This document shows positions 1-64,000 of a DNA stretch of 64,000 nucleotides, one piece after another (positions within the stretch are counted from its first letter, which is position 1; every line of letters begins with the position of its first letter). The position numbers and the translations under genes are program-made. The notes under the pieces are model-generated. The model saw nothing but the letters and a program-made list of their open reading frames with translations, had not been told where the DNA came from and ran no database searches. Source of the DNA: Litorilituus sp. Lineage in GTDB: Bacteria > Pseudomonadota > Gammaproteobacteria > Enterobacterales > Alteromonadaceae. Where the stretch lies: contig JASMAS010000070.1 of NCBI GenBank assembly GCA_030754235.1, positions 1-64,000 on the forward strand. Reading direction: 5' to 3'.

Positions 1-7
1 TAAGCAG

Positions 8-91
8 TTACACAGATTTTGCTACAGGGTCAACTGCCTTGAAAAACGCCGCAAATAAGAAAGTAAAAATTCCCGTATCCATAAATTCCAT
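8..91 (-). CDS. possible 27-residue hydrophobic peptide downstream of the Fic gene
   Basis: An ATG at 91 opens 27 codons ending in TAA at 8-10. The product is rich in Phe, Ala and Val and could be a single short membrane segment. A good ribosome-binding site (AGGAG, about 8 bases upstream) is formed by the last codons and stop of the Fic gene, so translational coupling is possible. I do not recognise the peptide. It could equally be a chance frame or the beginning of a truncated larger gene, since the accessory region continues beyond the window edge. Confidence 0.25.
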   Translation of the reverse strand: MEFMDTGIFTFLFAAFFKAVDPVAKSV

Positions 92-96
92 TTTGA

Positions 97-1656
97 TTAC
101 TCCTTTTTCATTAACTGCTGTACGTCAATATTAATCCTTTCTTTCATTGCTTGGATTAAGTTAACTGATAGCTGTTCAATTAAAACCAGCTTCTCTTGAT
201 CTATATGAGATAGTACTAATTTTTGCTTAGCTTTTGAAACTTTGCCGCCACCGTTTATGATAATAGATGTTATTTTATCTAACGTGTTATTTGGTATGTC
301 TGTTAGATCATTGATCGCACCTTTGATAGCATCAAAAACGACGAGTAAACCAATCTCTTCTACTAATTCGTTTGAAATAGCTTTGTTCATCATGTCGTAT
401 ACAAATTTTACGTGTTCTGTGTAATCAGGGTAGCGGTACATATAGTCAATATCGTTGTGCACGATTAATTTATTATTATTTTCGCTATCAAGCTCCCAAT
501 CCAGCATTGCTAAGATAGGGCGTGAAATTGTTTCAAGAACAGAATCATACTGTTTTTGATTTTTCAATATAGCTGCTGAAATTGGAATTATAAATTTATG
601 CTCAGGCTCTCTTTGCTTCATAACATCATGAATTAAGTAACGATGAATTCGACCATTACCATCATCAAGTGGATGTATATATACTTCACCAAATGATATA
701 GCGGTGGCATGTATTAATGCTGGCACTGCTGAATCTATCATTAGTCGTTCATGCGTTTTTAGTAATCCTTCCATCATACTAGGTACATGCTTAGCTAGTG
801 CGCCGATATAATGTACATCTTCATCTATTCCAGCTGAACGATAGATAGTAGTACCTACATAGATTTCGTCTGTTCGATAGTCATTAGCTTGTTTATTCTT
901 TTCTACTATTTTATTTTGTAAATCGATGAGTTTTTCTTTTGTTAATTCAAACAAACCGACATTTTTGATGGCATTTAAAAAACGCTTCATCTTGTGTTTA
1001 TCTGGCGTTTCTCGTTCAATTTCGTTTGATGATTTTGTTTCTTTTGTATATAAATAATTTATCGAGCGACCTAATACATCGGCAGTGAGCGGGTCGCCAA
1101 CTTTTTGCATTTCAGCGTATGCTGTTTGATAAACGTCTATATCTTCTAGTGCTTTTACTTCTTTCGTTTTTCGGATAGTAGGACAAAAATCTTTTTTGCC
1201 AATAGCATTATTAATAACACGAGTACGTTTGTCTTTATCTCCGTTAGTTAACGTATAATAAAATTCATCTTCAAAAAGTTGAATATAGTTACCTTTGGTT
1301 AAATCGTTCAGGTCTAGTTTTTGTTCTGTTAACCATTCGTATAAATACCATATGACTCTGTTGTATTTTGAATTTGGCTTATCTGCGATAAAAGCAGTTA
1401 GTGCCTTTACATCTACTTTCTGAAAAATAGCGGCAAAAAAATGAAGTCGAATACCCTGATATTTGATTGCTGATACCATATGTTCAAAAGACGTTTCTGC
1501 TTGTTTACGCGAACCCGGTATAATTTTTCTTTTTGACGCGCCATAGGAGATCAACTTTTCAGTATCGGCTTGAGGGTCTTGATATACTTCAACATCTAGC
1601 TTTGGTAGCAATAAATTGTAGTATTGATTTAAGTAGGTATAGCCAAGTGGTGTCAT
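97..1656 (-). CDS. Fic/DOC family protein (putative AMP-transferase)
   Basis: A 519-residue protein carrying the Fic core HPLDDGNGR at about residues 328-336, close to the family consensus HPFxxGNGR. The catalytic His, the Gly-Asn-Gly anion-binding loop and the final Arg are all present. Fic enzymes usually transfer AMP, or more rarely another phosphate-containing group, to a hydroxyl of a target protein. At about residues 209-215 the sequence SSNEIER resembles the self-inhibitory (S/T)xxxE(G/N) helix, but Arg replaces the usual Gly or Asn. The roughly 200-residue N-terminal part and 180-residue C-terminal part are helical-looking extensions without a motif I recognise. It sits on the minus strand downstream of an integrase remnant, so it is probably accessory cargo. 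No antitoxin partner is visible. The target is unknown. Confidence 0.85.
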   Translation of the reverse strand: MTPLGYTYLNQYYNLLLPKLDVEVYQDPQADTEKLISYGASKRKIIPGSRKQAETSFEHMVSAIKYQGIRLHFFAAIFQKVDVKALTAFIADKPNSKYNRVIWYLYEWLTEQKLDLNDLTKGNYIQLFEDEFYYTLTNGDKDKRTRVINNAIGKKDFCPTIRKTKEVKALEDIDVYQTAYAEMQKVGDPLTADVLGRSINYLYTKETKSSNEIERETPDKHKMKRFLNAIKNVGLFELTKEKLIDLQNKIVEKNKQANDYRTDEIYVGTTIYRSAGIDEDVHYIGALAKHVPSMMEGLLKTHERLMIDSAVPALIHATAISFGEVYIHPLDDGNGRIHRYLIHDVMKQREPEHKFIIPISAAILKNQKQYDSVLETISRPILAMLDWELDSENNNKLIVHNDIDYMYRYPDYTEHVKFVYDMMNKAISNELVEEIGLLVVFDAIKGAINDLTDIPNNTLDKITSIIINGGGKVSKAKQKLVLSHIDQEKLVLIEQLSVNLIQAMKERINIDVQQLMKKE

Positions 1657-1835
1657 ATTAAACTTTACTTATTCAGTGAATTATTCAATACTTTCTGTAT
1701 AAAGTACTTATGTATGTGCTTTTTCTATCAAGAAATGTTCATTCCCTATAAAACACTTACAATATGCAAATTACACTTACAAATCAAACAAAATACTTAT
1801 AATTTTAGTTTTTAAAGTGAATTTCAATTTTTCAC

Positions 1836-3041
1836 TTACTTTTTATTTTGTAAACTAAGTTCTTCTAGGTAATCACTCCACGTTTGCATCATTTTTTTAC
1901 GCTCTGGTAAATATATAGCTCGGTTGTATGCTCGTGATGTATTTGACCCTGTTAGGTGAGCTAATTGCACTTCTATCGCGTCATGCGACCACCCTTGTTC
2001 ATGCAAAATTGTTGAAGCCGTACTTCTAAAGCCATGAGCTGACATAACATCGGCCGAATAACCCAAGTCTCGTAATCGATTTGTCATTACATTTTTACTC
2101 ATAGGTATACTGCTGTCACGGCTATTTGGAAAAACATAAGGTGAATATCTTGTTTCAACATAAATATATTCAAGCTGCTTAATGACTTGTTTAGAAAGCG
2201 GAACAAGGTGGTCTCGGTCTTTTTTCATTTCTTGTGCGGGAATCCGTATCAGCTTTTCCTCAAAATCAACATATTCCCATTTAAGCCCTCTAATTTCTTT
2301 TGGCCTAAGAAATACCCTTGGAATAAGCTTTAGTGCCTCAGCTGTACAGAAAGTGCCTGAAATTGTCATATCTATGTCATGAATTAAGTTACCCAACTCT
2401 ATAGGATTAATAATTGCTGAGTGAGATCGAACTTTTTTAAGTGGCTTAATGATATCTTTTAGTGGTAAGCCTTGTGCGGGATTATTTCTCGTCAGTCTAT
2501 GAGCAAGTGCGTAGCCAAAGATGCGATTAATAACGGAAAGTATGACAGGGGCTTTTTTAGGGCTACCTGAAGCCTCTATAGACAACATGACTTCGGTAAT
2601 GTGTCCAGCGTCTATCTTTTCTATCAGCAATGAACTTAACGATTTACAATCAATGGTGATAAAACGCTTCACTCGTGCTTGGTGATCCGTAGACCAAGCA
2701 TCTTTTTGTTGCTCCCACCATTTCAAAGCGATGATATTAAATTGTCTATCTGTTACTGAATGGCTACGTTTGCGCTCTCTTCTTTCGTCTGAAGGGTTAA
2801 TGCCCTTCATCAGTAACACCCTTGCCTCCTCTGCCAACCTCCTTGCTTCAACAAGGGGTATTGCAGGGTACTGACCTAAAGCTATTTCTTTATGCTTACC
2901 TGAAAACCGATAGCGCATCCTCCACAGCTTGGAGTTGTTATTTTTAATCAATAAAAACAGACCTTTACCGTCAAACTTTTTAATTTGTTTTTTATCTTCA
3001 GGGCAACTAATACTTTAAATTTCTTGGGCTGTCAGCGACAT
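1836..3041 (-). pseudogene. P4-type tyrosine integrase, interrupted by a nonsense codon
   Basis: The reading frame begins at an ATG at 3041 with MSLTAQEI, typical of P4-type phage/island integrases. It meets a TAA at 3015-3017 as codon 9 and then continues in the same frame with a normal arm-binding domain (DGKGLFLL) and full catalytic domain. The catalytic set is visible: Arg in LRPKEIRGLKW, HGFRSTA, and His and Tyr in LAHLTGSNTSRAYNRA. A TTG at 2951 could restart translation but would lose about 30 residues of the DNA arm-binding domain, so the gene is probably dead or strongly impaired. It lies next to the groEL 3' end with no tRNA nearby, so the usual tRNA attachment site is not obvious. 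Confidence 0.85.
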
Positions 3042-3193
3042 AACGGAAAACTCATCAAGGGTTTATTTAGGGGTACCATCCCAATTAAACACCTTAAAAT
3101 GAGATCATGCAAGTACTAAACACCCCACATTATACCCCCGAAAATATGAAACTCGTTGAGTTATGATGAAACAAGCTGAAACACCAAAAACAA

Positions 3194-3228
3194 AAAAGCC
3201 CTGTAAAAACAATAGTTACAGGGCTTTT
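3194..3228 (-). terminator. intrinsic terminator of groES-groEL
   Basis: AAAAGCCCTGTAA at 3194-3206 pairs with TTACAGGGCTTTT at 3216-3228, giving a 13 bp stem and 9-base loop. On the minus strand it is followed by a T-rich tract, about 40 bases after the groEL stop. Confidence 0.85.
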
Positions 3229-3266
3229 GAAACAACATGTGTTTCGGTGGAGCTAAGGTGTGATGA

Positions 3267-4943
<1,677 letters not shown>

Positions 4944-5007
4944 TTATAAAATGTTATAAAATGATTTGTTTTGATGCTCTATACTCAAGCAATATTTTAA
5001 TGTACGA

Positions 5008-5298
5008 CTATTCAACAATTGCTAAAATGTCAGATTCACTTAAAATAAGTACTTCCTCGCCATCAATTTTTTCAGTTTTCATGCCGTAACCTTCAGAGAA
5101 GATAACTTGGTCACCAATTTTTACATCCAACGGACGCACTTCACCGCTTTCTAAGATGCGGCCATTACCAACAGCAACCACTTCACCACGAGTAGATTTT
5201 TCTGCTGCACTACCTGTTAGTACAATGCCACCCGCTGATTTTGATTCAACTTCTTTACGCTTTACGATTACGCGATCGTGCAATGGACGAATGCTCAT
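5008..5298 (-). CDS. groES: 10 kDa co-chaperonin GroES
   Basis: Ninety-six residues beginning [12 protein letters not shown], the conserved GroES N-terminus, with the mobile-loop segment SAGGIVLTG. The ATG at 5298 is chosen because AGGAG lies just upstream and the protein then matches the family length; a 25-codon upstream extension in the same frame is untranslated leader. It caps the GroEL chamber and is co-transcribed with groEL. Confidence 0.97.
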
Positions 5299-5348
5299 AT
5301 ATTTTCTCCTGAGAGTGTGAGTGTTAACAATTTTGTTTATGAATAACT

Positions 5349-5376
5349 TAATGGGGCTAAAAAAACACTTCACAAG
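5349..5376 (-). promoter_or_regulatory. sigma-32 type heat-shock promoter of groES-groEL
   Basis: On the minus strand CTTGTGAAG (5368-5376) and CCCCATTA (5349-5356) match the heat-shock sigma factor -35 (CTTGAA) and -10 (CCCCAT-T) elements with a suitable spacer. They lie about 50 bases upstream of the groES start. The -35 element has a small departure from consensus. Confidence 0.75.
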
Positions 5377-5414
5377 TCTTGTCTTAAACTTTTTAACATC
5401 TAGCCATTAAATCA

Positions 5415-5942
5415 TTAATCTTTTTTGTGTGCGTCACCTTCTAGTGTTGCACCTTGATGGTGTTCAATAGGCTTACTTGAAGTATATGTTTGTGAATTAT
5501 CTACTTCATTTTCATAGGTATGGCCAGCGCTGTGGGTAAAATTAGAGGTGTGAAAATGAGTACTCTCACCAAATTTCCCTGTTTGTGCGGTATTTATATG
5601 TTGTTGCACACTAGCAGCAAGAGCTTGACGAACACTAGGGATAAGTAGCGATAAGCCAAATATATCGGTAACAAAACCAGGCGTCACTAATAACACCCCT
5701 GCTACTAATAACATCAACCCCGTTACTATTTCACTTGACGGCATTTCACCCTGTGCCATTTTTGTTTGTACACACTGTAAAGTAGCCAACCCCTGCTGAC
5801 GAACATATTTTGCGCCAAGCCAAGCGCTAAAAACAACAATACCCACGGTTGGCCAAGCACCAATTAACTCTCCAACTTGCATCAAGACACTAATTTCAAT
5901 AATAGGCACGATGATAAACAGTAAAAATAATACCCGAAACAT
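5415..5942 (-). CDS. fxsA: FxsA family membrane protein
   Basis: A 175-residue protein with hydrophobic helices at the N-terminus (about residues 3-22 and 26-46) and centre (about 75-105, LLVAGVLLVTPGFVTD), the conserved FxsA pattern. In Escherichia coli FxsA is an inner-membrane protein linked to suppression of F-plasmid exclusion of phage T7, and fxsA also lies beside groES-groEL there. The C-terminal 50 residues are polar, His-rich and variable. It is upstream of groES on the same strand and diverges from cutA. Confidence 0.9.
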   Translation of the reverse strand: MFRVLFLLFIIVPIIEISVLMQVGELIGAWPTVGIVVFSAWLGAKYVRQQGLATLQCVQTKMAQGEMPSSEIVTGLMLLVAGVLLVTPGFVTDIFGLSLLIPSVRQALAASVQQHINTAQTGKFGESTHFHTSNFTHSAGHTYENEVDNSQTYTSSKPIEHHQGATLEGDAHKKD

Positions 5943-6094
5943 AAAAACTCCCGTTTTCTTTGTAAGATATATTGGGGTATTAGGGTCTTTTTCAAGTAGA
6001 GTTCACTTATTGATACAATTTACACTGGTGTTATTCAGTTTTTTTTAAGAGAATAGAGCTTAATGATTACTGTAATTTACTGACTGAGTTCATC

Positions 6095-6409
6095 ATGACA
6101 GCTCAACTTGTATTAACCACTTGTCCTGATGAGCTGGTAGCTAAAACAATTGCCCAACATTTAGTTAAAGAAAAATTAGCCACGTGTGTCAATATTATTA
6201 ACAATATTAGTTCTATTTACTCTTGGGAAGACAAATTGTACTGCGATAATGAAGTACAATTGCTTATCAAAACAACCCATGAAAAATTTGAATCATTAAA
6301 TGAAAGCATCAATGAATTACACCCTTATGATGTGGTAGAAGTAATTGCCTTGAACATCCAGCAAGGTGATCAACATTATTTAAACTGGATAACAACCTCG
6401 TTGCAGTAA
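6095..6409 (+). CDS. cutA: divalent cation tolerance protein CutA
   Basis: This 104-residue protein has the CutA1 signatures TTCPDELVA near the N-terminus, LATCVNI, YSWEDK and ELHPYDVVEV. CutA1 forms trimers and has been linked to copper tolerance and to cytochrome c biogenesis, although its biochemical role is unsettled. The gene is 5 bases upstream of dsbD, the same order (cutA-dsbD) as in E. coli, so the two are likely co-transcribed. Confidence 0.95.
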   Translation: MTAQLVLTTCPDELVAKTIAQHLVKEKLATCVNIINNISSIYSWEDKLYCDNEVQLLIKTTHEKFESLNESINELHPYDVVEVIALNIQQGDQHYLNWITTSLQ

Positions 6410-6414
6410 TAAAA

Positions 6415-8235
6415 ATGAATAGAATATCCCCGCTTTTCCAGTTGCCTTTTTATGCGCTCTTTACTTTGGTTATTGTCATCACCAGTATCTATCCAAATAC
6501 GGGTTATGCTCAACAGTCTATTTTTGATACTTCAGCATCCTCCTTATTTAGTAATGACGCTGAATTCCTGAAGGTAGACCAAGCGTTTATCTTCAATTTT
6601 GATCAACAAAATAATTTACTGCATATCAGTTTTGACATTAGTGAAGGTTATTATCTTTATCGCCACCAATTTAAATTTTCCAGTAACGATACTAAATTTT
6701 CTCCAGTAAATTTACCTAAAGGAATAGATCATGACGATGAGTTTTTTGGTGTCCAACAAATTTATACTGAGTCTTTAAATTTCACTATTAATATTGAACA
6801 AGCAAATGAAAACTCAACTATTGCCATTAATTATCAGGGCTGTGCAGATAAAGGCTTGTGCTACCCGCCAACGAAAAAACTGATAAGCTTAGATAACATA
6901 CTGACAACAGATGACGAAGATAATGCTGCCGTTATTTTAGCTGCGAACAGTGAACAACACCAGCTAGCTAATATGTTAAAGCAAGATAGTTTGTTATTAA
7001 CACTTATTGCCTTTTTTATTGGCGGCTTATTGTTGTCATTTACCCCTTGTGTTTTTCCAATGTACCCTATTTTAACAGGGATCATTGTGGGGGCAGGTAA
7101 GCAGATTACCACTAAAAAAGCCTTTACTTTGTCGTTTTTCTACGTACAAGGCATGGCCATAACTTATACGCTATTAGGTGTTGTAGTAGCACTTGCTGGT
7201 GCACAATTTCAAGCTATGTTCCAACACCCTGCAGTATTAGTAGCACTAAGCATATTGTTTACTTTCTTAGCGCTATCGATGTTTGGCGTATTTAATTTAG
7301 CCCTACCAGCAAGTTGGCAAAACAAATTAAATAACCTAAGCAATCAGCAAAAAGGTGGCTCTATTATTGGTGTCATAACCATGGGGATTATTTCTGGCTT
7401 GGTCGCCTCCCCCTGTACAACAGCCCCGTTAACTGGCGCTTTACTCTACATTTCTCAAACGGGTAATGTGGTTTTAGGTGCAACGGCATTATATGCATTA
7501 AGCTTAGGTATGGGTTTACCCTTATTAATCCTAGGTAGCTCTGGCGGCAAGCTTTTACCGAAATCTGGCGCTTGGATGAATATCATTAAAAATATTTTTG
7601 GGTTATTACTGCTTGCTGTGCCTATTTTCTTGCTTGAGCGTTTCATTCCAGAAGCTGCTAGTCAAGCATTATGGGCATTGCTTATATTAGGTGCTGCAAG
7701 TTATTTTTATGTTGTAAATCAAAATTCTGTTGCGGATAAACGTAAAGGTTTCGCCTATGGTTTACGTTCATTGTTAATTTTTATAATGATGTTTGTAGGA
7801 GCTAAGATGGCTTACCAGCTTGTTATTCCCAGTAATCACGTTGTTATAAACCATAATTCAACAGTTCAAAAGCAGCATTTTATTTTAGTAAGTACATTAC
7901 AAGAATTAACAGCAGCGGTTATACAAGCAAATAACCAGAATAAAACGGTTATGGTGGATTTATACGCTGATTGGTGTGTTGCTTGTAAAGAGTTTGAGAA
8001 GTATACCTTCCCAGAAGATAAGGTTCAGCAAGCGCTATCTGGCTCAGTATTATTAAAAGTAGATTTAACGGATATCCGAGCCGATAAAAACATAGCATTA
8101 ATGGAGCATTTTAATGTCTTTGGCTTACCTTCCATTTTATTTTTTGATTTACAGGGTAACGAGCTAAGTCAGCAACGTATCACAGGTTTTATGGACGCTG
8201 ATGACTTTAGTAGTCATATTAAAGCTATATTCTAA
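6415..8235 (+). CDS. dsbD: thiol:disulfide interchange protein DsbD
   Basis: This 606-residue protein has the three-part DsbD architecture. A signal peptide (about residues 1-32) leads into a periplasmic N-domain with the redox pair Cys143 and Cys149 (GCADKGLCYPP). A multi-helix membrane domain follows, with its two conserved cysteines in SFTPCVFP and ASPCTTAP. A C-terminal thioredoxin domain carries the YADWCVACK active site. It moves electrons from cytosolic thioredoxin across the inner membrane to periplasmic DsbC, DsbG and the cytochrome c maturation system. All six key cysteines are present. It probably forms an operon with cutA. Confidence 0.97.
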   Translation: MNRISPLFQLPFYALFTLVIVITSIYPNTGYAQQSIFDTSASSLFSNDAEFLKVDQAFIFNFDQQNNLLHISFDISEGYYLYRHQFKFSSNDTKFSPVNLPKGIDHDDEFFGVQQIYTESLNFTINIEQANENSTIAINYQGCADKGLCYPPTKKLISLDNILTTDDEDNAAVILAANSEQHQLANMLKQDSLLLTLIAFFIGGLLLSFTPCVFPMYPILTGIIVGAGKQITTKKAFTLSFFYVQGMAITYTLLGVVVALAGAQFQAMFQHPAVLVALSILFTFLALSMFGVFNLALPASWQNKLNNLSNQQKGGSIIGVITMGIISGLVASPCTTAPLTGALLYISQTGNVVLGATALYALSLGMGLPLLILGSSGGKLLPKSGAWMNIIKNIFGLLLLAVPIFLLERFIPEAASQALWALLILGAASYFYVVNQNSVADKRKGFAYGLRSLLIFIMMFVGAKMAYQLVIPSNHVVINHNSTVQKQHFILVSTLQELTAAVIQANNQNKTVMVDLYADWCVACKEFEKYTFPEDKVQQALSGSVLLKVDLTDIRADKNIALMEHFNVFGLPSILFFDLQGNELSQQRITGFMDADDFSSHIKAIF

Positions 8236-8299
8236 AAGAACATAAAGCAATTTATCCATAGTGATAGCTACAATAAAGTATACCCATTATGACTTAATA

Positions 8300-10750
8300 T
8301 TAAACAGTTAAATTAGGTTCTTTGTCCTGAGTCATTTTCCAGTATCCTTGATGGATTTTTTTATCAATAAAGTCAAAAAGATCCACTTCAGGTACTGGTT
8401 TTGAAAAAAAGTATCCTTGAATCACATCACAATCATTTTCGGTAAGGCTGCGCAATTGTTCTGCTGTTTCAACACCTTCGGCAATCACCTTTAAGTCTAA
8501 GTTTTTTACCATGGCAATGGTTGACATAATAATTTGGTAATCGGCACGATTTTCTAACATACTAAACACAAAGCTTTTATCAATTTTAATAACGTCTATC
8601 GGCATTTTTTTTATATAGGCTAAAGAAGAATAGCCTGTGCCAAAGTCATCAATAGCAAAACTAAAGCCCATAGCTTTTAGACTATCCATCATAAAAATTG
8701 TTTTATCTATATCTTTAACTAAGGTTTGCTCCGTTAGTTCTAACTCGAAATTTTCTGCCGACAAAGAAAATTTATCTAAAAGGCTTTGTAAATAATCGGG
8801 TAATTTTATATCAACAAACTGCCCTGCCGACAGGTTTATCGACACTCGACAATCCACTAGCCCTTTTGATTTAAAGGTTTTGACTAATTCAAAACAACGA
8901 TGAATAATCCAATAGCCTAGTTCTATCATATACTGGGAGTTCTCTAGGATTGGAATAAAATCTTCAGGCGAGATCATACCGCGTTCCGGATGTTGCCAAC
9001 GCAACAGAGCCTCAAAACCAAATAACTTCTTCGTTTTTGCACACAATTGAGGTTGTAAGCTTAAACTAAATTGTTTTTTAGCTAATGCTTGCCTCACATC
9101 ACCTTCAAGGGTGACCCGATGAGCAACTAGCTGAAACATCGCTTGATGGTAAACATGATATTGCGCCCCACCCCTATCTTTTGCTTCATACATAGCAATA
9201 TCAGCATGGGAGATTAAGTCTTCTGCTTTTTCATCGGCTGATTCTGTATAGGCAATACCAATGCTAGTTGAAACATAAAAAATGCTAGAATCTAGCCTGA
9301 TCGGCTCCTTAAATTGAGTTAATAGATCTTCTGCAATCTTTACTGCCTCACCCACCGAAGATAAATGGCCTAATACTAAAACAAATTCATCGCCACCAAA
9401 TCGGCAAGCAAGATCTATATTGCCCGCTTTTAACTTTATTCGCTCAGCCGCTTGAATCAGTAGTCTATCCCCTTCACTATGGCCATTACTATCATTCACT
9501 TTTTTAAAGTCATCTAAATCCAAAAAAAGAACCGCCACACCATCACCATAACGCGCTATGTTGACAATAGATTTGTGTAGTTGGTAGTTCAACATGTTCC
9601 TATTTGGTAAGCCAGTGAGTAGGTCATACATGGCAATGTTTTCAAGCTCTTTGGTTTTTTGCTCTACTTCACTATTGAGCTGCTCTAATTCATAGCTTAA
9701 CTCTAGAGCTGAATGTGTTAAGACTTCCAATTCATCAGAAAAAAGAATAGGTCTTTTTAATTTAACTTGTCGAAATTGATCAAATTTCTTATTAGCCAAT
9801 AGCGGTAAAGCATTTGATAAACGTAGTAAACGTCTGGTAAAAAACTGAGCAATATAATAGACAAAAACACCAGAGATAAAAAATAAGCCGATTAAAGAAA
9901 GTAAAAATTGCTGCCTATATTGAGCATTTTTATCTTTAAAGGTCGTCACATCATCAATTAATGACAAATAAAATACTCGCTCACTATTTTGCGCCAACGG
10001 TAATAAGTTGAATAAATAACTATGCTTTAAAAAGTCAATTTGTAAACCTTTAACCAGTATATTCGTTAAGTTTTCTTCTTTATTTAAGGCAAGTAGTGAT
10101 TGCGTTAATTCCATATTTGACGCTGAAATAATATCGACATTGCTATTAGAGTACTTGGTTTGCACCGGTAAGCTGATCACAGCAACATCACTTTTGAGTG
10201 ACGTGTTTATCGCGTAAAGCATATCGACAAGGGAGGCACTCAACGTCACAACAAGGATATCACCTTGATTATTGAGCAGGGGAACACTAAGTATTAATTG
10301 ACAATCCTGATCGCAATAAATTTGATTCTTGGGTTGTTGAAATTGCAATACCTGCTCAATATTTTCATGGACAAGGGGAGGGATAGGTGTTGTGGTAAAA
10401 AGTTCTTTTTTCTGGTCATCTACTAGCCAAACATTTTCAACATTAAGATTGAAGTTTAAACCATCAAGTTGTGCAGCCAATTGCTGAGCAAAAACAAGAA
10501 AGTTATTTTGCTGTGAAAATTGTGTCATTTCAGAAAAAGTTTCAAGCCAAACATTCAATTTAGATTGTAAAATATCACTGTGCAGAACAAATTGAGCTTG
10601 ACCTTGATCTAAAGTATTTTGTTGGAATTGCTGATAGTCATCTTGTAGACGCAATAAAGATAAAGTCGAAAAACCAACCGCTAACAATAATAAAGTTAAA
10701 AATATCAAGGTTAATAACTTTGTTGGAACACTAATAAACATTTTTTTCAT
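8300..10750 (-). CDS. membrane-bound GGDEF-EAL protein (c-di-GMP turnover)
   Basis: An 816-residue protein. A membrane helix at about 11-33 and another at about 282-302 flank a roughly 250-residue periplasmic sensor region. A HAMP-like linker and short coiled coil (about 345-372) precede a GGDEF domain with intact GGDEF at 452-456 and an EAL domain starting near 560. The EAL motif (FEALLRW), ELTEQTL, DDFGTGYSSL, KIDKSF, AEGVET and QGYFFSKP are all present, so phosphodiesterase activity is plausible. The residues upstream of GGDEF are GNID instead of RxxD, so the product-inhibition site is absent. It is the last gene of an operon with an outer-membrane barrel and a binding-protein-like gene (15-base gap), which suggests that the sensor region responds to something those proteins handle. 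Net activity (synthesis or breakdown) cannot be read from sequence. Confidence 0.93.
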   Translation of the reverse strand: MKKMFISVPTKLLTLIFLTLLLLAVGFSTLSLLRLQDDYQQFQQNTLDQGQAQFVLHSDILQSKLNVWLETFSEMTQFSQQNNFLVFAQQLAAQLDGLNFNLNVENVWLVDDQKKELFTTTPIPPLVHENIEQVLQFQQPKNQIYCDQDCQLILSVPLLNNQGDILVVTLSASLVDMLYAINTSLKSDVAVISLPVQTKYSNSNVDIISASNMELTQSLLALNKEENLTNILVKGLQIDFLKHSYLFNLLPLAQNSERVFYLSLIDDVTTFKDKNAQYRQQFLLSLIGLFFISGVFVYYIAQFFTRRLLRLSNALPLLANKKFDQFRQVKLKRPILFSDELEVLTHSALELSYELEQLNSEVEQKTKELENIAMYDLLTGLPNRNMLNYQLHKSIVNIARYGDGVAVLFLDLDDFKKVNDSNGHSEGDRLLIQAAERIKLKAGNIDLACRFGGDEFVLVLGHLSSVGEAVKIAEDLLTQFKEPIRLDSSIFYVSTSIGIAYTESADEKAEDLISHADIAMYEAKDRGGAQYHVYHQAMFQLVAHRVTLEGDVRQALAKKQFSLSLQPQLCAKTKKLFGFEALLRWQHPERGMISPEDFIPILENSQYMIELGYWIIHRCFELVKTFKSKGLVDCRVSINLSAGQFVDIKLPDYLQSLLDKFSLSAENFELELTEQTLVKDIDKTIFMMDSLKAMGFSFAIDDFGTGYSSLAYIKKMPIDVIKIDKSFVFSMLENRADYQIIMSTIAMVKNLDLKVIAEGVETAEQLRSLTENDCDVIQGYFFSKPVPEVDLFDFIDKKIHQGYWKMTQDKEPNLTV

Positions 10751-10765
10751 CAGTAAACTTCCTTG

Positions 10766-11959
10766 TTAAAACCAATACATCAACTGTATGGCCCAAAGCT
10801 GCCAATTGCTTTTATCATTCACATCAGGCTTTGGCATAACCAAAGAGCTAAGCCTGCCCGCACCTTCAACCCAGTGATATTCAAATCTCAGCCGTAAATT
10901 ATTTGTTAGCTCGTAAGATAAACCGAAAGTTGTATCTCTATGGTAACCAAAATAAGCAGGAATTTTACCGTCTGTTTGTTCCGTTAGCTTCTTACCCTTT
11001 TTATCACTTTTATCATTATAAAAATGTTCATAACGTGCCAGTAGCGTTAACTCATTAGTCACTTTGTAGCGAGACTGTACGTAAATACCTTGACTTATCG
11101 GTGTTTGATCATATTGAGGAAGATAAAAACCTTTGGTTCTAAAATTACTCTGAGAAACTTCACTACTAAACTCCCAATACTCTCCTTCATAAAGTGCATT
11201 AAGGGTATAACTTTGAAAAGAAAAGTCAGCATCAAAAAACATGTCATCACTATCATTGCGTTGATAACTAAAATCAGAGTCAAGATAAGAAGTACCAAAT
11301 TTCCAAGCAGAAAAAGAAGGTTGCCAGTAAAGGCTAACTTGCATATCAGAATCTTGTTTTGCTTTACCTTGGGCAAAATCACTTAAGAGTAATTCAGTTT
11401 GCTTATCTGACACAGGAGAAGTGCCATAAGTAAAATTAAAGTCAAAGTTACCAAAGTCATCATTATGATGTCTTATTTTTATTGCCGCACCATCGGCACC
11501 AATAGCAAAATCTCTAAAACCATCAAAGTAAATAGACTGGGGCAGAATAATACTCGGACGAGCAAATGGGATATCTCTTGAACTAGAGTAAAGCCAATGG
11601 TTGTTTTTAAAACGCCCGAAATACAGGTTAGTTTGCCAATTTAAACTATCATAAGCAGACCAATCTAATAATGCATAATCGACCCGAATCCCCTCTTCAT
11701 AACGATTACCTCCATTTAAATAGACAACCTGCCCTGCCAACCTTAAATTATCACTTAATTGATAAGAGCCATTTAAGCCAATTTCTGTCAGCTTAGGAGA
11801 TAAAGCGCTATCATCATTCACTAAATCACTGCCATTAACATCAATAAGCCCTTGAGCAATAAAACCATGAAACTGAAAATCTTGCTCTGCTGCGTTGACA
11901 TTCACTGCAATTAAGTACGATGTAATAACTGATACAAACAACAATTTCTTCATTCGCAT
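10766..11959 (-). CDS. outer-membrane beta-barrel (porin-like) protein
   Basis: With the start at 11959 the product is about 397 residues, beginning MRMKKLLF with a signal peptide cut near VNAAEQDF. The mature part consists of alternating hydrophobic/aromatic strands and acidic turns, and it ends in the aromatic LMYWF expected for C-terminal recognition by the Bam machinery. A start at 12031 would put 24 charged residues before the signal peptide and overlap the preceding gene, so it is rejected. The gene lies 10 bases after a binding-protein-like gene and 15 bases before a GGDEF-EAL gene. It is probably a channel in the outer membrane; its substrate is unknown. Confidence 0.8.
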   Translation of the reverse strand: MRMKKLLFVSVITSYLIAVNVNAAEQDFQFHGFIAQGLIDVNGSDLVNDDSALSPKLTEIGLNGSYQLSDNLRLAGQVVYLNGGNRYEEGIRVDYALLDWSAYDSLNWQTNLYFGRFKNNHWLYSSSRDIPFARPSIILPQSIYFDGFRDFAIGADGAAIKIRHHNDDFGNFDFNFTYGTSPVSDKQTELLLSDFAQGKAKQDSDMQVSLYWQPSFSAWKFGTSYLDSDFSYQRNDSDDMFFDADFSFQSYTLNALYEGEYWEFSSEVSQSNFRTKGFYLPQYDQTPISQGIYVQSRYKVTNELTLLARYEHFYNDKSDKKGKKLTEQTDGKIPAYFGYHRDTTFGLSYELTNNLRLRFEYHWVEGAGRLSSLVMPKPDVNDKSNWQLWAIQLMYWF

Positions 11960-11969
11960 ACTCACTCGT

Positions 11970-12386
11970 TTAGCGTTTAATTTTAACAACATTGCTGGCC
12001 TCTTCATTTTTGAGGCTTTCAACATAGCCAATAGAGCCAGGAGTTACTCTTACCGCATCCAGAAGCTCCTTAGGAGTATTCATGGTAATTGGTGCCACAC
12101 CTAAACCTGAATAAGTTAACTTATGCCAAATACGCTCTAATTGGTAAGGAAACATTTGCAATCGCTCTTTACTAAACCGCAAGTGCAGCGCGTGCTTTCT
12201 AGGTAATACAAATACGGTAATTCTATGGCCATCAGACCATAAAGTTTGTCTCATAGTATAGATTCGACGTAACTGAGAAGTGGTGATTTCTACATCGTTG
12301 ACAGAAGGGTGAACAATGACGTCCACGGCACTTGCTGTTGTGCATATCCCAAAAAGAAAAATAAAGAGAAAAACTGTTTTGATAAT
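11970..12386 (-). CDS. small periplasmic phosphate-binding-protein-like protein, apparent ATT start
   Basis: The mature region (VDVIVHPSVNDVEITTSQL...) resembles a shortened PstS-like substrate-binding domain of about 120 residues, with SIGYVESLK near the end. In the same frame upstream lies a textbook signal peptide, IIKTVFLFIFLFGICTTASA, which begins at an ATT codon at 12386 preceded by AAGGA. There is no ATG, GTG or TTG between the upstream in-frame stop and that codon. A GTG at 12326 would remove the signal peptide. Either ATT is the initiator, as in infC of E. coli, or a small mutation has damaged the start. It is the first gene of the operon with the barrel and GGDEF-EAL proteins. Confidence 0.6.
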   Translation of the reverse strand: MIKTVFLFIFLFGICTTASAVDVIVHPSVNDVEITTSQLRRIYTMRQTLWSDGHRITVFVLPRKHALHLRFSKERLQMFPYQLERIWHKLTYSGLGVAPITMNTPKELLDAVRVTPGSIGYVESLKNEEASNVVKIKR

Positions 12387-12929
12387 AGAGTCCTTGCCAT
12401 ATCAATTATTAAATAGGGTATTTAATAAGATTAGTACTAGCTACAAGAAAAATTCAATTAAAATATATAATTGACTGAAAATACTACACAAATAATTATA
12501 TTTGTCCACAAGGTACCAGAACCTCCCCTTGCATTTCAATCATTAGTTTATAACATCGGCTTTATTGACATCGGAATAACCCAATAATATCAAACAACAC
12601 ACGGAACAACTCAAGCCATTGAAAATTACAAAGAAAGTTCACACCACCTCCTAAAGTATAATATTAAAAATAATAGGGTCTGTTGTAGTTATTGTCAATG
12701 TAACGATTTAATTCCAAATTTAAGCGTTATTAATACAAATTATTAAACACTAGTGCCCTATTATCGTGGTTACTTCACTCATAGAACAAATTAAACAGCT
12801 AGAGAAAAATTTTTAATCTAAACTCAGCTTACATAATTCGATTTTGATTGAAACATTACTTTTGCTGTCGTATTCCTCTTTATAAAACGATAACCTTGAA
12901 ATAGTGAGCTAAAACTTTGGAGATACTTG
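12387..12929. other. intergenic region between the sensor operon and lldD
   Basis: About 540 AT-rich bases between divergent genes, so promoters for both must lie here. I find no convincing gene, RNA or palindromic operator. GGAG at about 12918 serves as the lldD ribosome-binding site. Confidence 0.5.
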
Positions 12930-14084
12930 ATGAGTATTTATGATGTCATCCCTGTCAGTGTTAACGATTATCAGAAAAAAGCAAAGCAACGTTTGCCTAA
13001 ATTCTTGTTTGACTATATCGAAGGCGGTGCAAATGCTGAAGAAACACTCAACAGAAACACATCAGACTTTAAAAAATTCACACTAAAGCAATTTGTTATG
13101 CGAGATGTTTCCAAGATAAACACAGCAACAACCATGTTAGGTCATAAGGTTTCAATGCCGTTAGCTCTAGCCCCTATTGGTATGGCCGGATTATTTGCTC
13201 GTCGGGGTGAAATTCAAGCAGCCAGAGCCGCCAATAAAGTTGATATTCCCTTTACTTTATCAACCGTTGGTGTTTGCTCTATTGAAGAAGTAAAAAAATC
13301 GACAAACAAGCCTTTTTGGTTTCAGTTATATATGTTGCGTGACCGAGGTTTAGTACTAGAAATGCTTCACCGTGCTCAAGCGGTGGGATGTACGACTTTA
13401 GTATTCACTGTAGACTTAGCATTACCTGGCATACGTCTTAGAGATTTTCGTAACGGCATGCTAGATGGTGGTTTCAAAGGGGAAATATCTAAGGCTGCTC
13501 AAATAATAACACGTCCCTATTGGCTTTATGACGTCGGAATAAAAGGTAAGCCTCACTGTTTAGGCAACCTCAAACATAAAGTAACTGGTCCTAACAACCT
13601 TCATCATTATAAAACGTTTATAGATACTCAATTTGATCCAAGTGCTACATGGGATGACATAGCTTGGCTGCGCAGTCATTGGCAAGGAAACATATTAATC
13701 AAAGGCGTTGTCGAAGCAGACGATGCAAAAAGGGCAGTAAATGTCGGTGCGGATGGCATCATCATCTCTAATCATGGCGGTCGGCAATTAGATGGCACTT
13801 CATCAACCATCATGAAACTTTCTGACATTGTTAATACGGTTGGCCACCAAACAGAGGTTTTTTTAGATGGTGGTATACGCAACGGCGTTGATGTTGTTAA
13901 AGCACTAGCTTTAGGCGCAAAAGGGGTACTCATAGGTCGCCCATGGGTTTATGCCATGGCTGCACAAGGAGAAAATGGTGTGAATACACTATTGTCACAA
14001 TTTCAAAACGAAATAACGGCTACGATGGGGCTTATGGGCATAAATAACATAGATGAAATCACTGCAGATTTGGTTGAATGTTAA
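12930..14084 (+). CDS. lldD: FMN-dependent L-lactate dehydrogenase
   Basis: A 384-residue member of the alpha-hydroxy-acid oxidase family, collinear with E. coli LldD. It shows FLFDYIEGGAN, LALAPIGMAGLFARRGE, WFQLYMLRDRG, the catalytic-His segment SNHGGRQLDG and the C-terminal FMN phosphate-binding part LIGRPWVYA. It oxidises L-lactate to pyruvate at the inner membrane and feeds electrons to quinone. The ATG at 12930 is preferred over a TTG one codon earlier. It stands alone; no lactate permease or LldR regulator is adjacent in this window. Confidence 0.93.
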   Translation: MSIYDVIPVSVNDYQKKAKQRLPKFLFDYIEGGANAEETLNRNTSDFKKFTLKQFVMRDVSKINTATTMLGHKVSMPLALAPIGMAGLFARRGEIQAARAANKVDIPFTLSTVGVCSIEEVKKSTNKPFWFQLYMLRDRGLVLEMLHRAQAVGCTTLVFTVDLALPGIRLRDFRNGMLDGGFKGEISKAAQIITRPYWLYDVGIKGKPHCLGNLKHKVTGPNNLHHYKTFIDTQFDPSATWDDIAWLRSHWQGNILIKGVVEADDAKRAVNVGADGIIISNHGGRQLDGTSSTIMKLSDIVNTVGHQTEVFLDGGIRNGVDVVKALALGAKGVLIGRPWVYAMAAQGENGVNTLLSQFQNEITATMGLMGINNIDEITADLVEC

Positions 14085-14376
14085 CAACAAATAAAACAAT
14101 TTAATTGCACTGGTAAAGCCTTTCAAGCCATCAACAAGAAAAGTATCTTATAGCCATTCCGCGTTAAGCCACTCATTTCAGGGCTAATGAGTAAAGACGA
14201 TGTTTACCTACCACCACTAACAGATAAGACCAGTATTTTGCTGCTAAATTCTGTGAAAACACTATAATATCCGCCAACTTTCAAAAATCGTGTAGATTTG
14301 CACAACAAGCTTCCATATTTTTATTTTCTGTGCAAATATATTAATATAGATGATTTTATAGGTGTTTTAACAACAA

Positions 14377-14829
14377 ATGACTGCAAAGTTTAAAGTTTTA
14401 CTACTAAATGGCCCTAATTTAAATATGTTAGGTAAACGTGAACCTGAAATTTACGGTGCACAAACATTAACCGATATTGTTGATGAACTTTCAGCTCGAG
14501 CTGAAAATCTATCAATTGAGTTGTTACATGTTCAATCAAATTCTGAGCAACAATTAATTGAAACAATACATCAAGCTTTTCAAAAAATAGACTTTATCGT
14601 CATCAACCCTGCAGCATTTACCCACACTAGTGTCGCATTACGTGATGCACTTTTATCTGTTGCTATACCATTTATTGAGATCCACTTATCAAATGTACAT
14701 GCACGGGAACCATTTAGGCATCGTTCTTATTTTTCGGATGTTGCTCAAGGGGTTATTTGTGGTTTAGGCGTTAATGGCTATGGCTATGCACTTGAATCAG
14801 CCCTGCATTATTTAGAAAAAAACAAGTAA
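14377..14829 (+). CDS. aroQ: type II 3-dehydroquinate dehydratase
   Basis: A 150-residue protein with [20 protein letters not shown] at the N-terminus, [17 protein letters not shown] in the middle and the catalytic/substrate loop segments EIHLSN and FRHRSYFSD. It dehydrates 3-dehydroquinate to 3-dehydroshikimate in the shikimate pathway. It lies just upstream of accB-accC, the usual aroQ-accB-accC order in gammaproteobacteria. Confidence 0.97.
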
Positions 14830-14922
14830 CGAGTAATAAGAAAAATCACACATACAAGTATAAAAGTAATGTAAAAGAGTCTTAAAGCTCGACATATATT
14901 TAACTTAAATTAAGGTATTACA

Positions 14923-15372
14923 ATGGATATTCGCAAGATAAAAAAACTGATCGAATTAGTAGAAGAGTCAGGCATTAACGAATTAGAGATTTCTGAAGGT
15001 GAAGAGTCTGTTCGCATAAGTCGTGGTGGCAATGTTGTTGCCGCCGCACCATTAATGCAAGCAGCTCCAATGCCTGCACCTGTTGCAGCACCAGCTCAAG
15101 TAGCTGCGGTTGCAGAAGCTGCTGCGCCAGTACTTGCTGGTCATATTGTTCGTTCTCCTATGGTAGGGACTTTCTACGCATCTGCCTCACCTGATGCGCC
15201 CGCTTTTGTTGAAGTAGGCCAACACGTCAATGCTGGTGATACTTTATGTATTGTTGAAGCAATGAAAATGATGAACCAAATAGAAGCTGATAAATCAGGT
15301 GTTATTAAAGAAGTTCTTGCTCAAAATGAAGATGCTATTGAATTTGATCAACCGCTATTCATCATTGAATAA
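14923..15372 (+). CDS. accB: biotin carboxyl carrier protein of acetyl-CoA carboxylase
   Basis: 149 residues. The N-terminal part is followed by an Ala/Pro-rich flexible linker (about residues 38-72) and the biotinyl domain with [13 protein letters not shown], whose central Lys is biotinylated. It carries carboxybiotin between AccC and the carboxyltransferase in malonyl-CoA synthesis. It has a ribosome-binding site AAGG before the ATG and is 23 bases upstream of accC, certainly in the same operon. Confidence 0.97.
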
Positions 15373-15395
15373 GCCCAACCTAAAAGGGTCATTCC

Positions 15396-16742
15396 ATGTT
15401 AGATAAAGTTGTTATCGCCAATCGCGGCGAAATTGCCTTAAGAATATTACGTGCTTGTAAAGAGCTAGGTATTAAAACTGTTGCCGTACATTCAACCGCT
15501 GATAAAAACTTAAAACACGTATTATTAGCTGATGAAACTATTTGTATCGGTAAAGCATCGGCACTTGACAGTTATTTAAATGCGCCAGCTATTATTACTG
15601 CCGCAGAAGTTACTAATGCTGTTGCTATTCATCCTGGCTATGGTTTTTTAGCTGAAAATGCTGATTTTGCTGAACAAGTGGAGAAGTCTGGTTTTGCTTT
15701 TATTGGTCCAAAAGCCGAAAGCATACGCATTATGGGTGACAAAGTTGCTGCTATCCGTGCAATGAAATCAGCTGGTGTTCCATGTGTACCTGGCTCAGAC
15801 GGTCCACTAACGGAAAATGAAGAAATCAATAAAGCACATGCTAAACGAATTGGCTACCCTGTTATTGTCAAAGCCGCTGGTGGCGGTGGTGGTCGCGGTA
15901 TGCGTGTTGTTCGCAATGAAGCAGACTTAATAGAGTCAATTGCGTTAACTAAAAAAGAAGCCGGCACTATTTTCAAAAATGATATGGTTTACATGGAGAA
16001 ATTCCTTGAAAACCCACGTCATGTTGAAATTCAAATTATTGCTGATGGCCAGGGCGCTGCAATTCACTTAGGTGAACGTGACTGTTCAATGCAACGCCGT
16101 CATCAAAAAGTAGTTGAAGAAGCTCCTGCACCGGGTATCACACCAGAAATGCGCGCCAAAATTGGTGAACGTTGCTGTAATGCTTGTATTGAAATTAATT
16201 ACCGTGGTGCGGGTACGTTCGAGTTTTTATATGAGAACGGGGAATTCTACTTTATTGAAATGAATACCCGTATTCAAGTTGAACACCCTGTAACAGAAAT
16301 GATCACTGGTGTTGATTTAATTAAAGAGCAGTTACGTATTGCTGCTGGTCAGCCGTTATCTTATACCCAAGAAGATATTAAAATTTCTGGTCACTCAATT
16401 GAATGTCGTATCAATGCAGAAGATCCACGTAGCTTTATTCCTTCACCGGGTAAAATTACTCGCTTTCATCCTCCAGGCGGTATGGGTGTTCGTTGGGATT
16501 CACACATTTATGCTGACTACGCAGTGCCACCACATTATGATTCAATGATAGGCAAATTGATTACCTATGGTGATAACCGAGATGTAGCTATTGCCCGTAT
16601 GCGCAATGCGTTATCAGAATTAGTGATTGACGGCATTAAAACTAACATCACCTTGCATCAAGATATTTTAAATGATCAAGGCTTTGTTAATGGTGGCGCC
16701 AATATTCATTATTTAGAAACTAAACTGGCCGAAACAGAATAA
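15396..16742 (+). CDS. accC: biotin carboxylase subunit of acetyl-CoA carboxylase
   Basis: A 448-residue ATP-grasp enzyme of normal length. It has the N-terminal [16 protein letters not shown], the glycine-rich loop [14 protein letters not shown], the catalytic segment [12 protein letters not shown] and [13 protein letters not shown]. It carboxylates the biotin on AccB using ATP and bicarbonate, the first half-reaction of fatty-acid synthesis. It is co-transcribed with accB. Confidence 0.98.
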
Positions 16743-16766
16743 TTAACAACAACAGTGAATACTTTA

Positions 16767-16790
16767 AAACCCTGCATTGATGCGGGGTTT
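16767..16790 (+). terminator. hairpin after accC
   Basis: AAACCCTGCA (16767-16776) pairs with TGCGGGGTTT (16781-16790), 10 bp with one G-U pair and a 4-base loop, 25 bases after the accC stop. The tract behind it is AT-rich instead of a clean T run. Confidence 0.65.
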
Positions 16791-16846
16791 ATTATTTATA
16801 AACCTTTGCGCTATAATGTCAAAAATTTATATCTTCGATAAATACA

Positions 16847-17008
16847 ATGACAGAACCGCTAGAAAAACCTATTCCTCCTGCCGATGATGACTGTTGTGGA
16901 GGGGGTGCTTGTAACCCATGCGTGTGGGATCACTATTATACACAACTACAAAAATGGCGTATTGCGCAAGCTAAAATTAAAGAGCAACAAAAGCAAAATC
17001 CGGCGTAA
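16847..17008 (+). CDS. 53-residue oxidoreductase-like (Cys-rich) protein
   Basis: The short frame has the hallmark of the small oxidoreductase-like N-terminal family: PIPPADDDCCGGGACNPCVW followed by DHY and a basic, Gln/Lys-rich tail. Four cysteines in the pattern CC-x4-C-x2-C suggest a metal or iron-sulfur site or a redox role. The family's biochemical function is not established. It follows accC after a terminator and precedes a pyroglutamyl-peptidase-like gene by about 120 bases. Confidence 0.8.
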   Translation: MTEPLEKPIPPADDDCCGGGACNPCVWDHYYTQLQKWRIAQAKIKEQQKQNPA

Positions 17009-17125
17009 TGACTTATTTAACTGATCAATATTTTGATTAGCATTGAGCTATTCAAATTAACCTAAGATATTAATAAAACACAGTGTATAATGCTTAAGAC
17101 CTGTATATTCAAATAAGGGCATATT

Positions 17126-18295
17126 ATGCTAAAAAAACAGCTTCTCTTGTTTACCACCGCTTTATTATTAAGTAGTGGCACCAAAGCAAATATGCCAACA
17201 GTAGAAGAGTTACGCATTAATGATGCTCAACAAGCGATACCAACTGTGGTCAATACCTTTTCAAACAACATTAAAAAATTCAAAGAACAATGGCTAAAAA
17301 CAATCAATTTTGAACAAGCTCAACAATTAATTCGAACCCTTTCTTATCAGTTGTGGGTAGATGCTAAACATCAAGTGTTAACGAGTCAGTTAGTCGATGA
17401 CAGGCCCTTATATTGGGCTAGGCTTCAAATGAGCCAAGCAATATGTTCGACAAAGCCTACTTTTGAGTTATCTCAAACAGAATTAACCGCTTTACTCCAT
17501 GAATTAGATCAGGGTTCAAGAGGGAGAACTGAGTTAAGTTATACTAAAGACACTCAAAAGAAAATATTAATTACAGGTTTTGATCCCTTCTTACTCGATA
17601 AAAATATCAACCAAAGTAACCCTTCGGGTATTGCCGCATTAATGCTTGATGGCCAAGTTATCAACTATAAAGGGATAAGCGCAGAAATAAATACCGTTAT
17701 GGTGCCAGTCACTTATGCTAGTTTTGATAACGGCACTATAGAGTCATTGCTTGCTCCATACTACGCACTTAATAATGTCGATATGATTGTCACGGTAAGC
17801 ATGGGGCGAAAAGCGTTTGATTTAGAGCGTTTTCCCGGTAAGCGTCGTAGCGTTAACGCACCAGATAATTTAAATGTACTTTCTGGTGGCATAAAAACCA
17901 ACCCAATTATTCCAAAACTTCATAATATACCATTACCCGGGGCAGAGTTTGTCGAGTCTAGCCTACCCATAGCGGCCATGCAAAAAGCCACAGGGGATTA
18001 TAAAGTCATCGATAATCATCAAGTGACGATCCTTAACAAAGCACAAGAGAACATCACTTTTAAACCCGAAAGTTATGCAGAGTTAACTAATCACATTGCC
18101 GTTAAAGGCTCTGGAGGAGGTTACTTATCTAATGAAATTTCTTATCGTAGTATACGTTTACGAAATAAGTTAAATTCTACAATTCCAACAGGTCACATTC
18201 ATACACCACGTATACAGCAATATGAACCAGAAACTGAAAAAAAAATAGTTATGCAAATTCGTAAAATGCTTGAAATGTCACTGACCGATATTTAA
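17126..18295 (+). CDS. secreted pyroglutamyl-peptidase-like protein with Ser in place of the catalytic Cys
   Basis: A 389-residue protein with an N-terminal signal-like helix (about residues 4-18), a roughly 120-residue N-terminal region of unknown fold and a C-terminal domain resembling peptidase family C15. ILITGFDPF (about 147-155) and NPSGIAAL match its N-terminal signature, Glu234 sits in DLERF, and GHIHTP supplies the expected His (359). In the segment GGGYLSNEISYR the position occupied by the nucleophilic Cys in C15 enzymes is Ser335. It may be an inactive homologue, use serine, or bind a ligand. The predicted export is also unusual, because classical C15 peptidases are cytosolic. Confidence 0.75.
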   Translation: MLKKQLLLFTTALLLSSGTKANMPTVEELRINDAQQAIPTVVNTFSNNIKKFKEQWLKTINFEQAQQLIRTLSYQLWVDAKHQVLTSQLVDDRPLYWARLQMSQAICSTKPTFELSQTELTALLHELDQGSRGRTELSYTKDTQKKILITGFDPFLLDKNINQSNPSGIAALMLDGQVINYKGISAEINTVMVPVTYASFDNGTIESLLAPYYALNNVDMIVTVSMGRKAFDLERFPGKRRSVNAPDNLNVLSGGIKTNPIIPKLHNIPLPGAEFVESSLPIAAMQKATGDYKVIDNHQVTILNKAQENITFKPESYAELTNHIAVKGSGGGYLSNEISYRSIRLRNKLNSTIPTGHIHTPRIQQYEPETEKKIVMQIRKMLEMSLTDI

Positions 18296-18770
18296 GCATA
18301 GAAATGTGTGGTTGTAGCCTATCATTAATATCGAATAATCGTTTACAGCCTCTATAAACTTTTTAAAAGCATCTTGTACTTTTTAATACTGCTTAGCTCG
18401 CCTTGTGATCAAGCTAAATCCTCAACCATATAATAAACAGTAAATATTTCGTATCGTGTATTAAATTTGAAAAGTCTCTTAAATATACCACTTAACATCT
18501 TCTGCTATCATTATTCCACCATCTGGTTTGACAATATTGGCCACAACATTTTCTGTACCTTTTTGTTGCTGCTACCTCGATATTGTTGAAGGGCGTCCTG
18601 TGCTGATTGTACTTTGCCGTCCAGCAAGTCCATTGGTTACATAATTAAAAATAACATAAAACGAAATAGATCATTGGTTTATTTATAATAGTATAATCAT
18701 TGCTATTGCAAACGATAACGATTATCATTACCGCTATTGTGATTTTTAGGTAGAAAAGTGGTTTGAAATT
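18296..18770. other. intergenic region with a possible gene remnant and a Fur box
   Basis: No intact gene. On the minus strand 18511-18633 gives a 40-codon frame (MDLLDGKVQSAQDALQQYRG...), and the adjoining frame reads IVKPDGGIMIAEDVKWYI before its own stop. The two together look like a frameshifted relic of a gene end, but I recognise no family. The right end holds the Fur box and promoter area of the exbB operon. Confidence 0.3.
18714..18732. promoter_or_regulatory. Fur box upstream of exbB
   Basis: The 19 bases GATAACGATTATCATTACC match the Fur consensus GATAATGATTATCATTATC at 17 of 19 positions. They sit 38 bases upstream of the exbB start. The operon would be repressed by Fur when iron is plentiful. 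Confidence 0.85.
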
Positions 18771-19313
18771 ATGAATGTGTCATTTTTTGTCGAGGCAGGG
18801 TTTGTACTTTGGTTGTTAATAGGGATGTCACTTTATTCACTCGCGGTAATGATGAAGCTTATTTTTGAGTCGAAATCAAAGGGATTAATAGCTTGTAAAG
18901 CACCATTTGAGAAGCCAACTACATGGCTGTTTGATATTAAACAACATGCCCAAAATACTACTGAATCGACTATAGACTGCTTGCAACAAACGCTCACTGC
19001 ACATTCTTATGATTTAATCACTGAATTTAGAACAAGTTTACGCCCGTTAGAAGTCATTTCCGCTTGCGCTCCATTATTGGGTCTACTTGGAACAGTGATT
19101 GGCATGATTGAAGCCTTTGCAACATTATCTTCTGCCGGCAGCGACATAAACCCAAGCTTATTAGCCGGTGGGATTTGGAAGGCATTACTCACTACTGCTG
19201 CGGGATTAATTGTTGCACTACCAGCCCTAATATCTTGGCATATATTTGATCGTAACATTGAACGAAACATAGCAAAAATAAATAAATTTATCATTAATTA
19301 CAAGCTGCCTTAG
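18771..19313 (+). CDS. exbB: ExbB-type proton-channel protein (MotA/TolQ/ExbB family)
   Basis: A 180-residue inner-membrane protein with a first helix at about residues 7-30 and two more around 92-115 and 138-158. It has the conserved core PLLGLLGTVIGMIEAF and GGIWKALLTTAAGLIVALPA. With ExbD it uses the proton gradient to energise TonB. First gene of an operon headed by a Fur box; exbD follows after 12 bases. It is short, like other ExbB proteins of this type. Confidence 0.93.
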   Translation: MNVSFFVEAGFVLWLLIGMSLYSLAVMMKLIFESKSKGLIACKAPFEKPTTWLFDIKQHAQNTTESTIDCLQQTLTAHSYDLITEFRTSLRPLEVISACAPLLGLLGTVIGMIEAFATLSSAGSDINPSLLAGGIWKALLTTAAGLIVALPALISWHIFDRNIERNIAKINKFIINYKLP

Positions 19314-19325
19314 GGTTTCAAATTA

Positions 19326-19727
19326 ATGATGGTATCACTAGAAAATATAGTTAGAAAAAAGCCGACTATTGGTTTAACACCGCTCATAGATGTGGTGTTT
19401 ATTTTGCTAATTTTTTTCATGTTAGTAATGAATTTTCAGCGTTATCAAATGCAAGAAATTGATATTGCACCGCGGTCAGAAATAGCGAATAAATCCGATA
19501 CATTTACCATTGAAATTATAAATAACACTGAATGTAGTTTTGAGCAAACAATAAACCAGTGCTTGAAAATAGCACATCAAATACCAGCACAAAATACTGA
19601 TTTAGTCATTCGCTATCAGGCAGCAACAAAGTTAAAAGATATCATTCATTGGTATCAATATTTTGGCTCAAAATATCCGACTAGTTTGGCTGTACCGGTA
19701 ATTGAGGACGTTATTAATGAAAGCTAA
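19326..19727 (+). CDS. exbD: ExbD/TolR family protein, first of two
   Basis: 133 residues with the ExbD signature GLTPLIDVVFILLIFFML: a single membrane helix containing the essential Asp, followed by a periplasmic domain. It is a partner of ExbB in the TonB motor. Its periplasmic domain contains two cysteines (CSFEQTINQCLK) that could form a disulfide. The end overlaps the next exbD by 11 bases, indicating translational coupling. Confidence 0.9.
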   Translation: MMVSLENIVRKKPTIGLTPLIDVVFILLIFFMLVMNFQRYQMQEIDIAPRSEIANKSDTFTIEIINNTECSFEQTINQCLKIAHQIPAQNTDLVIRYQAATKLKDIIHWYQYFGSKYPTSLAVPVIEDVINES

Positions 19728-20121
19728 TTCTTTAATTTCAACAGCTAGGACACGCCCAGACATTGAACCTGTTTTGCCTTTAATTAACGTTGTTTTTCTT
19801 TTGCTGATCTTTTTTATGTTAACCGGAAAAATGATCAAGCCAACTGAACAAGATATTAGTGCTCCTATTGTTAAGCACAAGAATAAAGCGGTAGAGAATA
19901 ACGCAAAAACTTGGCTTTATTTAACAAAAAAAGGTGATTTTATTTATCAAGGTAGATTGGTTGATAACGTAGAAGCGGCAGATTTTGTCAAACAACAAAT
20001 GATTACTTTATTTGTCGATAGTGAGACCACTGGAGAGACCTTAAACCAAGCGTTTAATAAGTTAACAAAAGTTAATATCACGCAAGTTTCTATAGTCACT
20101 GAAAAGACAGGTGCACCTTGA
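19717..20121 (+). CDS. exbD: ExbD/TolR family protein, second of two
   Basis: 134 residues, starting at ATG 19717 (MKANSLIS) inside the end of the first exbD. The helix VLPLINVVFLLLIFFML has Asn where ExbD/TolR proteins carry the functionally critical Asp (compare LIDVVF in the first copy). A paired ExbD with a substituted proton-path residue may be a structural or regulatory partner. The stop overlaps the tonB TTG start by 3 bases. Confidence 0.88.
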   Translation: MKANSLISTARTRPDIEPVLPLINVVFLLLIFFMLTGKMIKPTEQDISAPIVKHKNKAVENNAKTWLYLTKKGDFIYQGRLVDNVEAADFVKQQMITLFVDSETTGETLNQAFNKLTKVNITQVSIVTEKTGAP

Positions 20122-20948
20122 ACCTTCTGGCAATACTTATTTCAATTATCATTCATGTTTTAATCGTAGCCAGTGTTTATTACGCGAATTCAGAAAAGGA
20201 AAGTGGTAATAAGATCACTAAAGCTGTCGGAGTAAATACCGTTATTGGTACGAAAATGAATATAAAAATGATAGTAGCAGATATACCAACGCCCTTACCA
20301 CCAAAACCAACACCACAACGAAAAGTGACAGCAGAAAAAAATACCGCAAAAAGTACTGCAACGTCTAAACCTTCTGCGTTGATGACAAAAGCTAAAATGG
20401 CAATAGGATTTACTAAAAAAGAAATCAGTAATACCCCAGCAGAAAAAAAAATGACCAAGTCATCTGCTAAAACAGAAAAAAGCGTGCAAGATACCCGTCT
20501 GGTATTAAAAAAGAGTGAAATAGTAAAAACTATAAAGAAAAAATCATCGAAGAAAAAACTAAAAGAAAAAACTATTTTGGCTCAAAAAGGTGTACGACAT
20601 ACGGGTGATAATGTAAACAAAAGTCAAATAAATATGGGTAATAGCAATGACGATAACACCCCATGGAATCAATATAAATCTGCCGTTTTTTCGGCAATAA
20701 ATGCACAAAAAATCTACCCTAAACAGGCAAAGTTAAGGAGAGCTGAAGGAACAGTAGTGGTGAAATTTAATATCACCAAATTGGGTAATATTTCTCGTTT
20801 TACATTGATTAAAAAAGTCGGTAGTGAGCATTTAAACCGTTCAACTATGCGCTTGTTTGATCAACTCTATTTACCTGGAAGGCCAGAGTCGGTGATAGAG
20901 CACCTACCTGCAACACTTACAGTACCAATAGAGTATTCATTAAATTAA
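20118..20948 (+). CDS. tonB: TonB energy-transducing protein
   Basis: A 276-residue protein with an N-terminal membrane anchor (about residues 3-20), a short Pro-Lys stretch (PTPLPPKPTPQ, about 56-66), a long Lys/Thr-rich spacer spanning the periplasm and a C-terminal TonB domain (about 185-276; YPKQAKLRRAEGTVVVKF to TVPIEYSLN). It starts with TTG overlapping the exbD stop as TTGA. It transmits energy from ExbB/ExbD to the outer-membrane receptor encoded next. Confidence 0.9.
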   Translation: MNLLAILISIIIHVLIVASVYYANSEKESGNKITKAVGVNTVIGTKMNIKMIVADIPTPLPPKPTPQRKVTAEKNTAKSTATSKPSALMTKAKMAIGFTKKEISNTPAEKKMTKSSAKTEKSVQDTRLVLKKSEIVKTIKKKSSKKKLKEKTILAQKGVRHTGDNVNKSQINMGNSNDDNTPWNQYKSAVFSAINAQKIYPKQAKLRRAEGTVVVKFNITKLGNISRFTLIKKVGSEHLNRSTMRLFDQLYLPGRPESVIEHLPATLTVPIEYSLN

Positions 20949-20979
20949 AAACATAACATTACTTAATTAAGAGGATAAC

Positions 20980-23064
20980 ATGAAAAAAAACACACTATAT
21001 TGGGCTCTTATGATGGCCATTGCTTTACCAGCAATAGCTACCGAAGAAGCGCTACCTACCGTAAAAGTAAAAGCAAAGCTATCTAATGTCGACACTGTCG
21101 TTGCCAAAGAAGGTCAACGCGTTGGCTCTGCAGAAGGCACTCAACAAGTAGCGGCTGAATATATAAAAGCACAGCAAGCTGCAACATTAGCTGATGCTTT
21201 ACGTAAAACAGCCAGTGTACAAATTGATGAAGAAGGTGGTCAACAAGGTACCTTAGTCTTCATCCGAGGTTTTACTCAAGACCAAGTGAGTGTACGTGTT
21301 GAAGGGGCTCCGAAAAACTTCAATCAAGTTCGCCACGGTGGTGCAGGTACTATTTGGATTGATCCAAATATGTATAAATCAGTCAACGTTATTCCTGGTG
21401 TTGCATCTAATGTATATGGTAATGGTTCGTTAGGTGGTGTCGTTTTATTAGAAACCAAAGATCCATCAGATATTCTAAAAGCAGATAATGACTTCGGTGC
21501 GAATATTCGTTCTGGTGCTGAAACTAATGCGCAAAGTGAATTTGTTTCAGTAGACCTTGCAGGGAAAATCAACCAACAATTTGCGCTATCATCCACAATT
21601 TTAGTGCGCGATACAGAACAATATAAAGACGGTAATGGTGAACAAGCATTATTGGGGGCAACGGGTACAGAAGATAATAACTATTTAGTTAAAGCTGTTT
21701 TTGAACCATCAAATGATCAAAGATTAGAAGCATCATGGATAGGGTTGAGAAAAGAATATACTGCAAGAACTACTGTAGGAAGTGGTTCGTACACTGACCC
21801 TCGCTTTAATGAGATAACAGACGATACCTACTCTATACAATATAATTTTAGCCCTGAAGACAACCAATATTTAGACTTAAATGCACGTGTGAGTGTAGCT
21901 GAAACTGAGCGTGCTCGTTATGACTTAGATGAAAAAATACCTGATATTTGGGCAGTATCTACTACCTATACTGAGCTTGAAAACATCAGTACATTTTTCC
22001 AAAGTGACGATATTGCCCATCAGCTTCGTTTTGGATTTGATTACACTATGGACGATGTGACCACCGCCTATAACACCAGCGACGGTGATGCATTGAAAGC
22101 AGACCGAACACAAATTGGTTTTTATATGAGTGATACGATTGCCTTAGGTGAAAGCCTTCAAGTGATTTTAAGTGGTCGTTATGACAGCTTTGAAAATGAA
22201 GTTGCAGGTGCACCTAAAACAAGTGAGTCAGCATTCTCACCAAAAGCATCATTAAATTGGCTTCCGTTTGAGGATACAGATGCTAAAGGCTTAAGTTTTT
22301 ATGGTGTTGTTGGTAAAGGTTTCCGCACGCCTTCCGTGCATGAAGCCCGTGCCGATAGTGAGCCGTCATGTGGTCGTCGTGGCTGCTCAATTAGAAAAGC
22401 AAATACCAAGCTAAAGGGTGAAATATCAGACAGTTGGGAATTAGGTTTCAACTATAATCGCGCCGGTTTATTTAGTGCCAACGATCAATTTGACGTGAAA
22501 CTTGGTTATGTCAGTAATAATGCTAAGGACTATATCACTTCTGTTAAAGTTGGCGATTACGATCTAGAAATTGATGGTGAAACCAAGAGCATAGATGTAG
22601 TTCAATACATTAATGTTAATAAAGTTAAAATTGATGGCTTTGAGTTATTTGTTAACTATACCAATGATTACATTTTCACTTCACTATCAAGTCAAAACAT
22701 TGATGGAGATTATGCATCTGGTGACAATGAGGGTAAAAAATTACCCGATATTAGCCCTGCAACCACAAACTTCAGCATTGGTGGTTACTTATTTGACGGG
22801 AAATCACGCATTGGCGTAGATGTTACTCATCGAGACAGTCGATTTTTCGAACAACGTGGTGTAGATCGAGAAAGAAGAAGTTACACCATTTATGACTTAT
22901 TTGGTTCATATCAAGTAAATAACAACTGGTTAGTACAGTTACGTGCAGAGAATATTTTTAATGACGTTTACACTAAGCGCGCCATTATTCAAGTAGATAA
23001 CGAAGATGTTACAACATGGGCACCAGGTCGTAACATTAAGGTATCAGTTGAGTACAGCTTTTAG
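20980..23064 (+). CDS. TonB-dependent receptor, heme/hemoglobin receptor type
   Basis: This 694-residue protein has a signal peptide (about 1-20), a TonB-box-like TVKVKAK, a plug domain (TLADALRKTASVQI, FIRGF, VYGNGSLGGVVLLETKDP) and a 22-strand-type barrel ending in ISVEYSF-like residues (KVSVEYSF). The segment FRTPSVHEARAD then KLKGEISDSWELGF parallels the FRAP...NPNLKPE region of heme and hemoglobin receptors; in between is a short loop with CGRRGC. It is last in the Fur-box operon with exbB-exbD-exbD-tonB, so an iron-source receptor, probably heme, is likely. Direct heme binding is not proved by the sequence. Confidence 0.85.
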   Translation: MKKNTLYWALMMAIALPAIATEEALPTVKVKAKLSNVDTVVAKEGQRVGSAEGTQQVAAEYIKAQQAATLADALRKTASVQIDEEGGQQGTLVFIRGFTQDQVSVRVEGAPKNFNQVRHGGAGTIWIDPNMYKSVNVIPGVASNVYGNGSLGGVVLLETKDPSDILKADNDFGANIRSGAETNAQSEFVSVDLAGKINQQFALSSTILVRDTEQYKDGNGEQALLGATGTEDNNYLVKAVFEPSNDQRLEASWIGLRKEYTARTTVGSGSYTDPRFNEITDDTYSIQYNFSPEDNQYLDLNARVSVAETERARYDLDEKIPDIWAVSTTYTELENISTFFQSDDIAHQLRFGFDYTMDDVTTAYNTSDGDALKADRTQIGFYMSDTIALGESLQVILSGRYDSFENEVAGAPKTSESAFSPKASLNWLPFEDTDAKGLSFYGVVGKGFRTPSVHEARADSEPSCGRRGCSIRKANTKLKGEISDSWELGFNYNRAGLFSANDQFDVKLGYVSNNAKDYITSVKVGDYDLEIDGETKSIDVVQYINVNKVKIDGFELFVNYTNDYIFTSLSSQNIDGDYASGDNEGKKLPDISPATTNFSIGGYLFDGKSRIGVDVTHRDSRFFEQRGVDRERRSYTIYDLFGSYQVNNNWLVQLRAENIFNDVYTKRAIIQVDNEDVTTWAPGRNIKVSVEYSF

Positions 23065-23448
23065 TTGCTAATGTAAATTAACAAACATATTTCATGAAAT
23101 TTATACAATATTAATTAAACTTCATCGCTGGTTAAGATTCCCGTTAGGTGTGCCATTTATAGTGACATAACAAACGGGGATCCTAACTGGATTAGAAAAT
23201 TATCTTACCTTAAGTGATGATTATGACTAAGAATATGTACAACTGAGTAGCAGGTAAGTAACCGCAGTGATTTTTAGTCTTTGATATTACGTTAGCTGTT
23301 AGTACCGAAATTAATCAGTCTGTTACAAATTATAGTTTAAAAGATCAACGTGATAACGATTAATTAAAAATACATGTTATGTTATTTATTCAATCAAATG
23401 ATACAGCTTACTTGGTCAGACGTGCATTTTTCAAGGAACTATAAAAGA
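23065..23448. other. intergenic region after the receptor gene
   Basis: About 380 bases between the receptor stop and the tRNA-His 3' end. It holds one strong hairpin (23131-23187, listed separately) and otherwise no gene or motif that I can support. Confidence 0.5.
23131..23187. repeat. imperfect inverted repeat / hairpin
   Basis: GTTAAGATTCCCGTT (23131-23145) and AACGGGGATCCTAAC (23173-23187) can form a 15-position stem with one mismatch and one G-U pair around a 27-base loop. It could terminate the receptor operon, but no T tract follows. A degenerate miniature element is the alternative. Confidence 0.45.
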
Positions 23449-23524
23449 TGGGGTGGCTAAAGGGACTTGAACCCTCGACAACCGGAATCACAATCCGGGG
23501 CTCTACCAACTGAGCTATAGCCAC
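23449..23524 (-). tRNA. tRNA-His (GTG anticodon)
   Basis: The minus strand reads GTGGCTATAGCTCAGTTGG... with a complete cloverleaf: anticodon loop TTGTGAT (GTG), T loop TTCAAGT and encoded CCA at 23449-23451. The additional 5' G at position -1 characteristic of histidine tRNA is present at 23524. It is very close to E. coli hisR. Confidence 0.96.
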
Positions 23525-23600
23525 CACTGAGTTTACTTAGAGCACCTCTTGATAAGGCGCGGAGAGTATATTGCATTTATGCGTAGATTGACAAGAAAAA
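23486..23600. repeat. direct repeat copy A: 5' half of tRNA-His plus promoter
   Basis: These 115 bases, from the anticodon through the tRNA 5' end and its promoter, recur at 28319-28433 in the same orientation without gaps; about 101 of 115 bases are identical. Here the sequence is part of the intact tRNA gene. The two copies bracket about 4.7 kb. Confidence 0.9.
23565..23594 (-). promoter_or_regulatory. tRNA-His promoter
   Basis: On the minus strand TTGTCA (23589-23594) and TATACT (23565-23570) are separated by 18 bases, followed by a GC-rich discriminator (CTCCGCGCC), the arrangement typical of stringently controlled stable-RNA promoters. Confidence 0.75.
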
Positions 23601-23698
23601 TTTATCCTTTTTGATTGTATTTATATGCTGTTGTTTGTGTTTTACAGAATTTGTGCAACTAATCTGCAACTTGATACATTATATACTTCCCAACACAT

Positions 23699-24942
23699 CA
23701 GGGTGGGATTATACCTTTTAACCGAATAATATTTCCGCTCTGAATTTGTCATCCCAAGCGGCGTGCTGTCTCTTACCTGCGATACTGTCTTTTGATGGGT
23801 GAGCTTTTATTAGATTTAGCCACATTAGTTTAAATAATGCCATGCTTTTGGCTCCATCTTCTGCGTAAATTAAGCCTTCATCCTCCTTAAAAGTAACATC
23901 TAACACCCAGTGGTGGCTTTCTATTAGCCAGTGATTTCTTATAACCTGAGATAAACGCTCTAGGTCACCTTCCAAAGAGCTGATGTAATAACTGACTTCA
24001 GTGCTCTCTTTATCTTGCTGGTGATGAGTTCGGCTCACTTCTACCAAGCTTTTTTATGTCAGTGCATGCATCAATTCCGTCAAGCGATTCGCTGATGGGC
24101 AGCAGGCTATATTTTCTTTCGATTACTCTGCCATGCTCTCCATCAATATCAGACTGCTCTGCCAGCTTTTCTGGGTTATCACGTCTAACTTTATGGAAGT
24201 AGGCTGCGATCTCACCTTTCAAATTTTTCTGATTACCTTTAACTTGCAGCGCATAATCGGCTTCCTTTGCTCTTATCTTTTTTGTCGTTTCTTTTTGACA
24301 ATGCATAGCATCTGCTGAAATTACGGTGCCTTTGAGGGGATAACATCTAGCAGTGACGTCAGTGTTTTGATTTCATTTTTTTTGCCCTGACTTTCACATT
24401 GATAAAGGGTTAAGCCACTCTCTACCATCATAGCACTCCTCAGATGTAAACCTTCTACATGCTTGTTGTGTCCTGAGCCTCTGACCGTTTTTCCATCAAA
24501 GGCTATATGCTCTTTGCTTGTAATTTTACGTTGGCTATTTATCCAACCGCCAAAGCAAGTCATTAAGGTGTGGGCACTTATTCCCCTGATTATACGCCCT
24601 ATGCTGTGTCTGGTTGGGATGCCGTTTTAAAACTTTTTAAAATGGCGCAACCAATCTAATTTAGCATCACCGAATAACTGAATAGCTTTCCAGACTTCTG
24701 CGCCACTAAGTGCTGCTGCCATTGTTAAGAATATTATGTCCACTAAATCATAGCTTTTATTGATATCCATACGATTATCTTCAATTTCTTCCGGATGAAC
24801 AATAAAACTCATAACTTCTCTTTTTAGCTGCTGAAAAACAAAAGAGATTTGATCAAATTTTTCATTGAGATGCCAGTATTTATTTAGACTAAAAGGTGAT
24901 CGATAACCTATTGATTATAAATTAAAGTATGATCCTGCCCTG
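23699..24942 (-). mobile_element. decayed ISAs1-family-like insertion sequence
   Basis: About 1244 bp bounded by inverted ends. The left end begins CAGGGTGGGATTATACC at 23699. The reverse complement of the right end, finishing at 24942, reads CAGGGCAGGATCATACT, 13 of 17 identical. Size and terminal CAGGG fit ISAs1-type elements, and the internal gene is a broken ISAs1-type transposase. No target-site duplication is visible in the bases flanking either end, which suggests age or later rearrangement. Confidence 0.8.
23718..24812 (-). pseudogene. ISAs1-family transposase, broken
   Basis: Reading on the minus strand, the family order is intact but split. The N-terminal part (MDINKSYDLVDIIFLTMAA) runs to an in-frame TAA at 24627-24629 and resumes in the same frame (NGIPTRHSIGRI, then AFDGKTVRGSG, the first catalytic Asp). 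A frameshift near 24330 moves to DAMHCQKETTKKI and ALQVKGNQK. A second frameshift near 24040 leads to SRTHHQQ, NHWLIESHHWVLDVTF and the C-terminus. One nonsense codon and two frameshifts make it inactive. Confidence 0.88.
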
Positions 24943-25010
24943 TAGCTTTTTACCAATATCTAACAATATTTTTGCTATTTAATAATACTTGTGTTTTAAT
25001 TTACTAAAAC

Positions 25011-25059
25011 CTAGCATCTGGTTAGACCAGTCACCATCCAAAAGGCTAGCTAAAAGCTA
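25011..25059 (+). other. possible structured leader before the pilin gene
   Basis: CTAGC (25011-25015) can pair with GCTAG (25045-25049) around an inner CTGG/CCAG hairpin (25018-25030). TAGCT-AAA-AGCTA (25047-25059) can form a competing hairpin. It is the untranslated region 40 to 90 bases before the pilin start. It fits no riboswitch class I know. Confidence 0.25.
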
Positions 25060-25097
25060 ACCCTACTATTCATTATTTTAAAATAAAGAAAAATTTT

Positions 25098-25595
25098 ATG
25101 AATAAAATGGTTACAAAAAGACAGGCTATAAACAAGCAAACCGGTTTTACGTTAATAGAATTGGTTACCGTGATTGTTCTCTTGGGTATTCTGGCGGCAG
25201 TGGCAGCCCCTAAATTTATCGATCTGACTGGCGATGCCAAAGCCGCTAAATTGAAGGCGGCGAACGGGGCAATAAAATCGGCGGCGGCAATGGTTTATGC
25301 AAAATCTGTGATTCATGGTGTTGATGATATACATACTCTATATGTTGGGAACTCGTTAAACCCTCATGATGTATCTATTCATTGGGGTTATCCTAATATT
25401 CAAGATGCAGGAATAGCAACAGCAGCCGGTTTATCTCTAGATGATTACGAGAGAATTAAGACTGTTGACAGTGCGATAGTTTTTCAAATAAAGGGCTCAG
25501 ATGTTTTTGACCCGCATTGTCACGTACAGTACGGGCCAGATAGCGGAACATGGCAGTCACCACCATTAATTACTATTGATGTTAGTGGTTGTTAA
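25098..25595 (+). CDS. MshA-like type IV prepilin
   Basis: A 165-residue protein with a short basic leader and the prepilin peptidase site TG/FTLIELVTVIVLLGILAA; the hydrophobic helix and following APKFIDLTGDAKAAKLK are typical of MSHA-type major pilin. Two cysteines near the C-terminus (Cys141 in DPHCHVQY and the last residue, Cys165) would close the usual pilin disulfide loop. No assembly genes (ATPase, platform protein, secretin) are nearby, so it must rely on machinery encoded elsewhere. It lies inside the segment bracketed by the tRNA-His repeats, beside an insertion-sequence remnant. Confidence 0.88.
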   Translation: MNKMVTKRQAINKQTGFTLIELVTVIVLLGILAAVAAPKFIDLTGDAKAAKLKAANGAIKSAAAMVYAKSVIHGVDDIHTLYVGNSLNPHDVSIHWGYPNIQDAGIATAAGLSLDDYERIKTVDSAIVFQIKGSDVFDPHCHVQYGPDSGTWQSPPLITIDVSGC

Positions 25596-25883
25596 TCACT
25601 ATATCTTAGCGTGCATATCTGCCACGCGAGGCTTGAATTATTAAAGGGGCCGGAGTAAAAAACAAGCAACCTATTGATTAAAAAAATTATTTATTTAACC
25701 AACCAGAGTCCTTTAACCTGGTCAAGTAAATTCAGTCACCCTAGTTAAGCAACCATTTTAAATTGAACTTTGGTAACCCCGATAAGAATGAAGTCTTTGG
25801 TTGTTGTACCAAACAACTCTGCAACGATAAGCATTGACACTATTTAGCAAAATAATATCAAAACTAAATCCGAGCTTATTCTG
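25596..25883. other. intergenic region between pilin and cyclase genes
   Basis: About 290 bases between convergent genes. I see no gene, RNA or strong terminator. Confidence 0.4.
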
Positions 25884-27806
25884 CTACATTACACAATTTT
25901 TCCCCATTTTTTTAGCACTATATAGGGCAGAGTCTGCTTTAGCTATTAGGCGCTCTTTATCTGAATTAATAATAAATTGAGCTACACCAAAACTGCCAGT
26001 GATTGTACCGCAATCTTTATGCTTAAATTTTTCAACTGAAAAACGTACTGTTTCTGCTAACTTCTTAGCTCCATCACACGTTGTATTTGGGCAAATAATG
26101 AGGAACTCTTCCCCCCCCCAACGACCAATGATATCGGTGTTACGGATTGAATCAGATAAAACCTTGGCAACATCAACAAGAACTTGATCGCCTGTGTTAT
26201 GACCAAATGTGTCATTCACATTTTTAAAGTGATCTAAATCCATTATGATTACAGAAAAATCCGCTCCATACCTGCTACTACGAGCAACCTCCAGATCTAG
26301 AGATTCATCTAATTTTCGTCTATTCAATAATTTAGTCAAGAAATCTTGCTCTGATAGTTCTTGTAAAAGATTGTTTTTTTCAATCGTCAATTTTTCTTGC
26401 AGCTGGGCAGAAAATAACCCTTTGGTGCTTTCATCCAGTTTAGATTCTAGTTCTTCAGTTTTTGTATATAACTTATCAATTTCATCAATACCTGTTTTAG
26501 ATAATAAATTTAACTTTTCTCGACGGCCAATTCTAAGCATACTTTCAGATAGCTCTTTAATCGGAGTAGATATTTTTAGAGCTAGCGCTATCGACGTCTT
26601 TCTAATAATGCCAAAAAATATCGTATAGAATAAAAGCATTAGAGTAATGAACCAATATCCTATCTGCTTTGATAAATTTTCTATTTTATTAATCACCGAA
26701 AATAGCTTATCTGTATTAACCAATACTATTAATTTCCAACCAGTTTCGGGAATAACAGAATTCACAAAAATATAAGATTTATTATTAAGTTCAATTTCAA
26801 TGCTTTTATCACCAGATTTCATAAAGCTAACCAACTGCTTTGATAAATTTTTATTAGGGATGTTGTTAATATTGAACTCTTTTGGCTTCTTAACTGTTTC
26901 ACTAACCGCCTTTGAGTATTCGTGGCTTTTCAACTCTTTTAATCTGGTCAGCTCTTCAACTAAAGGAGATATAGCCATTAACTCACCGGTTGAGTTAACT
27001 AAAAAGCTTTCTGCTTGCCAGAGTAACTCTGTCGATAAAACATCATCAATAATATTATTAACGGTTACATCAAGGCCACTTACACCTTCTAAAAAATCAC
27101 CATTATAAATAGGCACGATACAAGACGTTAACCACCCCTGTCCTGCGGGATCTAGATATACCCCAGTCCAAACAGGCTTTCGATCTGGATTATGTTGCTT
27201 ATCTGCTAAATAATAAAAATTGAATTCCGCCATATTTAATTGGCTACCAAATACTTCAGAAGAGTTTGGAATAAAAGGATATAACCTATTCATATTATCC
27301 CAACTGTTAAAATAGGCTTGTTGAATCATTACATTCGCATTTACTATTGATTTGAATAGTGGATCGAATTGCTCAGATGCTATTACTTTATATTTTTGTT
27401 CTTGATGGATTTTGATTTGAGACGCGTAATAGACGGAACTACCCCCGTCGTCTTTTTCCTTATAGTAGCTGCCATTTGCATGTTGCACTAACCCCCAATC
27501 AAGTTCATTAGAAAACTTAGGATCATTATCGAAAATCTGCTGGTGATCACTCTGCAGAAGTTGAGCTAAGTTTCTAACTTCACTTAGTTTATTATTAATA
27601 GAATTGGTGTGTTGATGAGAGATTTCATACAAGTTGGCAATCGCTTCTTGTTTTAAATTTTGCTTATATTCAGAAGATACATAATGATTAACACTGAAGT
27701 AAACAATAATTAAAGCAATTTCAACTAGTAATATAGGTATAAGAGATGCGATTAAAAAACGACGGTGTAATAACCTGAAAATTGAATTATTAACAATTTT
27801 TTTCAT
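25884..27806 (-). CDS. Cache-domain diguanylate cyclase
   Basis: A 640-residue membrane protein. The first helix (about 15-38) is followed by a roughly 340-residue periplasmic double-Cache-type sensor (PVWTGVYLDPAGQGWLTSC, SGLDVTVNNI, TGWKLIVLVNTDKL). A second helix (about 383-403) leads through a linker and coiled coil (about 425-485) to a GGDEF domain (DFLTKLLNRRKLDE). The active-site variant GGEEF is at 564-568 and an RNTD product-inhibition site lies five residues before it. It should make c-di-GMP in response to a small periplasmic ligand. It converges on the pilin gene and lies in the same bracketed accessory segment. Confidence 0.92.
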   Translation of the reverse strand: MKKIVNNSIFRLLHRRFLIASLIPILLVEIALIIVYFSVNHYVSSEYKQNLKQEAIANLYEISHQHTNSINNKLSEVRNLAQLLQSDHQQIFDNDPKFSNELDWGLVQHANGSYYKEKDDGGSSVYYASQIKIHQEQKYKVIASEQFDPLFKSIVNANVMIQQAYFNSWDNMNRLYPFIPNSSEVFGSQLNMAEFNFYYLADKQHNPDRKPVWTGVYLDPAGQGWLTSCIVPIYNGDFLEGVSGLDVTVNNIIDDVLSTELLWQAESFLVNSTGELMAISPLVEELTRLKELKSHEYSKAVSETVKKPKEFNINNIPNKNLSKQLVSFMKSGDKSIEIELNNKSYIFVNSVIPETGWKLIVLVNTDKLFSVINKIENLSKQIGYWFITLMLLFYTIFFGIIRKTSIALALKISTPIKELSESMLRIGRREKLNLLSKTGIDEIDKLYTKTEELESKLDESTKGLFSAQLQEKLTIEKNNLLQELSEQDFLTKLLNRRKLDESLDLEVARSSRYGADFSVIIMDLDHFKNVNDTFGHNTGDQVLVDVAKVLSDSIRNTDIIGRWGGEEFLIICPNTTCDGAKKLAETVRFSVEKFKHKDCGTITGSFGVAQFIINSDKERLIAKADSALYSAKKMGKNCVM

Positions 27807-27897
27807 CCTACTCTCAAATTAACCTACGGGATTTAAGCTACAATTATTATGGGGTTAATTCTAACTTATATAAATGAAAATTTAAATAAACAACCCC

Positions 27898-28035
27898 ATG
27901 AAAATTCGTTCAAAAGCTAATGTCGGCTTTTGGCTAGGTGCCGGAGTATTGATTTATTCACTTGTGGCTTTAGCAGGGCCGCACTGTGTGATCATAAAGT
28001 TTATGGCCACTAACAGTACCAAATATAGACAGTAA
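27898..28035 (+). CDS. doubtful 45-residue membrane peptide
   Basis: ATG to TAA, 45 codons, with one strongly hydrophobic segment (VGFWLGAGVLIYSLVALAG). There is no recognisable ribosome-binding site and no family is recognised. It could be a chance frame. Confidence 0.2.
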   Translation: MKIRSKANVGFWLGAGVLIYSLVALAGPHCVIIKFMATNSTKYRQ

Positions 28036-28318
28036 AAGTTCCACACCTAGACAGTTCATTAGCATTCATCAATGCTAGCCAAGTAAGCCGTTTCTTTACT
28101 GCTCTTGTAACTGTTTAGACCCTGTTAATCACGTTTGTGCAACTAGTATGGAACGGAGTAAGTTATAAAGGCGAAAGTCTATCTATTATTAATATGATGT
28201 ATTGTTAAAATGAAATAAGCTACAGGCCATGGTATTACTAAGTTTTTTGAGTTATTCCAAAGGCGTAAAATAGGGATGAAAGAACGTTTTTGATATCGTG
28301 CTTCTATTAGGTTGGCGT

Positions 28319-28433
28319 AATCACAATCCGGGGTTCTATGAACTGAGCTATAGCCACCACTGAATTTACTTAAAGCCCCTTGTGGTAAAGCGCGAAGAGT
28401 AAATTGCATTTATGCGTATTTTGACAAGAAAAA
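28319..28433. repeat. direct repeat copy B: truncated tRNA-His with promoter
   Basis: Gapless partner of 23486-23600. It contains the tRNA-His 5' half (minus strand, 5' end near 28360) up to the anticodon, then sequence unrelated to the tRNA 3' half, so no functional tRNA can be made. The upstream promoter is still recognisable (TTGTCA, 18 bases, TTTACT). The B copy has changes in the D arm that would weaken folding, as expected of a relic. Confidence 0.9.
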
Positions 28434-28575
28434 CCTTCGTTTTTTAATTACCTTTCTATATAGCCTTATTATCTACTAAATTATTTATTCTTTTTACCTT
28501 TCAAAACAAGGGATTTTAGTAAAACTCATTTTATTGTTAACATAAGCGTATTCAGAAAAATCAAAGGTTAGCTCT

Positions 28576-29109
28576 ATGTCTCTTGAGTCGTTTATTGCAC
28601 AAATAAAAGCACACGGTAATAAAATTCCACCGGTAAATTTATGGGATCCTGACTATTGTGGAGAAATGGATATACAAATTAAAGCCAATGGTGATTGGTT
28701 TTATGCCGGTACTATTTTCAAACGTCCTGCACTGGTTAAGTTACTGTCATCGGTACTCAAAAAAGAAGCTGATGATTACTTTTTAGTTACACCTGTTGAG
28801 AAAATAAAAATTACTGTTGAAGATGCACCATTCATGTTAACGCAATGGCAGTGGCAAGATGAAGCACAAGCTAAACTGCAGGTACGCAACAATGTTGGTG
28901 ATACTTTTATTTTAGATAAACAACACCCATTAATCATTAATGATGCTGGTGAGTTATACGTAACAGTGCGTCATAATTTATTGGCTAAAGTACATCGTAA
29001 TGTTTTTTATCAATGGATAGATTTAGCCTATGAGGCCACAACGGAAAAAGGCACTGAGCTCGTATTTACCAGTGCCGGTTGTAATTTTAGTTTAGGCATA
29101 ATTGATTAA
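28576..29109 (+). CDS. DUF1285 family protein
   Basis: A 177-residue cytosolic protein with the DUF1285 features PPVNLWDPDYCGEMDIQI near the N-terminus, GDWFYAGTIFKRPALVKLLS and RHNLLAKVHRNVFYQW. Function is unknown; the family is widespread in proteobacteria. It stands alone and converges on hemN, with a shared terminator hairpin between them. Confidence 0.85.
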   Translation: MSLESFIAQIKAHGNKIPPVNLWDPDYCGEMDIQIKANGDWFYAGTIFKRPALVKLLSSVLKKEADDYFLVTPVEKIKITVEDAPFMLTQWQWQDEAQAKLQVRNNVGDTFILDKQHPLIINDAGELYVTVRHNLLAKVHRNVFYQWIDLAYEATTEKGTELVFTSAGCNFSLGIID

Positions 29110-29118
29110 TATGTTGCT

Positions 29119-29160
29119 TGTCAAAGCCTGTCGAGTCATTCACTCATGCTTTGACAGGCT
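29119..29160. terminator. hairpin between DUF1285 gene and hemN
   Basis: AGCCTGTC (29125-29132) pairs with GACAGGCT (29153-29160), and TGTCAAAGC can alternatively pair with GCTTTGACA in the same stretch. T-rich tracts follow on the plus strand. It is placed to serve both convergent genes. Confidence 0.6.
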
Positions 29161-29197
29161 GATTATTTTTCACTTTTTTAAGGGAGTGTTCAAGACA

Positions 29198-30568
29198 CTA
29201 TATCACGCGTGAAAAACGCTGCTGATTTACATGTTTTTTCATATAAGCATCAAAACTCATACAAATAATACGAATAAGTAAACGGGCTTTTTGATCAACT
29301 TGAATACTCTCCACAGTATTTTCCACTAAGCCGTCCTCTATAAATGTCTTAAGTAGCGGTATGTCGTCAGCAAAATACTCATCAAAATTGATGTTGTATT
29401 GTTCGTTAATTTTATGTTTATCTAAAAACAAATTGCACATCAATTCACGAATCACTTCACCACGAATAACATCATCTTGCGATAAAGCAACCCCTTTAAT
29501 TTGTGCATGTTGCTTGCTTACAATAGCTTGATAATATTCTTTAAGCTCTTTAACATTTTGACTAAAACTGTTACCAATGGCACTAATAGAAGAGACCCCT
29601 AAACCCAATAAATCACAATTGCCTTTAGTGGTGTAACCTTGGAAGTTTCGGTGCAAAGTTCCATTGCCTTGGGCGATTGAAAGTTCATCATTTGGCTTTG
29701 CAAAGTGATCCATACCAATAAAGTCATAGCCATACTCGCAAAGGGTTTCAATGGCGAGTTTCATCAAAGAAAATTTTTGTTTAACATCAGGTAGCCATTC
29801 GTCACGTAGCTTACGTTGGGCAGCAAAGCGACTGGGTAAATGAGCATAGCTAAATAAAGAAATTCTATCAACATCCCATTCGTGAGCTTTGTCTAACGTT
29901 TTAGCAAAGTTTTCTTGTGTTTGGTGAGGCAAACCATAAATTAAATCTATATTAATTGATTGAAAACCCACGCTTTTGGCATGGGCAATAAAATCACCAA
30001 TAAACGGGGTTGACTGCACACGGTTGATTGCTTCTTGTACTTTTAAATCAAGATCTTGAACACCAAGGCTTAAACGGTTAAAACCTAATGAAAATAAATG
30101 CTCTGCTAAATTCATTTCAATTTCACGAGGATCAATTTCAATACTCATTTCCAAGTCATCGGCAAAATCAAACTTTTCTTTTAAAAGAAGCACTAAGGTG
30201 GTGATTTGTTGATGGGTTAAAAAGCTTGGTGTTCCCCCTCCCCAGTGCAGCTGTTTCACTTTATAGTTACTGAATAATGGAGCTTGTAGAGCAATTTCTT
30301 GGGCGAGGTAATCAAGATAAGTATCCGCTTTATCACGATGGCGAGTAATCACTTTATTACAGCCACAATAATAACATAAAGTATGGCAAAACGGGATGTG
30401 CACATACAATGACAACTCGCGATTAGGCGAGTCTTTTATGGCCTTTACAAAGTCGCTATGCTTAAAATCGTCATGAAACTCAAGTGCCGTTGGATATGAT
30501 GTATATCGTGGGCCACTGGTATTGTATTTACTCAGTAATTGGGGATCGAAAAATTGACTAACTTGCAT
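29198..30568 (-). CDS. hemN: oxygen-independent coproporphyrinogen III dehydrogenase
   Basis: A 456-residue radical SAM enzyme, close to E. coli HemN in length. SGPRYTSYPTALEF near the N-terminus is diagnostic of true HemN rather than HemW. VHIPFCHTLCYYCGC provides the CxxxCxxC cluster ligands, and HWGGGTPSFL and GLGVSSIS follow. It decarboxylates coproporphyrinogen III to protoporphyrinogen IX without oxygen. The ATG at 30568 is preferred over a GTG four codons upstream. An FNR-like site lies in the promoter region. Confidence 0.95.
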   Translation of the reverse strand: MQVSQFFDPQLLSKYNTSGPRYTSYPTALEFHDDFKHSDFVKAIKDSPNRELSLYVHIPFCHTLCYYCGCNKVITRHRDKADTYLDYLAQEIALQAPLFSNYKVKQLHWGGGTPSFLTHQQITTLVLLLKEKFDFADDLEMSIEIDPREIEMNLAEHLFSLGFNRLSLGVQDLDLKVQEAINRVQSTPFIGDFIAHAKSVGFQSINIDLIYGLPHQTQENFAKTLDKAHEWDVDRISLFSYAHLPSRFAAQRKLRDEWLPDVKQKFSLMKLAIETLCEYGYDFIGMDHFAKPNDELSIAQGNGTLHRNFQGYTTKGNCDLLGLGVSSISAIGNSFSQNVKELKEYYQAIVSKQHAQIKGVALSQDDVIRGEVIRELMCNLFLDKHKINEQYNINFDEYFADDIPLLKTFIEDGLVENTVESIQVDQKARLLIRIICMSFDAYMKKHVNQQRFSRVI

Positions 30569-30621
30569 GATGTTTACCACTAACTTAACTATAAGTGGCG
30601 ATTATACACCATTATCACGAG

Positions 30622-30635
30622 TTGGTATTGATCAA
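30622..30635 (-). promoter_or_regulatory. FNR-type binding site upstream of hemN
   Basis: On the minus strand the 14 bases TTGATCAATACCAA match the FNR consensus TTGATnnnnATCAA at 9 of 10 defined positions. The site is about 20 bases upstream of a TATAAT (30601-30606) in front of hemN, fitting anaerobic activation of an oxygen-independent enzyme. Confidence 0.7.
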
Positions 30636-30684
30636 ACTTAAGCGCTATTAGTTAATCTTCTCAATATATAATTAACAGCACATT

Positions 30685-30996
30685 TTAGTCAGCACATTGA
30701 ATACACTTTTCAGCCGCAGGTTGAACCTGTAGGCGCTGCTGGCTTATTTCCTCGCCACAAGTTTGGCAAATACCATAACTGCCATTGCCCATACGAGTTA
30801 TGGCATTAGCAAGGTGTTGGATTTCAACTTTTGCTTCTGATTCTAGTGCATTAAGCACTTCATCATTTTCACGTTCACCTGCTTGCTCAGACCAATCGGC
30901 ATGGCGGCCCCCGGCAAAGTCTTTATGAATAGAACTAATTCGTTGTTGTAGCTCAATAATACGCTCTGTAAATTGTGATTTTAATTGTTCAGTCAT
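30685..30996 (-). CDS. TraR/DksA family zinc-finger protein
   Basis: A 103-residue protein with a helical N-terminal half and a C-terminal four-cysteine zinc finger (YGICQTCGEEI ... CIQCAD). It is shorter than canonical DksA (about 150 residues). Family members act at the RNA polymerase secondary channel and modulate stable-RNA and stress promoters. Whether this one retains the acidic tip needed for DksA activity is uncertain. It is a single gene between hemN and the DUF2489 gene, all on the minus strand. Confidence 0.85.
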   Translation of the reverse strand: MTEQLKSQFTERIIELQQRISSIHKDFAGGRHADWSEQAGERENDEVLNALESEAKVEIQHLANAITRMGNGSYGICQTCGEEISQQRLQVQPAAEKCIQCAD

Positions 30997-31049
30997 ACTA
31001 ATTACCTCAAAAGCTAATGAGCTATCTCAAGTAATTAACCTAAGATAAA

Positions 31050-31544
31050 CTAAGGTGCTGACCTCAGTATACTCATTCTTTCTGTAGTGTATTGTTGAAG
31101 TAGATCAAGATCTGACACTATTTCTTGGTGCATGTCTGCGACTGTGGTCATTCGTTGATAGTCTTCTTTCATTCGCTGTTGCTTAGATAGCTTCTTACGC
31201 TCTTCCAGAATAGCTAAATGCTTTATCCCATTGTACAATTTAAATATAGCAGGAAATTGTTGCTCTAGCTTGCTACTGGTTTTTAATGAATCCAGTAGCA
31301 CTGATAATCGCCAGCAACCTTCATCAAATTCACATTGCTCTTCTTTCATGGCTCGGGTAATTAACAGTACGCTTGAAAGAACTTTATGATCATGTTCTGC
31401 CAGTGCTTTTTGATGGGCTAGTTTAGCTTCTTGCTCCATTTTATTTTGTTTTGCCAGTTGGCGTAATAAGTTACCCGCATAAAAGCCGAGTATCGCAATA
31501 ATTACAATGGCCAATAAAATGGCATATAGCCAATAATCATTCAT
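31050..31544 (-). CDS. DUF2489 membrane-anchored protein
   Basis: About 164 residues: one N-terminal membrane helix (about residues 5-25), then a basic helical cytosolic domain (ITRAMKEEQCEFDEGCWRL) of the DUF2489 family. Function is unknown. It is directly downstream of yihI (14-base gap), an arrangement kept in gammaproteobacteria and probably an operon. Confidence 0.8.
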   Translation of the reverse strand: MNDYWLYAILLAIVIIAILGFYAGNLLRQLAKQNKMEQEAKLAHQKALAEHDHKVLSSVLLITRAMKEEQCEFDEGCWRLSVLLDSLKTSSKLEQQFPAIFKLYNGIKHLAILEERKKLSKQQRMKEDYQRMTTVADMHQEIVSDLDLLQQYTTERMSILRSAP

Positions 31545-31558
31545 AATGCTCACTCATA

Positions 31559-32134
31559 TTATTCGTTACCAGCAAAGTCATCACCGGATTTGTCTAACTT
31601 ATCCCAGAGTTCATCTTCTGAACTGATATTTTTAAAGACTTCATTTTCATTACTCTCTTCATCAATGCCTAATTGCTCAGTAAGTTTTTGATGACGTTCC
31701 ATTAACTGGTTATAGTAATCAACTTCTTGCTCAGTTAAGGCAATATCTCCTTCTTGTTTTGCCAAAATAGTGTGTAGTTGTTCATCGGCTTCAATAGCGG
31801 CAAGTGCTTGAGTAAGGTCTTGTGCTGGCTCTGCATAGCGAATAGCCGCTACAGACTGCTGTTCCTTAGCTTGAGGTTTCGATGTTTTAATTTGCGCTTT
31901 GTTGGCAACAAAGCCTAGGTCTATAGGCTTTTTACTGCCAATGCGTGGATCTTGTGATTGCGAATTAGCACTAGTTGAACTCTTTTTTTGTAGCGCTTCT
32001 TGCTGACGATTACCCGGTTTTTTACCTGTTTTTTTACGGACTCTTTTTTCTACATTCGCTAGTTCAGTTTTACTGAGTTTAGGCTGAGCTTTAGGCGCTG
32101 TTGCGGGTTTTCTTGATTTTTTGGTACGAGACAT
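31559..32134 (-). CDS. yihI: Der GTPase-activating protein YihI
   Basis: A 191-residue protein with a very basic, disordered N-terminal half (SRTKKSRKPATAPKAQPKLS, KRVRKKTGKKPGNRQ) and an acidic C-terminal half. DPRIGSKKPIDLG is the conserved YihI centre. In E. coli YihI activates the ribosome-biogenesis GTPase Der and so affects 50S assembly. It is followed by the DUF2489 gene. Confidence 0.9.
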   Translation of the reverse strand: MSRTKKSRKPATAPKAQPKLSKTELANVEKRVRKKTGKKPGNRQQEALQKKSSTSANSQSQDPRIGSKKPIDLGFVANKAQIKTSKPQAKEQQSVAAIRYAEPAQDLTQALAAIEADEQLHTILAKQEGDIALTEQEVDYYNQLMERHQKLTEQLGIDEESNENEVFKNISSEDELWDKLDKSGDDFAGNE

Positions 32135-32280
32135 GAATTTGATACTTTTTAGCCATTAATGGCGCTATTTTACGCCATTAAACGCTAAAAAGTAATTGCT
32201 AGTTTACTTTAAGTAAACAGAAGTGTTGAAAATTGTATCGTTAGCTATTAGCTGGCTATCTTGCACAACCAGTTTTTTGC

Positions 32281-32811
32281 TTAATCTTGTTCATGAAGCC
32301 ATGCGGCATGACGTGGAGCACGTTTCGTTTTTGACCATTCTTCAATCATCTCGTTAGCCACCTCATTTAACTGCTTATATTGTTCAGCTCTACCGGTATT
32401 GGCTGCTAACTCTAAACGGTGTCCATTGGGATCAAAGAAGTAAATTGATTTAAACACACCATGATTAGTCGGACCAATCACATCAACACCTTTACTCTCT
32501 AATGACTCTTTAGCGGCAATTAATGCCTCTACACTCGCTACGCGTAATGCTAAGTGCTGCACCCAAGCAGGAGTATTTTCGTCGCGCCCCATCTCAGGTG
32601 AATTAGGGATTTCAAAAAAAGCTAAAATATTTTCATCACCTGCATCTAAAAAAATATGCATGTAGGGATCTGGTGCTTTTGTTGAAGGCACTTCATTTTC
32701 AGCAATGGCCAACACTAAATCCATATTTAACTTATCTTTATACCAGTCTGTCGTTTCTTTTGCATCTATACAGCGGTAAGCAACGTGGTGAATTTTTTCA
32801 ATATTTATCAT
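32281..32811 (-). CDS. VOC-fold (glyoxalase/dioxygenase-like) protein
   Basis: A 176-residue protein with two beta-alpha-beta-beta-beta halves. IEKIHHVAYRCID and WVQHLALRVASVEAL supply His residues, and YFFDPNGHRLELAANT supplies the Glu typical of metal sites in the vicinal-oxygen-chelate superfamily. It could be a lyase, dioxygenase or resistance-type protein; sequence alone does not decide. A start at ATG 32811 gives MINIEKIHH. It stands alone. Confidence 0.8.
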   Translation of the reverse strand: MINIEKIHHVAYRCIDAKETTDWYKDKLNMDLVLAIAENEVPSTKAPDPYMHIFLDAGDENILAFFEIPNSPEMGRDENTPAWVQHLALRVASVEALIAAKESLESKGVDVIGPTNHGVFKSIYFFDPNGHRLELAANTGRAEQYKQLNEVANEMIEEWSKTKRAPRHAAWLHEQD

Positions 32812-33032
32812 TTTCAAACATCTCTGCCATTAAAATAGTCAATAACTTGTGCACTAATTTTAATCACACCTTAACTCACAGCACTAGTTTTGGTCTCATT
32901 TAACGACAAAAGTAACGTCAGCAATTCACTACGCCTGAATGTATATATTTTTTTACAGAGCAATCAATTCAACAAAAGCAAGGTGTTTATACTGAGTTAA
33001 AAGTAGAATATTAACGTAAAAACAAGTTTGTA

Positions 33033-33893
33033 CTATGCCAAAATAACCGTTTTATCACCATTTAAACAGACACGTTGTTCAGCATGAATACGCACCGCAT
33101 GACTTAATGCCGTCGCTTCTAAATCATGGCCCATATGTACCATTTGCTCTATGGTAAAAGTGTGATTTATCGGTTTAACTTCTTGGGCAATAATAGGGCC
33201 TTCGTCAAGATCAGCCGTGACATAATGAGCGGTGGCACCAATCACTTTTACCCCCCGAGCATGTGCTTGATGATACGGCCGAGCGCCTTTAAAGCTTGGT
33301 AAAAATGAATGATGAATATTAATGGCTCGCCCTGAGAGGTCATGACAAAGTTCATCTGATAAAATCTGCATATAACGTGCTAACACCAAGAAATCAGCTT
33401 GAGTATCAGCCATCAAGTTAAGAATTTTCTGTTCTTGTGCTGCCTTGGTTTCTTTGGTTATTGGCAAGTGATGAAAAGGAACTCCATGCCAATTAGCGAG
33501 TGCTTTACAGTCAAGATGATTAGACATAACAGCCACAACATTTATTGGGAGCACCCCTGACTTCCATTTAGTTAACAATGATACTAAACAGTGATCATCT
33601 TTAGATACAGCAATAACCACTTTAGGTACATCTTCTTTATTACGTAATTGGTAAATCATATGCAGTGGGCTAGCAAGCTCATCTAGTGCTTCAACAAACT
33701 CACTGGCAGAGACAGTTAAGTTTCTGTCATCAAAAGCTATGCGTGAGAAAAAAGTGTCGGTATAAGGATCACTATACTGCGATGTTTCTGTGATGAAGGC
33801 GCCATGTTCAAATAAGCTTTGCGAAACTTTAGCTAAAACGCCCGAGCTGTCAGGGCATTGCCAAGTAAGAATATAGTGATTAGGTGAAGTCAT
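33033..33893 (-). CDS. purU: formyltetrahydrofolate deformylase
   Basis: A 286-residue protein with an N-terminal ACT domain (about 5-85; LTWQCPDSSGVLAKVSQ) and a C-terminal formyltransferase-like domain with AVMSNHLDC, INIHHSFLPSFKGARPYHQA and the catalytic Asp in TADLDEGPII. It hydrolyses 10-formyl-THF to formate and THF, supplying formate to PurT and balancing one-carbon pools. It is of normal length and stands alone. Confidence 0.96.
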   Translation of the reverse strand: MTSPNHYILTWQCPDSSGVLAKVSQSLFEHGAFITETSQYSDPYTDTFFSRIAFDDRNLTVSASEFVEALDELASPLHMIYQLRNKEDVPKVVIAVSKDDHCLVSLLTKWKSGVLPINVVAVMSNHLDCKALANWHGVPFHHLPITKETKAAQEQKILNLMADTQADFLVLARYMQILSDELCHDLSGRAINIHHSFLPSFKGARPYHQAHARGVKVIGATAHYVTADLDEGPIIAQEVKPINHTFTIEQMVHMGHDLEATALSHAVRIHAEQRVCLNGDKTVILA

Positions 33894-34006
33894 AAAATTT
33901 TACTAATAGTATTAACAGAAGCAAGATCATTGGGTATTTTGATAAAAAACACCAGTATTTTCATAGCTTATTACGCTATATACACAGTCTATTGGCTATA
34001 AATCGA

Positions 34007-34240
34007 CTACTTAGCTTGAGATATTTTATGTATGTTTTTGATATAAAGTTGCTCGACTTTTTCTCTTGCCCAAGGTGTTTTTCTCAAAAACTTCAAGCTA
34101 GATTTAATGCTAGGATCTTTAGTAAAACAATTAATGTTAATTTGTTTGCCTAAAGCTTCAAAACCAAAATAAACTTCAAGCTCAGTCACGATAGTTTTTA
34201 GGGTAATCCCATGTAATGGGTTATAGGGCTGGTTATCCAT
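34007..34240 (-). CDS. VF530 / DUF2132 family protein
   Basis: A 77-residue protein starting [18 protein letters not shown], the conserved opening of the VF530 family, with [14 protein letters not shown] and [19 protein letters not shown]. The family is a small helical fold thought to bind DNA; its role is unknown. The ATG at 34240 is preferred over one nine codons upstream because it gives the family's usual N-terminus. Confidence 0.85.
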
Positions 34241-34691
34241 ATCATTGACGCATGTAGTAAATAACAACCATTATAACAAACACGGTCTAAATTGGTATTT
34301 TTACCCATAATGACTAGGGGCTTATATGGACTCCCAGATTAGTTTTGCAACGAATTGTTTGGTATTTATACAAGGCAGAGGCTTTGTCCTGTGGTTGTTC
34401 CACATAAAAAGGTGATGACGCAGTAAAGATGACCAACAAACGTTGTCCGAAGGAGTCGGCTAAAAGCATTTTATCTCGAACAAAATTTAATCCTGAAAGA
34501 TCAACAGCCCCTAAGATTTATCAAAAATATTTACATAACATATTATGCTTAAAATCAACAAAACTCGTTAAGGCATATAAATGTCTACAGTATTAAATAT
34601 TTGCTTATGGGTAGCTTGGCATGATAAATTAGCACTCAAACTTGTATATACAACTAATTTTCACTGCTGACCTATTTAACAAAAAGAGCTA
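34241..34691. other. intergenic region before hutG
   Basis: About 450 bases between divergent genes. It contains promoter space and no frame, hairpin or RNA that I can support. Confidence 0.4.
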
Positions 34692-35483
34692 ATGATGGAC
34701 TCAAGTTACACCTTAACTACTGGCAATATTGGCGTATTAATCAGTATGCCGCACAATGGGCAATTAATACCTAAAAACATTACCGAGACGATGACATCAA
34801 CCGCGAGAAATGTGCCTGATACTGACTGGTATATGGATAAACTATATGACTTTGCCAACACTATGGGCGCTTACATTATCTCCCCTAAATATAGCCGTTA
34901 TGTTATAGATTTAAATAGATCTTCCCATGGTAAAGCGTTATACACTAATGCTAATAACACCGAGCTATGTCCAACAACAGCCTTTGACTTATCATCATTA
35001 TATTTACCAAACAAACAGCCCTCATCACAAGAAATAAGCGAGAGAATTAGCTGTTATTGGCAGCCCTACCACCAAGAGTTAACAAACACATTAGCTCATT
35101 TAAAACAAAAGTATCATAAAGTTGTTTTACTTGACGCCCATTCAATCTTATCAAAAGTGCCTCGCTTCTTTGAGGGAAAACTGCCTGATTTTAATTTTGG
35201 CAGCGCTGATGGCATCAGTTGCGATGAAAAGTTAATGCAAAAGGTTATGCAATTAGATCTGTCACCCTATACAAGCATCAGTAACGGAAGATTTAAGGGT
35301 GGTTATATAACAAGAGCTTATGGCGCTCCAAAAGAGAATGTTCACGCTATACAACTTGAGCTATCTCAACACACGTATATGGACGAGCCAAGCGACAACT
35401 ATAATGAACAAAAAGCATCGCAAGTTAAACTAAAACTAAAAGCTATTGTGCAATGTTTAATTGATTTCGCCCAAGAAAAGTAA
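34692..35483 (+). CDS. hutG: N-formylglutamate deformylase
   Basis: A 263-residue N-formylglutamate amidohydrolase with VLISMPHNGQLIP, DTDWYMDKLYDF, SRYVIDLNRSSHG, LLDAHSI and NGRFKGGYITR. It hydrolyses N-formyl-L-glutamate to glutamate and formate, the last step of the HutF-HutG branch of histidine degradation. It is 11 bases upstream of hutF. Other hut genes (hutU, hutH, hutI) are not in this window. Confidence 0.95.
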   Translation: MMDSSYTLTTGNIGVLISMPHNGQLIPKNITETMTSTARNVPDTDWYMDKLYDFANTMGAYIISPKYSRYVIDLNRSSHGKALYTNANNTELCPTTAFDLSSLYLPNKQPSSQEISERISCYWQPYHQELTNTLAHLKQKYHKVVLLDAHSILSKVPRFFEGKLPDFNFGSADGISCDEKLMQKVMQLDLSPYTSISNGRFKGGYITRAYGAPKENVHAIQLELSQHTYMDEPSDNYNEQKASQVKLKLKAIVQCLIDFAQEK

Positions 35484-35494
35484 ACGAGAGGTTT

Positions 35495-36877
35495 ATGAAA
35501 TATTACGTTGAAAACATTTTATTAGCCGACGGTTGGGCTACAGATAAAACAATTACCATCAACAATGGCATTATTTCAGCAATCACTGCTGGTAAAGATG
35601 ACAATGTACAAGTCATGTCGGGAACCGTTATTCCTGGTATGATTAATTGTCATTCCCATGCTTTTCAACGTGCTTTTGCAGGGTTTAGCGAACAAGGCAG
35701 CGAAGGGCAAGATAGCTTTTGGACTTGGCGAAAAATAATGTACAAGTTTTTAGCCAAACTAACCCATGATGATGCCCAAGTTATCGCCGAGCAACTTTAT
35801 ATTGAAATGCTAAAAATGGGCTATACCCGTGTGGCGGAGTTTCATTATTTACATCACAACATAGACGGTAAGAGCTATGAAGAACTAGACGAAGAAACGC
35901 AGTTAAGTACAATGGCTCAAGCTATTTTTTCAGCAGCCAATAATACTGGGATAGGCTTAACTATACTGCCAGTATTGTATCAATTTGCCGGTTTTGGCGA
36001 ACAAAAACCGAATCAAGGTCAAAAGCGATTTATTAATTCCACACAGCAGTTTAATCAACTGGTTAGTGATTGTTTTGAACTATCAAAAAGCTACACTAAC
36101 ACCAATGTAGGTATAGCGCCACACTCTCTTCGTGCGGTAAACAAACAAGGCATTTTACAAGCAGTCGCTCATGTAAGAGCGCTCGACAGTACAGCACCTA
36201 TTCACATTCATATTGCTGAGCAACAACAAGAAGTAGATGATTGCCTTAGTTTTTATAAAAAAAGGCCTATTCAATGGTTACTAGATAACATTGAGCTAGA
36301 TAAGCACTGGTGTTTAATTCATGCCACGCATATTGATGAGAAGGAGCAACAGGGCATTGTAAATAGCCAAGCCATTGCAGGAATTTGTCCAACTACCGAA
36401 GCAAATTTAGGTGATGGTATTTTTCCCACCGTAGAATTTTTAACATTAAATGGCACAATTGCTATTGGCTCGGACAGTCATATTTCAGTTAGTCCAATAG
36501 AGGAGTTAAGATGGCTTGAGTATGCTCAACGCCTAACAAAAAAGCAAAGGGCATTGCTTGCTAATAACAATGCGCCATCGGTAGGTCAAAACCTATGGCA
36601 ACAAGCAGCGCTTGGCGGCGCACAAAGTACCAGTTCAAATACCGGCTATTTAGCCGTAGGCAAACAGGCTGACTTGTTAGTGTTAAATAAACAACAAACT
36701 GACCTATATGCCAACAATCTACAACACTTACTCGATAGTGTTGTTTTTGCTAGCCGAGAAAATGCCATTCAAGATGTGATGGTGAATGGTCAGTGGGTTA
36801 TTCAAAACGGAAAACACACGCTTGAAAAGAACAGCGCAGATAACTTTTCAGCTTTATTAGCCAAACTTTCTGCTTAA
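35495..36877 (+). CDS. hutF: formimidoylglutamate deiminase
   Basis: A 460-residue amidohydrolase-superfamily enzyme with the metal site motif MINCHSHAFQRAFAG, the segment HIHIAEQQQEV, LIHATHID and the Asp in AIGSDSHISV. It deaminates N-formimino-L-glutamate to N-formylglutamate and ammonia, supplying HutG encoded just upstream. Ribosome-binding site GAGAGG precedes the ATG. Confidence 0.95.
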   Translation: MKYYVENILLADGWATDKTITINNGIISAITAGKDDNVQVMSGTVIPGMINCHSHAFQRAFAGFSEQGSEGQDSFWTWRKIMYKFLAKLTHDDAQVIAEQLYIEMLKMGYTRVAEFHYLHHNIDGKSYEELDEETQLSTMAQAIFSAANNTGIGLTILPVLYQFAGFGEQKPNQGQKRFINSTQQFNQLVSDCFELSKSYTNTNVGIAPHSLRAVNKQGILQAVAHVRALDSTAPIHIHIAEQQQEVDDCLSFYKKRPIQWLLDNIELDKHWCLIHATHIDEKEQQGIVNSQAIAGICPTTEANLGDGIFPTVEFLTLNGTIAIGSDSHISVSPIEELRWLEYAQRLTKKQRALLANNNAPSVGQNLWQQAALGGAQSTSSNTGYLAVGKQADLLVLNKQQTDLYANNLQHLLDSVVFASRENAIQDVMVNGQWVIQNGKHTLEKNSADNFSALLAKLSA

Positions 36878-36892
36878 ATAGCCCTAGCATTT

Positions 36893-37249
36893 TTAAAGCA
36901 TACTTTGATAATGACTAATGGTTTTACATACTGATACTTGGTTAACAGGATGAAACAGCCTATTGCTTTTTTGCTTTGTGCAATAATGTTGATAAAACGC
37001 TTTAACATTGCTTCTAGAAGCGGTGATTTCTTTTAAGTATTTGATCTCTCTTGCCGAAAATCTGTCAAAATCAGGCTGTAAATCAGTAAAAATCTTATCT
37101 GCTTTTAAACGGATTTTTGTATCACTAAATTCACTAAAGCTCGCTATTAACGCATTTTTTTGCGCATTATAGAATTTAGTCACTTCTGGCTGAGGATAAA
37201 AATGTAAAAATAGAGCTATTGCTACGATTAAGATCAATAATTTTTTCAT
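36893..37249 (-). CDS. small exported or membrane-anchored protein of unknown function
   Basis: 118 residues with an N-terminal hydrophobic segment (LLILIVAIALFLHFY, about residues 3-17), then a polar helical domain with two cysteines (QHYCTKQ and VSVCKTI) that could form a disulfide if exported. I do not recognise the family. It converges on hutF with a 15-base gap and diverges from ccoG. Confidence 0.65.
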   Translation of the reverse strand: MKKLLILIVAIALFLHFYPQPEVTKFYNAQKNALIASFSEFSDTKIRLKADKIFTDLQPDFDRFSAREIKYLKEITASRSNVKAFYQHYCTKQKSNRLFHPVNQVSVCKTISHYQSML

Positions 37250-37366
37250 ATGACGTCGTATATTAGTATGCGCTAATTTATGTTATTCTGCTATTATTAT
37301 GCTATTAACAGTAGCAGAAAGCATGTTTTTATACTAATTACATATTGAGCCTTCTAAGGATTTATC

Positions 37367-38809
37367 GTGAGTATCAACGAAAAACCATCGGTATCTAGTA
37401 CTGCTAAAATCCCAATCAAAAATGTAAAAATTTACCCTGCTAAACACAATAAAAATGAACGCTATAAACCTGGTGACCAAATCTATGTTCGAAAAAACAC
37501 TGGTTTTTTTCAAAAACTAAGACAGCGTATGAATCTAGTGTACTTTGCCTTTTTCGCACTGTTACCTTGGTTACAATACAATGGTCACCAGGCTGTTTTA
37601 TTTGATATTAGTGAGCAACGTTTTACCTTGTGGAGCTTAACGCTATGGCCACAAGATCTCACTTTATTAGCTTGGTTTTTTATTTTCGGGGCTTTTTTAC
37701 TCTTTTTCGTCACCACATTTTTAGGCCGAGTTTGGTGTGGATACATGTGCCCTCAAACCGTCTGGACTTTTATCTTTATTTGGTTTGAAGAAAAAATTGA
37801 AGGCAGCGCCAACCAACGAAGAAAACTAGATCAGCAAAAGATGACCGCTCAAAAGTTATGGAAAAAAACCCTAAAACACAGTAGTTGGCTACTATTTTCG
37901 TTATTTACCGCAATGACTTTCGCAGGTTATTTTTCTCCAATGAATGAGTTATTTGTTAATATTTTAACCTTTAACACAAGTGCAACCATGGCAATTATTT
38001 TAGCTTTTTTCACTTTTGCAACCTATGGCAATGCTGGCTGGATGCGTGAAACAGTATGTTTGCATATGTGTCCTTATGCGCGTTTTCAATCGGCCATGTT
38101 TGATAAAGATACCTTAACTGTTGCCTATGACACACAACGCGGCGAAAACCGTGGTGCACGAGGCAAAAAGCAAGATCCAAAAGCACTGGGATTAGGTGAT
38201 TGTATCGACTGTAACCTCTGTGTTGAAGTATGCCCTACCGGTATTGATATTCGTAATGGCCTACAATACGAATGTATAAATTGTGGTTCTTGTGTTGATG
38301 CGTGTTCAAGTGTTATGAGCCGTATGAAATACGATCAAGGTTTAATTCGTTACACCACAGAGCATGATCTTCAAGGTAAGAAAGTACACCTTGTACGTTC
38401 AAAGCTCATCGGTTATGCGATTGTTTTATTCATTATGAGTACCTTGTTAATACTTGAAGTAGTCAATCGGGTGCCATTATCCCTTGATATTATTCGTGAT
38501 AGAACAGAATTAGCGAAAGAAAAGTTTACTGGTGAAATAGAAAACGTCTTTACCTTAAAAATTCTAAATATGTCGCAAACTGACAACACCTATAAATTAT
38601 CTGTTAAGGGGTTAGAAAACCCCAAATGGCATGGTCAGCAAGAAATTTATGTTGAGGCAGCAAAACTATACACTTTACCTATTAGTGTTTCTGTTGACCC
38701 CTACGATCTTAAAGGTTATATGACTGATATCACCTTTACGGTTGAACAAGTATCACCATCAGGAGGTGTAAAAATTGAACACGAAAGCCGATTTTTCAAC
38801 AAACGCTAA
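37367..38809 (+). CDS. ccoG: cytochrome c oxidase accessory protein CcoG
   Basis: A 480-residue polyferredoxin membrane protein. Helices around 55-72, 87-115 and 165-215 surround a CGYMCPQTVWTF/CLHMCPYARFQ pair of cysteine motifs. Two 4Fe-4S sites follow (CIDCNLCVEVCPTG and CINCGSCVDACSS), then another helix and an Ig-like periplasmic C-terminal domain. It takes part in copper reduction and assembly of cbb3-type cytochrome oxidase. It starts with GTG behind TAAGGA. The ccoNOQP and other accessory genes are not next to it here. Confidence 0.94.
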   Translation: MSINEKPSVSSTAKIPIKNVKIYPAKHNKNERYKPGDQIYVRKNTGFFQKLRQRMNLVYFAFFALLPWLQYNGHQAVLFDISEQRFTLWSLTLWPQDLTLLAWFFIFGAFLLFFVTTFLGRVWCGYMCPQTVWTFIFIWFEEKIEGSANQRRKLDQQKMTAQKLWKKTLKHSSWLLFSLFTAMTFAGYFSPMNELFVNILTFNTSATMAIILAFFTFATYGNAGWMRETVCLHMCPYARFQSAMFDKDTLTVAYDTQRGENRGARGKKQDPKALGLGDCIDCNLCVEVCPTGIDIRNGLQYECINCGSCVDACSSVMSRMKYDQGLIRYTTEHDLQGKKVHLVRSKLIGYAIVLFIMSTLLILEVVNRVPLSLDIIRDRTELAKEKFTGEIENVFTLKILNMSQTDNTYKLSVKGLENPKWHGQQEIYVEAAKLYTLPISVSVDPYDLKGYMTDITFTVEQVSPSGGVKIEHESRFFNKR

Positions 38810-38836
38810 GACATCAGATAAGGTAGTTTATCGCTA

Positions 38837-39814
38837 ATGGCTAATTTTGATTTTAAGTCACTTTCACCCGATACCATTATTGATGGTTTAGAGAGTGCTG
38901 GATTTATTGTAGACAGTGGTTTACTGCCGCTAAATAGTTATGAGAATCGCGTTTATCAGTTTCATGATCAACACTTAACTAAGTATGTCACCAAGTTTTA
39001 TCGGCCACAGCGCTGGACGTTAGCACAAATTCATGAAGAGCATGATTTTTCTTTTGAGCTTGATGAACAAGAACTGCCTATTGTTGCACCCATTAAGAAA
39101 AATGAGCACAGCTTATTTGAGCATCAAGGTTATCACTTTGCAGTTTTCCCTTGTCGTGGTGGTCGTATTTTTGAAGTAGATAATTTAGATCAACTCGAAT
39201 GGATGGGGCGATTTATTGGACGTATTCATGCTATTTCAGCACAACACCCCTTTAAACACCGACCAGCATTTACTCTTGATGAAATGCTATATCAAGCGCA
39301 AGAAACAATCGCTGACAGTAACTTTGTTCCGCACGTATTACAAAAACCTTTTTTCACTATTTTAACGCAAGTTATAGATGTAGCGGCACAACAATACAAG
39401 CCTAAGCAACAAATACGTCTTCATGGCGATTGTCATGCAGGAAATATTCTTTGGCGAGATGAAGGGCCTCACTTTGTCGACCTTGACGATTGTCGTACAG
39501 GCCCAGCTATTCAAGATTTATGGATGATGCTTTCTGGTGATAGACAACAACAATTGTTACAAATTGATACGCTGTTAATGGGCTATGAAGAGTTTTTTTC
39601 GTTTGAACCTAGTCAGCTTGATTTGATAGAATCATTAAGAACTATGCGTGTGGTAAATTATATGGCATGGTTGTGTAAGCGTTGGCAAGATCCAGCTTTC
39701 CCACAAAGTTTTCCTTGGTTTAATACGGAAAAGTACTGGGAGCAGCAAATATTAATGTTAAAAGAGCAAATGTCTGCCTTACAACAACCCCCGTTAAACT
39801 TATCGCCCGTTTAA
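38837..39814 (+). CDS. srkA: stress response kinase A
   Basis: A 325-residue APH-like kinase (YihE). Conserved parts include NSYENRVYQF, KFYRPQRWT, the catalytic loop RLHGDCHAGNILW and the metal-binding VDLDDCRTGPAIQDLWMML. In E. coli SrkA opposes MazEF-linked death pathways under stress and is encoded directly before dsbA, as here (33-base gap). Confidence 0.95.
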   Translation: MANFDFKSLSPDTIIDGLESAGFIVDSGLLPLNSYENRVYQFHDQHLTKYVTKFYRPQRWTLAQIHEEHDFSFELDEQELPIVAPIKKNEHSLFEHQGYHFAVFPCRGGRIFEVDNLDQLEWMGRFIGRIHAISAQHPFKHRPAFTLDEMLYQAQETIADSNFVPHVLQKPFFTILTQVIDVAAQQYKPKQQIRLHGDCHAGNILWRDEGPHFVDLDDCRTGPAIQDLWMMLSGDRQQQLLQIDTLLMGYEEFFSFEPSQLDLIESLRTMRVVNYMAWLCKRWQDPAFPQSFPWFNTEKYWEQQILMLKEQMSALQQPPLNLSPV

Positions 39815-39847
39815 ACCAAGTTATGGTTAACTAAATAGGAAAATAAA

Positions 39848-40495
39848 ATGAGTAAATTACAACAACACTTTATGGTGTTATTTATGCTTTTGGCAACACT
39901 TTCAACCAATGCATTTGCAGCAAAATATACCGAAGGCAAGCAATACACAAAAGTAAGTGAGACTGCATCAACCAAAGCAGAAGTGCGTGAATACTTTTCT
40001 TTTTATTGTCCTCATTGTCTACGCTTTGAACCCTTTATGGAAAGAGTTAAAAGTAAATTACCTAAAGGGGTAAGCTTTGAGCGTAATCATGTTGATTTTC
40101 TTCGTACTGCCTCACCTAAAATACAGGCAATGTTAACAAAATCTGTTGTCGTTGCAGAGCAACTAGGAATGGACAAAAAGCTTATTGGCGCCATCTTTAA
40201 TTATATTCAGGTACAGCGCGCAGTCATTACCTCAGAAAAAGATATTCGTAATATTTTCGTACTCAATGGTGCTGACGGTGAAAAATTTGATAAATTAATG
40301 AAAAGCTTTAGCGCTAACAGTAAAGCAAAGTTAATGAAGAAAAATCAAGAGGTTATGCTTAAAAAGAGAGCGATAACTGGTGTGCCTGCTGTGATTGTAA
40401 ATGGCAAATATCGTATCAATCCTCAAGAGTTAAATAAAAATAATTTAGAACAAGATTATCAAAATTTAATCGCTTATTTATTAACGCTTAAATAA
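39848..40495 (+). CDS. dsbA: periplasmic thiol:disulfide oxidase DsbA
   Basis: A 215-residue protein with a signal peptide ending near TNAFAA, a thioredoxin fold, the active site FYCPHCLRFEP and the cis-proline loop TGVPAVIVNG. It introduces disulfides into exported proteins and is reoxidised by DsbB. It is likely co-transcribed with srkA. It complements the reductive DsbD encoded in the same window. Confidence 0.97.
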   Translation: MSKLQQHFMVLFMLLATLSTNAFAAKYTEGKQYTKVSETASTKAEVREYFSFYCPHCLRFEPFMERVKSKLPKGVSFERNHVDFLRTASPKIQAMLTKSVVVAEQLGMDKKLIGAIFNYIQVQRAVITSEKDIRNIFVLNGADGEKFDKLMKSFSANSKAKLMKKNQEVMLKKRAITGVPAVIVNGKYRINPQELNKNNLEQDYQNLIAYLLTLK

Positions 40496-40510
40496 TCTCT
40501 TTCTATTGAA

Positions 40511-40535
40511 ATAGCCGCCTAATTAGCGGCTATTA
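40511..40535. terminator. bidirectional hairpin after dsbA
   Basis: AATAGCCGC (40511-40519) pairs perfectly with GCGGCTATT (40527-40535) around a 7-base loop. It lies exactly between the convergent ends of dsbA and the next gene. Confidence 0.65.
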
Positions 40536-42740
40536 TCATTCATTGTCGAGCAAGCTTTTAAATAATTTTGCTTTAGCTTGTGAAAATTCTTGTGAAGTTA
40601 AAAAACCCTGCTGTTTTAAGTTGACCAACTTTTCTAAAGTATTCACTAACTCAGTACCTATTAGTTTACCTTTTTTTTGCTCTTGACTGTCAAAGGTTTG
40701 CTTTTCAACTTCAATCTCTTTTTTATTATCTTTTGCTATGCTTACCGCCTCAACAAGCTCTATACTCTCAGATGGGTCAAGTACTTCCTCGTTACTGACA
40801 GGCTTATCTGTTACTGACCTAATAGCAGCTTGCTTATGAAGTAACACTTCTTGTTTGTCTTGTTCTTGTCCATACTCAACCACAGTAGAAGTAACATTGT
40901 GCTTTCTTTCTTCTGTACTGTCGGGGTTTATTTGCTGGGCAATTAACCAACACCAATCAACTAATTTAACAATAACACTTACATAGCTGTTTTGGGTAAT
41001 ACGATCACTGCCCTTGCGCATATATAAGCAAATAGTATAAGTATGTTTTTGTTTGTCGACTAGCTTTAGAGTTATTTGCCTGATCTTTCCATCAATCATT
41101 TTATTTGCGCGCTCTTTTGCAAAAAGAGTACGTAAATCTTGTTCTTTTTTATCACTAAAACCACAATCAACCTCATGATTAATTAGACAAATACTTTGCT
41201 CATTCAGCAATACCCTGCTACTGGTAATAGCCATTAAATCAATAATAGTATCGGCACTTACTTGGTGACGATGATACAAGCTAACTTGCTGTTTAAGTTT
41301 ACTTAGTTCAATACGAGCATATTGCTGTCTTACTATTGTTTTAGCTGAGACTTTACTACGTTTCAAAAAATAAAAAACACCGCTAATTGCTATTAGAACG
41401 ATAAGAACGATAAGGATATAATTATTATGTCCAGGTTTTACCTCAACACTTTGTGTCTTTGATTTCATCACAGCAGGTGGTTCATTTTCTTGGCTTACTC
41501 GATAAAAAAGCTTATTCGTATTATCAAGTAGCAGCACTTCAGACGAAAGAGCAGCACTTAGCGTTAGCAGACTCGTTTTAGAAAGTACAAGAGGTGAAAA
41601 TTGCCATGCTAATGTGGGTTTTTTGGGTTCTTTATAGACACGTAACACGGTGCTAACAGGTAAAGCGTATATGTTCCATTGTCGATTTACTTTTTGCAAA
41701 AATAATAATTTATTCCGCAAAGCAGGTAAATGACTTCCCCGATACAGTAAAACCTGCTTTATTGGCCTCATACTTTGATAGAGTATTTTCTTTTTAGAGA
41801 CTTGATTTCTCCAATCATTACCGCCCTTTGCTACCGAGATAAAATGCTTACTGTTATATTGATGTACTAATAATAATTGCTCACTGGCTCTATTAGGCCA
41901 AATAAACTGACTAATTTTTTGGCTACCTAGTACATAAATGGCATCATTAATTTTTTTATTTTTTAAAAAAGGGTTATTAACCGGCACAGTGTAGCTTCGC
42001 AAGCCAAATTTACGAGGGTTAATACGTAAAACAGCCCCTGAATACAAGGGTTCTTGTCGCTTATAATCGCCACTTAACCCAATATATAGTAAGCCAAAAT
42101 TCTCATTCCAAGATTTGAGTACCGAATTAAATGACATTTGCTTTATATTGATATCTTTACTAGGAACACCAATACGAAGTACTTCTCGCCTAGTGCTTTC
42201 ATCGATTGTTTTAAACGTGTCTGTATTAAATTTCCATTCCGTAATGACCGCGTCATGGGTGAGTGTTAAATCAGTGGAGCGCTCTTTTAAACGTATTGTG
42301 GCCGGTTTTTTATTGATAGGCTCAAGATGAGCAGTATAAATAATACCATGGCCTGATTGATGCGGCAGAGAAAAATTAGGATGTAACACCATTGCTGTTA
42401 ATGTTAGTTTATCTCGATCTTGTCTTGAGTGATTAAGATCTAGAAGAGGACGTGCTGACACAGTCTTATCTACTAAATAAAGCTGACCCAATTCATTAAT
42501 AATAAAGAACTGCTGTTTATGATTTGGGTTAACAACGACTTGCTGCCAATGTGTACCCTTCAAGCTGACATGAGTTAATTGAGCAACCTCTTCCAATAAA
42601 TAGTTATTAGCTTTCGCTAGCACCGGTGTGGTAAACAAGCAAAAATAAACCGCTAATATCACCATAAGTGCACAGGGTGAAAGCTTTTTAAAAAAAACAC
42701 TATATTGCCTAATGCTCATTATCATCACAAATATTTTCAT
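40536..42740 (-). CDS. membrane protein with glucose-dehydrogenase-like beta-propeller and C-terminal SHOCT domain
   Basis: A 734-residue protein with an unusual architecture. An N-terminal membrane helix/signal (about 20-42) leads to a roughly 380-residue region resembling the beta-propeller of PQQ-type glucose/sorbosone dehydrogenases (LTAMVLHPNF, GLLYIGLSGD, GAVLRINPRKFG...VNNPFL). A second helix (about 442-462) leads to a cytosolic part: a coiled stretch, a compact domain with four cysteines, a charged linker and a terminal SHOCT-like motif (LEKLVNLKQQGFLTSQEF). It could sense or bind a periplasmic ligand and relay this inside. Whether PQQ and substrate residues are kept cannot be judged here. 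It is flanked by a terminator and faces dsbA. Confidence 0.7.
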   Translation of the reverse strand: MKIFVMIMSIRQYSVFFKKLSPCALMVILAVYFCLFTTPVLAKANNYLLEEVAQLTHVSLKGTHWQQVVVNPNHKQQFFIINELGQLYLVDKTVSARPLLDLNHSRQDRDKLTLTAMVLHPNFSLPHQSGHGIIYTAHLEPINKKPATIRLKERSTDLTLTHDAVITEWKFNTDTFKTIDESTRREVLRIGVPSKDINIKQMSFNSVLKSWNENFGLLYIGLSGDYKRQEPLYSGAVLRINPRKFGLRSYTVPVNNPFLKNKKINDAIYVLGSQKISQFIWPNRASEQLLLVHQYNSKHFISVAKGGNDWRNQVSKKKILYQSMRPIKQVLLYRGSHLPALRNKLLFLQKVNRQWNIYALPVSTVLRVYKEPKKPTLAWQFSPLVLSKTSLLTLSAALSSEVLLLDNTNKLFYRVSQENEPPAVMKSKTQSVEVKPGHNNYILIVLIVLIAISGVFYFLKRSKVSAKTIVRQQYARIELSKLKQQVSLYHRHQVSADTIIDLMAITSSRVLLNEQSICLINHEVDCGFSDKKEQDLRTLFAKERANKMIDGKIRQITLKLVDKQKHTYTICLYMRKGSDRITQNSYVSVIVKLVDWCWLIAQQINPDSTEERKHNVTSTVVEYGQEQDKQEVLLHKQAAIRSVTDKPVSNEEVLDPSESIELVEAVSIAKDNKKEIEVEKQTFDSQEQKKGKLIGTELVNTLEKLVNLKQQGFLTSQEFSQAKAKLFKSLLDNE

Positions 42741-42846
42741 CCAGTTAAAATATATTATCTAGTCTCAATAACATAGGATATTTTTTATCTTTGCTGATTA
42801 TTTTTTCAGTAATTTATTAGTCATTTCTACTCATAGCTTCAATAAA

Positions 42847-43524
42847 TCAAACTCTCAAAAAGTGAATTTTCTTTCCATCTATAAATTGCGTTTTTGGCCC
42901 CGAAGTTAAATAGTTTAACCTACCTTCTACCATAATATTATCACCGACAATTGCTTTCTCAACTAAAATTTTAGCTTGCTTACCCCAGATATGTAATTCA
43001 CGTTCAACCAATATAATTTGCCAACTTTGTCTATTTGTAGCATAAACTTGCTGATTAATTGTAATATTTACTTGTGCTAACTGTTTATTATTCTGTGTTG
43101 TAATTAATTGAGGCTTGCAAAGTAGCTTAGCACTACAAATTATTTGATTTACCGAATCCGTATAACCCTTAGTAAACTTCTGAATAAAGTTTGCTTGAAC
43201 CACTCCTGGGTGGTTAACCGATGTTACATTATTGGGTTTTATATTATTCAAATAACCTTGAACTAAAACAACATCTCCTTTATCCGCATGTAAAAGCGCT
43301 TGCTCAACAAGCTCTCCTTCAACTTTAATATGATGGTAATTAGTCCATTCTTTATATTGATTTGTTCTTTTATCTAACCATTTGCTGCTTGTTGCTAATG
43401 TAATCTCTGTGATCGCTATAACAGGGTTGGCACGATAGCGAATATCTGGCTTGGCCACTAAATTACCCAATAACGTTACGGCACATAATTGTGGACTTTG
43501 CCCTTGCCCATTTGGTGGAAACAT
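42847..43524 (-). CDS. tandem OB-fold single-stranded-DNA-binding-like protein
   Basis: 225 residues with two SSB-like OB folds. The first (about 11-118) follows the bacterial SSB pattern (AVTLLGNLVAKPDIRYR, ITEITLATSSKWLDK, GDVVLVQGYL). The second (about 126-225) repeats it more loosely (NQIICSAKLLCKPQL, AQVNITINQQVYA, GDNIMVEGRL). There is no glycine-rich linker or acidic C-terminal tip, so it would not recruit SSB partners in the usual way. It may bind ssDNA as a monomer with two domains. It stands alone upstream of the beta-propeller gene. Confidence 0.75.
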   Translation of the reverse strand: MFPPNGQGQSPQLCAVTLLGNLVAKPDIRYRANPVIAITEITLATSSKWLDKRTNQYKEWTNYHHIKVEGELVEQALLHADKGDVVLVQGYLNNIKPNNVTSVNHPGVVQANFIQKFTKGYTDSVNQIICSAKLLCKPQLITTQNNKQLAQVNITINQQVYATNRQSWQIILVERELHIWGKQAKILVEKAIVGDNIMVEGRLNYLTSGPKTQFIDGKKIHFLRV

Positions 43525-43898
43525 AAAATATTCTTCACTTTTTTGATTGACTGTAGTTATACGTTTTGATGTTTTACATGGTACAACATGGGTTAGCCTT
43601 AAACGCTAATTATGGATGCAAGCTTTCATGAAAACAACTCATTATACAGATTCAACATTATTGCTTAGTGCTTGTTTTAATGTGCTACTTTTTGCAAAAC
43701 AACGCCATAAAGTGCAACTAAAAGTTATATATTGAGCATTTATTTACTTATATCGCTTTAGTTTTATTGACTATGTTAATTTGCAAAGCTTGAGGTATAA
43801 AATCCACGATAACAAAATAATTAACGCACCCCTTGCTAGTGGTAATGATAAGCATTATCATTGATGTCTTCATATGAATATCAACTTCGGAGAATGAT
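43525..43898. other. intergenic region before the pseudoazurin gene
   Basis: About 370 bases between divergent genes. It contains the Fur-like palindrome at 43844-43862 and the ribosome-binding site GGAG at about 43889. No other feature is supported. Confidence 0.5.
43844..43862. promoter_or_regulatory. Fur-box-like palindrome before pseudoazurin
   Basis: AATGATAAGCATTATCATT is a perfect 8-3-8 palindrome. Its centre TGATAAGCATTATCA matches the 7-1-7 Fur consensus TGATAATnATTATCA with one change. It is 36 bases upstream of the ATG. Confidence 0.75.
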
Positions 43899-44342
43899 AT
43901 GCTTTTAAAAAAAACCCTAATTATGATGATTTTATTCAGTATGACTTCTGCAGCTTTAGCAGCAGAGCATACAGTAAAACTTTTAACCACAGGTAGTAAT
44001 GGACAAACCATGGTAATGGAGCCTGGTTTTATCAAAATATCTAAAGGTGACACCATTAAATTTGTTCCATCTGACCCAAGTCATAATGCTGAGTCAATGA
44101 TTACCCCAAGCGGCGCATCCCCTTTTACCACCCCTATGGGCAAAGAAACAACAGTAGCTTTTAATACCCATGGTGTGTATCTTTATAAATGCTCACCACA
44201 CTTAGCACTTGGAATGATCGGTGTGGTACAGGTTGATGATGCGGTAAATATAACTGAATTAAAAGCCGGTGTTGAAAAAATTAAAGCAACGGTGTTTATG
44301 AACAAACAGCGCTTTGATGAGTATTTATCGCAAGTAAAATAA
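43899..44342 (+). CDS. pseudoazurin (type 1 blue copper protein)
   Basis: A 147-residue precursor with a signal peptide cut near AALAAEH and a cupredoxin fold. The copper ligands are all visible: His in PSHNAES, and Cys, His and Met in YKCSPHLALGMIG (C-x2-H-x4-M). FIKISKGDTIKFVP matches pseudoazurin. It is a periplasmic electron shuttle, often to nitrite or nitrous oxide reductase, but no denitrification genes are in this window. A Fur-type site precedes it. Confidence 0.93.
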   Translation: MLLKKTLIMMILFSMTSAALAAEHTVKLLTTGSNGQTMVMEPGFIKISKGDTIKFVPSDPSHNAESMITPSGASPFTTPMGKETTVAFNTHGVYLYKCSPHLALGMIGVVQVDDAVNITELKAGVEKIKATVFMNKQRFDEYLSQVK

Positions 44343-44642
44343 TTTGAAACTATCTTAGCAATTTTGAACTTTCGAGATTGTATTTATAACTTTTACTAGT
44401 TATAGATACAAGGTTGTGTATGCTTCTTGCTGTTTGTCCCAAGGAATTTACTATACTATGCCCTCACTGTGTGTTGTGGAACTTTGAGCAGTTTTTGTTG
44501 AGGGTGTAGTTATAGGGTCTTATGAACTAAGAAAATATTTAAGCTACACTGGCCGATTAAAATAACGAAAAATAATGCACACTGCTGACAAACTCTCAGG
44601 TAAAATGCTTTTTTAATTTGAGCCTAAAACTGCAGGAATGAG
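44343..44642. other. intergenic region between pseudoazurin and recQ
   Basis: About 300 bases with one strong hairpin (44378-44411) and the recQ ribosome-binding site CAGGA; nothing else recognised. Confidence 0.4.
44378..44411. terminator. hairpin downstream of pseudoazurin
   Basis: TTGTATTTATAACT (44378-44391) and AGTTATAGATACAA (44398-44411) form a 14-position stem with a single G-T pair and a 6-base loop. No long T tract follows, so a terminator function is only probable. Confidence 0.45.
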
Positions 44643-46463
44643 TTGAGTAATCATATAAACACCACCTCTACAGACAATAGCAAGCTATTGTTAGAAACAT
44701 TGAAGCATTATTTTGGTTACGATAGCTTTCGTCCTGGGCAAGCAGAAATCATTTCTAAGCTTATGGATGGCAAGGATTCTTTAGTTCTCATGCCTACCGG
44801 TGGTGGAAAGTCTTTGTGTTACCAACTGCCTGCCATTTTGATGCCAGGCATCACTGTTGTCGTATCGCCACTCATTGCGCTGATGAAAGATCAAGTTGAT
44901 AACCTCACTAGGCAAGGCATTTCCAGCGCTTATATTAATTCTTCCCTTGATACTCAAACGATTAACACTATTTTTTCTCGTCTTTCTCAAGGTAAAATCA
45001 AGCTCTTATACGTTGCCCCTGAGAGACTTACTAATCATTACTTTATCAAAGGACTAAGTGATTTACCTTTAAATTTATTTGCCATTGATGAAGCCCACTG
45101 CATCTCACAGTGGGGTCATGATTTTCGCCCAGCTTATACCCAACTTCAGTGTTTAAAACACTATTTTCCTAATGTACCAATAATGGCTTTAACCGCCACA
45201 GCCGATGTCACTACTCGCAAAGATATTTTAACTCAGCTTGCACTGAACAACCCACATATTCAACTGGATAGTTTTGATAGAGCTAACATTCGTTTTACTC
45301 TAGCGCCAAAATATGACGGCGAAAAACAAGTTTTAGGCTATGTTAGGCAACAGGGTGATGATAGCGGCATTATTTACTGCAATAGCCGCTGGCAAGTAGA
45401 AAAACTTACTAAATATTTAGCTGCTTGCGGTATTAATTGTGCTGCATACCATGCAGGTTTAGAAAATGATATTCGCGCCATTGTTCAAGAAGGCTTTACT
45501 AAAGATAATATTCAAATTGTGGTGGCAACGGTTGCTTTTGGCCTAGGTATTAACAAGCCTAATGTCCGCTATGTTATCCATTTTGAGCCTCCGCGAACAC
45601 TTGAATCATACTACCAAGAAATTGGGCGCGCTGGCCGGGATGGCCTCCCTGCTGAAGCCTTATTCTTAGTTGATGAAAAAGATATAACTCGTATCAAAAA
45701 ACGTATAGGTGAAGGCGAAAATAAAGAAAGGGTTAAGGTAGAATTACAACGATTTGCAGCAATGAACGCCTTTGTTGAGGCGCAAACCTGTCGCCGACAA
45801 GTGATACTTAATTATTTCGCCGAATATACTGAACAGCGCTGCGGAAACTGTGATATTTGCTTAGATCCTCCAAGTCAGTTTGATGCCACTATTGCTGCAC
45901 AAAAAGTGCTTTCTTGTGTGTTTCGTATTAAAGAGCAAGGTGATATCAACCATGTTATAGATATTCTCCGTGGAGAACAAACAGATAAGGTAAAAACGTT
46001 AGCACACAACAAAGTGTCCACCTTTGCTATTGGGCAAGGTAAAACTCCGGGTTATTGGTTTGCCATTATTGGTCAACTTATTCATTTAGGGTATTTACAA
46101 CAGGATATAGAGCAAGAATCGGCTTTATGTTTAACCGAAGCTTCACGTTTCGTGCTCAAAGCCACAGAGCCATTAATGCTTGCAAGACCCCGACTACAAA
46201 AAGCAAGTTACTGGCAACATAAACACCAACAAAAGACCTATGACCGAGCGCTGTTTGCCAAGCTACGGACACTGCGAAAAAGTATTGCTGAAAATGAAGA
46301 TATAGCCCCTTTCATTGTTTTCAATGATGCTACATTATCAGAGTTAGCACATAAACAGCCACAAACATCCGCGCAATTACTCTCCATTACGGGTATAGGA
46401 GAGGTTAAATTAACTCGTTATGGTCAAGCATTTTTATCTCTAATCAAAGAGCATAACCAATAG
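44643..46463 (+). CDS. recQ: ATP-dependent DNA helicase RecQ
   Basis: This 606-residue protein has the full RecQ layout: superfamily 2 helicase core (PTGGGKSLCYQLPA, DEAHCISQWGHDFRP, VVATVAFGLGINKPNVRYVI, QEIGRAGRDG), zinc-binding cysteines (CRRQVILNYFAE...CGNCDIC), winged helix and C-terminal HRDC domain (about 525-606). It unwinds recombination and replication intermediates 3' to 5'. It starts with TTG at 44643 behind CAGGA; the only nearby ATG is out of frame and meets a stop at once. Confidence 0.96.
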   Translation: MSNHINTTSTDNSKLLLETLKHYFGYDSFRPGQAEIISKLMDGKDSLVLMPTGGGKSLCYQLPAILMPGITVVVSPLIALMKDQVDNLTRQGISSAYINSSLDTQTINTIFSRLSQGKIKLLYVAPERLTNHYFIKGLSDLPLNLFAIDEAHCISQWGHDFRPAYTQLQCLKHYFPNVPIMALTATADVTTRKDILTQLALNNPHIQLDSFDRANIRFTLAPKYDGEKQVLGYVRQQGDDSGIIYCNSRWQVEKLTKYLAACGINCAAYHAGLENDIRAIVQEGFTKDNIQIVVATVAFGLGINKPNVRYVIHFEPPRTLESYYQEIGRAGRDGLPAEALFLVDEKDITRIKKRIGEGENKERVKVELQRFAAMNAFVEAQTCRRQVILNYFAEYTEQRCGNCDICLDPPSQFDATIAAQKVLSCVFRIKEQGDINHVIDILRGEQTDKVKTLAHNKVSTFAIGQGKTPGYWFAIIGQLIHLGYLQQDIEQESALCLTEASRFVLKATEPLMLARPRLQKASYWQHKHQQKTYDRALFAKLRTLRKSIAENEDIAPFIVFNDATLSELAHKQPQTSAQLLSITGIGEVKLTRYGQAFLSLIKEHNQ

Positions 46464-46471
46464 ATCAAAAA

Positions 46472-46489
46472 AAGCGCCATTAGGCGCTT
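46472..46489 (-). terminator. terminator between recQ and the cytochrome gene
   Basis: AAGCGCC (46472-46478) pairs with GGCGCTT (46483-46489) around ATTA. On the minus strand it is followed by a run of seven T, so it best serves the cytochrome gene, but it could stop recQ transcripts too. Confidence 0.8.
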
Positions 46490-46515
46490 ATTAAAAACTA
46501 TTAAGTCATTTTTTA

Positions 46516-46818
46516 TTATTTCAAACTCGCGTAGTATGCAGATATATTTTCCATATCAGCATCACTCAACGCAGCAACCATACCTTTCATTGTTGGATCA
46601 TTGCGCTTGCCAGATTTAAAATCTTTAAGTTGTTTAATTAAATAAGCTTCTTTTTGACCAGCAAGGTTAGGATACATAGGAACAGCAGAAATACCCGCTA
46701 CACCATGACACGCACTACACATCATAGACTTTGCTTTACCAGCTTCAACATCGCCCGCTAAGGCAGGACCAGCGATTATTACGGCAGCAGCAGCAACTGC
46801 AAGGGTAAGTTTTTTCAT
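46516..46818 (-). CDS. periplasmic monoheme cytochrome c
   Basis: About 100 residues: signal peptide ending near GPALAGD, heme-binding CSACHG and an axial Met in NDPTMKGM. Size and spacing fit the cytochrome c553/c4-like class I group that feeds terminal oxidases. The ATG at 46818 (MKKLTLAVA) is chosen over one eight codons upstream because it gives a normal signal peptide. Confidence 0.92.
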
Positions 46819-46954
46819 AGTAATTGTCTCTCTCTTTATCATTCAGAACTATTTATTATCACTGGCAGTATAGGTAAAATCTATTATGCTGTCGTTATTT
46901 TTTTTCTTTATCAGCATGATCAACATCAATTCTTAATTCATTGGAGAATAAATA

Positions 46955-47263
46955 TTGTCTAAATTACACTCGATTAAGTCAATTCAACATGAAAACGACC
47001 ACATCATCATTAGTTTTGTTAATGACTGGTATCAAGAAGACATCAAGACACTCAACCCGTTAATATTATCAACAGTCGAAGGATATCAAATTAAAGAGCA
47101 TACACTTGGCGCTGATAGAGAGACTATACGCTTTACTTGGCAAACAACTGAATTTTTGCTCAATTTTGATTATTACTCTCAATCATGCTGGATTGATGCC
47201 CATGATGTAAAAAGCCAAACCAGTATGTTAACCCTTTATAGACAAATAAAAATATATGTTTGA
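46955..47263 (+). CDS. DUF3630 family protein
   Basis: A 102-residue protein starting with TTG behind GGAG. The sequence (IIISFVNDWYQEDIKTL, RFTWQTTEFLLNFDYYSQSCWI) fits the small gammaproteobacterial DUF3630 family of unknown function. Its end overlaps the next gene by 8 bases, so the two are translationally coupled. Confidence 0.7.
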   Translation: MSKLHSIKSIQHENDHIIISFVNDWYQEDIKTLNPLILSTVEGYQIKEHTLGADRETIRFTWQTTEFLLNFDYYSQSCWIDAHDVKSQTSMLTLYRQIKIYV

Positions 47264-47723
47264 AAAAATATTAATTAGCCAATGTTTATTAGGCGAAAAA
47301 GTTCGCTATGATGGTGAAGCAAAACCTTTAACACATGCTTTAATGAGTTTATGGCAACAGCAGCAACGTTTCATTGGTATTTGTCCTGAAGTTGCTGGTG
47401 GTTTATCTATACCAAGAATTCCTGCTGAAATTAATCCTCAAAGTGGAAACGTAATCACCCAAACAGGCGAGAATGTTACCAATAAGTTTCATTATGGCGC
47501 AAGGCAAGCCTTAGATATTTGTCAAAAACACCATATTCGTTTTGCGTTATTGAAAGAGTCAAGCCCATCTTGCGGTAGTAGCTTTATCTACGATGGTTCA
47601 TTTTCTCAGAGAAAAATTAAAGGACAAGGCATAACAAGCCAACTGTTAACTAAAGCAGGTGTTCGTATTTTTTCAGAACATAACTTGGAAGAGTTAGCTA
47701 GTTTGCTAGATAAAAATGAATAA
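47256..47723 (+). CDS. DUF523 family protein
   Basis: A 155-residue protein with DUF523 hallmarks: ISQCLLGEKVRYDGEAK, GICPEVAGGLSIPR and LKESSPSCGSSFIYDG. The conserved cysteines suggest a thiol or metal-dependent activity, but the function is not established to my knowledge. It is coupled to the DUF3630 gene upstream. Confidence 0.88.
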   Translation: MFEKILISQCLLGEKVRYDGEAKPLTHALMSLWQQQQRFIGICPEVAGGLSIPRIPAEINPQSGNVITQTGENVTNKFHYGARQALDICQKHHIRFALLKESSPSCGSSFIYDGSFSQRKIKGQGITSQLLTKAGVRIFSEHNLEELASLLDKNE

Positions 47724-47736
47724 GCTCGTAATTATT

Positions 47737-48708
47737 TTAGCTTAATTTAGTTCGGCGGCTACGGTTAATAAACTGATTTAAACCTTCGTTTTTCTGCATT
47801 TCCCCCACACCTAACGAAACACTCATTTTAGGGAGTCTCACACCTGATTGCACACTAACAAAACGTAACTTCTCTATACCCTGTTTTATTTTTTCTGCTA
47901 TTTCAGAGGCAATACCGCCATCTACATCGGGCATCAACACAATAAACTCATCACTTGCAGAGCGAACAGGCAAGCCACTATCATCAACATAACTTGCTAC
48001 TTTTTTAGCTATTTTCGACAAGATAACATCACCAATTAACTCACCAAAACGTTCGTTAAATGTAGAGAAATAGTCGACACTCACAACAATGGCAGCCACC
48101 GTTCTATTAGCATCTTGTGTCAGCCAAGTATCCAAATGTTTTGACATTGCTTTATGGTTGTATAGTCCCGTCACAGGATCTAAATAAATTTCTTGACGAA
48201 CTTGCTCTAATTCAATTTCTAACGCTTTGGTATGCTGCTGTGATGCTTGTAATTGCTCAGCTAACTGTTGCTGTTCTTTTTTAAAAGCAATAGAAGCTCT
48301 ATGCAATTTAGTTATAGCAGTCTTAACCTCTTCTTTATTACTAGACATCAAGGCAGGAATATTATCATCTAAGTTGTCTATCAAGCCCTGAGCGCTTAAC
48401 GTTGACTTTTGACAACCTTGTTGAAGTTGTTCGAATAACTGAGCTATATCTGAGATAATATCATGACGAAATTTACTTTGTTCGAGAAAATAATCTTTAT
48501 AGAGTTGCTCCATAAAAAAACCATCAAGAGCTTTTCCTGAAAGAAGTAAACACTTAATACTGGCAATTAGTAGAGGGTTACTGTTTTTACAGTACTCATA
48601 GCTAACTGCGTAATTAATTGGGTTAATAGGTAGTTGCCACTGTCGTAGTTTAGCAACAACTTGTTTTTTAATTTGCTCAGATTGTTCTATGGAATCGTGG
48701 TACTTCAC
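47737..48708 (-). CDS. GGDEF-domain protein with degenerate active site
   Basis: A 323-residue soluble protein. An N-terminal helical region (about 1-135) and a coiled coil (about 138-172) precede a GGDEF domain (YLDPVTGLYNHKAMSKHLD). The signature is ASDEF at 251-255 (RSASDEFIVL), so the two glycines needed for GTP binding are lost, and the usual C-terminal ALYxAK helix is missing. Cyclase activity is unlikely; it may be a c-di-GMP receptor, a GTP sensor or a partner of another cyclase. It diverges from the DUF885 gene. Confidence 0.85.
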   Translation of the reverse strand: MKYHDSIEQSEQIKKQVVAKLRQWQLPINPINYAVSYEYCKNSNPLLIASIKCLLLSGKALDGFFMEQLYKDYFLEQSKFRHDIISDIAQLFEQLQQGCQKSTLSAQGLIDNLDDNIPALMSSNKEEVKTAITKLHRASIAFKKEQQQLAEQLQASQQHTKALEIELEQVRQEIYLDPVTGLYNHKAMSKHLDTWLTQDANRTVAAIVVSVDYFSTFNERFGELIGDVILSKIAKKVASYVDDSGLPVRSASDEFIVLMPDVDGGIASEIAEKIKQGIEKLRFVSVQSGVRLPKMSVSLGVGEMQKNEGLNQFINRSRRTKLS

Positions 48709-48866
48709 CGATTCACCTCAATATATCAGGTTATGACACTTAATGGTGCCCCTTAATGCTATTCTCTAGCATCTTACAAAAAATATCTACATAATTTATT
48801 GTTATTTAGATGCCAAAGACTGATAAAGTATGCTTGTATACTTTATTTTTTAAAAGAGCTTTTTAA

Positions 48867-50660
48867 ATGAAATTATTATTTTCGTTTGTCATTCTTCTTT
48901 TCTTGACAAGCTGCAGTCAAACTAACCAAACAATCAATACCATACAGTTACCAACTAGAAGTGATCAACAATTACATCAACTCATTCATACTTACCAACA
49001 GTTTTATCAACAAGCTAGTCCATTTAACCATCCTGAACGAGGGGGTAACAATGGTCAACTGCCTGATTTATCTCCTGAAAACTTAGCTCAGCAAAACAAA
49101 AAGCTGCGTGCTATTTTTCAAGCATTATTGGCAATTAATAGTGAAGCGATCAATAAAGAAAACCAAATAAACAGAGCTGTCTTAGTCTATTCAATCAAAA
49201 ATCAACTCGACAGTTATGATAATAAAGAGCATTACATGCCCTTAACTGCTGAGTCAGGTTTTCATGTATGGATCGCAAATATTATTGACCAAGTCAACTT
49301 TAAAAGCACTCAAGACTACCAAGATTACCTAGCAAAATTAGCAGCCCTACCTAAGTATTTCAAACAGCAAATTTTTTGGATGAATATGGGTGTTCAATCA
49401 GGGATAACTCAGCCTAAAGTGGTATTAGATGGGTTTGAACAGTCTATTAAGGCATACATTGTAGACGATATAACCCAAAGTGATTATTACCGACCTTTTC
49501 AAAAGATGTCGATTCATGTTGACGCAAGTACTCAGCACCAATTAAAACAAAAAGCCAAAGCGATTATTAGTGAAAAAGTAATTCCTGCCTACCAAAACTA
49601 TTACCAGTATATGGTTAATGACTATAAGCCAAATGCTCGAGAAAATATTGCGGCTATCTCATTACCTAACGGAAAAAATTACTACCTAAATAGAGTACAG
49701 CATTATACAACATTAAACCTCACCGCTAATGAAGTGCATCAACAAGGTTTAGCTGAAGTTAAGCGTATTCGAACAGCAATGGATGATATTATCAAACAAG
49801 TCAATTTTGATGGCAACTTTGCAGAGTTTGTTGAGTTTTTACGTACCGATGAACAGTTTTACGCAAAAACAGCAACAACACTCCTAAAAGAAGCCTCATT
49901 TATTGCCAAAAAAATGGATGCAAAACTACCTGCACTATTTAAAACCTTACCCAGAACGCCTTATGGTGTAATACCCGTTCCAGCAAACATTGCGCCTAAA
50001 TACACGACAGGTCGCTATTCCGGCCCTACCCGTGATGATCAACCAGGCAACTACTGGGTTAATACTTATCGTCTAGATCGCCGACCATTATACGTACTGA
50101 CAGCATTAACATTACATGAAGCTGTGCCCGGTCATCATTTACAGACCTCTATCGCTAAAGAAATGCAAAATGTGCCTAAATTTAGAAATCGCACCTATAT
50201 TTCAGCCTTTGGTGAAGGTTGGGGGTTATATTCTGAATATTTAGGTATTGAAGCTGGCATGTATACCAACCCTTATCATGATTTTGGTCGTTTAACTTAT
50301 GAAATGTGGCGAGCTTGTCGATTAGTGCTAGATACAGGAATACACACCAAAGGCTGGTCACGCCAAAAGGCTATTAAATACCTAGCTAATAATACCGCCT
50401 TATCTTTACATAATGTTCAAACCGAGATTGATCGCTATATTTCATGGCCTGGACAAGCTCTATCATACAAAATAGGTGAGCTGACCATAAAACGATTACG
50501 GCACAAAGCACAAAATATTTTGGTTGATGATTTTGATTTACGAGATTTCCATGATCAAATTTTAAGAAATGGCTCTATGCCGCTGACCATGCTTGAAAAA
50601 GTGATAGATAATTATATTGTCGATAAACAAGCAAGCATCAAAGAACTTAATAAAGTGTAG
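48867..50660 (+). CDS. DUF885 family lipoprotein (putative metallopeptidase)
   Basis: A 597-residue protein with a lipoprotein signal (lipobox LTSC, Cys at about 16) and the DUF885 zinc-peptidase-like core: LTLHEAVPGHHLQTSIA and EGWGLYSEYLG, with YEMWRACRLVLDTGIH. By family it is probably a zinc-dependent carboxypeptidase-like enzyme anchored in the envelope; its substrate is unknown. Its 3' end is converged upon by a c-di-GMP-I riboswitch transcript from the minus strand. Confidence 0.88.
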   Translation: MKLLFSFVILLFLTSCSQTNQTINTIQLPTRSDQQLHQLIHTYQQFYQQASPFNHPERGGNNGQLPDLSPENLAQQNKKLRAIFQALLAINSEAINKENQINRAVLVYSIKNQLDSYDNKEHYMPLTAESGFHVWIANIIDQVNFKSTQDYQDYLAKLAALPKYFKQQIFWMNMGVQSGITQPKVVLDGFEQSIKAYIVDDITQSDYYRPFQKMSIHVDASTQHQLKQKAKAIISEKVIPAYQNYYQYMVNDYKPNARENIAAISLPNGKNYYLNRVQHYTTLNLTANEVHQQGLAEVKRIRTAMDDIIKQVNFDGNFAEFVEFLRTDEQFYAKTATTLLKEASFIAKKMDAKLPALFKTLPRTPYGVIPVPANIAPKYTTGRYSGPTRDDQPGNYWVNTYRLDRRPLYVLTALTLHEAVPGHHLQTSIAKEMQNVPKFRNRTYISAFGEGWGLYSEYLGIEAGMYTNPYHDFGRLTYEMWRACRLVLDTGIHTKGWSRQKAIKYLANNTALSLHNVQTEIDRYISWPGQALSYKIGELTIKRLRHKAQNILVDDFDLRDFHDQILRNGSMPLTMLEKVIDNYIVDKQASIKELNKV

Positions 50661-50714
50661 ACAATGCCATTAGTCAATGGCTAAGGAAAGTTAATACATA
50701 AGGTAAGGAAGCCA

Positions 50715-50728
50715 CGCAAAGTTAACCG
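50715..50728 (-). promoter_or_regulatory. segment complementary to the riboswitch core
   Basis: The minus-strand RNA here reads CGGUUAACUUUGCG and can pair with CGCAAAGUUACCG in the aptamer core (plus-strand 50816-50828), 13 pairs with one bulge. The pairing would exclude the aptamer fold and may be its expression platform. No T tract follows it. Confidence 0.5.
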
Positions 50729-50779
50729 AAGAAACCAACAGTAAGCTGTTCAAGATAAATGAGCCCCCACTACATTTAA

Positions 50780-50863
50780 CTTGGCAGTCCCGCCGTCATA
50801 GGTTTCCCGTTAGACCGGTAACTTTGCGTCTCTAACTTTCGCTAGATTTGCCCTTGTTGAGCC
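50780..50863 (-). promoter_or_regulatory. cyclic di-GMP-I (GEMM-I) riboswitch aptamer
   Basis: The minus strand shows the GEMM-I order: ACAAGGGCAAA, the P2 hairpin TCTAGC-GAAA-GTTAGA (50831-50846), the invariant GACGCAAAG (50822-50830), ACCGGTCTAAC, then ACCTATGAC and GGCGGGACTGCC. The GAAA loop of P2 and the TCTAA/TATGA pair in P3 fit the tetraloop and receptor that dock in this class. It should bind c-di-GMP. Unlike known examples there is no gene in the 120 bases behind it. Confidence 0.88.
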
Positions 50864-50879
50864 TTTACAGCTCGAGTTC

Positions 50880-50907
50880 ATTATAATTGATGATTGGCCA
50901 TTGTAAA
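50880..50907 (-). promoter_or_regulatory. sigma-70 promoter for the riboswitch transcript
   Basis: On the minus strand TTTACA (50902-50907) and a perfect TATAAT (50880-50885) are separated by 16 bases. Transcription would start near 50873, about 10 bases before the aptamer. Confidence 0.75.
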
Positions 50908-50951
50908 CAAAAAACTAACAACAACAAGACATTCACGTTAAAAAAACACTC

Positions 50952-50975
50952 AAAACAATCCTAAACGATTGTTTT
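50952..50975. terminator. perfect hairpin, probable terminator
   Basis: AAAACAATC (50952-50960) pairs with GATTGTTTT (50967-50975) around CTAAAC. A run of seven T lies a few bases further on the minus strand, so it may insulate the riboswitch promoter from transcripts of the upstream minus-strand gene. Confidence 0.55.
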
Positions 50976-51452
50976 AAAACTATTAAACTTATAGGTGCTT
51001 TTTTATTCTTGACACTGTTAACTATGTTCGTTATTGGTTATTATTTTTTCAATATATCAACGTCAGTTAACAACTCTATTTTCTATCAATGCCAAAAACT
51101 GCATCATGTCATGTTGATAAGGCATAACGTTACGTGATGAAGTACAACTAAGTCTCGCCACATTACTCTTAGCGGACTCTTGTGTGGCCCTGACTGTTTA
51201 TTCCTTTTAAGTGTTAGAAATTTTCAACGAAGTCTATTTCCCATAAAGCGAATAGCTGGCAACAATCAAATAGATGATAAAAAGACAATGAAATAGAAGA
51301 TTTTTTGCAAAGGGAGAGTAACACTCTCAGGAGATTTGTATTTTTTGTGCTGACTGAGTTAATAAAATACAGAACTAAAAAAATAGGAAAGTTAGCCTGA
51401 ACCAAAAAATAAAACCACTCAACCTAACGCTTAAATTGAAGGCTATTAAGCA

Positions 51453-51707
51453 TCAGCTTCTGATAATAATATCTGGTGACGTTTCTATTTCACCCTCACT
51501 TGAAATAGTTGCCGCATGATCATTACACAATAATATTGCCAAACTCCCTTCTCTATTATTTCGAATAAAACGTAAGTCATAACCAAATTGCGTTAGACTA
51601 CTCGCTGCAAATTTTTGCGCTATAGACAATTTATTCCATAAATTATCCGGGGCTGAGTTTAGCGCTCGCCTTTCAAGTAATGCGTCTCTGTTAGCTGTAG
51701 CATGCAT
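51453..51707 (-). CDS. small protein of unknown function
   Basis: An 84-residue frame with an ATG at 51707. The sequence (LWNKLSIAQKFAASSLTQFGYDLRF, then LAILLCNDHAATISSEGEI) has the balanced composition of a real soluble protein, and an N-terminal Arg/Ala-rich part. I do not recognise the family. No strong ribosome-binding site is visible. It is divergent from tesB and upstream of the orphan riboswitch. Confidence 0.5.
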   Translation of the reverse strand: MHATANRDALLERRALNSAPDNLWNKLSIAQKFAASSLTQFGYDLRFIRNNREGSLAILLCNDHAATISSEGEIETSPDIIIRS

Positions 51708-51931
51708 ATTGAATCACTATAATTTAGATACCTAAAGCTATCTAAACTCCCACTTATGTCTATTTTTTAAAATCAATCTTTGAAAAAATAACGTACTTTT
51801 ACGTTTTCATCAACAGTTATTAGTATAAAAAGCTGTTATTTGCATGGTTAATGCCTCAACATAGTTAGCACTGCATGAACAATGTAAACTTCTTACAATA
51901 AAAATTGAGTGTAAAAATAAAGAGTGAATAT

Positions 51932-52789
51932 ATGAGTACTGTGTTAGATGAACTGCTGACATTAATGAAATTAGAAGTAATAGAGCAAGGTATTTATCGT
52001 GGTCAAAGCCAAGACTTAGGTTTTCCTGCTTTATTTGGTGGTCAAGTCATGGGACAAGCATTGTCATCAGCCCAAGAAACCGTTAGCAGTGATCGCTTGG
52101 TCCATTCATTACATTCTTATTTTTTACGTGCTGGAGATGCTTCAAAACCTGTCGTTTATGAGGTTGAAAACATCCGAGACGGCGCTAGTTTTAGTACTCG
52201 CAGAGTGCAAGCTATACAAAGCGGTAAAGCAATTTTTTATATGACAGCTTCATTTCAACATACAGAAGAAGGGTTCAACCACCAAAGTACCATGCCTGAT
52301 GTTCCAAAGCCTGATGATATTCCCTCCTATCATGACTTTATCACTGCAAATAAAGAAGCTTTACCGCCAGAAATGCGAGAAAAATTTTTAGCAAAAAAAC
52401 CGATAGAGCTTCGCCCTATTCAGCAATATAACTGGTTAAAGCCAAAAAAAATGGACTCTAACTGTCAAATTTGGATCAAAACCAACGGTACACTTCCTGA
52501 TGATCTACGTATTCATAGTTGCATGTTAGCTTACGCATCAGATTTTCATTTCTTACCTACCGCATTATTGCCTCATGGCGCTAGCCATTGGTTGCCTAGT
52601 CTTCAAGTAGCGACTGTTGATCATGCCATGTGGTTTCATCGTCCCTTTCGCTTTGATGATTGGTTACTATATTGCATGGATAGCCCTTCAGCGAGTAATG
52701 GTAGAGGCTTAGTGCGAGGGCAAATTTATAATAGCCAAGGCGATTTAGTTGCTTCTACCATGCAAGAAGGCGTGATAAGACAAAGGTAA
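51932..52789 (+). CDS. tesB: acyl-CoA thioesterase II
   Basis: A 285-residue double-hotdog thioesterase, the size of E. coli TesB (286). It begins MSTVLDELLTLMKLE and carries FGGQVMGQALSSA, HSLHSYFLRAGD, YASDFHFLPTALLPHG, TVDHAMWFHRPFRFDDW and GRGLVRGQIY. It hydrolyses a broad range of acyl-CoAs. The ATG at 51932 is chosen over an upstream TTG because it gives the family's usual N-terminus. Single gene. Confidence 0.94.
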   Translation: MSTVLDELLTLMKLEVIEQGIYRGQSQDLGFPALFGGQVMGQALSSAQETVSSDRLVHSLHSYFLRAGDASKPVVYEVENIRDGASFSTRRVQAIQSGKAIFYMTASFQHTEEGFNHQSTMPDVPKPDDIPSYHDFITANKEALPPEMREKFLAKKPIELRPIQQYNWLKPKKMDSNCQIWIKTNGTLPDDLRIHSCMLAYASDFHFLPTALLPHGASHWLPSLQVATVDHAMWFHRPFRFDDWLLYCMDSPSASNGRGLVRGQIYNSQGDLVASTMQEGVIRQR

Positions 52790-52873
52790 ACTAATGGTGC
52801 CTAACACGTCTTAAATGACTTATACCATATATGGATTAATTGCTCTATTAGAGATAAAGCACACAAGGCAAGA

Positions 52874-54127
52874 CTAGCTACTCGTTATTGCACCTTGCCA
52901 ATCAAACCCGGTTGGGTGTTGAAAAACACGTAAATCAAAGTGGGGAGCTATAGCAAAAAGATGATCAAAAATATCTGCTTGAATGGCTTCATATTTCGCC
53001 CAATCCGTGGTGTTAGTAAAACAATACAACTCTAGTGGTAAACCACTTTCTGTTGCCGGTAGTTGTCTCACCATGCAGGTTAAGTCATTCCGTATTACTT
53101 TATGTTGGTTAAGATACATTTCAATATATGCCCGAAAAGTACCTACATTAGTTAGCTGACGAGCATCTATTTTGTTCAAACTATCGTGTTGATTTAATGA
53201 TTTGTTTTCTATTTCAAGCTGCTGCTTCTTATCATTTAAATAAGTCTTTAGCAAATGAGTATTAGTTAAAAAATCAATCTGCTCCAAACTATAAAAATCA
53301 ATGCTCGCTATATCTATAATCAATGTACGTTTAATACGTCTAGCGCCAGTATGATACATATTGCGCCAGTTTTTAAAAGAATCAGTAGTTAAGGCGTAAG
53401 TCGGTACAGTGGTAATTGTTTTATCAAAATTTTGTACTTTTACCGTATTTAAGCCTATTTCAATGACATCACCATCAGCACCATATTTAGGTAATTCTAT
53501 CCAATCACCGGCCACGACCATTTTATTAGCAGAAATTTGAATACTGGCGACTAGCCCCTTAATGGTATCTTGAAAAACTAAAATTAGTACCGCTGTTAAG
53601 GCACCTAAACCACTTAATAAATAAATAGGTGAACGGTCTAAAATGAGTGCCACAATAATAATTGCAGCCACAAGATAGACGGCTAATTTAACCACCTGAA
53701 TAATGGCATTCAAAGGTAAATATTTTTCCTTTGCCGTTTCTCTGTACAGACTTTTACTTACATTAAGTAATGCACTAACAGTTCGTGCCAGTTGAAAAGT
53801 TAATAATACCTTTGCTAATAAAATCATCAAGCCGGCAAGTAAAGCATCACTGGGTAGAACAAGTGGAGTTAAGAATAATATTGCGATGATAGGTAGTAAA
53901 AATGTCATGCGAATTAACACATTATGCTTAATTAAGGCATCATCCCAAGTATTTTTTGTTTTTGCGATTAGCTTGTAAACTAAATTGAGTACCTTATGCT
54001 TAACAAGGTAGTAACTCAAAGTAGAAAATAATAAAATTATGGTTAAACCTACCCCTAAAGCACTTACTTCAAGGTAATTACTAGTAACGCCCTGATTTAA
54101 TAGCCAAGTAGTGATAAGTTCGTTCAT
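52874..54127 (-). CDS. MscS-family mechanosensitive channel (YbdG-like)
   Basis: A 417-residue protein of YbdG-like length. Five membrane helices between about residues 20 and 190 end in the pore helix region GLGALTAVLILVFQDTIKGLVAS. The MscS beta domain (GDWIELPKYGADGDVIEIGL, VPTYALTTDSFKNW) and a cytosolic C-terminal domain follow. It should open on membrane tension and protect against hypo-osmotic shock. The 9-base gap to the acyltransferase gene upstream suggests an operon. Confidence 0.9.
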   Translation of the reverse strand: MNELITTWLLNQGVTSNYLEVSALGVGLTIILLFSTLSYYLVKHKVLNLVYKLIAKTKNTWDDALIKHNVLIRMTFLLPIIAILFLTPLVLPSDALLAGLMILLAKVLLTFQLARTVSALLNVSKSLYRETAKEKYLPLNAIIQVVKLAVYLVAAIIIVALILDRSPIYLLSGLGALTAVLILVFQDTIKGLVASIQISANKMVVAGDWIELPKYGADGDVIEIGLNTVKVQNFDKTITTVPTYALTTDSFKNWRNMYHTGARRIKRTLIIDIASIDFYSLEQIDFLTNTHLLKTYLNDKKQQLEIENKSLNQHDSLNKIDARQLTNVGTFRAYIEMYLNQHKVIRNDLTCMVRQLPATESGLPLELYCFTNTTDWAKYEAIQADIFDHLFAIAPHFDLRVFQHPTGFDWQGAITSS

Positions 54128-54136
54128 TTAAGTTCC

Positions 54137-55048
54137 TTAATTATTCAAATGTTGGCTAGAGATTAACTTCATTTTTTCAAGCCTAGCATCTTTGTCATAC
54201 CAAAATTCAGTTAACCACTTTTGAAAAGCAATTTTATGGTTACGATCATTCATATAATCCCCACTGAGTTCACGATCAATTTTTCTGGTGTGAATTTCTA
54301 TATGTACGCGTTTAATTTCTCCGCGAATGTGATTAGCAAAACTAGGTATACCATCGGGGTAATAAATCGTCACATCCACTAAAGTATTTAATTGCTCGCC
54401 CATAGCATCAAGCACAAAGGCTATCCCTCCGGCTTTTGGTTTAAGCAAATGCTTAAATGGCGAGTTCTGCTTGTCATGTTTTGCTTGGGTAAAACGGGTG
54501 CCTTCAATAAAACTCATCACACTAACCGGTTTATGTACAAATTTAGCACATGCCTTACGAGTCGTCTTTAAGTCTTTACCACGTAAGTGAGGGTTTTTCT
54601 TTAGAAAAGCTTGGCTGTAGCGCTTCATAAAAGGGAAGTCTAATGCCCACCAGGCTAATCCCAGAAAAGGGACATAAATTAATTCTTTCTTTAAAAAAAA
54701 CTTTAAAAAAGGAGTTCTTCCATGTAAAACCCTTTGCAAAACAATAATATCTACCCAGCTTTGATGATTGGCCAACACCAAATACCAATCTTTGGTCGTT
54801 AACTCTTCTAGTCCGGTAACTTGAATATCCATTTTGGTAAATAGCTTTTGGTTAATGGTATTGACAGCAACCCAATTACTGGCCATTAAATCCAACAAAT
54901 AGCTAAAAGCTTTTTGTGAAAAACTTAAGGGAATGATCGCTTTAAGCAGGGAAAACACTAAGATAGGTATCAACCAAAAAAGCGTGTTGATAGCATATAA
55001 ACTAAAAGTAATTACGGCAATTATAGGAGCAGGCAAAAAATTAAACAT
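54137..55048 (-). CDS. membrane acyltransferase (YihG-like, PlsC superfamily)
   Basis: A 303-residue protein with N-terminal helices (about 5-45) and the acyltransferase blocks ANHQSWVDI (NHxxxxD variant), FLKKELIYVPFLGLAWWALD, EGTRFT and KAGGIAFVLDAMG. E. coli YihG, the closest type, is a lysophospholipid acyltransferase-like protein; the exact acceptor here is unknown. Upstream of and probably co-transcribed with the MscS-type channel gene. Confidence 0.88.
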   Translation of the reverse strand: MFNFLPAPIIAVITFSLYAINTLFWLIPILVFSLLKAIIPLSFSQKAFSYLLDLMASNWVAVNTINQKLFTKMDIQVTGLEELTTKDWYLVLANHQSWVDIIVLQRVLHGRTPFLKFFLKKELIYVPFLGLAWWALDFPFMKRYSQAFLKKNPHLRGKDLKTTRKACAKFVHKPVSVMSFIEGTRFTQAKHDKQNSPFKHLLKPKAGGIAFVLDAMGEQLNTLVDVTIYYPDGIPSFANHIRGEIKRVHIEIHTRKIDRELSGDYMNDRNHKIAFQKWLTEFWYDKDARLEKMKLISSQHLNN

Positions 55049-55274
55049 AGTATAAAGTAAACAAGAAGCGATTAAAGATTAATGATAATAGCTATATTTA
55101 ATCATGCTTTGCTAATAATTTGTATTGTTATTATAAAACAATGCGTTCATGTATTCCTAAAAGCTATTGAAGAGTGTAATTTGCTCTATTGATCACGTCC
55201 TATAATGACTGAAATCTATTGAATGCCCGCTCAGTTTTTAGCATACTGCAAGAGAAGTAAACTAAGGGGAAATC

Positions 55275-56414
55275 ATGAATTTTAATAGAGCTGTGATCAA
55301 AGTTGGCAGTGCTTTAGTCGCACCATCAAAAACAGGTTGCAGCGGACAATACACATTAGCCATAGCGCAATTTATCACCAAGTGTCAACAACAAGGCAAA
55401 GAAGTGATTTTAGTCTCTTCTGGTGGTGTTGCCGCTGGTAGAACACTAATACAACATGGCTCACCAACACTGTCGGTGTCGGTAAAAAAAGCCATGGCTA
55501 GTGTTGGTCAAATGCAAATGATGGCCAACTGGCAACGTTTTTTTGACAACCCTTGTAGCCAAATATTAGTCACCCAAGAAGATTTAAGCGACAGAAAACG
55601 CTTTATCTCTATTAAAGACACCATTCAAATACAACTTGAAAATGGCATTATTCCTATCGTCAATGAAAACGATACCGTAGTCACTGATGATTTAACCGTG
55701 GGTGATAACGACAATTTAGCTGCACTAGTTGCACAAGTATGTGAAGCCGACAGCTTATTTATCTTAAGCGATATAGATGGTGTATTTACCAAAGATCCAA
55801 AAATACACAATGATGCAACATTAATTCCTGAAATAACAAAAATCACTGATGAAATATATGCTATGGCGGGTACTAGCCGTAATCATTTGGCTACCGGTGG
55901 TATGAAAACCAAAATAGAGGCCGCTGAAAAAGCCACTGAGCATGGTATTAACACCTACATTATTAATGGTACTAAAAGTGAAGTGTTTGCTGCACTACTT
56001 GCCCAAATCAATCCAGGTACTCGCTTTACAGCAGATAAAGATATCATTACTGCTAAAAAACATTGGCTTAAACATACCATAAAAAGCCAAGGAAAAATTA
56101 CAATTGATAGAGGCGCAGTAAACGCCTTAGTTACTCAAGGCGCTTCTTTGCTCCCTATTGGCATTAAATCAGTGAGTGATAAATTTAATGCCGGTGATTC
56201 GGTCGATTTAATTGATCAAGACAGCAAGGTGCTTATTGCCAAAGGTATCACCCAATATAGCCATAGCGAGTTAAAACATATTAAAGGTAAGCATAGTAAC
56301 GACATTGCCATGGCGCTTGGTCATAAAGAAGGCGCAGTTGTTGTGCATCGAGACGATATGGTTTTACTTGAAAATAACATTGCCACATTAAGCAAAGCGC
56401 AAACGAATCAATAA
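55275..56414 (+). CDS. proB: glutamate 5-kinase
   Basis: A 379-residue enzyme with an amino-acid kinase domain (VIKVGSALVAP, ILVSSGGVAAG, NENDTVVTDDLTVGDNDNLAA, GTSRNHLATGGMKTKIEAA) and a C-terminal PUA domain (about 280-370). It phosphorylates glutamate in the first step of proline synthesis and is normally feedback-inhibited by proline. GGGGA ribosome-binding site; the proA gene follows after 8 bases. Confidence 0.97.
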   Translation: MNFNRAVIKVGSALVAPSKTGCSGQYTLAIAQFITKCQQQGKEVILVSSGGVAAGRTLIQHGSPTLSVSVKKAMASVGQMQMMANWQRFFDNPCSQILVTQEDLSDRKRFISIKDTIQIQLENGIIPIVNENDTVVTDDLTVGDNDNLAALVAQVCEADSLFILSDIDGVFTKDPKIHNDATLIPEITKITDEIYAMAGTSRNHLATGGMKTKIEAAEKATEHGINTYIINGTKSEVFAALLAQINPGTRFTADKDIITAKKHWLKHTIKSQGKITIDRGAVNALVTQGASLLPIGIKSVSDKFNAGDSVDLIDQDSKVLIAKGITQYSHSELKHIKGKHSNDIAMALGHKEGAVVVHRDDMVLLENNIATLSKAQTNQ

Positions 56415-56422
56415 GGAAAAAC

Positions 56423-57679
56423 ATGACAACATTTAATATGGCAGCCATGGCTACTGATGCAAAAGTTGCCAGTAGAAATGCTGCACAACTTACAACCACC
56501 GAAAAAAACACCTTATTAAGTGCCATTGCAGAGGCTATTGAAGCTAATAGTGCCAGCATTATTTCACAAAATGCAAAAGATCTTGAAGCAGGGAAAGCGA
56601 AAGGCTTAAGCCAAGCCATGTTAGATAGATTAGTGTTAACCGAGCAAGGTATAAAGGATATTGGTAGTGCTATTCGCGAGATTATCGCCTTGGCCGATCC
56701 TGTTGGTAGTATCAATAATTTATCCCTACGCCCTAATGGCATTCAAGTAGGCAAAATGCGTATTCCTTTGGGTGTTATTGCCATGATTTATGAAGCGCGT
56801 CCTAATGTAACCGCTGAAGCGGCAGCACTTTGCATAAAATCAGGTAATGGGGTTATTTTACGTGGTGGTTCAGAAGCCATTCATTCAAATCTTGCACTTG
56901 CCCAATGTTTACATCAAGTGCTGAGCGAGCACGGCTATGATAAAAATATCGTTAGCGTCATTCCTGATACCAGCCGTGATGTCATTGAAATCTTATTAAA
57001 GCAAAGCGAATCCATAGATCTAGTGATCCCACGAGGTGGTGAAGGCTTAATTCGTTATGTCAGTGAAAATAGTCGTATTCCCGTTATCCAACATTTTAAA
57101 GGGGTTTGCCATCTTTATGTTGATAAATACGCTGATTTTGACAAAGCAATTGCTATTTTAATCAATGGTAAAACCCAAAAACCCAGTGCTTGCAACGCCT
57201 TTGAAACTTTTTTAGTGCATCAAGATATTGCTGAGCAATTCTTACCTATTGCCGCAAAAGCGTTAGCCGAAGGCGCACAAGTAAAAGTACATGCTTGCAA
57301 AAAAAGTTTACCATTTTTCCCTGATGCCCAATTAGCCTCAACAGATGATTACCATGCCGAATACTTAGCGCAAGAAATTGCGGTTAAAGTAGTAACTAGT
57401 TTTGACGGCGCTATAGAGCACATTAATGAATACACCTCAGATCACACTGAAGTTATCATCACACAAGATATTTCAACTAGCCAAGCATTTATCCGTAAAA
57501 TTAACTCCTCTGTGGTGATGGTCAATGCATCATCGCGATTTTCTGATGGTAATCAATTAGGGCTAGGCTCTGAAATTGGTATTTCTACAAGTAAACTTCA
57601 CGCTTTTGGTCCAATGGGGTTAGAGGCATTAACCACTGAAAAGTTTGTAGTTTATGGCGATGGACAAATTAGAAAATAA
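56423..57679 (+). CDS. proA: gamma-glutamyl phosphate reductase
   Basis: A 418-residue aldehyde-dehydrogenase-fold enzyme with MIYEARPNVTAEAAALCIKS, GNGVILRGGSEA, IPRGGEGLIR, the catalytic Cys segment KPSACNAFET and SSRFSDGNQLGLGSEIGIST. It reduces glutamyl phosphate to glutamate semialdehyde with NADPH, the second step to proline. It forms an operon with proB. Confidence 0.97.
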   Translation: MTTFNMAAMATDAKVASRNAAQLTTTEKNTLLSAIAEAIEANSASIISQNAKDLEAGKAKGLSQAMLDRLVLTEQGIKDIGSAIREIIALADPVGSINNLSLRPNGIQVGKMRIPLGVIAMIYEARPNVTAEAAALCIKSGNGVILRGGSEAIHSNLALAQCLHQVLSEHGYDKNIVSVIPDTSRDVIEILLKQSESIDLVIPRGGEGLIRYVSENSRIPVIQHFKGVCHLYVDKYADFDKAIAILINGKTQKPSACNAFETFLVHQDIAEQFLPIAAKALAEGAQVKVHACKKSLPFFPDAQLASTDDYHAEYLAQEIAVKVVTSFDGAIEHINEYTSDHTEVIITQDISTSQAFIRKINSSVVMVNASSRFSDGNQLGLGSEIGISTSKLHAFGPMGLEALTTEKFVVYGDGQIRK

Positions 57680-57687
57680 GCCCCTAA

Positions 57688-57719
57688 GGCGATAAGTAAC
57701 GGTTCTTACACTTATCGCC
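57688..57719. terminator. hairpin after proA
   Basis: GGCGATAAGT (57688-57697) pairs perfectly with ACTTATCGCC (57710-57719) around a 12-base loop, 9 bases after the proA stop. No T tract follows. Confidence 0.55.
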
Positions 57720-57817
57720 AATGAAAATTTCACAATATACCCACTTTATTCTTGCACACTTAAATCCTAGCCAGTATTCTACGCAGCCTTTTTTTGACGG
57801 ATAACGGTGAATAATAA

Positions 57818-59188
57818 ATGTTAGGTTTTGATTACGGTACATCAAATTGTAGTGTCGCCATCATGAACGATGGCAAACCACAAATCATTCCTCTAGCAGA
57901 TGAGAATAATCAATGCGCTAATACCATCACATCAACTCTTTATGCACCTGATAGAGATATTATTAGCCACTGGCTTTTACAAAGACTAAATACCAAGCAG
58001 AAGATAATCTATAGCAATGAACGTGGTTTACAATTACAAAAAGCACAACGAGCCCTTCGAGAGCTTAGCGCTGATGGCATTGCCACTAACATAGTGTTTG
58101 GCCAAGCTGCTTTAAATAAATACCTAGAAGATCCCGAGGAAGGCTATTATATCAAATCGCCAAAATCCTTCTTAGGTGCGAGTGGTCTTGCACCACTGCA
58201 AATACAGTTATTTGAAGATATCGTTGCCGCCATGATGAGTAATGTAAAAGTCTTAGCGGAGGCACAATTGCAAAAGGAACTTAACCAAACCGTTATCGGT
58301 AGACCCATTAACTTTCAAGGTTTACATGGCGAAGAAAGCAATAAGCAAGCAATGACACTACTTACCAATGCCGCCAAAAGGGTTGGTTTTAAAGATATTG
58401 AATTTCAATATGAACCCGTTGCTGCCGGTTTTGAATTTGAAAGCAAATTAAACAAAGAAACCCGTGTTTTAGTCGTTGATATTGGTGGTGGAACCAGTGA
58501 TTGTTCCATGCTTTTGATGGGGCCAACATTAAGCAACAACCTGGAACGAAATGAAAACATACTCTCGCACAGTGGCGTACGCGTAGCCGGTAACGACTTT
58601 GATATTCAACTAGCACTAAAAGGAATCATGCCAAGTTTGGGCATGAATAGTCTGCTAAAATCAGGTAAACCTATTCCCATTGCTAGTTTCTATCAAGCTC
58701 TCGCTATTAATAATATCAACGAGCAAACTGAATTTTATAGCAACAAAAATAGAAGGGAATTAGTGCAACTATCTCAAGATGCCCAAGAAAAAGACTTAAT
58801 TATGCGTTTAATAAAAGTGCATGATCACAAGCTCAGTTACCAATTAGTCAATGCTGCAGAACAAGCAAAAATAACTTTATCAAAACAAAACCAGCAAACT
58901 ATTAAGCTAGATGATATTACTGAAAACTTGAGCACACAAGTTAACCTAGAGACTTTGCGTTTAGCCAATAAGCGCACCCTAAATAGTATTGGGCAATTAA
59001 TACAGTCTGCTGTTGCACAAGCACAATGTCAGCCCGAGGTGATCTTTGTAACAGGTGGCAGCGCAAAATCTCCGGTATTGCATAATTTTATCCAGCAACA
59101 AATGCCCAATATACCTGTCGTCATTGGTGATCACTTTGGAAGTGTTACTTCCGGTTTAGCTCGTTGGGCCGAAAAAATATTTCAGTAA
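57818..59188 (+). CDS. yegD: Hsp70-family chaperone-like protein YegD
   Basis: A 456-residue protein with the actin-like ATPase core of Hsp70: GFDYGTSNCSVAIM (phosphate 1), VLVVDIGGGTSDCSMLLM (phosphate 2) and VFVTGGSAKSPVLHNF (adenosine). It lacks the peptide-binding and lid domains of DnaK, as is usual for YegD. It is a predicted ATPase or chaperone without a settled role. Confidence 0.9.
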   Translation: MLGFDYGTSNCSVAIMNDGKPQIIPLADENNQCANTITSTLYAPDRDIISHWLLQRLNTKQKIIYSNERGLQLQKAQRALRELSADGIATNIVFGQAALNKYLEDPEEGYYIKSPKSFLGASGLAPLQIQLFEDIVAAMMSNVKVLAEAQLQKELNQTVIGRPINFQGLHGEESNKQAMTLLTNAAKRVGFKDIEFQYEPVAAGFEFESKLNKETRVLVVDIGGGTSDCSMLLMGPTLSNNLERNENILSHSGVRVAGNDFDIQLALKGIMPSLGMNSLLKSGKPIPIASFYQALAINNINEQTEFYSNKNRRELVQLSQDAQEKDLIMRLIKVHDHKLSYQLVNAAEQAKITLSKQNQQTIKLDDITENLSTQVNLETLRLANKRTLNSIGQLIQSAVAQAQCQPEVIFVTGGSAKSPVLHNFIQQQMPNIPVVIGDHFGSVTSGLARWAEKIFQ

Positions 59189-59205
59189 AATACTAGGTTT
59201 AATCA

Positions 59206-59520
59206 CTACTTTAAGTAACTACAACAATAATCAACGACTGTTTTTGCTTTAATTTCAAACTCACTGTCAGCTGATACATAAAAAGACCCACCGCTGGAAA
59301 TACTTTGCCATTCGCCACAATCAGGTAGAAGAATGTCACAATCACCTGTACTAATTTCCATTAACTCTCTTTCTTTAGTGGCAAATTTATATTCACCTGG
59401 CATCATAATACCTAAGGTTTTAAAACTGCCATCGGCAAAGGTAATTTTTCGGCTAGTCACCTTGCCATTAAAATAGCTATTGGCTTTTTTTTCTATACTT
59501 ACCTGACTAAATTCTGACAT
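59206..59520 (-). CDS. ppnP: pyrimidine/purine nucleoside phosphorylase PpnP
   Basis: A 104-residue cupin of the former DUF1255/YaiE family: NSYFNGKVTSRKITFADGS, KTLGIMMPGEYKF and the C-terminal DYCCSYL. PpnP splits many nucleosides with phosphate to the free base and ribose 1-phosphate. Single gene converging on yegD. Confidence 0.93.
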   Translation of the reverse strand: MSEFSQVSIEKKANSYFNGKVTSRKITFADGSFKTLGIMMPGEYKFATKERELMEISTGDCDILLPDCGEWQSISSGGSFYVSADSEFEIKAKTVVDYCCSYLK

Positions 59521-59624
59521 TGCTAACTCACCATTTCATGTTATTAGGAATGAAAAAAACGACATGAAATTGATCATTAAATGCCGTTAAATTGGACGCT
59601 GATTGGCAGCTTAATTAAACCAAG

Positions 59625-61106
59625 CTACTTTGCTGTCGCAATTTTTTTCATATCGGTCATATAACCACGAAGTTCTTTACCTATCACTTCAACACCATGA
59701 CCACGAATAGCGTCATTAACTTCAATTAAACGCGCGTTATCGACATTGTTTGAGCTATTTTTTAAACCTTCGCCTAATTGCTCTAAGGTTAAGTTTGCCG
59801 CATACTCTGCTAACATAGGAACCGCTGCATGAGTGAATAAGTAGTTACCGTATTCTGCTGTATCTGAAATCACTACGTTCATTTCATATAGCTTATTACG
59901 CGCAATACAGTTTGCAATTAATGGTGTTTCATGTAGAGACTCATAGTAAGCAGACTCTTCAATAATCCCTGAATCAACCATAGCTTCAAACGCAAGTTCA
60001 ACACCTGCTTTGATCATAGCGACCACAAAAATACCTTTATCGTAGTACTCTTGCTCGGTGATATCAGTATCACAATCTGGAGCTAATTCAAAAGAAGTTT
60101 CAGCAGTTTCTGCACGCCATTTTAATAAGTTAGCATCATCATTTGCCCAATCTTCCATCATGGTAGCAGAGAAGCGGCCTTCAATAATGTCATCCATATG
60201 CTTTTCAAATAAAGGACGTAAAATATCTTTTAGCTCTACTGACATATCAAATGCTTTGATTTTAGCTGGGTTTGATAAGCGATCCATCATGTTAGTGATA
60301 CCGCCGTGCTTTAAACCTTCAGTCGTGGTTTCTAAACCGAATTGTAATAATTTACGCGCATAGCCCGCGTCCATACCTTGAGCAATTAATTGCTTATGGC
60401 CTAGAACGGCTGCAGTTTGTAACATACCACAAAGAATAGTTTGCTCACCCATTAAGTCTGATTTAACCTCAGCAATAAATGATGACTCAAGAACACCTGC
60501 TCTGTCGCCACCTGTCGCCGAGGCATAAGCTTTAGCAATGGCTAAACCATTACCTTGCGGATCATTTTCTGGGTGAACCGCAATCAAGGTTGGTACACCA
60601 AAACCACGTTTGTATTCTTCACGTACTTCGGTACCCGGACATTTAGGAGCAACCATTACCACCGTGATATCAGATCGCACTTGCATGCCTTCTTCAACAA
60701 TATTAAAACCATGTGAATAAGAAAGTGTAGCGCCTTGCTTCATTAAGGGCATAACCGCATTAACGGCAGAGGTATGCTGTTTATCTGGTGTTAAGTTTAA
60801 AACTAAATCAGCCTGAGGTATTAACTCTTCGTAATTGCCTACCCTAAACCCATTTTCGCTAGCCCACTGCCAAGATTGACGTTTTTCACTAATGGCTGCG
60901 TCGCGTAACGCATAAGAAATATTTAAACCAGAATCACGCATGTTTAAACCTTGGTTTAAACCTTGTGCGCCACAACCAACAATCACAATGTTCCAATCTT
61001 TAATGAAATTACAGCCGTCGCTGAATTCTTCACGTTTCATAAAACGACATTTGCCCAATTGGCCAAGTTTTTCACGCAAACTTAAGGTGTTGAAATAGTT
61101 GCTCAT
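59625..61106 (-). CDS. ilvC: ketol-acid reductoisomerase (class II)
   Basis: A 493-residue long-form enzyme as in enterobacteria. The NADPH site is [20 protein letters not shown], followed by [29 protein letters not shown] and a duplicated knotted C-terminal domain. It converts acetohydroxy acids to dihydroxy acids in isoleucine and valine synthesis. It is transcribed divergently from ilvY, whose product activates ilvC in E. coli in response to acetohydroxy acids. Confidence 0.97.
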
Positions 61107-61180
61107 GATCTTTCCCCTGAATAAATAGGTCAGTTTCCTGACGATGCTTTTGCAATAAAATCATCATACCCTAGCCTTAA

Positions 61181-61230
61181 TGTTGCAAAAAGTGATATAT
61201 TCGCACTACAGTATTGCGTTTACTGCAACA
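61181..61230. promoter_or_regulatory. putative IlvY operator region
   Basis: The divergent ilvC/ilvY spacer holds TGTTGCA (61181-61187) and its inverted partner TGCAACA (61224-61230), plus further TTGCAA- and ATTGCG-like half-sites. In E. coli IlvY binds tandem operators in the same spacer. Confidence 0.5.
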
Positions 61231-61252
61231 AACTATTTACACAGAGGGGCTT

Positions 61253-62131
61253 ATGGAGCAAAAATCATTAAACATGTTTGTGCACTTATGCCAAACACTG
61301 CATTTTGGCAAAACGGCAAAAGCTTTTCATATGAGCCCATCAACGCTTAGTCGTGCAATTCAACGCATTGAACAGTATGTCGGTAATGAGCTATTACTGA
61401 GGGATAATCGCAGTGTACTACTCACTGAAGCAGGTATTAAATTTCAACAATATGCTCAACAGCAAATAGAACAATGGCAACAGTTCAAACAATCTCTTGA
61501 TGAAAACCAACAAATACTTTCAGGTAAACTCAGCATATACTGCTCTGTTACTGCTGCTTATAGCCACTTACCGCCATTATTAGAGCGTTTTAGGCAACAA
61601 CACCCACAGGTAGAAATTATGCTAACAACGGGCGATGCCAGTGATGCCTTAGAGCAAATTCAAAATAAATCAGTGGACTTTGCTATCGCTGCTAATCCTG
61701 AGCATTTGCCCCGCAGTGTCTATTTTCAACACCTAGCAGTAATTCCGTTAGCCGTCATTGCTCCGACCATGGTGTGTAATGTTCAACAGCAACTACACAC
61801 CCCCACTTGGAAGTGGTCTGATATTCCTATAATTTTGCCTGAGCATGGCCCTGCTCGAAAACGTTTTGACCTTTGGTATCGCAAAAAGCAGCAAGGAAAA
61901 GCCAATATATATGCGACAGTATCCGGTCATGAAGCCCTAGTAAGCATGGTAGCCCTAGGTTGTGGGCTTGGCATAGTGCCAAAAGTTGTTGTGGAGAACA
62001 GTCCTGTTCGCGACAAGGTGCAATACTTAAACAATGTCGGTGAAATAGAGCCTTTTGAACTGGGTATTTGTTGCCTTAATCAAAATAAACAACAGGCAAT
62101 TATCCAAGCATTTTTCAATGCTATCGCCTAA
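61253..62131 (+). CDS. ilvY: LysR-type regulator IlvY
   Basis: A 292-residue LysR-family protein. The winged helix-turn-helix (FGKTAKAFHMSPSTLSRAI, RDNRSVLLTEAG) and effector-binding domain (about 90-292) closely follow IlvY, and the gene is divergent from ilvC. It activates ilvC when acetolactate or acetohydroxybutyrate accumulate. The ATG at 61253 behind GAGGGG gives MEQKSLNMF; an in-frame start 13 codons upstream has no Shine-Dalgarno. Confidence 0.93.
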   Translation: MEQKSLNMFVHLCQTLHFGKTAKAFHMSPSTLSRAIQRIEQYVGNELLLRDNRSVLLTEAGIKFQQYAQQQIEQWQQFKQSLDENQQILSGKLSIYCSVTAAYSHLPPLLERFRQQHPQVEIMLTTGDASDALEQIQNKSVDFAIAANPEHLPRSVYFQHLAVIPLAVIAPTMVCNVQQQLHTPTWKWSDIPIILPEHGPARKRFDLWYRKKQQGKANIYATVSGHEALVSMVALGCGLGIVPKVVVENSPVRDKVQYLNNVGEIEPFELGICCLNQNKQQAIIQAFFNAIA

Positions 62132-62155
62132 TTATACCCTGAAACTCACATAATA

Positions 62156-63679
62156 TTAAACTGCCACTGACTGAGTTAAATGGCGTAATAACCTATCCAT
62201 AGCGCGATATGATAAAGCTTCAACCAAGTGCTTATGCCCAATATTCGTCACTGCTTCCATATCAGCTATGGTACGCGCTATTTTCAATATTTTATGATGT
62301 GCCCTAGTGGACAAGCCAAGTTTTTCAACTGCTAGATCTAAAAATTGATTCTCTTGATAACTTAGAGAGCAAAATTGTTTAAGTTCATTGGTGCCAATAT
62401 GAGCATTAGCTTTGCCCTGACGTTCAATTTGTCTTGTACGACATTGTTGCACGCGCTGTTGAACAACCTCACTGGTTTCATTGTTTTGGGTATCACCAGC
62501 CCAAGTACCTCTTGGTAAGCGAGCCACTTCAATTTGAATATCAATCCTATCCAAAAAAGGCCCTGATAAACGGTTTAAATAGCGTAATACTTGCTCAGGA
62601 GTGGAGCGATTATCATTATAAAACCCCGTAGGACTAGGGTTCATCGCCGCGATTAATTGAAAGCGAGCAGGGAAGATTTGTTTATACATAGCACGAGAAA
62701 TAGTCACTTCACCTGATTCCATAGGCTCTCGCAATACATCTAGCACTTTTCGTTCAAACTCTGGCAGTTCATCTAAGAATAAAACCCCACGATGGGCCAA
62801 CGATATCTCTCCTGGTTTAGGTTGACTACCCCCACCCACTAAAGCGGCCGAAGAAGCAGTATGATGTGGTGCACGAAATGGCCGTGTTAACCATGACTTT
62901 GCATTGATAGTACAGTTTGATATCGACTGAATTGCTGCTACTTCTAACGCTTCTGCTTCTGCCATTTTAGGTAAAATACCTGCCAATCTACTCGCCAGCA
63001 TAGTTTTCCCGGTGCCTGGTGGACCGATAAAGAGTAGGTTATGGTTACCACTTGCTGCAATTTCTAATGCCCGTTTAGCCAAGGGTTGCCCAATCACATC
63101 CCCAATATCTATATCGTTAATGTCTTGAAGTTGTTTAATGGATTTTTTGTCAACCAAAGGTAAAAGTGTTTGCCTAGCAAAGTGAGCAAAAAGTTGACTC
63201 AAATGATCTATCGCATAGATCTTCGCTTGCTTTACCCAGCTTGCTTGCTCGCTATTTTGTGTGGGTAGCACCAAGGCTCTACCACTTTCACTACAAGCCA
63301 TTGCCATGGGTATTTCACCAATAATGGCTCTAAGCTTCCCCGACAGAGCTAATTCGCCAGCAAATTCGTAAGTACTTAAGTCGGCTTGAGGTATTTGCTC
63401 TGAGGCAGCTAAAATACCTACTGCAATGGGCAAATCAAAACGCCCACCTTCTTTAGGTAAATCGGCAGGGGCAAGATTGATGGTTATTCGTTTTGCCGGA
63501 AATTCATAGCCACAGTTAATAATTGCACTACGTACACGATCTTTAGCTTCTTTGACAGAAGCTTCGGGCAATCCAACAATATGAAAGGCAGGTAAGCCAT
63601 TGGCAAGGTGTACTTCAACAGTAACTAATGGTGACTCTAACCCCAAACGTGCACGGCTAAAAACACAAGCAAGTGACAT
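62156..63679 (-). CDS. comM: YifB/ComM family Mg-chelatase-like AAA+ ATPase
   Basis: A 507-residue protein with an N-terminal Lon-protease-like fold (VHLANGLPAFHIVGLPEASVKE split region), Walker A GPPGTGKTMLASRLAG, Walker B GVLFLDELPEFER and a C-terminal Mg-chelatase domain. In naturally transformable bacteria ComM is a branch-migration helicase that aids integration of transforming DNA; non-competent species also carry it (yifB). Single gene here. Confidence 0.92.
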   Translation of the reverse strand: MSLACVFSRARLGLESPLVTVEVHLANGLPAFHIVGLPEASVKEAKDRVRSAIINCGYEFPAKRITINLAPADLPKEGGRFDLPIAVGILAASEQIPQADLSTYEFAGELALSGKLRAIIGEIPMAMACSESGRALVLPTQNSEQASWVKQAKIYAIDHLSQLFAHFARQTLLPLVDKKSIKQLQDINDIDIGDVIGQPLAKRALEIAASGNHNLLFIGPPGTGKTMLASRLAGILPKMAEAEALEVAAIQSISNCTINAKSWLTRPFRAPHHTASSAALVGGGSQPKPGEISLAHRGVLFLDELPEFERKVLDVLREPMESGEVTISRAMYKQIFPARFQLIAAMNPSPTGFYNDNRSTPEQVLRYLNRLSGPFLDRIDIQIEVARLPRGTWAGDTQNNETSEVVQQRVQQCRTRQIERQGKANAHIGTNELKQFCSLSYQENQFLDLAVEKLGLSTRAHHKILKIARTIADMEAVTNIGHKHLVEALSYRAMDRLLRHLTQSVAV

Positions 63680-63948
63680 AATAAATCCATTTAATTCATT
63701 CCATTTTGTAAGTGTAGAAAAATATTTCTATTATTTCTAATTTTAGTCTACATTATTTCGTAAATAATACAGTTATAACTTTTACTTCTTTAGCAACAAT
63801 AAAAAACTCTAAATAAAAAGCTTGCCCAAGACATTAGAGCTATGATACTAATTTAATAAGAGATGAAAACTGTGCATAAAAATTCAAAATATAAAAATAA
63901 ATTATCAGTCAATAGTCGATTATAAAGATAAAAGAGAACCCTATAACT
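63680..63948. other. intergenic region upstream of comM
   Basis: About 270 very AT-rich bases between divergent genes; promoter space only. Confidence 0.4.
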
Positions 63949-64000
63949 ATGCCAAAACTTAGCTCAATTATTATTAACATTCTCGTCGTGGTGATTAAGT
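63949..64000 (+). CDS. start of an unidentified gene, cut by the window end
   Basis: An ATG at 63949 opens MPKLSSIIINILVVVIK without a stop before the window ends. The hydrophobic start suggests a signal peptide or membrane anchor. The ribosome-binding site is weak and the identity cannot be judged. Confidence 0.35.
   Translation, partial: MPKLSSIIINILVVVIK

Follow-up and report, generated by a model that had tools for sequence, protein, structure and literature searches.

The locus examined here raises the question of what a riboswitch does where no gene follows it. Riboswitches are nearly all interpreted as switches before genes. In the window, by which we mean the whole stretch of 64,000 nt that was analysed, a c-di-GMP-I (GEMM-I) aptamer lies on the minus strand, and a preliminary description had noted its landmarks, a promoter just upstream and no gene behind it. 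Two products had been suggested: a small RNA controlled by c-di-GMP, and an antisense RNA running into the convergent DUF885 gene. We considered whether the conserved unit around the aptamer, the neighbouring genes and the predicted folds speak for a leader, an antisense RNA or an RNA gene in its own right.

The aptamer and its promoter

The covariance-model check was run and bore out the GEMM-I landmarks. The minus-strand element at 50862-50780 matches Rfam RF01051 over model positions 1-87 of 87 with 73.9 bits (E 1.3e-12), well over the gathering score of 35, and is, judged by sequence and covariance, a c-di-GMP-I aptamer with c-di-GMP as the predicted ligand. The promoter hexamers are likewise present as described, at 50907-50902 and 50885-50880, and the arrangement TTTACA, 16-nt spacer, TATAAT gives 11 of 12 consensus matches. 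Taken alone this site carries little weight, since a scan of 1001 bases gave 3 promoter-like sites, with 2.9 expected from shuffles. The promoter is credible because it is conserved across the 91 copies of the unit that were compared. TTTACA/TATAAT is matched at 12 of 12 positions in 78 of them and at 11 or more in 88, and the spacer measures 16 nt in 85. From the start of the -10 hexamer to the aptamer core the distance is 53-60 nt in 90 of the 91 copies, counting those for which a distance is listed.

The unit comprises the following features:
50902 to 50907, minus strand: -35 hexamer TTTACA, recognised by sequence and kept in genus and family
50880 to 50885, minus strand: -10 hexamer TATAAT, recognised by sequence; transcription would start near 50873
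50859 to 50873, minus strand: 5' hairpin GAGCY...RGCUC at the putative RNA start, from the fold and from pair changes that keep it
50780 to 50862, minus strand: c-di-GMP-I (GEMM-I) aptamer, match to Rfam RF01051
50757 to 50777, minus strand: hairpin H1 with the loop UAGUGGGGGCU, from loop conservation and covariation
50714 to 50741, minus strand: putative anti-aptamer strand, ending in UAACUUUGCGU and complementary to ACGCAAAGUUA of the aptamer, from the complement and predicted pairing
50705 to 50713, minus strand: GGCUUCCUU, start of a G-poor pyrimidine tract, from the folds and the end of conservation

In the genus alignment the 5' hairpin shows GC, GU and AU at one pair and CG and UA at another.

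Extent and distribution of the conserved unit

Conservation reaches from the promoter as far as about 50700, which predicts an RNA of about 175 nt. The span 50780-50863 of the preliminary description thus placed the aptamer correctly; it took in only about half of the unit and missed the 3' module that extends to about 50700. Among the aligned genus copies the mean conservation is 0.66-0.97 from the -35 hexamer to 50703, 0.48 at 50702-50688 and 0.28-0.38 over the next 60 bases. Because conservation stops there, we place the RNA 3' end within about 15 nt of the element at 50705-50713, probably near 50700 and short of the DUF885 stop at 50660.

A 186-base probe matches 38 of the 39 genomes of the genus, and the 3' module is present in all 38 aligned genus copies. 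The remaining genome, G017 (97% complete, 3.0 Mb), is the sole one of the 39 without any GEMM-I match. With a 361-base probe 40 of 61 genomes were matched; three of these lie outside the genus and match by the aptamer alone, and G017 is matched through 39 bases that lie beyond the RNA. When the entire RNA was modelled from sequence only, some match was found in 204 of 395 family genomes, with near end-to-end matches, among those listed, in at least 100 of the 395 genomes and at least 19 of 52 genera. The same model gives a match in 127 of 394 genomes of an order-wide sample. Outside the family the best among the matches listed cover the aptamer alone, and some weak ones (about 32-45 bits) extend further. 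Twenty loci of weaker matches were read, and TAGTGGGGGC was absent from all of them. The 91 copies compared consist of 38 of the genus, the window included, and 53 others, namely 52 of at least 70 full-length matches outside the genus (18 were left out) and G234, which matches in two pieces.

A spread to unrelated phyla was considered and rejected. A pattern scan had returned 52 contigs, among them L114 (Omnitrophota) and L152 (Euryarchaeota). When model R2 was applied to 11 loci, ten of these contigs plus L100 from G017, eight matched; L114, L152 and L100 did not, so L114 and L152 were taken as chance matches.

Some variants were observed along the way. In the eleven copies of genus g76 (L243-L245, L248-L252, L257, L258 and L260) the P2 of the aptamer has grown into long variable hairpins and the 3' module is retained. 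Genus g43 carries an orphan GEMM-I at the same syntenic place, before a convergent DUF885 gene (L272 in G422 and L265 in G306). Its 3' part is different, also with GGGGGC and, by eye, with a GGCUGCUUCG strand as a possible pairing partner of the aptamer; it is possibly an older form of the RNA. The genome of the window itself has a second GEMM-I, L269 (G000:C56:16241-16337). A DUF3718 ORF begins about 16 nt behind it, and a patatin-like gene comes after that, an ordinary cis arrangement.

Neighbouring genes

The statement that no gene lies behind the aptamer held up: the 120 nt that separate the aptamer from the stop of the convergent DUF885 gene (50660) contain no minus-strand ORF of at least 40 aa. 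Consequently, the aptamer in the window does not belong to the 5' UTR of any gene on its own strand. The DUF885 assignment rests on a Pfam E value of 1e-169. Beyond this gene, the next on the minus strand is a GGDEF gene (48708-47737), which starts about 2 kb on.

Neighbours in the 91 copies were assigned by a longest-ORF rule, and the next-gene counts took ORFs that were 150 aa or longer or belonged to clusters of three or more. Pfam was searched with eight proteins; the orn, RsgA, DUF523 and helicase labels were assigned by reading. The next downstream gene is a convergent DUF885 gene in 66 copies (one of them a fragment) and a same-strand GGDEF gene in 21, the rest being convergent orn-like (two), same-strand helicase-like (one) and convergent DUF523-like (one). 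By orientation the next listed gene is convergent in 69 copies, with a gap of at most 439 nt, and same-strand in 22. Where a same-strand GGDEF gene comes next, it begins 108-417 nt after the predicted RNA end; this leader-like layout was counted against a stand-alone RNA.

Other GEMM-I loci served as a control. An ORF on the same strand, 70 aa or longer and with its start no more than 460 nt away, was found at 18 of 20 of them (at G042 the ORF begins within the aptamer) versus 21 of the 91 copies. The two exceptions are G422, the orphan at the same syntenic place mentioned above, and G686, which is ambiguous because the ORFs overlap.

On the other side, a divergent TPR gene is the nearest upstream neighbour in 75 of the 91 copies, and fragments of it were recognised by reading in two more. 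Pfam gives TPR alone for this protein; a GGDEF-like tail was seen by reading. Between 50907 and 51453 in the window no convincing trace of the TPR gene was found, and the RNA is still present. More than 500 bases separate the promoter in the window from the next ORF that is common to relatives.

These changing neighbours bear directly on the proposed antisense RNA. The DUF885 stop lies well within 500 nt of the aptamer, the distance used to recognise antisense-acting riboswitches, and yet the same convergent gene is not retained with the RNA, which persists in 25 of the 91 copies with another next gene. As the neighbours change and the RNA stays, it is not explained in general by antisense control of DUF885 or by control of any single downstream gene, and DUF885 was rejected as the general target; the predicted end near 50700 also speaks against this part of the preliminary description. 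Read-through into DUF885 may still occur in one of two states of the RNA. The other suggestion, a small c-di-GMP-controlled RNA, gains support, because promoter, aptamer and 3' module are kept together and the next gene varies.

The 3' module

The first element of the module is the hairpin H1. Its loop UAGUGGGGGCU is exact in 82 of the 91 copies, and its five-pair stem is formed in 94.9% of the cells (51 distinct rows). Changes on both sides were found at four of the five pairs compared with a shuffled mean of 1.2, as in the stem AAAUG/CAUUU of the window versus AGAUG/CUUCU in 13 relatives. The covariation score is 0.201 against 0.139 for shuffled alignments, none of 500 shuffles reaching 0.201, and falls to 0.077 or less when the stem is slid; the number of pair types was not above shuffles (171 of 500). 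By these comparisons of aligned copies, H1 covaries.

The second element is the putative anti-aptamer strand. In the window it offers an 11-nt mismatch-free complement to the aptamer versus 7 and 6 nt in two flanking controls, a search with weak points, as the upstream control of G028 reached 10 nt and the best downstream complement of G036 (7 nt) is not the anti-aptamer. In the predicted ligand-free fold the aptamer core pairs with UUUGC at a probability above 0.5 in 89 of the 91 copies, and the aptamer 5' AAGGG pairs with the terminal pyrimidines in 74; UUUGC was located in all 91 copies partly by construction, its locator favouring this motif. The element GGCUUCCUU has two pairing options, with the aptamer 5' AAGG(G) in the ligand-free fold or with GGGGGC of the H1 loop.

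Comparative support for the alternative helices is more moderate than for H1. In the genus alignment 93.5% of the cells pair in the named alternative fold, H1 included, and 29 cells are changed on both sides compared with 11.1 after shuffling (0 of 500), with far lower values when the fold is slid. Two of five measures were not clearly above shuffling (pairs with a double change, 31 of 500; pair types, 491 of 500). Of the 29 cells, 15 lie in H1 and 14 at one anti-aptamer pair, the only one there with both-side changes, and the core 8-bp anti-aptamer helix is nearly invariant. Apart from one cell in the window alone, the double changes fall in the same 14 of 38 sequences and so represent few events.

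Between genera, swapped 3' modules pair worse with the aptamer. The true partners were equalled by 52 of 4000 permutations, by 114 of 4000 without the UUUGC block and by 16 of 4000 for the outer helix. The margin is small (-29.6 versus -28.1 kcal/mol), and only 53 of the 91 copies bind their own module more strongly than foreign modules on average. The anti-aptamer is not settled by a consensus fold of 76 sequences, in which UUUGC took the aptamer 5' AAGG as its partner instead. Taken together, the pairing data give moderate support to a strand able to invert the aptamer.

For the window, with the module complete, the inverted fold is predicted to lie 15-17 kcal/mol below the fold in which the aptamer is enforced. 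Switching would therefore have to be kinetic: the ligand could win only if it is bound before the module is made.

Proposed mode of action

That the RNA stands alone is well supported by the conserved unit and its changing neighbours. The fuller reading, which we favour with modest confidence, takes the locus as an RNA gene that stands alone, with a product of about 175 nt whose fold is set by c-di-GMP during transcription and which acts in trans. Its own near-consensus promoter would produce not an mRNA leader but an RNA consisting of the aptamer and a 3' module able to unfold it, and c-di-GMP would choose the fold while the RNA is being made. If ligand is caught before the 3' module emerges, the aptamer would stay intact and the module would fold on itself. 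If none is caught, the anti-aptamer strand would invade and the RNA would be locked in a long alternative hairpin capped by the G-rich loop UAGUGGGGGCU. Different surfaces would be exposed in the two forms, and through them the RNA could act in trans on an RNA or a protein partner. From its transcription and its 3' end to the binding of ligand, the choice of fold and the action in trans, we infer these steps. As the neighbours change, the product should matter by itself, and the fixed loop together with a two-way 3' module suggests more than a sponge.

A stronger version is put forward tentatively, as we doubt it more than we believe it. The RNA could be a family-wide, trans-acting small RNA and function as a one-time recorder: during its synthesis every molecule would read the c-di-GMP level once, would then be trapped in the ligand-bound or the inverted form, and in the latter would show the fixed G-rich loop to a conserved partner. 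Complements of the H1 loop were searched in the genome, giving 36 sites at no more than one mismatch (the RNA's own included) versus 19 for the reversed pattern. Among the 30 sites with a fetched locus, no gene start was recognised at any; besides the RNA locus and an lpoA-like one, three of them (L310, L317 and L318) gave no ORF of 100 aa. One exact loop match outside the RNA locus was discarded as a coding stretch, presumably lpoA, beside an rsmI-like gene, and another match lies antisense inside an ORF.

Alternative explanations

Among the competing explanations a transcription-termination riboswitch survives best, although we regard it as unlikely. The 3' module would then be an expression platform: in the ligand-bound state GGGGGC:GCYYYY and the pyrimidine tract would stop transcription, and read-through without ligand would yield DUF885 antisense RNA, GGDEF mRNA or both. 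The GGDEF arm would close a c-di-GMP feedback loop, in an excludon-like layout where DUF885 intervenes. When the 3' module is folded alone, GGGGGC:GCYYYY indeed has a probability of 0.95 in the window, and yet it is favoured in 45 of the 91 copies, only half of them. Counted from the start of UUUGC, nucleotides 10-70 are poor in G (0.079, upstream control 0.118) and richer in C (0.245, control 0.153), as in Rho-dependent termination, whereas a scan of the minus strand at the window locus found no site resembling an intrinsic terminator. The gene order likewise points both ways. The first same-strand listed gene at any distance belongs to the GGDEF cluster c2 in 58 copies, being the immediate neighbour in the 21 noted above; in the other 33 it is RsgA-like (19), something else (3) or not present in the stretch (11), and no GGDEF-cluster member was seen in the 4 kb examined in the eleven copies of g76. 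Moreover, the convergent DUF885 gene comes next in most copies, and the GGDEF gene of the window starts about 2 kb away.

Second, the RNA could be a c-di-GMP sponge or reservoir, present in abundance and doing no more than bind the signal with its aptamer. The near-consensus promoter and the lack of a fixed downstream gene fit this explanation, and merRNA of Bdellovibrio, as presented in the accessible part of PMC3627812, is a precedent. A sponge, however, would need neither the conserved loop nor the anti-aptamer module, and we consider it improbable.

In general, c-di-GMP-I riboswitches usually sit before genes. A cis riboswitch of the ordinary kind, left without its gene or serving an overlooked small ORF, is nevertheless very improbable here even though 18 of 20 other GEMM-I copies precede a gene by the ORF rule: a relic would not be conserved with promoter and 3' module in at least 19 genera, and a small ORF was rejected because the longest frames starting in the RNA are short (median 35 aa, maximum 67 aa in the 91 copies), because the commonest start, the ATG of CCUAUGA (28 of 91), is gone where the RNA reads CCUACGA or CCUAAGA and in the window opens a frame that stops after 7 codons, and because the distance from loop to anti-aptamer changes by non-multiples of three.

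Comparison with known systems

Apart from the papers discussed below, none of those listed in a literature search describes this RNA or its 3' module in its title or in the abstract shown, the supplementary tables of PMC9943018 being outside the scope of the search. The RNA shares its full-length aptamer with the c-di-GMP-I cis riboswitches of RF01051. It differs from them in that the next listed gene is off-strand in 69 of the 91 copies and in having a 3' module that is kept whole as one conserved unit.

With the antisense-acting riboswitches surveyed in PMC9943018 it shares a convergent gene within 500 nt. According to the accessible part of that survey, c-di-GMP riboswitches are most prone to such a position, with 152 cases, and an uncharacterised gene of Colwellia sp. 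PAMC 21821 is named. This Colwellia case may be the very locus described here, so its position may already be tabulated in PMC9943018. Control of the convergent gene is what the accessible part of PMC9943018 infers, whereas here the next gene differs in 25 of the 91 copies and the RNA is kept. Antisense control of the nearest convergent gene can thus be the wrong reading of such loci.

Trans-acting riboswitch RNAs are exemplified by SreA/SreB and Rli55/EutX, which sense S-adenosylmethionine or cobalamin. They likewise join an aptamer and a separate effector region in one small RNA that acts away from its locus, an action that is predicted in the present case. SreA/SreB and Rli55/EutX have known partners; here the ligand is c-di-GMP by prediction. 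The accessible part of PMC7266159 mentions this kind of RNA.

Here many genera retain a c-di-GMP sensor in the form of an RNA gene, and comparison of the copies speaks for a second fold; the locus thus offers a concrete test case for c-di-GMP acting through a free small RNA. Another close likeness is to merRNA of Bdellovibrio bacteriovorus, an orphan c-di-GMP RNA proposed to be a reservoir (PMC3627812, accessible part). In both cases a c-di-GMP riboswitch lies within a non-coding RNA without a conserved downstream ORF. As described in the accessible part of PMC3627812, merRNA has 445 nt and is massively expressed in the attack phase, and its authors did not detect it beyond the Bdellovibrio lineage. 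That description sets apart the RNA reported here, with its predicted length of about 175 nt, its occurrence in another bacterial family and its conserved anti-aptamer module. Found in culturable Colwellia relatives, it would provide a second system besides merRNA, whose role, in the accessible part of PMC3627812, is only proposed.
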